Shown: in pieces, positions 1 to 64,000 of the stretch
Layout of the letters: each line of letters opens with the position of its first letter
Numbering within the stretch: position 1 is the first letter of the stretch
NCBI GenBank assembly: GCA_034620365.1
Contig: JAQGEQ010000011.1
Coordinates: 806,001 to 870,000 of the forward strand
Direction of reading: 5' to 3'
DNA: 64,000 bases
Source: Pegea sp. RAD2-039
Taxonomy: Eukaryota; Chordata; Thaliacea; Salpida; Salpidae
Notes under the pieces: model-generated
What the model was told of the DNA's origin: nothing
The model's input: only the letters and a program-made list of their open reading frames with translations
Database searches by the model: none
Program-made: the position numbers and the translations under genes

Positions 1-3000
1 ATTCTATCTCTTAAATTTTGTCCAATTTTTTTTTATTTAAACTTAATCCATCAGTTAATTTGTCATGAGATAGTAAGGTTAGAAACTTGTAAGACTTGTA
101 TTTTTGTCATGGTCGTTATCTCTGTTTGTTTTGCTTGTAGCTTGAAAGCAATTTACATTTAAATTATTAAATTCGATAAAAGCAAAGATAAATGTAAAAT
201 ATCTGAGTAACAAAAATGTACTTACAAAATTTGATAATACCATAAAAAATAAATATAAGCTGAAATGAAATGTCAGCTCAAACGTATTGCTGTTCAAATA
301 CTTATGATTATCTAAAAAGAATTAACAGATATCAGTTAAATTTTCAAACATAAAAGATCAATTTAACAAAATTGGCTGATAAAGGTTTAATTGCTTTCTA
401 TTACATTCTAAATTTAAAAGAAAAGTTTGCTTCGATTACTTTGAAGTGTCAGATGTTGCTTAAATTTCAAATATTTTATAGATTTATAGCCTACTCATCT
501 AATAAATGCAAATAAAAAGAGATAAGTTTTCATTCTACAAATACAAATGCTTATTTAATATCAAAAAAAAACTTGTAATGGGATTTTCTGCAATTTTCTT
601 CTCTAAACATCTGAAGTAAAACTTATAAATATTGAAGTTACACAGGTTTTATGATAAAAATATACTTTTATTTGCTCGGATTTTAAACTTATACTAGAAA
701 ATATTGGTGTAATTTTAGCTTAAAAAAGACGGTTGTAAAAAGTCAAAGTTATTATTATAAAGTTTTGTAACAATAGAACTCAACTTTCATTTATCATCAT
801 GAGATCGAAAAATATTTTTATGGGCATCATGCAAGCTATCTAGGAAGTGGGTCAAATTTTCAGATACATCTCCATAAACAATTTTGTTCGGTATACTGAT
901 TTTATGATGAAAGTAATTGTAAAAAATAAGGAATCTATTTTTTATAAACTGGTTACCTGAATAATTATTTCTCAAGCTTTTAGGTAGATAAAGTATGTGT
1001 GGAATGAAAATCTTTGAGAAAATCTTAACAACTGCACCAAAGTATGAAGAAGTTAATTGAACTGAGGTAAATAGCTTATTGCAGTTTTACAAAGTTATAA
1101 GTAAAAGATGAAAAATCAAAAAAATATGACTAGAAATTATTTTCTAAGATTAGCCACCTGCAAAAATGTCTTTATTCACAAGAGAAGCAGCCTTGCGAAA
1201 AAGAAATAAAAAAACTTATCAATTATTTTCTTATCAAAACCAGATTATGTTTGGTTTTACATTACAAGAATAATTCGGAATTTCTGCTGAACTCTATAAA
1301 ATCTTTATCGAGTCTTTTAAAAAAAATAAAAAAAATTCAAATCAAAATAAGGAAATGAATTATTTATTTGATACCTGCCTTTTAGTTTATTTTTTATGAT
1401 TATAACTTTCCTATCTTATTTTTTTTAATATTAAATATTAATCATCAATTAAATAGAAACAGTTTTCAATTTTGAACCTCATAGTAAGTTATAAAAACTA
1501 TCATCATAATAAGTTTGATGTATTTTTTAGAATCAAATCTGTAAGTTCTCAACCACCAAGCACAAGACTTATTTTATAGTTAATGAAAAGTTTTTACAAG
1601 TCGAGGCCCCACATAAACTTAATTAGTTGTTTTCTCAATTTGTTTAACGCTTTGATCGATCTAGTATCAATAGTATATAGTAGTCAATTCTAAAACTTCT
1701 ATAATACGTTCGATTTTATGATTTGGCTTTCTTTCAAGTGTTCATGAAATTATTAATCACTTAATTTCATAAATCAAAATTTTTTATTCTAATTAATGTC
1801 AAACATTTTTTTCAATTTTCTTTTTCTTAGTTTCTGTATTTCAATCAATAAAACTTCAATTAAATATAATTAAGTTGAGAGATTTGACTGATCAAGTATG
1901 ATGTAAACACAATGTTAAAAATTTAGACTACAGTTGATAACTTCAAAGTTAGTAAAATTTAGTAAACTTGACTATACTTCATCTCTTAGATAACATTTAC
2001 CTGGTAAATAAATTATATAAATTTTTGATAGTTAGTACTTTTCATAAAGTCTTATTATTTTTTGGACAAATAAAAATTAGCAAAAAATATTATTTCTTAG
2101 ATTTATTTTAAGGATTAAGCTAATAATTGTATCGAAAAAACAAAGTTTAAACCAGAAACAGATAATATCTTCAATTAATCGGTTTTGAGTCATCAACAAT
2201 TTTTTGATTAAAACATACAGACTTTGTTTTTTTGTTTCTGTTTTTTTTTGTTATTACAAAATTCAATCCAATGAGGAAAAATTAAAAAATCAGAAAAAAA
2301 ATATTTTCTATAAATTTTTTCTGTTTCTTTTCTTCTTGTTTTTCATCAGTACAACTGTTTAATATAAACTGTTAACAGTAACAATTCTCGCTTATATTAG
2401 ACTTGTGCTTGTTGATACAATTTTTTAATTGAAAAAATAAATTTATTGATAAATGAACACTTTGGCCTGTAAAAACTTTCTGACCACCGAGACTAAACTA
2501 AGAACAACTTATTTTATAAACAAGCTCACACTTTGCTACTTGTCTTTAAATGCAACAATACTTTTATTGGAGCAATTACTTTAGGCGATATAACTGTTAT
2601 CTAAGAATACAAATATTGCAACAAAAAATCTTTATAAAGTTTTTTAACTGGACTAAAATATTCAGCTAAAACAAGAGTTGACCTCTGAAAAAAATCTTCA
2701 GCTAAAAATCTGTGAAAAAAAAATCATTTGATCTGCATGAAAACTGATTGATCAAAATTAAACGAATAAAAAGTTTGAAAAAGTATAAGACTTCAGCAGA
2801 TCTTATAAATTAGCCAACGAAATTAAGCCAGCAAATAAATGAAACTATTCAAATCACGTTTAACTTTTAATTAACAGTTGTTGAAACTTTCAAATAACTC
2901 TGATTTCGATTTCACATATAAACAAACAAAAAAGATTACATAAGTATTTATAGTTTAAGGTTTGAGTAATCAACAAATTAAAACAGATAGTAACTCTTAT

Positions 3001-6000
3001 CTAAGCGATTAAAGTATTGTTGTAAAGCTAACCACTGAAAGCTTAACCCAATTAAAACTGTATTGATTTATAATAAAAATAAAACCCTGGTAGATTTAAA
3101 GTTTAATTAAATCAAATGAATGAGTTTTAACACCTTTAGATAATTTTTTATGGTATGTTATATTGATATTATTATATTGAGCTAAAGGTTCGTTGGCTAA
3201 CTCAATCTACTTTGATATTTTCGGGTGTTTTTTTTGCGAAAACATTAAACGATTCAAATGAAAATTTCACAATTTTATTTCACTTCATGAAAAATATTCA
3301 AGAACTTAGTAGAAGCTATGTTTCAAACTTTCCTTTTTAACAAGTTAGTTAAACAAAATCTGATTTATATAGTAAACAAATAAAAACTTTCAATTGTTTT
3401 GTTAATATCATTTGTAATAGCAAAAACTCGGTTCAGCTGGCCAGCTACCTATTAAACAGAAGTATTCAGCACCTGCCTTATTTAGTTGCTGCATTTTAAA
3501 TAAGAATGTAAAATTTTTCAAATAAAGAACATTTAGCAGCCCGCACACAGGTTTTAGACAAAAATGTCAAAACTGCTTCAATTTATTACAATTTTAATAC
3601 AATTTTGAATTTTAAATTACTGATGCAAAGTGAAATAGGATATTTCATCTGAAATATAAGATAGAATATTTATTAAACGAAAGAAATTCAGCTGTTTCTA
3701 AAATTGAGCAACAAAATTGAAATTAGTGCAATAAGTCAAAACAGTAGCGTTAATTTAAGGAATTTAATAATTGAAGTTCGTAGTTGTACAATTTGGCTAT
3801 TAATCCAAACATCCTTTCATACGACTTTCATACAACTAGTAGTTAAAACATAGATTTCACATTGAATAGTTTGCTTGAATCATCATTTAATATTTTGTTA
3901 CAATTCAAGTATTTCTTTTAAAAATTATCATTATACTGCACAATTGAGAAATATTTAAAGCTTGCTGGTATTGTCAGTCAGTATTAATCAAGCAGAAACG
4001 TAGAATGTAAAAAGAATAAAGTAATTACACTCTATAAGAATTACGTGCTATACCTTCAAATAGCTTTTATCTTTTTCTGCTTCAATAACCAAGCTTTCAG
4101 CTCTCATAGAAATTTAGAATAAGTTGTGATTGGAAATAGTTTGATGCTTTTCAGTTACCAATAAAACAGATAATAAAAATAGAATTATAAAAGTGATACT
4201 TTGTGCAATGTACAAATGTGGTAAAAATGTGCAAAAAAAAGTTTCAAATTTAGCTTTGATTTTCCATAAACAACAACGGCGAAAAAATCATGCTGTGGTT
4301 ATGGATAATGTACTTAGTAATTTATAGTTTTATTGGTGAAATAAAAACCCATAGTGTTGGCTTGTTGATGGCTTTACAGCTTTCTAGCAAAATAGTAAAC
4401 AAATTAATCTGGTCAAAACTGTCAGTTTGAAAATTTATAATCTATAATATCATTATTTCTTGAACCTAAATAGAATTTTCTTCATTGCCTTAGCAGTAGT
4501 ATTCGTGTTTTCAATGTCAGTATAGATTAAAAACAGCACCAACAAACTAATCTTTATTCTTAAATTTAATCTGATTTAAACTATTGAGTTAAAAAGTTAA
4601 TTGATTATATAATTTACAATGTAGACCAAGTGATTTTTCAATAAGAAAATTGATTTTCTTTGAAGAGTTTAAGTTATAGCTAAGAATAAAAAAGTTTAAG
4701 TACCCAAGCAAAAAATCAATTTTATTCTTATTTTACTCAACCTTCTTCAATTTTATTTTCTTAGATCCGGTAGCTAACCATCGACTATTCTCCGTTCTAC
4801 TTTTGTTTATTCCAATCTTACTAGCTTCATTTCAATCAGAACACATTTTTTACAAATTTATTTTTTATCGAGTGCAATGGCAACCTTCTTTTGTTATTTT
4901 TACTTTTTTAATTGATTATAGAACTCTCTTCGTCTAATGGTATTCTGAGAAACGAAATAAGAAACTAATAAAAAAAAGTCTGAACTTTCTTTTAGTGATT
5001 TTTAATCATTTAGTTTTAAATGCTTTAATGATGAATTATTTTAGAAAAATAAAATAACCAAAAAAGTTCCTGTTTTGAGTCTTGAAAAGTATTTATGGAT
5101 TTGCTTATCGGCAAGATGATGACTTGAAAACCTGTACAATATTTTTTAGCTTCTTATTTTTTGTTAAGACGATACATGAAACTTTATAAATACCAAAGAC
5201 TCAAAAACAACTTTTTTTACTTCATGATATTAATTTCGATAAATAAAAGTTTAACAAGCTGTTTAGTATCTTATAAGTTTATAATAAATTATTTATTTGA
5301 ATTACTTTTTCCTTTTTGAGTTAAAGAATATTTACTTGTTTTATATTTATTTTGTTGGTGAAAACTTTAACTAAGTACTGAATTTCAATTCAATATTTCT
5401 TCGTATCGATTTTCTCACTTTTATCGTAAATAACAGTTAATGTAAGCTTGACAAATTAAATTACTACTACCTCAGTTTACTGCTATATGAAGTGCTAATA
5501 AGTACACAGATATAACTTTAAATAACTCTGTAAATAACTTTATCACATTAATTAATTTTATACTGTTTTAAGAAATCAATCAAATCAAGAAATTGCATTT
5601 AGTATTCTAAATGTCTGTAGCAGGTTAAAAGCATAATTTTTTAAACTGTTGAGTAAATTTGAGTTTTAAAAACTTACACTAATTCGAAATGGACAATTTG
5701 TTGTTAAAATTATAAAACAAGTTTAGAGCGTGAAGGAATTTAATTTTACTAAAAAGTTGCAAACAAGAGTTTTGTGTAAAAAATTGATTATTCAACAACA
5801 TGACAAATGATTCAACTCTTTTTTTAAGTTTGTTCTAAAACTTTACCAAATGTAAAAAACATTTTGATGAGTATAAAATTTCATATAAAATCAAAATTCA
5901 AATAATCTTTACACTTAGTTGAAACTATTTAAATACTGAAAGCCTAATCGACTAAAGCTTAAGCTTTCTTTAGTTTTCAAATATATAATTAAAGCTTATA

Positions 6001-6500
6001 CTGGTGCAGAAAAGTTCTATTTTTCACTAAATATATTGATTATCAATTGTATTATTTATAATTCAATTACGAAAGGTTTTGTTAAAGATAATTTATAATT
6101 TATAAATATATTTATAGTTGATGAACTTTACATTAATTAAACACAAGCTTTATTTTTGATTTTAAAAGGGTTCATTAGGTTCCTTTCGTTGAAACCTTTT
6201 ATTTACTTTCCAATTTATTTTCAACTAAACTTTTTAATAGTCTTACAGTAATGTCTTAATTATCATTTAATTATTATTTTGCTTATTAAGTTAAATTTAT
6301 CGAGTTTTAATAAAGAAATAATAAAAGTACAAGTTGTATCAGACCTGTGTTTTACAAATTTATTAATTAATGGCAACAACCTTATAGCAAAATAACTTGT
6401 TTAAAATCAATCATAATATCTTGAACTTAAAATACAGATCTTGCCTTATGTTAAACTCAACTTTTGACAAATAAATGTATTCAAATGCATGAACTCACTA
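1..6500. other. AT-rich gene-poor stretch
   Basis: I see no coding exon, RNA gene or recognisable transposon here. Open frames are short and end randomly, without family motifs or splice-consistent neighbours. The base composition is uniformly AT-rich with frequent A and T runs. Confidence 0.6.
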
Positions 6501-6859
6501 AGCTTTACAATGCTCATCACTTTTAAATGAAACTCAAGCAAGGTAAAGTTTACGACGTTATTGAGGGGTCAAAAAGTTTCGACCGCAAAAGGAAAAGAGA
6601 CTTTTATCGGGATTTACTTATCAGGAAACCGAATAGTGAATGATTAAAAGTCTGAAATGCTTAAACCAATCATCATCCTTGCTAGTACAAAAGGAATGAT
6701 AAGATCACTAAGTACTACACTAACACTCTTTTTTTTGGTTCTAATTTTTCAAAAACAACTCACAAGATAATATTAAAATCAGTCACAATAAAATTGGTGA
6801 AAATAAGATCTGTCATTTATTTGAAAAGGCTGATTTACTTTGTAGTGAAACTACTTCAA

Positions 6860-7450
6860 GCTTTTACTACCATCAGCTTCCAATTGATCCTCTTCAGTAC
6901 ACTCGTCGCTAGTTTTTAGAAGTCAAACTCTTTATCAATTACAGTGAAGTCATTCAATCACAACTGATATAAGTAAATAATATTGATGACTACAAACTTC
7001 AATATTTGCATTCCCACTTGAATAAAACCACAATCATCTCATAGGAATCTATCCACAGAACAACATTTCGTTTAAATATCCACGACTGGCACCTTCATAT
7101 TATCGACTAACTTACTCCCGGAGGATATACTGATTCCATGCAACGTGTGTTCGGATCTTCTGCAGCCACTCAAGATTATTGACAATAGTGATGCTAAAGT
7201 GGTCAAATTGAAACTCAATTCAGTGTCATTTCTAAGCTCTTTCATTCACAATACTCTTGATGATTATCTACTTTAATTCGAAGCAACAATCTGTAGGATC
7301 ATATATGACAGCAACCATCTGATTAACTCCCATGGGTACGATTCCAAGAGTGCCTTTCTACAGTCCAAGTTTCAACTTGTCAATTTTGTCTGCCAGTTTA
7401 GTGATAGTCCTTAGAGGCTGAAAGTTTGTTTTAATTACAGAGATAAAAGT
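6860..7450 (+). pseudogene. Decayed coding-like DNA, possibly retroelement gag
   Basis: This block is richer in G+C than its surroundings and reads on the plus strand as broken peptide segments with several stops and frame changes. One stretch (near 6880-7010) resembles the DPLxYxxF ... KLxYL pattern of retroelement gag proteins (DUF1759/Gag-like), but the match is weak and I cannot name the family. It lies upstream of a LINE 3' fragment in the same orientation, so it may be debris from another insertion. Only its relic nature is reasonably clear. Confidence 0.3.
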
Positions 7451-8375
7451 GGGGATTCTGAACAAAAATCGTTTTTATGTTTTACATTTTGATCTCAGAG
7501 GTTTTCGTAATTTTTTGTCAAAATCTATGACATTTTGAACCTTTTAAGGAATGTCCTCAAAATTTTAGCCGTTAGGATCATCAAATAAATAAAGATTCGT
7601 CAAAATTTTAATATTGTAATTATTAGTTGCTATTAAATATCGAAAACTAGGTTTTGTTTTATTACTAAGTCATTATATCTTTCAAATAATTAAGTTTATC
7701 AAAACTCAAGCAAAGAATTATATAGTTGTGAAAATCAAAAAGAAATTGATTGGGATCTTTAAGCTAATTAAAGAACAGGAAAAACAGTTCTTGATGCCGA
7801 CTTCTATGTTGAACTGCTCTTGTGGAAAGATCGCTCTCAAATTAAACCAATAAATCGAAATTAATCTACAAGCAATGATTTTTTAATCTATTTAACTCAA
7901 ACTAAATTGAATTCATTCATTGAACATTTCTCTTTTGCGTGTTTTATTGATTTACCGATCTAAACAGTAAAACAATTCTTCGAAAAGAGCTTTTCTTATA
8001 AATTTTTTTATTCAAAAAAGTATTTCAAATGATTTTGCGTTTAAAAGACAAATAAAATTAAAGAATAACCTTAAGTAGTCACTTATTAATTTGATTTTTA
8101 TATATTTTAAACGCTTATTATGCTTGAAAAATCACAAAATAATATTTTTTATTAAGTCTTTTTAGTTTCAAAAGAAGATTTTTTTATTTCCTTCATAAAT
8201 TTGATTGAATTTCAATGAACAATTAAAATATTTTAAATACTTCGAAATCTGTTCAAATCCATTTTGCAAATCTTATAAACAAACGTTTTAACAAATTTCA
8301 TCTTTGTTTTTAAATCTAACGCCTTTTAGATGAAAATTCTTTACATTCTATTTCTGAAAATTTCTATTTTAATTC
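7451..8375. other. AT-rich intergenic stretch
   Basis: I see no gene or named repeat here, only AT-rich sequence between the gag-like debris and the LINE fragment. Confidence 0.5.
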
Positions 8376-8810
8376 TTGAAATTCCAATTCTTGGATAAAA
8401 TATCAGTTTTTCAGGCAACATTCACGAGATTGGTATGCAGGAAATTTGATATCAAATATGATAGTTATGAACATCGTCTCAGCTTCTTCAATTTAGATAC
8501 TTTGAATATTCGACGGATTAAATACGATTTAATTCTTATTGTTAAAATAATCCACAATTTAATTGACCTTAAATTCGATGATTTTTTTCCATTAGTCCTT
8601 CCCTCAAGTTATATCAACTCAGACGACACACATTACATCTTAATAAGTCCATAGCACCTGGTGCGTTAATCAAAGCTAATTTTTTTTCTCATATTGCACA
8701 ATTACTACTTGGAACCAGCTGCCATCAGACATTGTCATGTCAGAATCACTCGTGCTGCTCAAGCAGAAGTTGACCCGCTTTAATATTTCATTGTCATTTC
8801 TAAATTGTGA
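8376..8810 (+). mobile_element. 3' fragment of a non-LTR retrotransposon (LINE)
   Basis: The frame at 8376-8654 encodes the region that follows the reverse transcriptase core in jockey/CR1/RTE-type LINEs: an arginine-rich start, a Y-E-x-R-L-x-x-x-N-L-x-T-L motif, then R-R-I-K-Y-D-L-I-L-x-x-K-I-x-H-x-L-x-D. In a shifted frame at about 8692-8800 the last conserved block appears (T-T-W-N-Q-L-P-S-D-I-V followed by L-K-Q-K-L-T-R-F-N). The 5' part of the element is absent and a frameshift separates the two blocks, so this is a dead 5'-truncated copy. I cannot assign the clade from this tail alone. Confidence 0.75.
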
Positions 8811-8941
8811 TTCTTTTTCAATTTTATATATATAACATTTTATGAAATTCTTTACTATTATATTGTATTGGGACTACTGAAATGCCATGTGTGACATCTT
8901 TTCCTTTTATATTTCCACCTTAATTATATTTATTCGGTATC

Positions 8942-9030
8942 ATTTGTTAGAATGTGTGTTAGCAAGAGGTGCTCTCTTCAAGCAATCTCTTTCTCGTTTA
9001 TCGTTATAAATAAAATAAATAATTCAAGCT
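8942..9030 (+). mobile_element. SINE 3'-part copy (truncated)
   Basis: The sequence from AGAATGTGTGTTAG through GGTGCTCTCTTCAAG to the AT-rich tail matches the 3' half of the full-length SINE at 45418-45620 (other strand) and the partial copies near 34212 and 39717. The tRNA-like head is missing. The open frame starting in it is a by-product of the repeat. Confidence 0.7.
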
Positions 9031-9837
9031 TATTCAACATGAGAAACTATTTAAGCTCGTTTACAGTAAAGACACTAACACCAGAAGAATTATTGATTGA
9101 AGCTTGCAAAGCCATCTTTGCAAAACACAAGTGTTGGACGTTTTTATCTTTTATAGATATCCGTACCTGGATATCTAATAAGTTTTTAATATAAAATAAG
9201 TTAACAGATAAAATCATTTGCAAGTAATTATATGTCTAATATATTCAAACAAAAAACAAATGTTCTATCAGTACATGATATTTCATAGCAAAAATAAATG
9301 TTTCAACTTTCTTCCGATTAACTTTTAAATTTTTCGTCAAGGGTTATTAGCTTGAAAATTTATTTTAAAGCTATGCAAGCCATAAGATTATCAACTCAAT
9401 TTTTCATGAACAGTTGTTTAGAATCTGTTTATTGATTTTCTAAGTAAAAACAATTTAAGATTATTTTTACAGCTTTTAACTTATTTATATGTATGAAGTT
9501 ATGCGTAGTTCGAAAAAGCTTTCAAGGGATTTAGGTTTGTATGTTGAAAATAAAACTTCAATAACTGGGTTATTAGTAAAATAGGTTGACGTGATGCTGA
9601 AATGTAAGCCGCGTTGAGACCATAGTCGAACAATCTTCTATTGAAGAGAGTGCTGCTTAGGATCGAAGCTTTTCTGAAAAAAATTAATCACAGATTACAG
9701 AAAACTTTCTAAAAATAAAAAAATAATAAAATAAATAAGTTTTCATTTATTACAAAGATAGATAACAATGTAATTTTTAAATCCAGAATATTAATTTTAG
9801 TTAAGATTGTTTCATTACATGGTCTAATCTCATATAA
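9031..9837. other. Intergenic stretch before the inverted repeat
   Basis: No gene or repeat is recognisable here. It ends where similarity to the right arm of the inverted duplication begins. Confidence 0.5.
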
Positions 9838-10094
9838 ACGCTCGTTTAACTAATTAGCAGTGATTTAATTCGACAATAATTATTAATCACTTGCTTAATA
9901 AAACATTACAGGCCATTATAGAAACATTGTTTGCATGAGACATTGTTTATTTAGCAATATTGATACTTTATTTTATTAGCTTTAAGTAATTAAATTATAA
10001 ACAAATATCTATGCTAGATGATTAATCAAAATAAAAAAATGTGTTAATAAATAAACATCAAAAAAGTTTCAATTTGATGATGTACCCTCATTAA

Positions 10095-12543
10095 TTACTC
10101 TAAACTTAATACCTGAAAAGTATTTAAACATTTTGCTTCGCCAAATAAATACTTACCTTTTTTCTTGTTTTGTATACAATTGGTTGATCAAATATTTTAA
10201 CGTTGCCGCCACCTAATTAATTAACTTCATTTTTAAAATGATAAGTTTGAGTATAATTAACAAAACTTTAAATTAAAAAAAGAGTTTAATAATTTTTCTA
10301 ACTTTGATTAAAAGCAAAAAGTTAAGTTTATCACAATATAATTAGTATATTTTTGATTGATTATTGATACAATAAGCAAAGTTTTAAAAATTTCAGATCA
10401 TTTGAACTTTAAGATTAAAAAATTTTTGACAAAAGTTGTTTGAATGCTGAACAATTTAAACAGATACTAATAAACTGGACCTGGACGGTGACTGCTGTTG
10501 CTAAGTGACCCACACTTAGAGGTTACGTTGCTGAAATCCAATTTTCTATTGATAACTTTTACCTGAAACCCAAAAATACTTAGCTTTAATTAGTTTCTAC
10601 AATCAGCAAGGCATATAACAAATTAGATTTCCGAAAAACTTTCCATCAGATATTGATAACATGTTTACATCGGTCTTGAAAAACAGCCAATGAGAAATTA
10701 TAAACTTCAATTTGAATTATTTAAAACTAAACTTCCAGAAACAATTAGGCAAGTTTTCTTACATCTAAATGTCTGCGTATCTTATATGGTTTACATCATT
10801 TACATCAAACAAGTACTCAGAAAAGTAGATTGAAAGAAAAGCTTTAGTAATTATGAAGTTAAAATCGAAAACACATTTCATCATTGATGCTGAAATTATT
10901 TTCAAATTATATAATTTAGTTTCTAGTAATACAACAGTTGACGAAATCGAGTACTTAGTTTAAATCTTATCAGAACTTAATTTTGTCATCAAGTAAATGG
11001 TTTATACTTGCAAAGTACCTTTCCACCTCCTGGAGAATGATTTGCATTTGTTTTACTTTCTACCTTCGACTGGATGTTGCTATAATCACTTTTTTTGCTC
11101 TTTATTTTTACCTAAATACAAAAGTGAAACGATAAAAGTAGAAAAAAAGGAAAATTAATTTAAGACTATTCTGCTTACTAAGCCAACTCCAGAATTATGC
11201 TTTAAGTGTCTTTAAAATGACACCTAGAAGTCACGTGATCTAGATTAAGCTCCTGATGCAAAATCTTTTTCTAGAGAAAAGCCAAATGAATATCTAATCA
11301 TTTTCATGACAAGCATAAAAATAACAAAAACAATTTAAATTTTATTAATAAATATCAACATTTATTTTTTTAAGCACTTATGATTAGATATGATTTTGTT
11401 GGTTTCTTCATATAATCTAAGAACCTCACATCACGAAGAAAAGACTCAATCAAAATCGATCATCAAATAATGAAATAATTACAAATAAAGTTTTTAAAAT
11501 CAACAAAATTAAAATTACTTTATTTTGAATTATAGATGTATTCTAAAATATTGTGATAATAAGCTCTTATTTAAACTTTATTATACTATAAGGTGTTTGC
11601 ACCATGCAGAAAGTATGAGCAAAAAGACAATAGTTCAATTTCAAATTACTTCTGTGCAAATGACCATATGAGAAATGTAAGCTGCCATAATCAAATAATC
11701 AAGACTCTAATGTCATAATGATTATTGCTTTTCTATGAAAATTGTTTCCAAAACACTTCTGACTAACGTAGAAAAATATGAAATTCTATTCAAGAAATTT
11801 GATATTTAGATAAAAACTTTGAAAAGAAAATATTCTTCATGCCAAATTTATTTTCGTTATCATACGAAAGTAAAAATATTAAGTTTAGCATGAATATTAA
11901 TTCTATTTTTTAATTATTTTTTGAGTCAGCAAAATTATCTTTACAATCAAAGTATTTTAATCACCTTTTATTCAATCAAACTCCTTAAAAACATTAATTA
12001 TGTTTAGTTAAAATAGATTTCTTAAAATAATGGATTGTAAAGTTATAACTATTAAATTTGAGTTGACCTATTTGTATAAAACAATAAAAAATGATCAAAA
12101 TAATTTTTATTTCGTTCAATTTCGAAAATTTAAGTATTTGAAAACATTATCCTATTTTTTAATCGGGATTTCTAACCATTAATTTATTTGATCCTACAAT
12201 AATAAACAGTTACTGGAAACTTTTAAAGCTTTGCAAACATAAACACTATCAATAAAATAAACAAATGTATAATTTTTTAAACTAATCTCAAAAATGGAAG
12301 TACCCTGTATAGTTTTCTAATTAATGAGAAAGCACAAATAAAATATTGATACAATAAAAGATAAGCTCTCAATACACAAATATCAAAAAAAGTAGGCAAT
12401 TACTAAAATCAACTTTAGATTAAAATTTGTTTAATTAATTAAGACCCTATATTGCTATCTACATAGCAAACTATTTTTGTTTTCGTTGTTCTTTTGCTTT
12501 CTTTTTCTGTAGATGTTCGAGATGTAGAAGATGGCGACAGAGT
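10095..12543 (-). pseudogene. Tau/MAP2/MAP4-like repeat gene, left copy, degenerate
   Basis: This is the inverted duplicate of the intact exon set at 31239-33751. Exon remnants on the minus strand are repeat 1 (from 12543), repeat 2 (11179-11270), repeat 3 (11019-11111), repeat 4 (10481-10562), tail (10157-10212) and last exon (10095-10112). Three lesions are visible. Repeat 1 loses the segment carrying its PGGG turn and splice donor, so the frame hits a stop right after D-S-N-I-G-S (near 12440). Repeat 2 lacks one nucleotide (92 nt instead of 93) and stops after K-D-T, and its GGG motif is changed to GVG. Repeats 3 and 4 and the tail remain open with splice sites conserved. A transcript skipping repeats 1 and 2 would still be in phase, so residual function cannot be excluded, but a standard four-repeat product cannot be made. 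Confidence 0.75.
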
Positions 12544-13684
12544 CTGTAATTTTAATATGCATTTAGTTATCTTTTGAAACTTATTATATCGTTTATCAAT
12601 ATTCGAGTAAACTTTTTTTGTACTTAATTTATTTTAACGATTTTTGCAACAGCATTTAATTATAACTATTGGTTTTGCCAAATTAATTTTTCTTTTTTTT
12701 CAATTAAATATTTTACAAAATGCATCAACCACAAAAGAAAATTAATGTTTAAACTAATCATTAGAAGATAGAAAGCTTTTCTGAGAAGCACGATCTATCT
12801 AAACAAACTCATATTTATTGTATATCACTAAATCTTCTTATTTTGAAGTTTATATTTACTGTGCTTGTTCTGATTGTTGATATTACTGAACGCATAAATT
12901 AAAGCTGTTTGATAATTAAGTAAATCACTTTTTTAAAGATTATAAAAATTGGCAAGTTTTGAAGAAGCTAATTTGTTTGGAGAGCTTTTTACCGAAATCA
13001 ATTATTTTAATTTAATAACTTTCAATTTTCAAGTGTACAACTTTACAAATTTGTGTCGAGCTGTTCACAATTGAGTGAAAAATCCATATCTTTTAAAAGA
13101 ATCTTTTTTAACTCCATAGAGAGTATACAAATCATTTGAGCATAATTAATTGTTTACTTAGTTATAAGAATAATTATTTTCTACTGAGTTTTCTTGTCTT
13201 TCAACTAATTTATTTTTGGAAATATAAGATTTGTTATTCTATTTAATATTTAAGAAAAAAATCATAACATTTGCTTTCGCAATCAACTCATTTTATAAAA
13301 CTTTATTATTCAAAAATTATTTTACAGCTAGAGGCCGCTCATGTATTAAACTTTAAACTCAGATGTTTTATTTCATATTTGATTAGATTCAAATAACTTT
13401 AATTTCATATAATTGTGTTGAAATCGCTAAAGTACATGTTATAAACTAAAGATTTATATTTACATTCTTTTATTTTACATATTTTCATCATTAGACAAAT
13501 ATAAGTATAATTAAAAGTAAATTTATAATGTTCGAACGTAGATTTTTTCGATTTGTTTTATTTAACAAAACAGTTTTTCCTTTGACTTAAATCTAAAACA
13601 GTTTAATGAAGTAACCTACAAGCTCATTAAGTAAACTTTTTTTACTCTTTTATTTTAATAAAGTTATTTACTTTTCAATGTGAA

Positions 13685-14925
13685 TTAACTTAAATTAGAA
13701 GGTCCAGAAAATATAGATCTGAATGCTCGTTGCGATCGAAGTAATTCAAAGATATCTGAATTTTCTTTATAAGATGAGTTAGAGCAAAATGACACAAATG
13801 AATCACTTTTACAACTGCAGTAATCTGAATCACTCATCTTAATTTTTGAAGTATCTACTTGTGATTTAGACGTTTTCTGCCATCAAATAGATGAATCAAA
13901 GTTAAAAGTCATTCGACTCAAAATCGTTGAACTCTTCTCACATTTATATGAGAGCGAGATTAATTCGTTTATCATTGATTTTTTAACTTAGATCATTAAT
14001 CACAAATTACATCAAGTAGAAATATTTTCTTTATACCCTTAGAAAAAGCTTTTTACTCACTTTAGTCGTTTTATTATCATTAGAAAAGGTGACGTAAGCG
14101 AAGGTTTCACTTTTGCTTGGTCGAATCATTTTAATTTTATCAAAAATTTTCTTTGATCTCTGATTTTGTCTCTACAAAAGAAACAAATCAAATGATTTAC
14201 AGAGTTACACAAGTATAAAAGTTATTTGAAGTTAAGAGGAAATCAAAAGTCTTAAAGAATTTTTTAATATTTTACACAAATAAAAACTATATTAGTAATG
14301 TTTTTGTAGATTTAAAAGATTTATATATATAAAGAAAAACATTTTGAAATTATAACTAAATATACATTTAAAAAGTGTCACGATAGCTTCGAATTAAATT
14401 TTTATCTTCTTAGATTTATAAATTACGTTATGAGCTTAATTTGGTTCTGCAACACTTGTTGAAATTAACTTTAAGTAAATATTTGTTAACTTTCTTCTGT
14501 ATCTTATCTTCAATTTGTAACTTATTAAACACACTAACCTCACAATCAGGATTACAAGTGTAAATGGTTTTAAGTACTGGCTTTATATTCTTTCCATCTC
14601 CTACCACTTATAACATACAAAAAATTATGAAAACAAATCACTTTTATTTAACATTTTTCTCTGTCTCAAGATTAGAATAGTTATCAGTTTTTCGTCACAA
14701 AATATGTAAAAATCTCTTTGTTTTTAAAATTTGTTTATCTTATAATGTATGTAATTTTATTAAATGTAATAATTCGGACCTCAAACGCAGTAGTTATGTT
14801 TAATCGATTACAAACAAACAAAAGTTCAATATTAACTTTGACTCACAATCTTTTTTTTTCATTTTTTGTTTTAACTTTTTTTTTGGAACGTAACCACTGA
14901 TAGCTTCATACAAAGATCGAAACAT
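13685..14925 (-). CDS. Unrecognised 149-aa protein, left-arm copy
   Basis: Four exons on the minus strand: 14847-14925, 14539-14606, 14061-14171 and 13685-13876, joined with GT-AG sites in consistent phase (79+68+111+192 nt). The start is the ATG at 14925. The product begins with a short segment rich in Lys (K-K-K-L-K-Q-K-M-K-K-K), has a middle basic part and ends in a Ser-rich acidic part closing F-S-G-P-S-N-L-S. I recognise no domain, signal peptide or membrane segment. It differs from the right-arm copy by a few substitutions (for example a Glu-to-Lys and a Gln-to-Arg) and remains open, unlike the tau-like repeats downstream. It could instead be the N-terminal half of the tau-like gene: an in-frame donor inside the last exon would connect to the repeat exons. 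Confidence 0.55.
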
Positions 14926-15212
14926 GATGAAAATCAGCTACAAATATTCTTCACAAAACTACTTTCTCTTCTTTAGCTAGCTTGAACTAGTTTTTGATGC
15001 TGTCGAAAGTTGACATTTATAAAAATCATTTCATATACAAGTGTCTTGCTGACAAAAGAGCTTTAAACTCATGAGTTTACAAACATTTAAAGGTGATCGA
15101 AAATTTGAGTCTCATAGCTTTATTTACAAATGAAATTTATTTGACTTGGCAAGATGGAATTAGGTGGGTTTAATTTTGAAGACAATAAATCGTTCTAGTA
15201 CTAGCAAAATGG

Positions 15213-18130
15213 TTCTATAAAATGTTTAAGTGAGAAATCTTTGTGTAATGATAAAGTTTAAGTTTTAACTACTTTACAAAACAAACCTAGTCTTAAACAA
15301 ACAAAGTTTATTTTCAATAAAGCGAAATATTTATTTCATGGATAGTTGTACCTTATTTCTATAATAATTAATTAATGCAATAAAGTTTGATTTGATGAAA
15401 TATAATAAATTGTCGACATTTCAAAGAATTATTTCAAAAGATGCGTTGCTGTTATTAATTGTTGAACGTTAGCTTAGTTTCTTTTGTTTTCTTACAAATA
15501 ATTTCTAAACTAATAATAACTCTAATAATAAGTACAAATTAAGAAATATACCTAACACATGTTTAGTCATTTTGAATGAAACAAGCTGAAAATATGTTTG
15601 AAATGTTGTAACATAGAGAAAATACTATTTATTTTCTCTACTAGGTATTTCAATGAAGGGAATAGTTGTTTTACTGATTATCAAGTCCATGGTTTTCGAT
15701 AAATTATAATGAGAGGCAGTCTGCTCTTATTACAGTGTAATGTTTTTATAAGCTTTTTGTAATTATCATTTATCGGATCAATAAGAAAAAGCTTTCAGCT
15801 TTTGTGATGACTTCATTATCTGCTCAAATTCACATAAAATAAAACTTGAGGTTGATGACTAGTACAACACGCGCGTTATTCGCTCAGTACTTTATTCAAT
15901 GTCGATAAAGAACAACTGATTTTTATTTTTATCATCTTCTATATACTTAGAAACATAAAGGGCTAATCTTCTAAGTCTTCTAGCTTCATTTAGATCATTT
16001 GATCTCTATAAGCGTATAAAGTTTTATTACGTGTGATTTTATTCTTAGCCCTTCTATCGCTCTTTCTCGGTGTTTCTTTCGTCCATACTTTCTGCCACTA
16101 TATGGTCATCTATCCTTGGACCTCAAGGCACTACCGGTGTCATTCAAATCATTCAAAAACGTCACAGAGTAACTAACAGACCAGAGCGACAACATCTTCA
16201 CTCTAAATCTAAATGAGTAATGACGTCGCTGTGACGTCATCTACAGTTTGTGTTTTACTGCATCATCATCATTTATATTAAAAAGTCATGAAAGTGACTT
16301 TTAGAAAGATTTGCAAGTCCCACTTTTGACGTGCATCCAATAAGTCTTTGAAATTTACTGTAGAGTTGCCCATTCATTCTTCATTGCCAAAAATGCTGAG
16401 CCGCACGAACTATCCCTGCCAACACAGATACCCATTCGTTGCCAAGGAGCTTTGGAAAAATATCTGAAAATAGACAAAGGCATGATATTGAGCTATTTTG
16501 CAGGATGAAATGAGGGTGGCAGTATTCGCCTCTTTTATAGATATTGTGATGCGTCATATAGAAACGAGATGTCTCGCTTATTATATCAGCTTAGTTTAAA
16601 AAGTAAAAAGAAGAGTAAAATAATATATTCAAAAATCTAAAAAATTTATATTTCGAAAAGAAAAAGCTTTTAAATATACTAGTTTGGATAGAAATCATAA
16701 AGATAGAAATTTAAAGAAAGTCATTTAGAATGACTCAACCTTGACATATAAATCTCTTTTAACCTTTTGCTAATTTAGAAGTTCACACTTTGAACAAATA
16801 TTCAGTGAATTTTTATGTTTAGAATATTTCAAGTTGAACTGGAAGAAATAAAATTTTAAAATGAAAATTGATAAAATAAGATTTATAAGTTCAGTTGATT
16901 TGGTTTAGCACGACTATTATTCAATGAAATTTATTTAATATTTAATACTTTTTTAACTTTTTCATCTTTGTAGAAATCTTTATCTACTGCTTATCTACTA
17001 ATATATTGTTGTTAATGGAAAAATTTAAATAAATTTTCTCATTGCGGCCCTTCAAAATTGATTTGAGAAAAAATTGAAGGAAACATCATAATTGGTTCAG
17101 AAGTTCGCATAAAAACGATTGAATTACCAATTAAAGTCTTTCGCAAAATAAGATTTTTAACTTTTCATAAACCTACTTTTGAAAACTATCTGCGATAATG
17201 TTTGATGTATAATATCTTTTTTTTAATCTATAAGGAATATATTCTTCGATCTCTTTGTCACTTCAAAAAGAAGAAAATTTATTAATTCAATTTGAACTTT
17301 CAACAGTTAGTTCTACTTAGTTATTGCCTTTCTAATAATGCAGATGCCGCAAGAAGCTAGTGTAGATTACAAAGTTGGGATTTAAGTTTGTACTAAGGGA
17401 CTATTCTTGTAAGATGCAAATTAGATTTAATAATATCAAAAATATGAAAGTTAACGAAAAAATAGTTTTACAGAAATCGATTTTCACCAACTTCATCTTT
17501 TAAGTGATCTAATTTTCTCATGCTATAGAAGCAGCTACTTTTAAGAAAGTCAGTTTTTCTCTCTAGATTAAATTATTTTCTAGTGACGGAGCAAGATCTA
17601 TTGAGGTTTTCATCCATTACTTGATAGCTAAAAGAGAGAAAACTAGTCTTCAAATACCTTTCAATTATTCTTTTTATCCATTACCTAGTATTTTTAAGGA
17701 CGCTCCAAACCCTATGTCTTTAAAAAAATATATTTATGAAATTTAATTGTTCCTTTATTTTGTATAAAGAAAAAACTAGTTAATTCCCTTTTTCTAAAAA
17801 CAAACTTTTTGTGGTGGAGTGGTAATTCTACACTAAAAGATGAATGTTTATCTTAATGTCTGGATGTTGACTCTTTAAATACTTTTTCTAAATGTGTAAT
17901 CTTCCAATGCTCTAAAAATATTTTTCTAAATCTGCTATGTTTGTTTGTTCAGATGGTTATCGGTAACGATCTAAAAAGAGTTTTAAGAATCATTGTAATA
18001 TGAAACATAAAACTTATTATCATTTTATTTCATCACTTACTTTGAAAATATTTCTGCTGATCCTAAAACATCAAAAACTTATTTAACAACCATAACGCAA
18101 AAAAGATTAAAATATTTTATTTTGGTGATT
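15213..18130. other. Spacer of the inverted repeat, left part
   Basis: This holds no gene I can support. An island near 15850-16560 is less AT-rich, with short broken frames and TGACGTC palindromic motifs at about 16220-16240, and may be old coding or transposon debris. I could not identify its origin. Confidence 0.45.
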
Positions 18131-18339
18131 CATTTATCTTAATGAGTATTAAAGGTGGTGTAAACGTCAGTTTTAGCAAGTTTAGTGACTTTTGTGACTT
18201 CAAAAGACTTGACCTAAAATCGCATTGTGATTTAAACATGGATTGTTTAGATGAAATAATTGTTCATCTGAAACTCATTTTTATTGCTTGAATAAAAGCC
18301 TTACCTTTATAAGCAAGTTTGAGCTTGTCAACTATAGGT

Positions 18340-19060
18340 TGTTCTGATGGTTCTAATTATATCTAGTAATCATATTTTGTCATCATTTGAAATGACATTT
18401 TATCTTTCTATTTGGTTCACTTCGATAATTGCATTAACCGTTAACTTGATAGTAGTTCAAAAAACATTTAGTAAAGTTGGTGAAAGCACAAAACAACAAT
18501 TTTCTTAAATTGAAAACCACTTTAACTATTATTTTAACTTCATTTTTCTGATTTAATAATGGGTTTTGTTCTACTGATACTTGGTATCAAATCACAACAG
18601 TTTTCAGGTGAATATTGTTACCATGATCTTGAATGGCGATCAAGCGTCACTTGTAATGTTATTGGTGTACTAACTGTTCTTTCATCACAAACATCAATGA
18701 GTATATTAGTTATAATCACAAATGTGAGATTGAGTGTTGTGATCCTCTCTTTCAGATTTAACAACTGAATTTTAGTCTTTTTCTTTTATTTAAGTTGAAT
18801 AAAACTCTAAAAAGCATATTACCAATCTAAAGTGGGGATTTCTATTCTGCAGGTAAACCTCATTTTCCTAACAGATGCATCAAACTTAAACCAACTTTTG
18901 GATATTACAGTTATTCTGCTGTTCGCTTTCCAGATCTTCATACAAAAAAAGTCATCTCTCATTCTGTTATTTACTTTTTCATAATAGTTTTTAATTTTCT
19001 TGCGCTCTTGTATATTGCAACACCTTACATTTTTATATTTTGTCACACAAAAGAAAGTTT
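18340..19060 (+). pseudogene. LGR/relaxin-receptor-like GPCR relic
   Basis: Three plus-strand pieces line up in order with the seven-helix core of leucine-rich-repeat (LGR/RXFP/GRL101-type) receptors. About 18360-18510 reads like helix 1 (W-F-T-S-I-I-A-L-T-V-N-L-I-V-V). 18550-18768 carries the end of helix 2 and helix 3 with its typical S-G-E-Y-C-Y ... W-R-S-S-V-T-C-N-V-I-G-V-L-T-V-L-S-S motif. About 18840-19050 resembles extracellular loop 2 and helix 5 (S-V-I-Y-F-F-I-I-V-F-N-F-L-A-L-L). Between pieces 1 and 2 the frame is broken by stops and a shift, helix 3 ends without the usual Glu-Arg, and helices 4, 6 and 7 are not found. A possible LDL-receptor class A scrap lies near 18190-18260. I call this a decayed gene; a strongly diverged live gene with unseen introns is less likely. 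Confidence 0.55.
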
Positions 19061-20284
19061 AAAAAAACTTAACAGTAATCAATTCTAAGTTTGTCGTATC
19101 CCTTGAGATTATTTGCTTTTATTTAACCACAACGAATAAAGTTTAAAAAATCTAAATAATATTATGCTTGTAGGTATAATATATGAATTATTCAATAAAC
19201 TATAAGTAATTGTCTTCTATTTTTGCAATTTCTGGTAGCTTGTAATGTTTAACTTTTAAGTCACTAGGAAAAATTCAGGTAATGTTTTATCAAACTGAAA
19301 TAAAGCAAATGAACTCTTTATTACAACGTTTATTAGCAGACAATTTTTAATTTACAATAAGTTTTACTGTATAAGAAATCAGATAAAAACTTGTCAAGTA
19401 GTCAATCTTGTAAGTTATATTAATTAAATGAGTTTAAGTATGCTTCAAGTTTAACTTTTTATTAAAACAACGTACTGTCATTTTTAATTAATGTATTAAT
19501 AATAAGAAACGACTGATATCGAGTTTTAGCAATTAATAAATAAAATTTAATTTACTTGATGCCAAAATATTTTGCTGAAGTTTGAGTAATAATCAAATCA
19601 AAGTATAAGGAATGACAGTATGCGTCTAAAAATGATTTTGATAATTTCAACTAAATTAAAGACTAGTTTTTCCCATTAAATTGATTACATTTTCTTTCAT
19701 GCGATTTATTTGTTCAGCTAAACGACGCTGTTTTAGCTTTTCTAAGTTAATGAACTAAGCTTTAGTCTGAAAACATAATTAAAATTTTATTGTTAGATAA
19801 AATAAAACTAATAAACTTAATGGAAATGAAAAAGTTAGCTGTTAAAAAGGATTTTGTAAAAAAAACTAAAGTGAAATTTAACAAAATTTGGAAGTCAAAG
19901 TCAATCATTTATTTAATTTGAAGCTGCAAAAATTTGAAGTTGAGGTAGTTAGTGTTATCCAAACCTGACTGGATTTAAACTTGATTTGGAGAATAGAGTT
20001 TAGAAATCAGTTGAGCAACAATTATTAGTGAGAAAACTTTACAAAACCTTATACATAAGATAAACTGTAAAAATGAATCTGTAAAAACTATCTGAAAAAC
20101 TCATTTTATTTCTCTGTATCTAAACTAAATATAACTAATCAACTGAATACTCTAATCTTCATATTTCAAATGTTTACTGATGCTTTTTTGATTCTCTAAT
20201 TTGTTGTTTATGAAAGAAAAGAAAATGAAAGATCGAAATGAGGAAGATGTAGATTTTATTACTTTCAATTAGAACAAATCTTCA
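19061..20284. other. Intergenic stretch downstream of DIS3
   Basis: AT-rich, with no gene or repeat that I can identify. It would contain the 3' untranslated region and polyadenylation site of the minus-strand DIS3 gene, which I did not place. Confidence 0.5.
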
Positions 20285-23053
20285 CTAAGACTTTTGAGAT
20301 ACATCAACACTAACTCCTCGAATAAAAGGACTTATCAGATGCATATTGATCCTTTGGTGTTGGATGTTAGAGGCATCATGCGAAATACGAACGACCACTT
20401 TATCAAACACGTGAAGTGTGACGTCACGCACGCTCACTAAACAGCGCTCTTCATCATAATGCAGCTCAGCAGGATCAAGTCGCTCACCAGAAGAGCTACA
20501 CCGATCAAGGAAGACAGTTCCTTCTAGTCCATATTTGGTTATGAGGACTTGAACAGCGTTTTTACGAGCAAAGATGACATAAGCTTCTTCATCAACAGTC
20601 TTACCGCGAAAATAAATTTGAGTGTGAAGAGCTACTGAAGCACGCTGGGCGTATTGCGCCATCCGGTGGCGAATATTGAGATTAGCACAAACCTTATGGA
20701 TGGCGTGTTTGTCGAGAAGTTGTGGAAATGTTCGATCGGCATCAATGCTAGCAGCAAGTAACCGATGAACCATGATGTCAGAGTAACGACGAATTGGTGA
20801 AGTAAAGTGGGTGTAGATAGGAGCAGCAAGACCATAGTGACGGAAATCAGATTCCAAACCACTACAAAAATAAACTGCCTGCATCATGCATCTGGTTGCT
20901 AGGATACGCAGCAGGGTAGCTACGTGTGATGACGAGGTGTTTTCGAGCGCATCTAGGGACAGTGCTAGGTCACGTGATGTAGCTGTGGATAAATGGATGT
21001 TACGCGCTTTTGCTGAATTGATGAGGACATCAAAGTTGGAATTTGGTGGTTCTGGGTGACGACGAAGAACCGCGCAATCAGCGAATTCGCTTTGGATGTG
21101 GCGAGCGACTGAACAATTAGCCAACAACATAAACTCCTCGACCATCGAGTTGGTTTCACGAATTTCTTTGGTATGCAAATCGATGGGGTCATGAGTCTCG
21201 CTGTCGACATGGAAACGAACCTCAGCAGAAGCTAGGCTCAAAGCACCTGCTTCGATTCGACGCGATTTTAAAAGCTTCGCCAACTTGTTCAGATTTCTCA
21301 ATCCTTTCGTGATGTCATCAGTCTGTTTCTCGTCATTGATCAACATTTGCGCTTGTGCATACGTCATAGAGGATCTCGACCTGATTACAGACTTGCAGAA
21401 TTTGGTCGAGACAATCTGGGCGTCCTCGGTCATGGTCCAGAGACAGGAAAAAGCCAAACGGTCACCATCATCTCGAAGTGAGCAAAGGTTAGAGGACAGC
21501 AGTTCAGGGACCATATCAATACGTTTGTCACACAAATAGACAGTTGTGGCCCTTTGACTTGACTCTTTGTCCAGAGGGGTGTTAGGACGGATGAAGTAAG
21601 TGACGTCAGCAATGTGGACACCAACCTCAAGAAGTCCGTCTTCTCTGGGACAGCAATGGAGACAATCATCGATATCTGTACATCCGGGAGGGTCCACGCT
21701 ACAAACGGGTAGGTGACGTAAGTCGGTGCGACGTTTCAGTTCCGTTTCAGGAATCGTCCAATCAGCAGAAGGCAAACAGTTAAGGACTGCTTGTGAGAAG
21801 GGTTCATGAGCAATGTCGTGTTCCAGAAGAATCACTTCATTTTCAGTGTTTTTATCACCAACTTCGCCCAACGCGCGAACAAAATGTCCGTGAGGGTACT
21901 TAGAGTGCCGGGGCCAGGAATCAATGGCAACTAGAAGCCTCTGCCCGAAGAGCTTTTCAGCTTGTTTGGTTTCGATTTGGATTCGTGGAATCCGTTTAGC
22001 TGCTGGTGTAAAAAGATGTCGCGTACTTTTAGCGCTGTTAAATTGCTCCAAGATTCCACAGTAAGGTCGCCAATTACGTTTGATGATACCAACAACTCGG
22101 CCAGTGGGTACTCCGCCCCGTCTCTTCTTAGCTGCTGGTCCTTCCCCATTTTGCTTGATTTCAGCTCCAGGTTGCATTGTGACATCAAGAACCACATCAC
22201 TCGGCAAGCTCCATCGTGATTGGTCGAAAACTTCAATAGCAATAATATCTTCATGAACCGCGCGATTTAGGTTTTCACGACCTTGAATCAAGACTTCTTT
22301 CTCATCATCAATTGAGACTCGACCTTCTAAATAGTTGTCCTGTGAGATTCTCAATTTACCTTGATGGTATTTGCCACTTTTTATTCCAATATTTAAAGTT
22401 GAAAGTTTGAGATGCTCATGATAGGAACATTTGTTGTTAACTTCAACTGTTTCATCATTCTTGGCTAACTTATCAGCAAGTTCAGGAAACCCAACTACAG
22501 AATTGAAATATTCTTCAGCAGTAACACAATCAAGTCCATCAGCTACTGCTTTCTCCTTGTTTGCTTTATCATTAGTAATAAGAACACACATCTGATCTCG
22601 TTCTTTCAGTTGTTGGTTGTAAAATGTAGCAGCAACACGAATCAATCGATCATTTAGATCATTGCTGGACTCTCCCTTCTTTCTTTCTTCCCATGTATCT
22701 TTACAAAGCTCATTTGAAAAAACAAAAAAATGTTTGTTTGGTAGCTCGATAAGAGAACGAAGTTTTTTGTAGATTGCTGAAGACCTATGTCGCACTTCCT
22801 TCAATACTGTCTGTAGAATGATCACATTTTTCACGGATGAATGATCAAGAACATCCATCTGATGAAGAACAACATTTGTATCAGGACATATGTAATGTTC
22901 AGATGGAAATAGTTCACTTTTCAGTGATGGTATCCTTTCTAGTTTGTTATTTTCTAATCCTGTTTCTATATCATCTCTTAAATAATGTTCACGAACAATT
23001 CTTAAAATCTTTTTAGATTTTGTTTTAATTAACAAAGTTTTTGACTTTAACAT
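20285..23053 (-). CDS. DIS3: Exosome ribonuclease DIS3/Rrp44
   Basis: A single uninterrupted frame of 922 residues encodes the catalytic subunit of the RNA exosome, a 3'-5' exoribonuclease with an N-terminal endonuclease. The N-terminus L-K-S-K-T-x-L-x-K and R-E-H-Y-L-R-D-D-I matches animal DIS3 and supports the start. The PIN domain (about 54-190) has P-D-T-N-V-V-L-H-Q with its catalytic Asp58. Cold-shock domains (about 215-420) contain G-I-K-S-G and G-R-V-V-G-I-I-K-R-N-W-R-P-Y-C-G. The RNB domain has the D-P-P-G-C-T-D-I-D-D metal-binding cluster at 454-463 and later R-R-Y-S-D, followed by an S1 domain at the C-terminus. Two oddities: the CR3 cysteine motif between the N-terminal helix and PIN is absent (residues 29-55 contain no cysteine), and the gene is intronless and much richer in G+C than its surroundings. 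It sits alone in the spacer of the inverted duplication. Confidence 0.97.
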   Translation of the reverse strand: MLKSKTLLIKTKSKKILRIVREHYLRDDIETGLENNKLERIPSLKSELFPSEHYICPDTNVVLHQMDVLDHSSVKNVIILQTVLKEVRHRSSAIYKKLRSLIELPNKHFFVFSNELCKDTWEERKKGESSNDLNDRLIRVAATFYNQQLKERDQMCVLITNDKANKEKAVADGLDCVTAEEYFNSVVGFPELADKLAKNDETVEVNNKCSYHEHLKLSTLNIGIKSGKYHQGKLRISQDNYLEGRVSIDDEKEVLIQGRENLNRAVHEDIIAIEVFDQSRWSLPSDVVLDVTMQPGAEIKQNGEGPAAKKRRGGVPTGRVVGIIKRNWRPYCGILEQFNSAKSTRHLFTPAAKRIPRIQIETKQAEKLFGQRLLVAIDSWPRHSKYPHGHFVRALGEVGDKNTENEVILLEHDIAHEPFSQAVLNCLPSADWTIPETELKRRTDLRHLPVCSVDPPGCTDIDDCLHCCPREDGLLEVGVHIADVTYFIRPNTPLDKESSQRATTVYLCDKRIDMVPELLSSNLCSLRDDGDRLAFSCLWTMTEDAQIVSTKFCKSVIRSRSSMTYAQAQMLINDEKQTDDITKGLRNLNKLAKLLKSRRIEAGALSLASAEVRFHVDSETHDPIDLHTKEIRETNSMVEEFMLLANCSVARHIQSEFADCAVLRRHPEPPNSNFDVLINSAKARNIHLSTATSRDLALSLDALENTSSSHVATLLRILATRCMMQAVYFCSGLESDFRHYGLAAPIYTHFTSPIRRYSDIMVHRLLAASIDADRTFPQLLDKHAIHKVCANLNIRHRMAQYAQRASVALHTQIYFRGKTVDEEAYVIFARKNAVQVLITKYGLEGTVFLDRCSSSGERLDPAELHYDEERCLVSVRDVTLHVFDKVVVRISHDASNIQHQRINMHLISPFIRGVSVDVSQKS

Positions 23054-26000
23054 ACTTTTTTGTTAATTTCTGAGATAAATACAGAAACTTTGAATAAATT
23101 TGTAAAAAATATTTGTAGCTTTTAAATAAAAAAATATGACTAATTTGAAAGTTAAGTTTGTATCAAGATTATCAATAAATATAGTTCAATAATTTGACTA
23201 TTAATTTAAAACATATCATATACTTATGATAATAAAATGTTGTTTAATAATAGCTTTTTTAATAAGTAGAAGCTATTTCAATTTTAAAATATATCACTAA
23301 GGCTACTAATAAAATGAACCAATTAACACTTCAACAAAATATTTTATACTTTATAGGTTTAAAAACATTTTAGAAGTAGTAAAAAGCTATTATTAGAGAA
23401 CTAATAAATAATAATTATTATTATAATATTACAATCAAATCAAATAAATTTAAACTAAAAAAAAATGAATAAAAAATTTAAAGCAAATAAATTCTATTTT
23501 TTTAAATAGAAAATCTTATTTATCTGTAATCATTTATAAATCACAAATTAAGGTGATTATTAAGCCACTTATAAATGGATCATTATAAAAAGAAATAAAA
23601 AAGTTTAGATAACTTATAATCTTTAAAGAAAAATTAATCAAAAAATAGATGTACCAAATATAAATACAGGACTTGAAGTTTAATAATAAAATGATGTACT
23701 CACTTTTTATTACTTAAAATAGTATCATATATAAATTGTTTAAGAAAATACCTCTTTATAAGAAATATATAAATTTCAATAAATACTTTAAAAACAAATA
23801 ATAAAGAATATCATGAATACTATGAAAGGAAATTCTATTTAAAAAATAAAAAAGATTATAATAATCTAAATAGAAAAAATATTAAATGTATAAAACTAAA
23901 TAATAATAGTTTTATTTCAATTAATCTATTAAAAAAGCAAACTTAAAAATTTTAGTTATATCAAAATGTCTATGAATTGATATGTTTCTAAAATAAACTA
24001 TTAAATATAAAGTAAAATATATCAAAAACATAAAGAAAAAACACAAATAATAAACTAAAACAAAATGTTATAAGAACTTTTTTGATGATATCTGGTTGAA
24101 TTATAAAACATTAATTGAATCCACATTAATTATAAGATTAACTTGATTTTGGAGTTAAATCAACAGAGTCAAAAAATATTTCATTATGAACGAAGATTTT
24201 TTTCTTTTCCATAAAGATGTAACATAATTACAAGAAGAATTTAGTGGCAAGCACCCATTTTGTCTGATATAAGAAAAGTTCAAATGCTGCGCAGAACATA
24301 CATATTAATATGGCTACTTTGAGTATTTAGGCAGCTAAACTACATTATTCTAGGATTTGATTGATTTCATTTATTTTAAAACCTAGTTTTATAAAAAAAG
24401 AACTAAGTTTTTAATAAAGAGCTTTTTTATTATTTTTTATTTTCAAGTTAATGTTATAAAGTGGTTAAAACCAACTATAAGCACATCAGTATACAAATTA
24501 ATTCATTCAGACTGACTTTAAAGAAACTTTTATTACTGTTATTTATCTGTCTATGAGACATAATAAAGTTTGAGGTTAAATATTCTTCTTATTAAAAGTC
24601 AAATGATACAATGCACCGAAATTAACAGTAAATGTTTATGACAAAAACTTCTAAAAATTCTTAATACTTATCGACTTTCTTAATACATTGGACCATACAA
24701 ATATATCCAAAATTTAGTATCTAATAATAAATATTATGGTAAAAAACGGATTTTAAAGCTATTTAGCGCGTAATCTTTTAAATCTAATCTTCTGGTAAGT
24801 GTAAAAGATTAGCTGCTGTAACAAAATTACCAAAAATTAATTGTATCATCTACATTAGTTACCATAACCAGCTGATGGAGCAGGACAACACGGTTAGTTA
24901 GTATGCAATCAATCTTAAGATACTAATTTCAAATGCTGGCAGAAAATTATTAGTGCTACCATGCCTAAAATATATCAATGAACAATTGCAATTATTTACT
25001 TTTGTCATTTACTACTACAACAATTATTTTATTTTGCCTTTAATATTCTCAAAATATTCCAGAAGAGAGCTCAGTCCTACTGGTTGGATAATGTCATTTG
25101 TCGTTTGCTGACTTCTTTCGCATATCTTTAGATTTTGACCATGAGTTAGCGCTTGCCTCGGTAGCACAGAAGAGAACAATAGTTTCATTATCGAATGTTC
25201 AGATTTTTTCTTAGACTCTACTTACTGTAGACTGAACTTTCTTTCGACTTTGCTCTTAATATGAGTTGTAATGTGAAATGGTTGTTGTAGTTTGGATTTT
25301 CCTTATGTACAATTTTCACAAACCAGTCGCTTTGAAGCCAAAGAATGATGACTCTCAGGCTGCACACTTTTCATTTACTATATTTGCATAAAACAGTGGC
25401 TCTAAGGTATCCTTAACTAGGTGAAGCTATTGTCAAACTTCCTTTTAAACTTTAATGTCTAAGTTATTCAGTAGGCAGCCACTTCTGAGTTCTAACCCAG
25501 TCTAGTAAAGGACCTTGATTACCGGAATCACCGTAAAATATAAGATTGAGGATTTATTGATTCTTTAAACATCTGCTTATTATGCCTTCTACTGTCTTCC
25601 ATAGACCTTCTTCCCCGCTAATTTGTCCTTTACTTGTATTCAGGTGCAGATGACACATTATATAGCTCTTACAGTGAACACAAAATAATATGACTGCAGA
25701 AAGATAACAAAAAAGTCTTAAGTATCACAGCTTTACATAAATTGATATAGAAATTAAAACAAGAAATTTGAAGAGTTAAAAAAGGATATAAACCAAAAAT
25801 AAGATGAGAAAATAAGGGAGAAACTTAAGAAACTCTCATTATTATATATCACTCATTAACAAAATTAATAAATTCATATCTTTTTAACAAATCTTTAAAG
25901 GAGGTTATCGATTTTAATGGGTTCGGGAAAGAAAATTTCGAACCGCAGTTACCCTATTGAAAAAGTTGTTAATCCAATGAGTATTTTTTAAGTTGCAGAG

Positions 26001-27992
26001 TGGGTTAGTTTTGATTGACGAGCCTCTGAGAGCGTATCAAAGATTGAGATCTTTAAAGAAGTCTTGGAGTTAGTATATGACTCTCCTTATGGTTGTTCCT
26101 TGTAAATTATTTTATCGAACAAATAACAAATCAATCGGACTGCTTATTAGCTTTCATGATAAAATTTAGAAGTGATAAGGTTTATTTGTTAAATCTTAAA
26201 AACATGTACATTTATTCTAATTGTTTGCTATTGCTAATAACAATTTATTTCTCTTTTTTGTATTAATGTAGTTTCTATTTTTGTCTATGATTAAGTATCT
26301 TACTTAAATTGAATATTTAAATTTATGCCACTGTACTTTATGACATCATTATTAAAAATAAGTATGATGGAAAGAAACTTGTTAGACCAAACTATTTGTG
26401 CAATAGTGTTGAAGTTGTTCAGAGATATTTTGTGTTTTTTGTAAAGTTGTTTGTATTATTGTAAATAGATAGATTTATTAAAAAGAAAAACTCTATACAA
26501 CCATCTGACTGGTAAGTTTTTTAAATTACTTTTCTAATTTTTTGAAAAAGTTTGTTATTCGAAAAAATAAAGTATCCTATTATATATTAAACAATGTAAG
26601 CAAAATATTCGAAACTATATAATGGTTTTTATATGAGCTGAATTATTAGCTTAAAGAAGTATTTTATAGGAATTCACAATAAAAACATCTTTTGTCACTG
26701 ACTCAATATTCACACAAATGTTGTGGCTTTTAAATATTGGCTTTGTAACAACAACAACTTAGTATCGATATTTTATGTTTTTTCAGACTGTTGTTGAAGC
26801 CAATGGCACACATGAATAGTGAATAGACAATTAATACAATGATTTATACTTTTTCAGTCTTGCTTAATTGATTCTTTTAAGTTTGCTTTCGAATTTTTAA
26901 CGTTTTCTGTAACTTAGTTGTACTTTTTTAATTAGTTAGATTAGTTTAAAAGAATTATATTTAGCACAATTAACTTGTCAAATAACTATTTAGTGACTTT
27001 ATTTTTATTTTAAGTTTTGTTTGCACAAGTTTTTATACAACAACTTGTTAACTTTTTTAATAAATCGTCTATTTATTTCTTAAAGACTATTTATAGCTTT
27101 CTGGTTAAAAATAGTTTTAATCTATCTCAGTAAAATAATTTATATTCTTTTAATAAGATAGTAGAGTCGATTATTTAAAAAAAATGTCTTACTTAAAAGA
27201 CTTTAACCGGCCTGAAAATTTTTTTTTTTTTTGTGAATATATAATAGACAAGAGCTAAAATAAGATTTATATAATTGTAATCAACTTACTTTCTCAACAA
27301 TCTGTAAACAAACTTGATCAATAAGCTTGTACAAATAGAATGTAATTGTAATGGCTGTAGTTAAAAGGGAAACACTTGATAAATCTCTGAAGCGTTTACA
27401 TGGCTATTACCGTCTTTGAAGTATTCTGTAGTATTATCTATTTGTTGTATTGATTCAGAAAATAATTTATGTTTGCTTCATTCACAAAAGCTTACTAAAT
27501 AAGACTAAGTTACATTTGTTTATTTCTAGGAATTTTTATTGAGATTCAGAATAGTTTTTTAGTTTAGGACAACAGAGTGATTAGATAAACACAACTAATT
27601 AAAAAATGAGGTTTTTGTTAAAACTGGTTTTTAAAGTATGAATACTATAATAATATTTTTATAACCTGGCTTTACTTTAGTAACTATTATATTACTTAAG
27701 TTATATTAAACTGTGTATGACAGTCAGCACTTTTGATTTTCAAACCACATTGCATTAAAGTATCTGTGCTTTCAATTCATATACCTCCTATATTTTTAGC
27801 TTTTATATGAAGTAATATCTCTGCTGACTTATTACAAAATGTTTTAGTATAAGGTTAAGGTCTTAAATTAAATGTTTATCAACTTGGTGTGTTTATACTT
27901 AGATTTATTCTGTAAGATAGTCAAAAGACATTCAATTTGAAGTTTATTATTAGCTAAAAATTTTCAAAAAAATATAATAAACATAAATAAAA
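23054..27992. other. Spacer of the inverted repeat, right part
   Basis: 23.05-24.2 kb is extremely AT-rich upstream DNA of DIS3 with no distinct promoter motif that I can support. 24.24-25.65 kb is somewhat less AT-rich and holds short broken frames on both strands that I could not assign. The rest is plain AT-rich sequence with a long T run near 27220. Confidence 0.45.
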
Positions 27993-28290
27993 TCATTTTG
28001 CTAGTACTAGAACAATTTATTGTCTTCAAGATTAAATCCATCTAATTCCAACTTACCAATTCAAATAGATTTCATTTGCAGGTCATTTATAAATAAAGCT
28101 ATGAGACTCAAATTTTCGATCACCTTTAAATGTTTGTAAACTCATGAGTTTAAATCTCTTTTGTCAGCAAGACACTTGTATATGAAATAATTTTTATAAA
28201 TGTCAACTTTCGACAGCATCAAAAACTAGTTCAAGCTAGCTAAAGAAGAGAAAGTAGTTTTGTGAAGAATATTTGTAGCTGATTTTCATC

Positions 28291-30097
28291 ATGTTTCGAT
28301 CTTTGTATGAAGCTATCAGTGGTTACGTTCCAAAAAAAAAGTTAAAACAAAAAATGAAAAAAAAAGATTGTGAGTCAAAGTTAATATTGAACTTTTGTTT
28401 GTTTGTTTGTAATCGATTAAACATAACTACTGCGTTTGAAGTCCGAATTATTACATTTAATAAAATTACATACATTATAAGATAAACAAATTTTAAAAAC
28501 AAAGAGATTTTTACATATTTTGTGACGAAAAACTGATAACTATTCTAATCTTGAGACAGAGGAAAATGTTAAATAAAAGTGATTTGTTTTCATAATTTTT
28601 TGTATGTTATAAGTGGTAGGAGATGGAAAGAATATAAAGCCAGTACTTAAAACCATTTACACTTGTAATCCTGATTGTGAGGTTAGTGTGTTTAATAAGT
28701 TACAAATTGAAGATAAGATACAGAAGAAAGTTAACAAATATTTACTTAAAGTTAATTTCAACAAGTGTTGCAGAACCAAATTAAGCTCATAACGTAAAAT
28801 ATAAATCTAAGAAAATAAAAATTTAATTCGAAGCTATCGTGACACTTTTTAAATGTATATTTAGTTTTAGTTTGAAAATGTTTTTCTTTATTTATACTAA
28901 TCTTTAAAATCTACAAAAACATTACTAATATAGTTTTTATTTGTGTAAAATATTAAAAAATTCTTTAAGACTTTTGATTTCCTTTTAACACAGCTAATTT
29001 TGCAGTTTCTAGTTCATCAAAATTCTACTTATAATTTAAAGTATCCTGCTGTTTCCGATTGTGATATTCATACGAGCTTATACCGAAGCTGTACATCACT
29101 CAATTCAAAGCATTCAAAGGTTTTTATAAAAATTTGTTGCTGTATCATGTTTCGATAGTTTACGTTTATTATATTTGCTCAGGACTTTATTGATACTCTA
29201 CAAGAAAACCAAATTACTGTTTGCAAATCAAAACAGTGTAGTTCATCTACTACTAATATGCAACATTTAGCTACTGAAAAGGTCGATGTTTTTAAAAACG
29301 AAACCAACCTAAACATAAATAAATTATTTTTATAATAGTATTCAATTTCTTGCAAATAGGATTAACTTTATATAATTAGGATATACAGATGGTTTTAATA
29401 TTCATAACTTTCTTATTCTTCATTATTTTCTTAACTACAATTTTACTTAATGAACTAATTTTGCTTTAATTTAGTCTAATTCTTTCATAAACAGTAAAAA
29501 CTAAATATTCAAAGAAAAATATTTCTCAAGTATTCCTACTAAAAATTACAACTTCAAATAACTTTTATACTTGTGTAACTCTGTAAATCATTTGAGTTGT
29601 TTCTTTTGTAGAGACAAAATCAGAGATCAAAGAAAATCTTTGATGAAATTAAAATGATTCGACCAAGCAAAAGTGAAACCTTCACTTACGTCACCTTTTC
29701 TAATGATAATAAAACGACTAAAGTGAGTAAAAGCTTTTTCTAAGGGTATAAAGAAAATATTTCTACTTGATGTAATTTGTGATTAATGATCTAAGTTAAA
29801 AAATCAATGATAAACGAATTAATCTCGCTCTCATATAAATGTGAGAAGAGTTCAACGATTTTGAGTCGAATGACTTTTAACTTTGATTCATCTATTTGAT
29901 GGCAGAAAACGTCTAAATCACAAGTAGATACTTCAAAAATTAAGATGAGTGATTCAGATTACTGCAGTTGTAAAAGTGATTCATTTGTGTCATTTTGCTC
30001 TAACTCATCTTATAAAGAAAATTCAGATATCTTTGAATTACTTCGATCGCAACAAGCATTCAGATCTATATTTTCTGGGCCTTCTAATTTAAGTTAA
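28291..30097 (+). CDS. Unrecognised 149-aa protein, right-arm copy (or N-terminus of the tau-like gene)
   Basis: Exons 28291-28369, 28614-28681, 29612-29722 and 29906-30097 join in phase by GT-AG introns to give 149 residues ending at the TAA at 30097. The protein is hydrophilic: a Lys-rich block near residues 16-26, a basic middle part, and a C-terminal part rich in Ser, Cys and acidic residues ending F-S-G-P-S-N-L-S. I find no known domain, signal peptide or membrane helix. The next plausible plus-strand exon, 1.1 kb downstream, begins the tau-like repeats in phase 0. A possible phase-0 donor after K-T-S-K-S-Q in exon 4 (CAA followed by GTAGAT) would splice straight into it, so this may be the projection domain of one tau-like gene with a short alternative 3' end. 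The inverted copy at 13685-14925 is also open. Confidence 0.55.
28990..29548. other. Block present only in the right arm
   Basis: The right arm reads CCTTTTAAC, then this block, then ACTTCAAATAACTTTT. The left arm reads the equivalent of CCTCTTAACTTCAAATAACTTTT without it. The block has no clear terminal inverted repeats and no coding potential that I recognise. A short AAC at both junctions could be a target-site duplication or a microhomology scar of a left-arm deletion. Confidence 0.65.
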
Positions 30098-31238
30098 TTC
30101 ACATTGAAAAGTAAATAACTTTATTAAAATAAAAGAGTAAAAAAAGTTTACTTAATGAGCTTGTAGGTTACTTCATCAAACTGTTTTAGATTTAAGTCAA
30201 AGGAAAAACTGATTTGTTAAATAAAACAAATCGAAAAAATCTACGTTCGAACATTATAAATTTACTTTTAATTATACTTATATTTGTCTAATAACGAAAA
30301 TATGTAAAATAAAAGAATATAAATATAAATCTTTAGTTTATAACATGTCTTGTAGCGATTTCAACACAATTATATGAAATTAAAGTTATTTGAATCTAAT
30401 CAAATATGAAATAAAACATCTGAGTTTAAAGTTTAATACATGAGCGGCCTCTAGCTGTAAAATAATTTTTGAATAATAAAGTTTTATAAAATGAGTTGAT
30501 TGCGAAAGCAAATGTTATGATTTTTTTCTTAAATATTAAATAGAATAACAAATCTTATGTTTCCAAAAATAAATTAGAAGAAAGACAAGAAAACTCAGTA
30601 AAAAATAATTGTTCTTATAACTAAGTAAACAATTAATTATGCTCAAATGATTTGTATACTCTCTATGGAGTTAAAAAAGATTCTTTTAAAAGATATGGAT
30701 TTTTCACTCAATTGTGAACAGCTCGACACAAATTTGTAAAGTTGTACACTTGAAAATTGAAAGTTATTAAATTAAAATAATTGATTTCGGTAAAAAGCTC
30801 TCCAAACAAATCAGCTTCTTCAAAACTTGCCAATTTTTATAATCTTTAAAAAAGTGATTTACTTAATTATCAAACAGCTTTAATTTATGCGTTCAGTAAT
30901 ATCAACAATCAGAACAAGCACAATAAATATAAACTTCAAAATAAGAAGATTTAGTGATATACAATAAATATGAGTTTGTTTAGATAGATCGTGCTTCTCA
31001 AAAAAGCTTTCTATCTTCTAATGATTAGTTTAAACATTAATTTTCTTTTGTGGTTGATGCATTTTGTAAAATATTTAATTGAAAAAAAAGAAAAATTAAT
31101 TTGGCAAAACCAATAGTTATAATTAAATGCTGTTGCAAAAATCGTTAAAATAAATTAAGTACAAAAAAAGTTTACTCGAATATTGATAAACGATATAATA
31201 AGTTTCAAAAGATAACTAAATGAAGATTAAAATTACAG

Positions 31239-33751
31239 ACTCTGTCGCCATCTTCTACATCTCGAACATCTACAGAAAAAGAAAGCAAAAGAACAACGAA
31301 AACAAAAATAGTTTGCTATGTAGATAGCAAAATAGGGTCTTTTGAAAATATTAAGCATACTCCGGGCGGAGGAAAGGTAAGAAACACGCTATTGACAACA
31401 TCTGTTACAAATTTTAATCTAAAGTTGATTTTAGTAATTGGCTACTTTTTTTGATATTTGTGTATTGAGAGCTTATCTTTTATTGTATCAATATTTTATT
31501 TGTGCTTTCTCATTAATTAGAAAACTATACAGGGTACTTCCATTTTTGAGATTAGTTTAAAAAATTATATATTTGTTTATTTTATTGATAGTGTTTATGT
31601 TTGCAAAGCTTTAAAAGTTTCCAGTAACTGTTTATTATTGTAGGATCAAATAAATTAATGGTTAGAAATCCCGATTAAAAAATAGGATAATGTTTTCAAA
31701 TACTTAAATTTTCGAAATTGAACGAAATAAAAATTATTTTGATCATTTTTTATTGTTTTATACAAATAGGTCAACTCAAATTTAATAGTTTTAACTTTAC
31801 AATCCATTATTTTAAGAAATCTATTTTAACTAAACATAATTAATGCTTTTAAGGAATTTGATTGAATAAAAGGTGATTAAAATACTTTGATTGTAAAGAT
31901 AATTTTGCTGACTCAAAAAATAATTAAAAAATAGAATTAATATTCATGCTAAACTTAATATTTTTACTTTCGTATGATAACGAAAATAAATTTGGCATGA
32001 AGAATATTTTCTTTTCAAAGTTTTTATCTAAATATCAAATTTCTTGAATAGAATTTCATATTTTTCTACGTTAGTCAGAAGTGTTTTGGAAACAATTTTC
32101 ATAGAAAAGCAATAATCATTATGACATTAGAGTCTTGATTATTTGATTATGGCAGCTTACATTTCTCATATGGTCATTTTCACAGAAGTAATTTGAAATT
32201 GAACTATTGTCTTTTTGCTCATACTTTCTGCATGGTGCAAACACCTTATAGTATAATAAAGTTGAAATAAGAGCTTATTATCACAATATTTTAGAATACA
32301 TCTATAATTCAAAATAAAGTAATTTTAATTTTGTTGATTTTAAAAACTTTATTTGTAATTTTTTCATTATTTGATGATCGATTTTGATTGAGTCTTTTCT
32401 TCGTGATCTGAGGTTCTTAGATTATATGAAGAAACCAACAAAATCATATCTAATCATATGTGCTTAAAAAAATAAATGTTGATATTTATTAATAAAATTT
32501 AATTTGTTTTTGTTATTTTTATGCTTGTCATGAAAATGTTTAGATATTCATTTGGCTTTTCTCTAGAAAAAGATTTTGCACCAGGAGCTAAATCTAGATC
32601 ACGTGACTTCTAGGTGTCATTCTAAAGACAACTTAAAGCATAATTCTGGAGGTGGCTTAGTAAGCAGAATAGTCTTAAATTAATTTTCCTTTTTTTCTAC
32701 TTTTATCATTTCACTTTTGTATTTAGGTAAAAATAAAGAGCAAAAAAAGTGATTATAGCAACATCCAGTCGAAGGTAGAAAGTAAAACAAATGCAAATCA
32801 TTCTCCAGGAGGTGGAAAGGTACTTTGCAAGTATAAACCATTTACTTGATGACAAAATTAAGTTCTGATAAGATTTAAACTAAGTACTCGATTTCGTCAA
32901 CTGTTGTATTACTAGAAACTAAATCATATAATTTGAAAATAATTTCACATCAATGATGAAATGTGTTTTCGATTTTAACTTCATAATTACTAAAGCTTTT
33001 CTTTCAATCTACTTTTCTGAGTACTTGTTTGATGTAAATGATGTAAACCATATAAGATACGCAGACATTTAGATGTAAGAAAACTTGCCTAATTGTTTCT
33101 GGAAGTTTAGTTTTAAATAATTCAAATTGAAGTTTATAATTTCTCATTGGCTGTTTTTCAAGACCGATGTAAACATGTTATCAATATCTGATGGAAAGTT
33201 TTTCGGAAATCTAATTTGTTATATGCCTTGCTGATAGTAGAAACTAATTAAAGCTAAGTATTTTTGGGTTTCAGGTAAAAGTTATCAATAGAAAATTGGA
33301 TTTCAGCAACGTAACCTCTAAGTGTGGGTCACTTAGCAACAGCAATCACCGTCCAGGTCCAGTTTATTAGTATCTGTTTAAATTGTTCAGCATTCAAACA
33401 ACTTTTGTCAAAAATTTTTTAATCTTAAAGTTCAAATGATCTGAAATTTTTAAAACTTTGCTTATTGTATCAATAATCAATCAAAAATATACTAATTATA
33501 TTGTGATAAACTTAACTTTTTGCTTTTAATCAAAGTTAGAAAAATCATTAAGCTACTTTTTTAATTTAAAGATTTGTTAATTATACTTAAACTTATCATT
33601 TTAAAAATGAAGTTAATTAATTAGGTGGCGGCAACGTTAAAATATTTGATCAACCAATTGTATACAAAACAAGAAAAAAGGTAAGTATTTATTTGACGAA
33701 GCAAAAAACTACTTTTGTTTAACTACTTTTCAGGTATTAAGTTTAGAGTAA
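31239..33751 (+). CDS. Tau/MAP2/MAP4-type microtubule-binding repeat protein, intact copy
   Basis: Exons 31239-31376, 32567-32659, 32727-32819, 33275-33356, 33625-33680 and 33734-33751 join in phase. They encode a Ser/Thr/Lys-rich lead (46-aa exon) and four tandem repeats of about 31 residues ending in PGGG-like turns: [71 protein letters not shown]. The tail [16 protein letters not shown] resembles the C-terminal K-I-x-x-x ... I-V-Y-K of tau. Such proteins bind and stabilise microtubules through these repeats. The true 5' end is not settled: the exons at 28291-29923 could be spliced on. After repeat 4 the donor is the weak GTCCAG, and reading through it gives a stop after P-G-P-V-Y. The inverted copy on the left arm is damaged. 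Confidence 0.85.
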
Positions 33752-34207
33752 TTAATGAGGGTACATCATCAAATTAAAACTTTTTTGATGCTCAATTATT
33801 AACACATATTCTTTATTTTGATTAATCAACTAGCATAGATATTTATTTATAATTTAATTACTTAAAGCTAATAAAACAAAGTATCAACATTGCTAAATAA
33901 ACAATGTCTTATATAAACAATGTTTTTATAATGGCCTTTAAAACTTTAAGTTTTATTGGTTTTAAAATGTTGATAAATAACTGAAAAATAAGTCATTTTC
34001 ACATCAAATCACTGATAACTAGTTAAAAGACCAGTAGTAGGATAAATGTCTTACTAATAAGTTTTTGAAATTAAATTTGCATGTCTATAGACATTTTAAA
34101 TAAGTTAAAAATTTAAATTTTATTTATATTTATGTTTGATTACAGTAATCTTTGTAAGCTACAGTTATAAAACTTTTCTTTCTATATTTCTAACTTAGTA
34201 GATATTT

Positions 34208-34285
34208 ATTTGTGAGAATGTGTGTTAGCGGGAGGTGCTTTCTTCAGACACCCTCCTTCGAATTTATTGAAATAAATGAATATTT
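34208..34285 (+). mobile_element. SINE 3'-part copy (truncated)
   Basis: GAGAATGTGTGTTAGCGGGAGGTGCTTTCTTCAGACACCCTCCTTCGAATTTAT-like sequence is the 3' half of the SINE seen in full at 45418-45620. The head with the pol III boxes is missing. It lies just outside the right arm of the inverted duplication. Confidence 0.75.
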
Positions 34286-36357
34286 TATTTTCAGAAAAAC
34301 TTGGATTCTAAGCAGCAGTCTGTTCAATAACAGATTGTTCTATAATTTTCAACTTCTAACACAACCTCACTACCTAAAGTATTTAAGAAAAGATTTTTAT
34401 CTGAGTTTGTTTATTAGTTTCTTATCTAAACTTTCTCATAAATGTAAATGATAAGTTGACTGAATAATAAAGTATTCAACCTTATAAATTAGTTCACACA
34501 AGCAGCTGATGAAGCAAAGCAAACAGAGCTAGAAACTAAACTTAAGCTACAACAAGTAAAAATAAGATATATAAAATAATATAAGGAGTTCAGAATTTCA
34601 ACGCTACTAATAATATCACCTAATCATTTGTCGTTACCTACAGCCATAGCGATAATTTGGCTTTTTTGATGAAATTAAATACCAACAAATATAAATAGTG
34701 AGGCGTAGGACTTTTTAAACAGTTTTCTTGAAAATATTTATTAATTAGTAAAAATTTATTCTCATTTATAAGTCCAAGAAGACCCTTAGATCGAGGTATC
34801 TAAATACTTATATAAATTACGCACAGGGTACTAATTACAGTTGTTAGCCCGACAGACAGATAAAAGCTAGACTATTTAAGCTTCTAAAGCAACGTGTCTA
34901 AACCGTGGCCTTGTTATCTGCAACAACCCTTACAACAAGAACCCCACTAATGTTTGCACCAAGAACACCTTTTTGGTAAGACTTTGCACAGAGTACTAAG
35001 ACATGCATTTTTCATCTGTAAATGGCTTCTTGTGACAAAAATAAGCTAATAAATTTAGCACCATAAATATTGTGCAATAATCAAAGCACTATTGTTTAAT
35101 GAGAATACATTTTCCAATCCTAGCAAACCATCAAGCTGACGAATACCGACTTTGTAAACAAGCTCACGTGACGTAAAGGCGAAATGAGTTTCTTTGTAAT
35201 GTTAATGGATTTATTTATCAATTGTATGACAATAAAATCGTCTACAGTTTCCAATTTCATTCAGTTGGATATGCAAACCGATTTAGGGATAAAACAAAAA
35301 TTTAGATAATTTTCTGCGGAGTTTTTGATGAAAATGCTCCAACTTAGAAGTAAATAATTATAAAATTCTTTGTGTATTCGGGCCCGCTTATAGATGTGAG
35401 TCTTTTTCAGTGAAATTTTTAAAGCAAGAAATGGATATCGCAGCCTATTAAACAAAAAACATCTTAAGCAGTTTTTTTTTCAAACTGGATGCAGAATAAT
35501 TACCACCTTATCTAAATTGTTAACATTAAAATAAAAGTCAGATCTTGCAGTCAAACGACTTTGCTTAAACTTCTCTATTCTTGTTTGTGTTTGCTTGTCA
35601 GTAGATTTAATGTACTTTTATGGCATTTTTAATAAAAGAAATTTGCGACTATCTTCGTGTCAAAAAGTTTGGGAACTTTAGAATTTGCGCCCAAGTGTGG
35701 ATTAAGTGAGTGATAAAGAGCAATATAGACTAAGAGTCTATAAAAGAACAAGTTCTCGGAGCTTTAGTAGTTCATTTAGAGTCATTTACTTTAATAGAGT
35801 TCATTTTTAAAGAGATCACAGAATATTTATCTGAAGCAAATATTACAAATGTGCTAAAAAATTAAAATTTTGTCACAAAAATTTATGTTTATTGAAAAAT
35901 GTAGCAAATCATGTTTGAATGAAAAATCAAATAAAGTTGTCAACAAAGTCGCTGATGTAAAAGAATTGAAAAGTCAGATGAAGTACTAAAGTAGCTAAGC
36001 AGCATATCACAAGTAAAAATCTAAAAATTAAGCTACAAACATCATTGAAATGATCATCATCAAATAATAAGAAACATTCAAAAGTTTAAATACTTATAAT
36101 AAGTTGATACAGAGTAGAACTACTAATTTTGAAAATGTGAAATCATTCTTAACAATCAAGCTATTCCTTTAAACATGATTGCTTAATAGGATGCGATAAA
36201 TCTCATGTTTAACTGCTGGCGTTCCATTTATTTAAAAAGTAAGATACAATTTGAACCGTAAAAACTCCTCGGCCAATGTCCAAAATTATTTTGTTTGGCT
36301 GTGAAGTATTTACTACTTTTTATTCTTCCAAAAGAAAAATAAATTTGAAATTGTTGT
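34286..36357. other. Intergenic stretch
   Basis: No gene is supportable here. Several short frames lack family motifs. The sequence near 34780-35200 is slightly less AT-rich but unassigned. Confidence 0.5.
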
Positions 36358-38843
36358 TTACACGCGTGTAGTAATAGTTGAAGAAGCTTTAACACTTTTC
36401 CAAATTCCAATACAAGTAAACATAATTGCGATTGTACCGAAGTAGAACCTGAAAATAAATAAATTTGTAAAAACAAATAAAAAAATTAAATTTGTAGTGA
36501 AAATTAAATTATGACAAAAAAATATTTAGAAATTGTTTTGAATTTCAACTAAAACTTGAAAATATCTCTACCCATAAATAGTGAAAAGAGTCTGTAATGG
36601 AAGATGAAGAACCAAGTCATCAATTAAAACCACTGTCATTATTGTATTAAGTAATAATCCAATGAAAGTGTTAAATCCAAGAATCAATGCAATTTCGGAA
36701 GATTGTATAAGAGCCAGCTGGTATCTAAAGATTAAAAAAAGATTTTGTAGTATGAAAAATGAAAACTATTTTTCTAATTAAGATCAGATCAATTCATAAG
36801 CAAGAAACTTACTGCGTAACAGTAATAACATAGTTGTAAAGAAAGCTGAAAAGTATATATGAGAAATAACTCCATCCGATGCTAGTTGTAACTGATGCAA
36901 GAAAGAGAGATCCAGATATAAAGATCGTTACTAAGCCTACTACAACAGTGTTTCTATTCGGATCATTTAAAGAGACCCATTTAACCAAAAAAGATCCAAA
37001 AGCTCCTAATTAGAAAAACAAATTCTTAATTTATTATCTCAAAGTGGAAAAAGTATCTCTAAAATGAATAACAATTATCATCAACCATAAGAAAGTAAAG
37101 AAATATTTTAGCATAAAAAGTTGATTTGCAGATTACTGTTTTCAAAAACATTTGAAATAAACTAAAGTTAGACGAAATTGCTGATCAAAAGTTAAAAAAG
37201 CAAATATTGAAATAGTTTATTACCAAACATAGTGGCTAATGTAGAAATAAATCCGTTTAATTCAGCATTTGAATCAATAAATGACCAAAGACTTTGGGTA
37301 TAATTTACAACGAAAATCCAACCATTGAAAATGGTGGCCCACCATATCGACCAAAGTAAAATTTCTTTGTCAGTATAAGCTCTTTTGAGAGAAGAAAAGA
37401 TGCTTTTGCAAACCGTCCTGCATCTGTCACATACAGATTGGATGTCTGTTGACTTTGAAGAAAGTTAATAAAAACACTTCTCATTAAACACAAACTTTAT
37501 TGTAATTTAAATAGTTTTGTATTAAATTTTATGCAATCACTCAAAAAAAAGTGTAATGATTAACAAAGAATTATAAAACAACAAAACAGGAATAAAATAA
37601 TGTAAAATTAATTACCATAAAAGTCTAATAATTATAAAATATCAAACATATTTGCTGATTAACATCAAAATGTTAGCAGACTAAACTTAACTATTTAATT
37701 AGATAACTTTACTTACTGCCCTGCAATTTGTGCTGATTAAAGTTTCTTCTGATGATTCAACATTTTTATTTTCAATGTTTTCATTCTGATTAAGCAAGGA
37801 AGAAGATTTTGGCTTAGGTAGAAATAAAGCTACTAAAAGAGCCAAAGAAACAAATGATAGGCTGATTATGGAGAGATATCTTAAATCTATATCTGCAAAT
37901 GATACTAAAAGCTGTCCTGTTGTATAAGACATAAAAGATGACAGTAACAAAACTGATCTTGTGTAAGCTGTATATGCTTGATGGTATTCTTTGGGAGCAA
38001 TACTGTAATGAAAATTGCAATTTAAAATTTATTCCTTTAACATTTTTGTCTATTAGCTAAAGCAAAATAACTGATAAAAGTAATCTTACAAATCATAGCA
38101 AATGTTTTCAATTAATTATCAGCATATAATTTATCTACCTATAGATGTAAGAATTATAAGCTACTTCAGAAGCAGTACCAATGGCAAAAACAAGTTCAAC
38201 TATCTGCATCATTAAGACAGTTTTTCCAAATATGAGAATAAAATAGCAAGCGACCCACCTAAGATGCTGTTTTTATAACTATTTTATTTAAACATTAATA
38301 AAATAATCAAAAATGTTATTAGAAATAAATTATAAAAATTAACTTTTACAAAGTTATATTTGTTTACTCTAAAAGAATTTTATTTTCACTTACTTTAATT
38401 TAATTTTGTTTTGTTTTATAAAAAAGGGGGTATTTTATTATTTTGTTGATAAATTTATAAATTACAAGAAACTAACCCAACAGCCTGCATTATAATCACA
38501 GGCTTATATTTCAGAAAATCTGTTGTTAAGAAAACAGGAAACAAAAATACAAGATAACCATATGTCCACACTGGAAGAATTTTTGAAATAATTTCATCTT
38601 CTGATATATTAAAATGATCTGTCTGAACAATAAAAATTGACAGATTTAAACAAAATTTCAACTAAAATTATTTATATTAGAAAAGTATAGTAAGAATCAG
38701 AACTTAAATCCTACATCTGATTAAAGTATGCCTACTTGTAAATAAGGAACAAAAAATGGTTCAGAAGGAAGAAAATGAACACAAAACCCATAAATGCACA
38801 AAAGAACAGCTCCAAACTTCCAGTTTTTAGAAAAGCGCTCCAT
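36358..38843 (-). CDS. SLC19 family folate/thiamine transporter
   Basis: Eight exons on the minus strand: 38736-38843, 38477-38622, 38139-38258, 37717-38002, 37224-37452, 36813-37005, 36572-36724 and 36358-36448. They join in phase to 441 residues, within the range expected for this family of plasma-membrane carriers (reduced folate carrier SLC19A1, thiamine transporters SLC19A2/3). Diagnostic blocks: the N-terminal L-C-I-Y-G-F-C ... L-P-S-E-P-F-x-x-P-Y-L; the helix-2/3 region with F-P-V-F-L-T-T-D-F-L-K-Y-K-P-V-I; I-G-T-A-S-E-V-A-Y-N-S-Y-I-Y; Y-T-R-S-V-L-L-L-S-S-F; a central hydrophilic loop rich in Glu/Asn/Ser; then W-S-I-W-W-A ... F-V-V-N-Y-T-Q-S-L-W. About twelve membrane helices are expected. 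The last exons (I-L-G-F-N-T-F-I ... D-L-V-L-H-L-P) match the conserved C-terminal half. The exact substrate (folate or thiamine) cannot be read from the sequence. Confidence 0.92.
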
Positions 38844-39716
38844 TGAAGCTTCTAATTAGTTCAGATTATAGAGTAAACAAAAAAATATTTGAAAAGAAAA
38901 CTTTAATCTAAAGAATTTTTAATCAACCTGATTTTCACAATGTCCTATATAAAGAAGAATCAGTTCTTCAAAAAAGCTAATTTGTATTAATTAAAAGTAA
39001 AATTTTGTTCAATGTTGTAAACAAAACCCAATTCCGATTTTATGAAGACTTAAACTATAATAGTTTTTAACAAAAAAGCCTCCTTGAGATTTCCAGGTAC
39101 ATGGAAAAACTCTTTTGATAAAAAAAAAATTGCCGTGAGCAGTTTTATAAGACTAGTCAACTTAAAATATAAAAAATCTTTCTCATTGAATGCTGATTTT
39201 AATGTTTCATTGTCAAGTAATCATCTTATGTTAATTTTCAGCAATTTATGAAAGTCAACAAAATTAAATAATGTCAAATCAATTAATTTAAAGGGAGATA
39301 TGCTTGACGAAGTTAAATTAAGAAAAATATATTTTGGAGTTTTTTTTTAATTTTCAAAACAAATTATAATAAAGATTCACTATGAAAATTATTTCCAAAC
39401 AATATTTATATTTTTATAAACATTTATTATTTCTAACATAATTTACATAAAAATTAATTATATTATCAACTGACTAAGAGAAATTTATTTAGAATTTTAC
39501 TTCTATAACTTGAAGTTAAACTTGAATTAGCTATTCATAAAGTTAGGAAGTTTGTTAGTTGAAAAATGATACAGAAATTAAACAAAACGAGATAGTTGAA
39601 TTAAAATTCATCACTAATCACCTAGAAATGAGGCTAACATTTTATTTAAGTTATTTATTTTAATTCAAATTTAACGTCTACAAATAATTGTTTTAAAAAC
39701 AAATTGTTAAAATAAT
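38844..39716. other. Intergenic stretch upstream of the SLC19 gene
   Basis: AT-rich, and I see no coding or repeat signal. It would hold the promoter of the minus-strand SLC19 gene. Confidence 0.5.
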
Positions 39717-39762
39717 TGTTAGTGAGAGGTGCTCTTTTCAGGCACCTTCGTTTGCATTTATA
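39717..39762 (+). mobile_element. SINE 3'-end fragment
   Basis: TTAGTGAGAGGTGCTCTTTTCAGGCACCTTCGTTTGCATTTATAT-like sequence matches the 3' end of the local SINE. It directly abuts the first copy of the 240-bp direct repeat. Confidence 0.65.
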
Positions 39763-40013
39763 TAAATAAATAAACACGTGACTTTGCATGGATACTATAG
39801 CCTAATATGGAGAAATAAAAAAAAAATTGTGCAGCAAAAAGTTTTAAGCTGTAAAAAAACCTATTAAAACCTTATTTAGTTATTCCTACTGAGTTGTAGC
39901 GAGAAAAATTATAAATGAGTATAAGAAAATGATGTTTTAATTTAAACTAGCTGCAAAAACTATTATCGCTGTCGTATAAACAGCAATTAATTTGATTAGT
40001 GGATCTTCCCAGG
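39763..40013. repeat. Direct repeat copy 1 (about 245 bp)
   Basis: The sequence from the ATAAATAAATAAA run through GTGACTTTGCATGGATACTATAG to GTGGATCTTCCCAG recurs at 40260-40512 with few differences. I see no coding capacity. The run at the left edge is shared with the SINE tail, suggesting the unit may be part of an element mobilised with it. Confidence 0.85.
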
Positions 40014-40259
40014 TAATTAAGGTAATCAATAATCATTAGAATTAATCAAAATAATTAGCTAAGAAAGTAAATCTGAAACTTATGAAAAAACTAAATGCTT
40101 GATTAGGTTAGTGGCTACCATTTTTAAATGATTTATAATTAATTCACTTTGCTCTTAACATCATCACTTATAGCACATCCAGCGTGGCTGTTCTCGGCCG
40201 ATACAGGCCTTATTATTATCACTGTTATTAAGTACTTAGAGAAGTTAGTCACTCTATTA

Positions 40260-40512
40260 AATAAATAAATAAAACAGGTGACTTTGCATAGATACTATAG
40301 CCTAATATGGAGAAGTAAAAAAATTGTGCAGCAAAAAGTTTTAAGCTGTAAAAAACTTATTAAAACCTAATTTAGTTATTCCTACTGAGTTGTAGTGAGA
40401 AAAATTAGAAATAAGTATAAGAAAATGATGTTTTAATTTAAACTAACTGCAAAAACTATTATCGCTGTCGTATAAACAGCAATTAATTTGATTAGTGGAT
40501 CTTCCCAGTAAC
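40260..40512. repeat. Direct repeat copy 2 (about 245 bp)
   Basis: Second copy of the unit at 39763-40013, in the same orientation and about 500 bp away, differing by a handful of substitutions and small indels in A runs. The intervening 250 bp is unrelated and slightly less AT-rich near 40180-40210. Confidence 0.85.
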
Positions 40513-40794
40513 TAGCAGTTGCATTTTTTCTAGTTTATAGATTTTATTTGATCGAAATTTTGAGTTGAATTTATTTGTAAAAATATTCCAAGATTTGATT
40601 GATGAAAGGGTGAGATACTTTACAAATTCTGTCAATTCAATAATAAAAAAATTGATCTTTTTTTAACAGACCAATATTTTTCTATATGGAAAAATTGGTC
40701 GCAGTAATAATATGGTAAAGTCCACCTCATCTTCATCTATTTAATATTCTACATCAATGATCAGATAATAAAGAAAATTTTCATTATTTCATCT

Positions 40795-43700
40795 CTAGTT
40801 TGACATGAATATCTCCAACAATAAAGGTGATTGACTAAAAGAGGTTCCGAATGAAAAGCAATTAGATCCTCCTCCTAATACTAAGATTGAGATCTTCCAG
40901 CCTTCGGAGCACTCTTCTATCTTTCTGATGCAACTAGTATGTCCGTGAAAATGAAGAGGTAATTCTAGATGACTAGATGAGAAAGGCAATCTTCTAATCC
41001 AAGACATGGTCTCTAAGTTGATGATGGATACATCAGAAATAGGCTGAGTAATCAAGCAGACTCCTCCAACTAGAAAGAGATGATTTTTGATAATGTGGGA
41101 GGTGTGAGAGTAGCGCAAAGGAAGATTGGCAATTTGTAATCTGAAAAAGATCATTAGGAGTTGATGAGGAAGTTGAAGGTGTAACTCACTGTTTGACTCC
41201 CCACGTGTTTACATCAATGAAAATTAGTTTGCATCCATGATCAAGATCACAATCTTCTTCATATCCCAAACCTCCAGAAATCACTATCTTCTTTTTGGAG
41301 GAAAGATCCCAGGAAGAGCATGCATGAGAATGAATTGGAGGAAGATCGGATAAGATTGTCTTCCATGAAAATGTATTCAAATTCAACACAGCAACATCCG
41401 TAAAGACCTTTTGGAGGTCTCTGCCTCCGACAACAATCATCAAATCATCAACAACTACTGTTGTGTGTCTGTAACGAGCTTCTGGAACCGTCCCAGATGT
41501 AGAAACCTTATCCCAGCTCTTATGATCAATTGAGAATCTTAAGAGTTGATTGGATGACTTCATGGGAGAACTTCTGCCTCCAAAAAGTAATAAATAATCA
41601 ACAGAGCCATCTCGTGGTAGAGAAACTATAGTGGAGTGAAGACCGTGATCTATAGACGTGTTCAAGTTCTTCTGATCTGCATCATTTAGGATCAGAAGCT
41701 CCCTGATGCGAGTGTGGAAGTTTTTCCTAGTTGTATCAACGTTGTATGATACTCCAAAGCCTCCAAACACGAAAATTGGACTCTGAAATGATTTAAAGAG
41801 AAGATTAGACGAGATAAGAACAAGAATTTGTTTGAACCCTAGAAGTGACATCAGCACCATAAGTCGAGGAGGTTTAAGGAGGTTTTAACGTTATCAGAAG
41901 ATTTGAATATTTTTGTTTAACTTTTATCTTGTCAAATTGTATATCAAAAATTAAATAAGATTCATTAATTTGTTTTTCAAGAAGACTTAAACACATTTGT
42001 AGCGGAAGATGTCTTTGCTTAATTTTTTCTTTTTGGTTTATTATTCAGAAAGTTTTCAACTAAAATCTCATTCTAGTCGAAGAGCTTTTACAGACCGATG
42101 TACTAATCCAACTCAACTAGTTTTTCGCTAATTATCTGCTTTAAGTTATTTGGAATGAAAATCAAGATAATTGACAAACAACTAAAAAGAAAATTGACTG
42201 AAAAGTTTTGATCTTAGTAAGATAGTTGCGACATTTTTGTCGAATTAACTCTTCAAAGAGAAATTAGCTTACCTGATGAAGATTTGGCTGAAGAAGACAA
42301 CTTGTATGTCCATAAACTGACAGCTGGTAATCAAATGGTTTCAATATAGTCATACTCATATCAGCAGCTGGCCATTTACTCGAGATGTCTATGAAATTGT
42401 ATAAATGATGAGTTATAAATCGATGATCTTACCATAAACTTGATAATCCTTAGTTGGAAGTAGAGATTTAATGAGTCTTTGAAGATAGATATCTTGCGAA
42501 TTTGTGCTACAGAGAATAAAGTAGTGAGTACACATTCGATGCCATCCTTCAAACTCGTCAAAAGCTTCTAATTCGCTGATTCGCGTTTTTTCGTCACGCG
42601 AACAGTGAAGGCAATAAAAGGTCAAAAGGTCACACGCATTGACTGTTTGAAATCCTAGTATTTGATGCCTTGATATTTGATCTTTTAAAGTGGGATATTC
42701 GTCAATAGTTAATAAAGGACTGCTTATTTCATTAAAATGCCTGAAAAATTTTTTTTGAAAAATTATAAATTTGGTGATTTTTTTTGAGGGCATTTTTAGT
42801 TTTACTTTTTCATAACAATTCCAAACTCGTCATCTGGAATGATTTGTTCAAACTGACAAATAAAAGCATTTGAAAAATTGTATGAAATCCATTTTAAAAC
42901 TCGATTTGATTGTCCATGAGTTAAGTACTACAAAAAAATTAAAATAAGAATCAAAAGTACATTATTCAATTGACATTTAGTTATAAACAAAAACTTAACT
43001 GTTAATACAACTTCAGAAAGAAATAAGGTTGGTAAGTTCAAGTCTAAATCATGTTTTTTCAACATTGAAAGCAAATCTGAATCAATCTTTCTAAGATCAC
43101 ACCCTATCGCAACATAACTTCCATCATACTCTCTGAAAAATGACAAAATTTAAACTTTTTAGAAAACTATATTTTCATGTTCTTGGATCTCAATCTTATT
43201 TTTTAAACTTAATTTTCAATTTACTTATATCATTTTGAAACACTTACTTATAGATAGAACAATCATCTTCTTCTAAATATTTTCCAGAAGTAAACAAACT
43301 AGCTTGATTGGCTAAATCCACTTTTTGTCTCATAACCTTCGGAAAGTCTAACTCAAAATATCTTAAATTTTTCGAATAATTTTCTTTAACAGTATTAGTT
43401 AACCAGAAATAAGTTGTACCAAATCCAGCTCCAAGAGAAACAATTTGTTTAGGTTTGTTTTCATCCATACCTTTTTTGAAACTTAATTATAAATTTTGCA
43501 AATCAATTAAATCTTTTACCTTGTAACCAATTTGTGAGAACAGATCTAACAGCTCTAGCTCGTAAATAGTAAGATCTGTTAATTAATGGGCTTCTTCGTT
43601 TTTCTTTTATAACAAAATGTTTTACAAATTCATCTGAAATATATTTCAGTTTTGCCATGGAGCATTTACTGACAATGCTGTTGTTATTCGTTCCTTGCAC

Positions 43701-43934
43701 CTAAATAGAAAATAACAAGAAATCTTAACAAAGTTATTTGCAATAATAAATATTTTTTAATCAAATCAAAATTATTTTGTTAGCAAAGAATTTTAAAGCA
43801 TAAACTAATTTATAATCAATATATTTGTCAATACATTCTCATGTCTTAGCTATGTGAGCTTTACATTTTTCAACTATTCATCAAATTTGAGTGAAAAATA
43901 CACTTACTCGTTTTGTGTTAGATGAAGATGACAT
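40795..43934 (-). CDS. LCMT2: tRNA wybutosine-synthesising protein 4 (LCMT2/TYW4)
   Basis: Nine minus-strand exons: 43908-43934, 43520-43700, 43248-43470, 43000-43132, 42806-42927, 42433-42740, 42273-42388, 41190-41782 and 40795-41140. They close exactly in frame to 682 residues, the usual length of animal LCMT2. The enzyme methylates and methoxycarbonylates the wybutosine precursor at position 37 of tRNA-Phe using S-adenosylmethionine. The N-terminal half is a leucine carboxyl methyltransferase-type domain: N-R-S-Y-Y-L-R-A-R-A-V-R, S-L-G-A-G-F-G-T-T-Y-F (SAM binding), E-L-D-F-P-K-V, P-T-L-F-L-S-E-V-V-L-T-Y-L and F-D-E-F-E-G-W-H-x-x-C-T-H-Y-F-I-L. The C-terminal half is a kelch beta-propeller: F-V-F-G-G-F-G, L-L-F-G-G-R-S, R-Y-R-H-T-T-V-V, G-G-R-D, then H-S-H-type blades and the final G-G-G-S-N-C-F-S-F-G-T. 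That last motif separates TYW4 from the shorter LCMT1. The minus-strand SLC19 gene lies downstream. Confidence 0.97.
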
Positions 43935-45417
43935 TATAATGACTTATGATAAAAATATACCATTCAAATTAAAAATCCAATCTATAAAACAAATACAAAT
44001 AAATAAAATTTAAACTTATAGTATTAATCAACAGCTTCTGATAATGCAACAAAAAGTTATTATATATAATCATTATTAGTAATTCAAAATTACAGATTAG
44101 AAATAATATAAAACATTCCTTAAGTTTATATATTTATCTGAGTTTACTATTTAACGTTATCTAGTTTCTTTATACTTTAACTTAATAAAGTTACAAAAAG
44201 AAGTGATTAAATAATATTGTAGCGATTCTTAATTATAAGCGTGGAAAACGAAACTTGAAATTTATAAACTGGGGAAGCCCCATACTCATCATAAACAAAA
44301 AGTTGTTTTGAATTTTTTGCTTCTGTATCTTATTTACAAGCAGATGTTGAAACTAGTCAATTTAATTAATCCATTTAATGGTTATATAGTAGTAATAAAT
44401 ACAAAACTACAAATGTTATTAAATAATTTTGCTTGTTTTGCATTACTCAAGTATATATTATAATATCATAGATGGTGCTGCGCACTGCTAGCAGAAGGTA
44501 AGACCTAAAAATTGTTAAAGGCAAAGCACAAAATTTCTCAATAAGGTTACTCTATTACCTCTTGATATATGGGTAGAAGTACTAAATTAAGTTAATTAGC
44601 CTTAGAAATAGTAATGAAGCAAGATAAAAGCAAGAATGTTTTTGCTTTGATGATTTTTTTTCTGCTGAGCTTCATAAAGCCAAGCAGAAGGTGGAAAGAA
44701 GCTAAAAGAAGGAAGTTCCTTTCTGCCTGTGAACGACTTTGGTTATAGTTGAGAGTAAAGCGGGCTTAAAAGCCCCACTCCTTAGATCTGCTGTTTGGTG
44801 ACCTGGTCCAGTAATTTAGGATAATGACATCTAGTTCAACAATGCAGAGACACTGTTCACCCATGGCTTGGTTTAATACAATAGAATTTAAACAAATAGT
44901 TAATTAAAATATGAAACGTTGTTCAAAGTTATACTTTGTAATTTTTTCACATTAAAAACTTTCTCCAAGATACTTGGTTGTTTTTATTTATTATTAGTTT
45001 TTATTATAGTTCATCAAAAATCTTAAAATTGAAAATAATAACGTCAAACGCTCCATAAAATGAGTTTTAAATTGGTAACTTTATTTGCAGTTATCTTTCA
45101 TTCATCGTTTTTTAATCTTAAAAGCTAGTCATTAAAGTTAAACTTTTTATTGGCGAAACCTGAATAAGCTAGTTAATTTTACTTTTTAATGTTGGAGAAA
45201 GACAAAAATTATTATTCTATATGAGTTGACTAATATTTAGTTATGAATTAATGTTCTTTTATCCAAGTTGTATTTTAGAGAAGAGATTGAGATCTAGTTT
45301 TTTCGGTTTTCTACAACTGAATCTACCATGCAATATGAATTTCAAAAATATAAACTTGTTAAAGCTTGACATTGTATTAAGAGCTACAAGGTCTGTCCAT
45401 TTTAAAGTAAACTTTTC
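43935..45417. other. Intergenic stretch
   Basis: No gene is supportable here. 44480-44880 is less AT-rich (with a GAAGGTGGAAAGAAGCTAAAAG-like purine stretch) but I cannot place it in any family. The frame at 45251-45478 runs into the SINE and is not a gene. Confidence 0.5.
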
Positions 45418-45620
45418 AGTAAATATAATTTATTTATTTTATATATTTATATATATAAATGCGAAGGAGGGTGCCTAAAGAGAGCACATCTCACTAACAC
45501 ACATTCTCACGAGTTTTTTATGGTTTTTCTCAGGAGTTTTATATGTCTCCACCTGGGGTCGAACCCGGTACTTCCTAGCTAGAAGGTAGGTGTAGTAACC
45601 GCTTCGCCACTAAGCAGGAC
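45418..45620 (-). mobile_element. Full-length tRNA-derived SINE
   Basis: Read on the minus strand from 45620, the element begins with a tRNA-like head: an A-box-like TAGTGGCGAAGCGG and a B box GGGTTCGACCC about 40 nt later. Between them a CTTC/GAAG stem closes a loop containing GCT. The head does not fold as a clean tRNA (acceptor and T stems mismatched), so I do not call a tRNA gene. A body follows (AAACTCCTGAGAAAAACC ... TGTGTTAGTGAGA), then the hairpin-like GTGCTCTCTTTAGGCACCC, CTCCTTCGC and an AT-rich tail of TA/TAAA repeats. The 3' half recurs at 8942, 34208 and 39717, which shows it is dispersed. Pol III would transcribe such an element and a LINE partner would mobilise it. Confidence 0.8.
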
Positions 45621-46015
45621 AATTTCTTAACAATTATACAAAAAGTTTTAAATCTTCAAAAATATATTGTTTCTAAATTATTTCTGATTATGTATCTCTA
45701 CAAGTATTAGGAACCTTAGTTTTGGTTAAATCTTATTGTTCTGATTTCTACAAATAAATTATTATCAAAATAATTTTAAATAAAAGATCAATGTAAAAAG
45801 TATTTGAAGGCCGAAGTTTATTTTGAAATATAACACTTTATTTAAAAATTAATTTTAGAAAATCACAAAACATATTTAAATTTATTATTAGCTGCAAGAA
45901 ACTGGTTGATGTTATATAAAATCAAAAAAATATTACAATTGCGAATAGTGAAGTATTAAGAATCAAGAAAGTAGTAAAACCAAAACATAACAAATGACGT
46001 TTTGGTAAAATTTGA

Positions 46016-48674
46016 TTAGAAAAATAGCTTTTGGAATATGGCCATTTTATCCACAGCCAAATTCTGTCTCACAGTCAATGAGGATTTTAATTCCAGATGC
46101 AATTGATTACCTGTCAAGACATTAAATTTTGGCCAATCCACATCGACTGGTTGACCAATATTAGGGTTTCTGAAATGAAAAATACTTAATTTTCATAAGA
46201 CATCCGAATTAAATCGATTCTGACCCAAAAGCAGCAAAGTTTGTGAAGTATTTCATGACCTGAAGACTTAGTTCAATCTCCTCATCAGTAAAATATGCTC
46301 CTTCATGATTAAGCTCTCCTTTTATAAATGGAGTACCCCATACAAAATGTAGATCATCACAATGATCACAAGAAACAAAGTCTGGTTTATTTGTGATAGT
46401 CGGCCCATTGAGTAATGAGTGGTTTAAATCTGGTCTTTGTTTCATCTGGTAAACGTAAATTGGTTGGCTGTTGGCTGCAAAGATAGAAAAAGCTTTTTTT
46501 AAGTTTTTTTCCAAACTATCACTTACCTGAATGAGCACGAGAAGCACTTACAGTTGGAATAACAAAAACTATATCTGATAGAAAATCCGTCAACATTTTA
46601 ATATATTTAAACGGTGGCTTAGTATTTTCATCCAAGTAGGATTTTTTTATCATTGCATAAGTTTCTTCAATATTCATCCCCTTAAAATAATTGAACAATT
46701 TTCTATTCGACTTGTTACAAACTTTTGATTATTTTTTTTATTTTTGTATTAGATACAAGCTACTATTTAAGCGTTGTTTCTAAAATTTATGAATTGTAGA
46801 ATAGATAGGTAAGAAAGAAAATAAGATTTGTTTAAAACATTCTGAATAACTTTCTTCACTTGCTTTATTATAAAACTTTATGAAATTCATTTTGAAACAA
46901 CTTTAACATAATAAATTAATAATTTGCTAATTATTTTACTAAGACTTTAGTCAGCAGCTCAAAATACAGGTTCAAATGATACAACTATTTTTAAGTTTAA
47001 ATAAAAAATAATTAAGTAAAAGCATCTTACAGGGTACTTAGCAGTAAACAGTTGAGTAAAAACTCTTTTGACACTTTCTTCATTTGGTCCTTTAGAAAAG
47101 TCTGTGAACATCGGTTCGGAAAGAAGATAGCCTGCTTCACTATCAGTACATCCAATTATCATAGGAATTTTCATATAGCTTCCTGCCTCTAATAAAGCAG
47201 ATGGGTGTTTTGGTATCACATGACCATCTACAATTGGCATAAAAGATACCCCCTGAGTAACAAAATATCGTATAAAATTTTGCTTGAACAAAATCTAAAA
47301 GTTTAATAAAAATAAATAAGCTATTTTAACATTTCTTTAAGACTGCTGATAATAACTCACATTTCCTATGCTTGAACTGAATGTTTTTTTGAATTCTTCT
47401 AAAGGCAAATCTTGTAATGATTTCAATAGATCATCTTCATTATTTTGTGAAAGCCTGTCTAAAACTTTTAGAAAGTCTTTTTTGGTTTTTTCTGGCTCTT
47501 CATCAATAAAAACTGCATAAAAAAGATTACAACAATAGTATTCATCAAAATGTCTCTAACTGCTAATAAGTTAAACTTTGCTATAATTAATTTACTCTTC
47601 GCTGTTGACATTATCTTATTTCAGGGCCGATAACATACATGGAGATAAGCAAACTCCACTTTGGAGGATAGCTTTATGAAATAGGCCAGCTGATAAAGGT
47701 GAAAACATCAATAAATGAACCATTCCTGATCCTGAACTTTCTCCAAATAAACAAACATTTCTAGGATTTCCACCAAACTCACTAATTTCTTCTTTCACCC
47801 ATCTACCACAAAACTTACTGAAGTTACTTAGTTATATTACAAATTTACCTCAATCCCAACTGAACGTCTAGTAGACCGTTATTTCCTGGACAACTAGGAC
47901 CTAGATGCATAAACCCTAACACGTTGACACGAAAGTTTATCACTACAACTACAACATTGTTGATTCCGGCCAGGGCAGTACCATCAACGCGTCCACAAAT
48001 ATTTCTTTGATAGCTTCCACCAGTCAACCAAACCATCACCTGCACGATGTATTCCAATTTTGTGAAATTACATTAGACGTAAACATTTACAGGTAGATCT
48101 GCTCCTTTCTTACAAGTTGGAGTGAAGACACTCAGCCGTAAGCAATCTTCAGTGGAGTCACTTATGATATGTTTGAGAGAATTTTTATAAGGAAAGACTT
48201 TATCATGCCTGATTGTTGCTTGAATATCTTGAGGGCAATTACTTAGTGTTTTTGAAGCGTCAAAAATATCTTTCCATTTTCCTACGCTTTAAATCATAAT
48301 TGAAATTATTTACAAATACCTTAAATAATGTAAAGCAGTCACAGAATAATTATTTAATTACTGAAATTATTTCTACTATTATTTCAGTTTTAAAAATTAA
48401 AAGATTAATAAAAAATCAATGAAAGACTGCTAGATCTAGCGTAGTTTTATTCCATTTTGCTAATATTTGACTACAAACAAGTATTTGAAACTTTATTTAA
48501 GTTATTAGCAAATATTCACCTTTCAGGAGGTTTAAACCGACGCTCGCAAGTTGGAGGCTTTCCATATGGTATTGACAGGAAATTGAAAACTTCTTTAGAA
48601 GTTTCGAGGTTTGATTTAGAAACAATCCCTTTAACCAAACCCTTTGTAGTTTTTACAATAGGACGATGATTCAT
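46016..48674 (-). CDS. Carboxylesterase (type-B, CES-like)
   Basis: Nine minus-strand exons: 48520-48674, 48091-48286, 47849-48039, 47639-47802, 47361-47512, 47031-47294, 46527-46680, 46225-46474 and 46016-46169. They join to 559 residues, the normal length of an alpha/beta-hydrolase carboxylesterase that cleaves esters and amides. Landmarks in order: [11 protein letters not shown] near the N-terminus; [11 protein letters not shown]; the nucleophile elbow F-G-E-S-S-G-S-G (catalytic Ser); G-C-T-D-S-E-A-G with the catalytic acid; and [14 protein letters not shown] with the catalytic His, then N-F-A-A-F-G-N-P-N. The triad is therefore complete. The oxyanion-hole loop reads W-L-T-G-G-S-Y instead of the common W-x-H-G-G-G, an unusual change. 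There is no signal peptide at this start, so it looks cytosolic, although a missed 5' exon is possible. The first-intron acceptor (after TTTAAAG) is the least certain junction. Confidence 0.9.
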
Positions 48675-49369
48675 TTTATATGAGCAGTTGTAAACTAAAA
48701 ATGTTCTGCTAACATACACACTGATTTCAATTTAAACTAGTAATTGATTGTCAGGTTTTAATTATATGTGATATTCCTTTTTTCTATTTTTGTCGAAGTG
48801 AAAAATTCGACCGAAAGTTGAACTTTTAAGTAAAATGTTGAACATATTCTGATGTTTCTGACGAAACTATGCTCCCAAGACTTGGTTAAGTTTTTACTTT
48901 TAAGGTTTTCCTTCAGCTATTAACTAAAAGTTTAAAATATCAAATTAAGCTTGCTAGAACTATCGAAAAAATACTTTAAACTAGTTTTTCATTCATTATA
49001 TTAAAATTTTACAAAATGTATAGTTTGTGAAAAAAAAAGTAGTTAATTATTAATTGCACATTTCTCTGCTTGATAAAATTTTGGTACAATATATAAAACA
49101 AAATGATATACTAAATAGTATTTATAAGAATTATGATGGTATAAAAACAGAACACGATAAAAAACCAGACAAGAACTATATTGTTGTTACCATAGTTTAT
49201 TTAGTATACTAAAACATAAAAAATAGATCAACTATCTAAACCGAAAGCAGAGCATTTATGTGTCTAAATAGTTCGTTGGAGTTAAAGAAACCAATTACCA
49301 GCTTTCTAAACAAGTATATGTCAAATGGAATGATAAAAATAAATTAAATTCAGTTGTTGATGTGCAACT
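48675..49369. other. Intergenic stretch
   Basis: AT-rich upstream region of the carboxylesterase gene. No coding signal is seen. Confidence 0.5.
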
Positions 49370-50990
49370 TTAGACGTGAACGAATACTTTGAGAGTTGCA
49401 AAACTTATGTAGAAGTTAAAGCGACGCTAGACGCTAGAAAGCCATATGTAAAGAAACCAAATCAAATTTTGCATGTCATTTGCTACAAATTAAAAAAAAC
49501 AAAAGCAGAAACCATGTCCATTCCTAGAAGACTTTTGAAACACTTTGGTACTCCTAGTCAAGGACTGTAAGTTTAAGAATATCACGGTAGTATAACACAA
49601 AGATGGTATAATCAGGAATTTCTTTATAGATGGATTATCCTTATCAGAGGTAAGGCAACGGTTGTTAAAGCAGAAAACTTTAATATTAGAAGAAGTCTTT
49701 AACCGGGCGGTGACACTTGAGGATTCCCGGCGGAACAACCAATCGTTCTGTGTGGCAGATCGGTAGAAGCTGCAAGAAAAGCAATAAATTCAACGAAGTT
49801 AATGATTGAAGACCAAGCCAACAGTATCAGACATGAACAGAGTTTGTTTAAAGTGTGGAAAACCTCATGATTTAAAAAAGATCGAGCTAAGTCAAGTAAG
49901 TGTTTTAAATGAGAGAAAAGCATTATAAACGGGCGTGCCATCTTCAGAGAAGGTTTTTTAAACAATATTTATGTATAAAAAAGTTGAGAGAACTGTAATG
50001 ACTATCTAAGTACCTGAAGTACTGGGCATACTCGATTTTTAAAGAAATTAACCATGTCAATGTCTTTATAGAGGGTAATATTAAAGCCACTTATTTTTAC
50101 CGGATCTTAGAGTCGTCTAATGTTTGGAAAAAAAATATTTTTTTAAGAGTTAACCTCTAACTGCTGAAGAAGCAGTACAGAAGTATAATGATAATTATTA
50201 TTAAGGGCCTTTTTGTTTAAGCATTGATGGAAAGGGATTTTCTTTAAAGCTATGATGAAGTGGTGTTTGAAGTAGGCCCATAAGAGGTAAGAGTAGTAGA
50301 TGCTAACCACGTTTGCTTAAGTGGCTAAAGCTAATGTCGGTATATCCTTGCTGTTTGTAAACCTAAGACCTGACTGAAGGCATGTAGCCACCAAATCAAG
50401 GTGATGAATGGAAAGTACCAAGCCTACATTCGAGAAATCGTCAAATAAATGAAAAAAGCTGGTGCAGTGAGGCTCAGCAATAGTCGATGAAGAGCTCAAT
50501 GTTTAGTTGGAAAAAATGGTCACTGACAAAAATTTCAAACGATTAACCTCTTTACAGAAAGGGATGTTTTTTCGATAGCATTAATTAAAACTTAGGAACT
50601 GAGCTGGCTAAATATAAGTTTTTTGCTTCTTATGACTTAAAACAAACTTGCAACAAATAACTAAACTCGAAAGGGGCAAGAATTTTGCTGTTGCTAAAAG
50701 TGATGGTGAGCTACTAGAAATTAATATAATTTTATTTAGAGTTACAAGCGCAGGTCTAGTAATTCAAAGAATAATGGTGAAAATAGTAAATAATATGAGT
50801 AAAAATATATTGCTATATTTTGACAATTAGATGAACCATTAGATTGAACAAATACATTCTGAAAAACTTTTAATGTCCGCCGGAGACAAAAAGATCTATA
50901 AACAAACCTTTTTAAGATTTCATTTTTAGCAAAAGTTAATCTACCTATATCCAGGAGCATCTTTTTGATTTGCAGAATGTAATAAGGCAG
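49370..50990 (+). mobile_element. Decayed Ty3/Gypsy-type LTR retrotransposon (gag and RT remnants)
   Basis: Plus-strand fragments in several frames follow the order of a Gypsy element. A gag region (49370-49790) leads to paired zinc knuckles (about 49845-49935): C-L-K-C-G-K-P-H-D followed by D-R-A-K-S-S-K-C-F-K, with one knuckle cysteine codon turned into TGA. Reverse transcriptase pieces follow: M-K-K-A-G-A-V-R-L-S-N-S (about 50450-50490), then D-G-E-L-L-E-I-N-I-I-L-F-R-V-T-S-A (50700-50750), then I-M-V-K-I-V-N-N-M and L-L-Y-F-D-N where the catalytic YxDD box should be (50770-50830), and K-x-x-x-x-Y-L-Y-P near 50930. Stops and frameshifts interrupt everything, and protease, RNase H, integrase and LTRs are not seen. 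It is inactive. Confidence 0.75.
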
Positions 50991-52158
50991 TTACATTCTA
51001 TCAAAACAAAATTACAATAACTTTGTGTCTGATAGAAGCTCTTTTCTACTAGAATGAGTTATAGAGCACTAGAAATTGTATGATAATTCTTAGTTTTTCA
51101 TCTAGATATTTGTACTCAAATAATCGACCATCAGGCTGTTCACATTTGCTTTACCCTAATGAATAATTTATCATTTTTAGTTTAAGAAATACTCTACAAA
51201 ATCCCTCTAACTCCACTTAAACTCTCCCCCTTTAATTATTTATGTTTTCCGAAAACTTTAACTTATTAAATATATACCGATTTTTAATTAACTTATTTTA
51301 ATTCTTAAAATTTGTTAATTGTATGAATATTAAATTTTTTTCTAATCATGTGATATTTTTTGTTGGTTTTATATATGTGATGCAATTTGGTGACAAATTT
51401 GTAAATTAATTTTTTTCGTACAAAATTTTTGTATCTTTTATTTTGTTTATTTTATATGTTAGATAAAAAATAAAAATAACTTTAAACGTTTAATAGAAAT
51501 TGTAGAATAAAAAAGCTGCAAGATACTGCTTCTAGGCTAAATTCTATGCTTCAAATTCGGCGATAGTTTATTAATTCTCATAGCTCTTTAAGCTTTATTC
51601 AAGTTAAATTAGAGTTATTTTGATGTTAATTTTTGTTGCTATCATGTTTACGTCTATTTGTAATATTTTACTTAATCTTTTTAAGTTAATTTTAGAATTT
51701 TTATCACATTTTTTGAAAAGTTGTTTTATTATAATGCTGTCAAGCTGATTAATTATGCTAGTTAATTTTTGTTAGCTTTTACGCAATAAAAATAAGTAAA
51801 TAATAAGGTTGTTTCTTTGAAATTTTTTACTTTTAATTTTAGTAATTTTATATGTTAATTTCTACAGTTTTATAAAACTTTACCTTTCAATTTTTTGATA
51901 GTCTTTTAGTACTTATACTTCTAATTATCTAAGTAAAATGTTCTAGCTAATATATATTGTGATAAGTCATATAGTTTAATAAGTCATAAATTTCTTGCAT
52001 AAGTTTTAAAGTCTTTTTTGTTTTAGTTAATGATTATATTTTTTTCAAATTTTGTTTTTGGTTCTATTTTAAATAATTGGAATTTATTATTTACATTTAT
52101 TAAGATTTAAAAATGATTTTTTTTCAATTATTATAGGTTAATTTATGTAAAAAAAATA
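50991..52158. other. Intergenic stretch upstream of RETREG
   Basis: AT-rich, and I see no coding or transposon signal. The ATTATAG just upstream of the RETREG start (near 52130) could be a splice acceptor for an untranslated leader. Confidence 0.45.
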
Positions 52159-53322
52159 ATGAATGAATTATTTTCAAGAAGAATTTTTAATGAACAACCT
52201 GATATAGTAGAAAACCCAAATGAAAAGAATAAAAGCTTAACAAAATATATCCACTCATATCTTAAAAGTTATGAGGCACTAATTTTATCTATTCAAAGGT
52301 TATTGGTATGGGAAAAGTTCACTCAATCCCTTATTTTTTTCATATATATTCAATTAATGTTTCTTTATGTCAAAACTAGAAGTGAACATATCTTTGGAAC
52401 TTTTTCTTCTGTGATGTTGTTTTTCTTTTGGCTTGATATTTGGAAAGAAACAATTTGGCCTGAAATTAGACTAGAAGCTCCCTCACCTGATTCTGAATGG
52501 GGTGAATTGAATCCACGTTTGTTAAGTCTTTATGAGATTTGTGAATTTTTATCTTTATTTATTATGACAATTAAGGAATTTGTTAACTCTGCTCTGGATT
52601 TACGTCGAACACAACATAAAAAGTTTACAACAATTGGCTGTTTTATATGTATAATTGGAGCAATTATTGGAAATTTAATATCTGGTACTTTAATCTCCTA
52701 TTTAATTTTATCTTTTTTCTGTTTTTGGCCAGCTATTTGGCATCATGAGCTGATGGATAAAAGTTATGTGCTAATAGAACCATTTGTTGTTAGACTAAGA
52801 TATGTTTTAAAGATAGATCAAACCCCAAATTATGCATCTAACAATTCTGTAAATTTTGAATCAGAAACACCAGATGAAGATTTCATTTCCAAATTTATTC
52901 CATTAGTCAGTGAATCTACTGCATCTGAAGTACTTTCAAGAGCTCTCACAGATGAATCAAGTCAATCTGATGAAGATAGTGATTTAGGAAATCAATATAA
53001 ATCCCATAAACATGTTTTTGATGATTCAAGTGATAGTGATAATGATAATAAGCTTGGTTTTGTACCATCTGGTTCTTATGTTGAACAATCTAAAAAAGAT
53101 TTTGTAAAACATGGAAATCAGTTAGTGAATGAAATTATTAAAGATGTTTCTAGTACAGCTGCAAACACATTTGGTAAAATGATGCAAGAAAGTATGATAA
53201 GTGGATTTGCACAGGTCAGATCTGCGGATGACATGGTTTCAACTAATTATGATCACAAAAGTGATTCAAGCAGTGATTTTGAAGTACTTGATGCTAGCCT
53301 AGAAGAACAATACCTCTCTTAA
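52159..53322 (+). CDS. Reticulophagy regulator (RETREG/FAM134)
   Basis: An intronless frame of 387 residues. RETREG proteins are ER membrane receptors that bend ER sheets through a reticulon-homology domain and link them to autophagosomes through an LC3-interacting motif. Here the reticulon-homology domain spans about residues 45-220: a Q-R-L-L-V-W-E-K motif (typical of FAM134) leads into a hydrophobic hairpin at 54-96, a linker with W-G-E-L-N-P-R-L-L-S-L, and a second hairpin at 154-196. The remaining tail is hydrophilic, Ser/Asp/Glu-rich and probably disordered, and contains S-D-F-E-V-L-D (residues 372-378), the LIR in its expected place very near the C-terminus and preceded by acidic and Ser residues. 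The start ATG lies right after a possible leader splice acceptor. Vertebrates have three paralogues; I cannot say which this corresponds to. Confidence 0.93.
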   Translation: MNELFSRRIFNEQPDIVENPNEKNKSLTKYIHSYLKSYEALILSIQRLLVWEKFTQSLIFFIYIQLMFLYVKTRSEHIFGTFSSVMLFFFWLDIWKETIWPEIRLEAPSPDSEWGELNPRLLSLYEICEFLSLFIMTIKEFVNSALDLRRTQHKKFTTIGCFICIIGAIIGNLISGTLISYLILSFFCFWPAIWHHELMDKSYVLIEPFVVRLRYVLKIDQTPNYASNNSVNFESETPDEDFISKFIPLVSESTASEVLSRALTDESSQSDEDSDLGNQYKSHKHVFDDSSDSDNDNKLGFVPSGSYVEQSKKDFVKHGNQLVNEIIKDVSSTAANTFGKMMQESMISGFAQVRSADDMVSTNYDHKSDSSSDFEVLDASLEEQYLS

Positions 53323-53877
53323 TTTTAAATATTTTTATTTGCTTAAAACTTAAAATGGTTTAATTTGTCTATCCTTTTTGATTTATTTTTCTGTTCTTTC
53401 TTTTTCTGATTTTTTGAGTTGCCTAATATTTTTTGTGATTGTTTTATCTTTTTTTTTGGTTAAAAATAATTTAATTAAAATATTAAAAGCTTTGATCCAT
53501 AACTTTAATGACCAAATTAACATGTTTTTGGTGATATTTCTTAAAACTTCTTAAGATTTTATGATAGCTTTTATGATGGTCATTCACTCTTGTAAAACAT
53601 TGTATTAATTCTTTATTAACTTAAAAATATCATTTATGATTATTATAACACATCTAACTTATTAATGTTCAGATGTACAAATATTTTGCTAATATATTAT
53701 AAATATATTTGCTTGCAAGCTCATCAATGTCTCAGATTGATGATTATTTTTTCCATAAATGTATTGTTTTTGTCTTTATTCTAATTGTCTCAGCCCAAAT
53801 ATATGAAGCATGTAATAATTATATCTTTATTTTGGAAGAATTTTCAGTTATGGTTAAGTTGGTAAATAACGATTAAA
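53323..53877. other. Intergenic stretch between RETREG and SNAPC3
   Basis: AT-rich, about 550 bp, with no coding signal. It must contain the RETREG 3' end and the SNAPC3 promoter, since both genes are on the plus strand. Confidence 0.5.
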
Positions 53878-55704
53878 ATGGATTTCTTTTCAAGCCTTCC
53901 ATCAAAACTAAATTCCAACAAGCATGGAGGTTTTGTTTGCTGTGAAAGATTTAAGGTAATTAACTTGCTTGTTGTTCAATTTGATGATAATTAGTTGTTT
54001 ATCTACAGCAATGTGCTGAAACACTGATGAATGAAAATGGTGAAAGTACCCATTTTCCAACTCAAAAAACATTAAGTGAGATTCATCAAGCCATGGGGCT
54101 CAGTAAAGTAGCTGCAGCAGATCTTGAAGCAGTTTGCAGGTGACTTGAGATTTTTCATTTCTTACACTATTTTCACTGATTTGTTATCAAAGAAATCAAA
54201 ACAAATTCATCTGTGATCAATAATTAGTTTCCATTTTACTACTTTCACCTATTTTATGAGTTTTTGTGAAACAACCAATTTTTTAGTGGCCGAAGATTTT
54301 GCATCAATAGTGTTCCTGTGTAAGATAACATTTTGAGAGTAACTTTATATGATGCGACCATGTTTGTATCACTAAAGTGCTAATGATATTTCTTTTTAAC
54401 GTAGCTGTCATCAACAATCTTCTTTTAGTTTATCAACAACTTTTTTTTAACTTGACTTCCTGTTGTCATCTGACAAAGCGATGTGTTTCTAGTTGTTATT
54501 TTTTTTTATTTCAGCCCTAGCAGTTTTTTCTGTAATAATGAGAAGTTTGTTCAAAATTGGGATAATCCAATGGATTGTCCTAAAAATGTCAATTTACAAA
54601 CATTAGAAGAACGGATAAAGACATTGAAACACATGAGTACTGCAGAAGCCAGGAAGAAAGGCTGTGTAAAAAGCAGGTTCACCGACCTCGACTGTGCATC
54701 TGTACGATCTAATCCAACTCCAAATCCTAATTTTATCATTAAGTTGTAAATTATTTTACAGCAAGGGCAATTTGAAGGGGTTTTACCAATTGATAAGGAA
54801 GATGCAGTCTCACTTGATGAAGTCGTACTCAAAATCCGAGTGTCTTACCCGCGAACTGCCCGTCGATTCAAACATTTCTACTTCGACTTTGAATGCCTTG
54901 GTTCACAAGTAAGTGAATTCATCAGATGATTTCAACTATTTGTGACATCAAACTATCGAAGCTTCTTCACGAGCTGAGAGATGTCATCTGTTGTCCAATC
55001 GATGAACAAAATGTTACAGTTGACAACTCTACAAAAAAACTCAAAACAATTTGTACAAGTGGCTTCTTCTACATCGAAGGAAAGATTTATTCCGATTTCC
55101 GACGGTCAACAGATCACGATCTTTCTGTGTTCGTTTCTAAACTCTTAATTATTTCCCTTTTTTACTATTTTATTTGTTTAGAAATATAAAAGAGTGGGTG
55201 AAAACTGCAAAAACCGATCTCCCAGCTAACATCGAAAGTTGTTGCATGAATAATATAGCACTTCGTGAGCTTACAATTCAATTAGGCAAACGATACGCTT
55301 ACTTACATCAAGGAGATTGTGAACATGAAATTACATTCATCAGTTTGAGGTTTATACTTCTATCTTTCTACAACCATCTAACTTCTTTTTCACAGACTGC
55401 ACGGTCCCACCGATTGTCAATCATCTTCTAAATATCCGATTTGTGTAACGCGTCCACGAATTAAATCGATTGCATGCAAGGTTTCACCTCTCTCCTCTTT
55501 TACTCTTTTTGAACATTCAAATGGCAGGTTTGTGGAACAAGAAGTGCTACTTGGGTAACTTATGAAGATGAACTATCAGATGAAAATCCAAGCTTTTTCT
55601 GTGAGCAGTGTTATTACTGCTTACATTTCAGTGAAGACCGAAGCAAAAAATTAGGAAATTTCAACTCGATGCCTTTTGTGAATTTAGTTTCTCTTGGTCC
55701 TTGA
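53878..55704 (+). CDS. SNAPC3: snRNA-activating protein complex subunit 3
   Basis: Eight exons (53878-53955, 54009-54139, 54515-54701, 54762-54908, 54962-55128, 55182-55349, 55396-55480, 55528-55704) join in phase to 379 residues. Most introns are 46-60 nt. SNAPC3 (SNAP50) is the DNA-contacting subunit of SNAPc, which recognises the proximal sequence element of snRNA promoters for RNA polymerases II and III. Matching blocks: E-V-V-L-K-I-R-V-S-Y-P, F-E-C-L-G-S-Q followed across an intron by L-L-H-E-L-R-D-V-I-C-C, S-G-F-F-Y-I-E-G-K-I-Y-S-D, Y-L-H-Q-G-D-C-E-H, and the C-terminal zinc-finger region A-C-K-V-C ... A-T-W-V-T ... S-F-F-C-E-Q-C-Y-Y-C-L-H-F ... K-L-G-N-F. The N-terminal 130 residues are divergent. 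The donor of exon 5 (GTTCGT) is weak but is the only one keeping phase. It converges with the minus-strand kringle gene 268 bp downstream. Confidence 0.95.
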
Positions 55705-55971
55705 GAGGTTCTCAAGGTCATTTTTTATTTTATTTATTTTTTGGAAAAGGATACTTTTTGGTGTTCATAAATTCTATGAAATATCAAGTTGATATTTTTA
55801 TCATAGATCTACTTTTATAGAAATCTGATTTAATCACGAAACAACCCGCTTAAATAAATTTATCTTGCTGAGCAGTTTAATGCTCGACAAATCCTGTACG
55901 ATTTGCAAACAGAAGATCACTAGCTGAAGTCTGAAACCTCTACAAGTATTAAGATGTAGAAACAAATATAT

Positions 55972-57681
55972 TTAGTTTGGTTTATTCGCCGCTTTTTTTC
56001 TTCCTGTGTTTGTTTGTGCCATGATATCATCAATTGAACCCCACAAACGCATAAATGAATCTAATTGAGATTGAACGAAACTTTGGATACTGGACTGTGC
56101 ATCATCGTCTCTTTTGGTGTACTTACTTCTCACATCTACAACATATCTGGTTTAGAAACTGTTTGAAACTGGAAGCCTCTTACCGCAGTCTGGCATCCCT
56201 TCAAATTTGGTATTTTTGACTGTTCCTTTAACGAGTGTTCCATTTTTCTCCGAACACCAACACAAGTGCTTATAGCACTGTGGCATCAATAAATCATATT
56301 AAGAAATTTACAAATACAAGTTTATTGTAAGTAAATGATCAATTTTAAGGACTTTTATCTTACTTGTAGAGGTAAGAAATAACCTTCAGTCAAATGACAA
56401 TAAGGCGACCACAACTTGTTTACTAAACCTTCAGCAGATTTAGATTTGTATCTGATGTGCCAACAAGAAGTCTAGATAATAAAACATTTGATCTTAAATT
56501 TCTAAACTCTTCATTTAAATCAACTTACACATTTAGGAACGTTACAAGGTTCCCATAAAATTTTATTTTTGATTCGAACATAACACCAAGGTACACCAGT
56601 TTGGTCAGGATCACGACACTCGTTGTGATGTAGAATATCTGTAAATAATTCATCTAAACATCATACAATTAAATATTTTATTTACCTTTTTCTTTCATTT
56701 CTTTGATAGTCTGATTTGCTAGACTGATATACTTATCCAAACTGAAATTTATCTTTTTATTTGGCCATTGATGTTCTTCTTCAATCTTTTTTTTCACATT
56801 TTCAAAGATTTCTATTTGCCTTTTTAGCTCCCATACAATTATGTCCCATTTTTCACACTTTTTCCCACTAGCAGTACGGCTCCGTTTACCTCTGTATTCA
56901 TCTGCTAGTCCTGAAAGTATATACAAAAAGTTGTTAATTAACCTATCCAATTTCAATTAACAAGTTTGTTAAAATCATGAAAAGATCAAAAGATGAATTA
57001 ACTGTTCAATAATTTTAGACATTTAGTTTCATCAATAAATGATTAGTTACATCAAATAACTTTCATGATTATTGTAACTTGAAATTGAGATGGGCTTACC
57101 AGGCTGATAACAGCCGATTTCATCTGTATAAAAAGGAGTTAACACGTAATCAAATATCTCATCATCAAAAAGCTTTTCCTTTCCAAGGCGATCGCATAAG
57201 AAGAATAAAGATATAAGACTCCTATTCCAATAGTTCTGCTGATTTTTAAATGCTTCCATCTTTTTATCATTTTCCAACAAGTAGTCGTTGATTTGGTGAG
57301 GTATCCACACTCTTAAACATCCTTCATTCTTTACAATTATTGTTCAGAAGAAATAATTAGTTTCAGATATTGTTTACAAAACACCAAAAGTATTTTTTCA
57401 GTCTGTTTGTACTCATGAAAGTAACATAAGTGCAGATTATTTAAAAATAATATTAATTACTTTACTTTGATTTAACAGTTAGTCTTATAATCGAGGTTGA
57501 ACAGTTTGTTAGCTATTTAAATAAACTAAAGCTACATAATATTTAAATAAACTTAAGTCGTTGTCTAGTAGTATTCTTTGTATAGCTTATCAAAAGATCG
57601 ATTAAAGAAATAAATTACCTTTTTGAATAAAGCTCCTAAAACTAAAATATACAACAGCCTGAAATAATTAAACAAGTTCAT
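55972..57681 (-). CDS. Secreted protein with expanded kringle and thyroglobulin type-1 domain
   Basis: Seven minus-strand exons: 57619-57681, 57100-57328, 56686-56910, 56529-56638, 56364-56471, 56184-56277 and 55972-56135. They join in phase to 330 residues. Residues 1-21 are a plausible signal peptide (hydrophobic L-L-Y-I-L-V-L-G-A-L). Residues 22-93 are unrecognised, with cysteines at 25 and 66. A kringle spans 94-209 with all six cysteines (94, 116, 180, 191, 204, 209) and the motifs C-Y-Q-P-G, Y-R-G-K-R-S-R-T-A-S-G-K-K-C, N-E-C-R-D-P-D, P-W-C-Y and W-E-P-C-N-V-P-K-C. The spacing fits kringles except between the second and third cysteine, where 64 residues replace about 29; the extra part is Lys/Glu-rich and probably helical. 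A thyroglobulin type-1 domain follows at 212-276 with six cysteines and C-W-C-S near 251-254. The last 54 residues are hydrophilic. Kringles bind proteins or ligands and Tg1 domains often inhibit cysteine proteases; the function here is unknown. Confidence 0.88.
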
Positions 57682-59505
57682 TCTTAAGCTTTCAACAAAT
57701 TAAATGAAAAACTTTGAGCTTGCTTTTTTTATCTATTTAATAAACGACTGAATTACGTTCACTGATGAGTGTTTGATAGTGTGAACAGAAACAACATTAC
57801 AAAAAAGCTATAAAAACAAAATCAAATCGAATAGTTATTTTTAAATATTAAGTTAGCCTACGCATTTTTTCCAAACCCAAAAATTTTGACAGCCGTTTAA
57901 TGACATATTATTGAATTAAAATGAAACAACAGATTTAATAAAAAAAAAGTATTCTCTTGCAGTATAATTACTCAAAAATAAAACTCGAAATTAAAACAAT
58001 TGTCAGAATTATAAATCGTCTAATAATTTTAAAGATGCTTGTAGATAAATAGGAATCAATATGATTCGTACAGTTTAACAATTAAAACTTTTATAAGAGG
58101 GTTCACAAAAGTTTAAGTGGTTTAATCCTGTGTTAGTTTTTAGATGAATGTTTACTTATGCATAAAACCATTTACTTTTTTAAGAAATTTGTCTCTTTTA
58201 ATTGATTATTGAAGTTATTTATATTGCTAAAACTTTACAAAGTGAATTACAATCCTTAGTTTACTTATTAGGTCTATTTTTTATTTATTTTTATTCTTCT
58301 GCGTACTAAGTTATCAATCCGTAAAATCTAGTTAACGGTTTGTTAGCTTCCACAATTTTGTAAAAACTGCTTAAATTGAAAAAAAAATGTTTACTCACAT
58401 CTAAATCTAAAGATTATTCTAAAGAACATATGCAATAGGATTTAGTGATCCAATCATTATATATAATTTATTACTATTTTTTTAATATCATTAATCAGTT
58501 ATGTTGAAATTTCATTTTCTTTGTAATCATCTTATTAAACTTAGTTTAAAAAGTAGTTTCTATTTAAAAAGAATAAACTTATTTGTTTGTGTTTTTTACA
58601 ACCGTTTTGATTTCTGCCAATGCAAATTACTTTTTAAAGACAATTTCAAATTTGTAAAACTAAATATTTTATAAATTTGAAAAAGCTGTTGAAATAACTT
58701 GTAAATATTTTCTTCACCTTTATTTTAAATAATTTAAATTTTATAACCAAAAATGCTTTTTACATTTTTGGCTTTACAACATGCCGTTTTTATAGTATAA
58801 CTACAAAGAGCTTTTTTTTTGTGCAAGCTATAAAATAATTTAGTTTGGCCAAAAACTTATTTGCATTTCAACAACGAAATACTATAGACGGTTGTATAAT
58901 TTTCATCAAAACTTTTGCATTGTTATAAAAATTTTAACAATTAAGTTTACAGTGTATTGAATCTCTCTTATCAAAATAAGTAATAGATTATTCAAATCTA
59001 TTTTTGAATGTTATATTTGTTTGGTTGATAATTAAAATTGATAATTATTTTATAATTACTTTTATTTTCAGTTTAAAGTACTTTTAAATTTAAGAATATT
59101 TATTCAAGTTTTTTTGATAGATTTTACTTTATATTACTCTTCAGTTTATAGTCTCTATTATAAAAACTAGTTAGTTTTATAATCATAGGTTTTATTAAAA
59201 GCTAAAATGAAATTTATAGATTATTTACTCTTGTACTTATACATTTTTAATGTTTTGAATTGAAGTAAAAAAGGTTATTTATAAAACTTTTTTGTAGTTG
59301 ATTCATACTAAGATTGATTTATTTTTGCTTAACACTTTATAGCTTATAAAGAAGTTTGTATGACTGTATCTCTGATTTGTGTTGCACAATTTTATTATAT
59401 TTTTATTTTAGAATTTTATTGAAAGTACTTTTATTGTTATAGCATCTTGTATATATTTTTTTATTTTGTAGATAGGTTATAGAAATTAAAGTTTCATAAA
59501 GCATC
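57682..59505. other. Intergenic stretch upstream of MTAP
   Basis: AT-rich region between the divergent starts of the kringle gene (minus) and MTAP (plus). No exon is recognisable. A TTTTGTAG about 35 nt before the MTAP start could be a leader splice acceptor. Confidence 0.45.
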
Positions 59506-60333
59506 ATGTTTGAAATAAAAGTTGGAATTATTGGTGGTACTGGAATGACTCAGCTTAATTTGTTCAAAAAAATTGAAGAAAAAACAGTTGAAACTCCTTA
59601 TGGCTCCCCATCTAGTAGTCTAATCTGTGGAAAAATGAATGAAGTTGATTGTGTTCTTTTATCAAGACATGGTAGACCTCATAATATCGCACCAACAAAT
59701 GTTAATTATAGAGCTAATATTTTTGCATTAAATCAAGAAGGTTGTAATATTATTTTAGCTACAACTGCCTGTGGTTCTCTTGTAGAAGATGTGAAACCTG
59801 GAAGTTTTGTTATAGTTGATCAGTTTATTGATCGAACTAATAAACGTGAAGCTACCTTCTATGATGGCAAAGCAAATAGTTTGAAGGGTGTTTGCCATAT
59901 TCCTTGCAAAAATAGTTTTGATGTTGCTTTAAGAGATGTTCTTTCACAAGCTTGTACATCTATTCCTGATGTTAAGTTTCAAAAAGGTGGTACTGTTGTA
60001 ACAATAGAAGGACCTCGTTTTTCTTCCTATGCAGAAAGTATTTTGTTTAAATCTTGGGGAGCAACAGTTATAAATATGACCCTTGTACCTGAAGTCGTAC
60101 TTGCTAATGAGCTTGGATTACCATATGCTTCAATTGCAATGGTTACTGATTATGATTGTTGGAAGAATGAAAGTTCAGTTTCTGTGGATGAAGTTATGGA
60201 AACTATGAAAGGAAATAGCATAAAGGCTACAAGTGTGCTAGTGAGTGCACTTGCACTTATTAAAGAACGTCAAAATCTTATTCTAAAATCGATTGAAAGT
60301 TGTAAAAAAATTGCAGCTTCATCAGTTATGTAA
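59506..60333 (+). CDS. MTAP: S-methyl-5'-thioadenosine phosphorylase
   Basis: An intronless frame of 275 residues, close to the 283 of the human enzyme. MTAP splits methylthioadenosine from polyamine synthesis into adenine and methylthioribose-1-phosphate, the first step of methionine salvage. Landmarks: G-I-I-G-G-T-G (7-13) with the phosphate-binding Thr; L-L-S-R-H-G-R-P-H; N-Y-R-A-N-I-F-A-L; T-T-A-C-G-S-L; D-Q-F-I-D-R-T; the E-G-P-R-F-S-S catalytic block; I-N-M-T followed by V-P-E-V-V-L-A; and T-D-Y-D-C-W-K with the Asp pair that fixes adenine. Position 200 is Leu in the N-M-T-L-V-P-E stretch where the human sequence has Thr. The start gives the family N-terminus, with the usual extra residues before G-I-I-G-G-T-G partly missing. 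Confidence 0.97.
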   Translation: MFEIKVGIIGGTGMTQLNLFKKIEEKTVETPYGSPSSSLICGKMNEVDCVLLSRHGRPHNIAPTNVNYRANIFALNQEGCNIILATTACGSLVEDVKPGSFVIVDQFIDRTNKREATFYDGKANSLKGVCHIPCKNSFDVALRDVLSQACTSIPDVKFQKGGTVVTIEGPRFSSYAESILFKSWGATVINMTLVPEVVLANELGLPYASIAMVTDYDCWKNESSVSVDEVMETMKGNSIKATSVLVSALALIKERQNLILKSIESCKKIAASSVM

Positions 60334-60425
60334 TATAATTTTGCAAACTAATGTTTATTTTGCTGTTAATCGTAATAACATTCATTTATAAGTGTGAAGT
60401 ATAACATAACATTTTTTCATAACAA

Positions 60426-60557
60426 ATATGTCATTAGATAAATTTAATTAAGAGATGATGAAATATGTCATTAGATAAATTTAATTAAGAGATGATGAAA
60501 TACATCATTAGATAAATTTAATTAAGAGATGATGAAATACATCATTAGATAAATTTA
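60426..60557. repeat. 37-bp tandem repeat, about 3.5 copies
   Basis: The unit begins TCATTAGATAAATTTAATTA and continues AGAGATGATGAAATAYR. It is repeated head to tail at 60431, 60468 and 60505 with a partial copy at 60542, and copies differ by only one or two bases. It lies about 100 bp downstream of the MTAP stop codon, probably in its 3' region. Confidence 0.9.
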
Positions 60558-62762
60558 AATTTTTTCTTTTAAATTAACCAATTTATTTGAAATTTAATCA
60601 TACAGTTTCTTTATCTCTATCTAAACTCACTTTATATTTTGTTACAACAATTTTCTAATGCTTTGAAATTGTGATTCACTTTTGGTTCAAATAGAATAAT
60701 TTGTGGTAATTGAAACAAAATTACTTACGCTGATTGTAGGTAGATAGGGTTTAGAGAAAAGTGCTTTATTGTTTAGTTGCTAATTTAATAGTTAAAAGTT
60801 TCTATTGATATAAATATGAAAGGCTATTTTATCGAGTTAGTATCTTGGTTGTTGTGGAGATCAAAATTTGTTTATCTAGGCTAAGGTATTTGGGGTCACG
60901 GTAATATCTTGCAGGCTTCAAAAATTCCTACCTAAGGTCATCTAGAACCTCGTATTCCAGCGGGCCAAAGTTTTTTCGAAAGCCTACAAGAAAGAAGATA
61001 AGATAGTAATAGTTCAGATGACAGTATCGTCAAATGGGCTGTCGTGTTTGCAAAAGAATGGTGTAGAAAATCGAATTAAATTAAAAAGCTCACGCCACGT
61101 AATGAAAGAAGAATTTGGCGTATTAATCATATATCTAAAGACTAAACTTTCTACAGGATTTTACAGATGCTAAAAAATTAGCTCTTTTTTGTTATAAAAA
61201 ACCTGTGAGACATTTCTTGCTTGCTTTTTATGACACAACAAAAAGAACTTAAATATTTCATAAACTTCAGAATGTTGTTTTAGAAGTAAAGTTGTTTGCA
61301 GTGTTAGTTGGTGACTGTTCTTTAATGCTGGTGTGCAATTAGAAGCTCGTTAACAAGTGACTTGAAGAAAATAATCCTGATTGAGTAATACTGTATTTTG
61401 TACCAGAAAAACCTAATTGATAAGACTCTAGTAAAACTACTAAATGTACTTGCAGCAAATGCACTGAATAATTGCTAGTTCAAAACGTTTCTTGATATTC
61501 TAAATGCTATGATAAGTACAAATATAGTAGTTAGTTTATCACATTAAAAAATTGTAGATTATAAATACATTAAACTTTATTTTCCATGTCAGAGTCTATC
61601 AAAACATCATTTTCATACAAAAATTCAACACACTATTCTTCTTTTACGATTAACTTTGCTTGTCATAATCACATTTTTTATAAAAGCACAATTTTGATCA
61701 AGTGCTATCCTTATGCTATCAAAACTAAAAACACCATTTATGAAACCTATTAAACTTGTTCAGACATTTATTTACAGTCAAAGTTTTGAAAAATTTATAT
61801 TAAATAGTAGTATAAAGTAGCCTAAATGTTAATTATCATCGTAGGGAAATTCCCTAGTTGAATTCATGCTTTATATTTGCTTTCCTATTTTGTTGTATTA
61901 CATTTTTATTTTGTTTCTCCTTTGTTGTTGTTCTTTCTATATTAATTTTTAGATTAATTTTTAGACCTTTGATTAGACTCTTTACTTGGTTTTGTTTGCT
62001 ATAAGAGTTGTTGAATTTGTGACTTGTCGTCCCTCATTAAATAAAATAAATATTGTTTATTATTTATAATCTAAATATGCATTTTTTATGGATTACTTAA
62101 TATAAATGTTAATAAGAGTAATCTTAATCAATTGTATTGTTTAATAAGTAAATTTTCAATCTTTGTCCTTGTAATTTTTGTTGGTATAGTTAGTTATTTA
62201 TTATATAATTTATTATATATCTTTTATTAGTTTTATTTTTCAACTTTAGTTATTAAACAATAATTAAAGTATCAGTCTTGTTTTTATTTATTTTGATAAA
62301 TAAACTAAAAAAATTAAAATCTATTTGCATAAATAAGATTAAATAATTATTAATTTAGCTTTTGCATTATTATAATATTGTGTGATGACAACAGACGTTA
62401 TAATATTGATGGTAATTTGTAATTTTACATTTCTAAAGTTTACTTAAATGTTTTTTTAACTTAAAATAAAAAATACTTAACTTTTAATTTGTAATGTAAA
62501 TTTTTTAAGAACAAGCTATTTATTATAATAATAATAATAATTTCAAATCATATTTATCAGTTTTTGAATATTTAAATAACTCAAAAAATGTTATAGCATT
62601 GGTGACAATTTTTAGATTAGCTTTTATAATGTATTCATTATATCCAGATTAATAGTTCATAAACTCTATTTAATCAACTTAACTTCTGATTTCTAGAAGT
62701 TTATTGAAGCAGTTTATTTTCCAATATTGTTTTTTGTTAACATCTTTTGGAAAACTCTCACA
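60558..62762. other. Intergenic stretch with possible transposase scraps
   Basis: 60850-61350 is less AT-rich and includes a plus-strand scrap reading K-L-T-P-R-N-E-R-R-I-W-R-I near 61085-61125, similar to the helix-turn-helix linker of Tc1/mariner transposases, but nothing else of such an element is visible. The remainder is AT-rich and empty, with a short ATAATA run near 62525. Confidence 0.35.
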
Positions 62763-64000
62763 ATGGAAAATTTTTCTAAAAAAAAAGAGAGAGATGAAAG
62801 CATAATTAAGCTATTAAATATTCATCGAATAGTAGATAATGATATATTTTTATTACTTTTGCTTCAAGACTATTATCAACTTATTGGTAAGTTAACAAAG
62901 TTATATTTGTACATAATTAAACAACTGATAGTTTTTAAAAGTTTCAAAGTATTTGTAGTTTTATAAATTTTGCTGATACAAGTCATAAAGTTGATTAAAT
63001 ACACTGTAATCAACTTTTAGAGCTTTATACGATTTATATAAGTTAGGTGTAATAGCTTTATTTGAACTATAAATTTAATTCTTTTGTGGAAATTTTAAGT
63101 TGTATTTAAAAAATTTAGTTTAAGCTAATTTAATAATTTTTAAATTATGGAAATTCTTCCATTCAACCCTAGTGCTTATTATTTTTATATAAGAAAAATA
63201 TTTAATAATTAAATTTACTTCAAAAGAAAAAGTAATCTTTCAGTCATTTATAAAATTATTAAAAACTAAATTAAAATTTGAAACTTTTTAGAAAAAGAAG
63301 AAGAAATCAGATATAAAGCATACAAAAATTCAATTCAGAGCCTACACAAGAAAAAAGAAATTAAAATTTGTAGATTTCACATCACATATAACAACATCAA
63401 ACAAATGGTGACTTTTAAATTCATCAATTGAATTATTGAAATTTCAAGTTTTTAAAGGTAGATGCTGTAGCCTGTAAAGATGTTACTGAACAAGAAGAAC
63501 TGGATTTTCGTGAAAAGTTACTCTTCAAGTTAGCTACTGATGATAATCGTCATATAAAGGTAAGGATAATCTCATACTAGTGACGTCATTATTTGCACTT
63601 TGAAACTTTCCATGTAAGAATATAGAAGAAGAGGAAAGCGACAGAATTGAAGTTTCAGACTTGACTAAAGGGAAATGTGTTCGTTTACAAGTAACTACTA
63701 GCCTCATTGTGATTGGTTGAATTTTTTTCATTAATATTTTAGCTTTTACATCAACATCTTTGGACTCTGATTTATGAAGATCCTTCAAACTCTGAGAATG
63801 ATCCTCAAAAGTAAGATCTATTTTGAACAATGATTATTTTCTCGCCTTTTTTTCTTCTCAGCAGATTGAAAAAAATCTCAAAATATCCAACTCAAGACTT
63901 TAACTGGATTCGAGTCCTTGATATCTCACTTCAAATCCCAATCTTACTGCTTTTCAAAATTTTCAAACCTTTATTAAAAGTCAGCAACAACCGAACAACT
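62763..64000 (+). CDS. Unrecognised multi-exon gene, 5' part, cut by the window end
   Basis: Exons 62763-62886, 63292-63407, 63458-63559, 63619-63690, 63743-63810 and from 63862 onward join in phase through introns of about 50-60 nt (the first is 405 nt). The frame is still open at the window end. The start is the ATG at 62763; an in-frame ATG at 62727 is also possible. The peptide is mostly helical and charged: K-K-K-E-R-D-E-S near the start, then E-E-E-I-R-Y-K-A-Y-K-N-S-I-Q-S-L-H-K-K-K, an acidic stretch I-E-E-E-E-S-D-R, L-L-H-Q-H-L-W-T-L-I-Y-E-D-P, and a hydrophobic helix L-D-I-S-L-Q-I-P-I-L-L-L-F-K. There is no signal peptide. I do not recognise the family. The consistent splicing and phase make it a real gene. 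Confidence 0.7.

Follow-up and report, generated by a model that had tools for sequence, protein, structure and literature searches.

Organization of the locus

The window (the whole 64-kb stretch of DNA analysed here) exhibits on its minus strand a seven-exon gene (57681-55972), with a predicted product of 330 amino acids followed by a stop codon. Exon 1 (57619..57681) carries the start codon and a signal-peptide-like stretch (residues 1-21). Exon 2 (57100..57328) encodes a two-cysteine segment of no family that we could find (residues 22-93) and the first kringle cysteine, C94. Exon 3 (56686..56910) continues the kringle with YRG...C116xxW and then with an extra stretch, predicted to be a helical hairpin (118-142 and 148-171), and exon 4 (56529..56638) completes it (C180, C191, C204 and C209). 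The first part of a thyroglobulin type-1 (Tg1) domain, with C212 and C234, lies in exon 5 (56364..56471), and the second part, with C246, C251-W-C253-S and C276, in exon 6 (56184..56277). Exon 7 (55972..56135) encodes a 54-residue tail containing one amphipathic stretch (hydrophobic moment 0.39 vs 0.17 for shuffled sequences, p = 0.009) and the stop codon. All seven exons are on the minus strand.

The six introns (290, 189, 47, 57, 86 and 48 nt) are all of the GT-AG type, and their phases (0, 1, 1, 0, 0 and 1) match across all six junctions. On our home-made splice-site scores for donors and acceptors, exon 2 has the weakest junction, its acceptor (AAAG) scoring 2.0 and the remaining five acceptors 3.5-5.0. 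Under thresholds of our own setting, exon 1 is the sole ATG-led candidate in the 2.15 kb upstream that combines a hydrophobic stretch (11-residue mean 2.78) with a good donor; its residues V14 and G16 presumably fit the -3/-1 rule for signal cleavage. The predicted product of about 37 kDa contains 14 cysteines and four N-glycosylation sequons (residues 56, 152, 163 and 257). An earlier note, made from the letters of the window, had proposed a single gene of seven exons, and the splice sites and phases bear this out. Judging from the sequence, the gene model is in all likelihood correct and the protein real.

The segment of 72 residues upstream of the kringle (residues 22-93; cysteines 25 and 66) could not be assigned. 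No Pfam match was obtained between the start and the kringle, a search against the PDB returned one match up to E 10 (E-value = 0.82, not a relative), and a search against the own genome returned the segment itself only. The structure model of exon 2 is poor (mean pLDDT 43.1). The idea that this segment and the loop of the kringle form a repeat was rejected, the best pair having an E-value of 0.68.

The gene has a tail-to-tail neighbour on the plus strand (54474-55704), the last exon of which matches SNAPC3 (48.5 bits, cut-off 23.8). Other genes in the window are a PNP_UDP_1 phosphorylase (59500-60330, plus strand), a RETREG/ARL6IP-like reticulon domain (52117-53319, plus strand), a DIS3/Rrp44-like exonuclease in one 925-aa frame (20288-23062, minus strand), and kelch and LCM methyltransferase pieces (40798-43486, minus strand). 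The GC content, read in 2-kb steps, is 43% at 20001-22000, over the DIS3-like frame, and 23-34% in the rest of the window. Such a low GC content would be compatible with a monogonont rotifer (24.95-31.14% in PMC11954553), but searches for the rotifer spliced leader, allowing up to 2 mismatches, and for COX1 both came back empty. Two similar frames on the plus strand (8895-9191, VRMCVSKRCSLQ.., and 34194-34448, VRMCVSGRCFLQ..) are perhaps copies of one repeat. Neither Rfam, at its gathering threshold, nor ARAGORN gave a hit in the 64-kb window.

A kringle with an extended loop, followed by Tg1

The predicted protein matches the Pfam Kringle profile (PF00051) in two stretches with 50.9 bits (curated cut-off 34.3, E-value = 2e-13) and the Thyroglobulin_1 profile (PF00086) with 29.1 bits (curated cut-off 20.6, E-value = 6.5e-7). 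Since both scores exceed the curated cut-offs, the two domains are not a chance resemblance. The six kringle cysteines (94, 116, 180, 191, 204 and 209) follow each other in steps of 22, 64, 11, 13 and 5, with C116xxW after the second cysteine (C2) and PWC191 at the fourth. The six cysteines of the Tg1 domain (212, 234, 246, 251, 253 and 276) come with the Q245-C246 and C251-W-C253 motifs, the latter in the form CWCS. Between the last cysteine of the kringle, C209, where the domain ends, and the first of Tg1, C212, there are just two residues, T210-S211. Good alignments with the kringles of plasminogen and tPA were obtained for both the first part of the kringle (CYQPGLADEYRGKRSRTASGKKCEKW) and its last part (HHNECRDPDQTGVPWCYV...LWEPCNVPKC). 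A PDB search matched 84 sequences, and the 60 listed are kringle proteins or thyroglobulin. The earlier note had described a six-cysteine kringle with these spacings, a six-cysteine Tg1 with CWCS, and the direct succession of the two in one gene; all the spacings were reproduced, the Tg1 assignment stands on its profile score, and the succession is supported by the gene model together with Pfam.

Kringles that bind lysine possess the D55/D57 acid pair (DxD), the tryptophans W62 and W72, and a cationic residue. In the PDB alignments both tryptophans of this site (190 and 201) are kept. One acid of the two is retained, as D184, with T186 at the place of D57 and L200 at that of R71. This incomplete site makes a plasminogen-like binding of lysine unlikely for the present protein.

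The step from C2 to the third cysteine (C3) amounts to 64, whereas 15 other kringles measured in the same genome have steps of 17-28. The values for four of these (C6, C258, C262b and C81) depend on the splice junctions chosen, and at least four kringle matches (C8, two at C262:894 kb, and C21:1764 kb) are left aside; the C8 kringle reads 28 by eye. Pfam does not take the length of this loop, which differs from kringle to kringle, as a criterion of the family. The loop of the present gene is nevertheless not of ordinary length. The extra residues lie wholly inside exon 3, and of the 63 residues that separate C2 from C3, 33% are Lys or Glu, in agreement with the one-exon, Lys/Glu-rich insertion described before. 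An AlphaFold2 single-sequence model of exon 3 alone folds this stretch into two helices (118-142 and 148-171) forming a hairpin, with a mean pLDDT of 77.9, a pTM of 0.60 and 27 of the 74 residues at 90 or above. The hydrophobic moment is 0.40 for the first helix (shuffled mean 0.22, p = 0.08) and 0.42 for the second (shuffled mean 0.19, p = 0.016). The helical finger that the earlier note had suspected is supported by this single-sequence model, the helix moment being significant for one helix of the two; the model counts as support rather than proof, because single-sequence models readily turn Lys/Glu-rich stretches into helices. Foldseek with the exon 3 model returned 146 matches up to E 10, the best at 1.4 and none at or below 0.001, all generic helical hairpins. 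The loop sequence obtained four matches in the PDB up to E 10 (best 0.17), none of them a relative. Prediction supports the replacement of the C2-C3 loop of this kringle by an antiparallel helical hairpin.

Coding status and origin of the loop, and the unity of the gene

The extra stretch might be an intron, wholly or in part, or be spliced out in some isoforms, in which case the protein would be a kringle with an ordinary loop joined to Tg1. Within exon 3 there are 11 in-frame GT-AG candidates that keep C2, and two of them restore a usual spacing: one of 105 nt (spacing 29; donor 5.0, acceptor 2.0) and one of 126 nt (spacing 22; donor 5.0, acceptor 4.0). Exon 3 has a weak codon score after C2 (2.2 bits over 57 codons vs 12.0 for the exon up to C2), which falls below zero near residues 148-165, in three of the last windows of 15 codons (lowest -5.6). 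However, on our home-made scores the donors of all 11 candidates range from 0 to 5.5, against 7.5-10 for the six introns of the gene, and the donor and acceptor sums of the 105-nt and 126-nt candidates are 7.0 and 9.0, against 11.5-14.5. A donor scoring 7.5 occurs earlier in exon 3, every in-frame use of which removes C2. The 57 codons after C2 are open, a state found in 1048 of 193476 (0.54%) noncoding windows of equal length, which overlap one another; 161 of these 1048 stop-free windows also reach the codon score of the loop. After C2 exon 3 is poor in T (21%), against 31-43% in the introns of the gene. The loop ends with ILHHN before C3, and this HHN end is common to three other kringles of the genome (C121, C76 and C11), a likeness that speaks against an intron although it would be retained spliced or unspliced. 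On balance we consider it improbable that the stretch is removed by splicing.

If the stretch is coding, it could still be a neutral extension devoid of a function of its own, such as a former intron absorbed at the splice boundary in the middle of the kringle. The weak codon score of the loop fits such an origin, as does its position at the 3' end of exon 3, adjoining a phase-1 intron whose split codon lies 7 residues before C3. The kringle of contig C81 is likewise interrupted by a phase-1 intron, which splits a codon 6 residues before C3; on this single parallel, the exon may have been extended into a former intron. Against this, the C2-C3 introns of other kringles are in phase 0 (C6, C258 and C262b) or phase 2 (C15), so the mid-kringle phase-1 site is not generally shared. 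An amphipathic periodicity of about 100 degrees in both helices and the compact hairpin of the AlphaFold2 model are likewise not what a neutral extension would suggest. We regard a functionless loop as rather unlikely, though a more serious alternative than splicing.

A further question is whether a kringle gene (exons 1-4) and a neighbouring Tg1 gene (exons 5-7) have been wrongly joined. Errors of gene prediction are a known source of false domain architectures, according to one study (PMC3927609), and such an artefact would account for a pairing that has no second instance in this genome. Intron 4, between the two domains, is nevertheless a 57-nt GT-AG intron in phase 0. Exon 5 contains no methionine and is immediately preceded by a stop codon, so that the Tg1 part lacks its own start and signal peptide; if intron 4 were read through, translation would terminate after two residues. 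Two separate genes are therefore very improbable.

The genome searched for relatives comprises 105.7 Mb in 387 contigs. The whole protein obtained 10 rows, six from its own locus and four from other kringle loci (C81, C6, C15 and C121; E-values from 2.6e-4 to 0.026), and no paralogue of the kringle-Tg1 gene was found in this genome, a count to be read as a lower bound. At least 25 kringle matches are present in the genome, and many of these cover half a kringle within a single exon. The 25 kringle rows and 12 Tg1 rows, the latter not including the Tg1 of the present gene, have only contig C258 in common, where they are about 1.4 Mb apart, and no other kringle match lies near a Tg1 match; these counts are lower bounds, because a Tg1 domain spread over several exons may escape the search. 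The C81 locus, the best match outside the gene's own locus, was considered as a second kringle-Tg1 gene, the match extending into Tg1 (E-value = 2.6e-4), but was rejected, its frames being fn2, kringle and Lectin_C with no Tg1. Pattern searches gave 18 matches in viral contigs and 42 in prokaryote genome contigs, none confirmed as relatives; since neither collection is meant to hold animals, this absence is uninformative on conservation.

Several of the other kringle loci are of interest in themselves. The C81 locus (about 341944-338500, minus strand) has fn2, C-type lectin-like and kringle pieces in a row, resembling a mannose receptor with an inserted kringle; one of its three Lectin_C pieces is over the cut-off and two are under it. 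An unusual large mosaic is found on C264 (L043:1071-6197), where one intronless frame of 1709 residues contains five kringles, three fn2 stretches and TSP_1. Three ROR-like kringles (C6, C258 and C262:1021-1022 kb), which we so designate from the CSLLP/CSHLP motif before the kringle, each have a phase-0 intron after C2, giving several ROR-like genes in one small genome.

Possible role and comparison with known proteins

Our leading interpretation, held tentatively, is that of a single-copy gene for a secreted adaptor or inhibitor, composed of the two-cysteine segment, a kringle bearing a helical hairpin, Tg1 and the tail. The signal-like start, the 14 cysteines and the four sequons suggest an extracellular protein. 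The disulfide core of the kringle would serve as a rigid base holding the hairpin out as a protein-binding surface; because the usual lysine-binding site is incomplete, the hairpin is the likelier surface for binding. The Tg1 domain may anchor the protein to an extracellular protease or matrix partner, or inhibit that partner, and the whole could act as a secreted adaptor or inhibitor. Cysteine and other proteases may be inhibited by Tg1 domains (the thyropins), though not by all of them, and for this reason the adaptor role appears more likely than the inhibitor role. A bolder form of the proposal, which we consider possible but doubtful, is that the kringle is a display scaffold, its hairpin a binding surface arisen de novo and rigidly coupled to a Tg1 protease inhibitor, in a family of the lineage's own.

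The protein might instead be a structural component of matrix or cuticle that forms oligomers through its hairpin and amphipathic tail, with a non-inhibitory Tg1. The significant hydrophobic moment of the tail agrees with this, and a designed helical bundle comes first among the fold matches of the hairpin, albeit at an E-value of 1.4. The 330 residues exhibit, however, no repeats and no collagen-like or cross-linking motif that we could see, and the gene is single copy; a structural role appears improbable. To our knowledge, kringles are nearly always described as short-loop modules binding lysine or a partner. A kringle able to accommodate a C2-C3 step of 64 with a helical hairpin would show that the kringle fold can be the base of a new binding surface. 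The kringle-Tg1 pair would also extend the range of architectures by one that places a possible protease inhibitor two residues from a binding module. If it turns out that only one lineage has the gene, the gene would exemplify domain shuffling, its origin being traceable through its introns.

The earlier note knew of no characterised family joining a kringle directly to Tg1, and no description of the pairing was found in the open-access full text searched. The open-access passages on kringle and thyroglobulin type-1 that were available do not join both domains. An unannotated kringle-Tg1 protein may already be present in a sequence database.

The kringles of plasminogen, apo(a), tPA and HGF share with the present one the six-cysteine core together with the motifs CYxxG...YRGxxSxTxSGxxCxxW and CRxPD...PWC...WExC. 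Among the PDB matches listed, plasminogen ranks first (E-value = 3.1e-18, several kringles summed). In contrast to plasminogen-type kringles, where the C2-C3 step is 29, the step here is 64, a threonine stands in the acid pair, and there is one kringle only and no protease domain. With Tg1 proteins the present gene has in common the six cysteines and the SPYC, LQC and CWC motifs, and thyroglobulin (6scj) matches its Tg1 part with an E-value of 9e-7 in the PDB. It differs from them in having CWCS, where CWCV is usual, and in the position of Tg1 two residues after a kringle.

The kringle genes of the same genome (C81, C264, C6, C258 and C262) share the kringle core, and C81 also resembles the present gene in the place of its mid-kringle phase-1 intron, but their loops are ordinary; no Tg1 was found in six scanned pieces of C81 and C6, nor in the C264 frame. 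KREMEN, ROR, neurotrypsin and MUSK resemble the present protein in placing a single kringle in an extracellular modular protein. Their kringles are joined to WSC/CUB, Fz/kinase or SRCR/trypsin domains (PMC3927609 for KREMEN, MUSK and neurotrypsin). Unlike the present protein, none of the four is known to have a Tg1 beside its kringle. The pairing of domains and the loop variant are new to the sources reached, and both are built from known modules.
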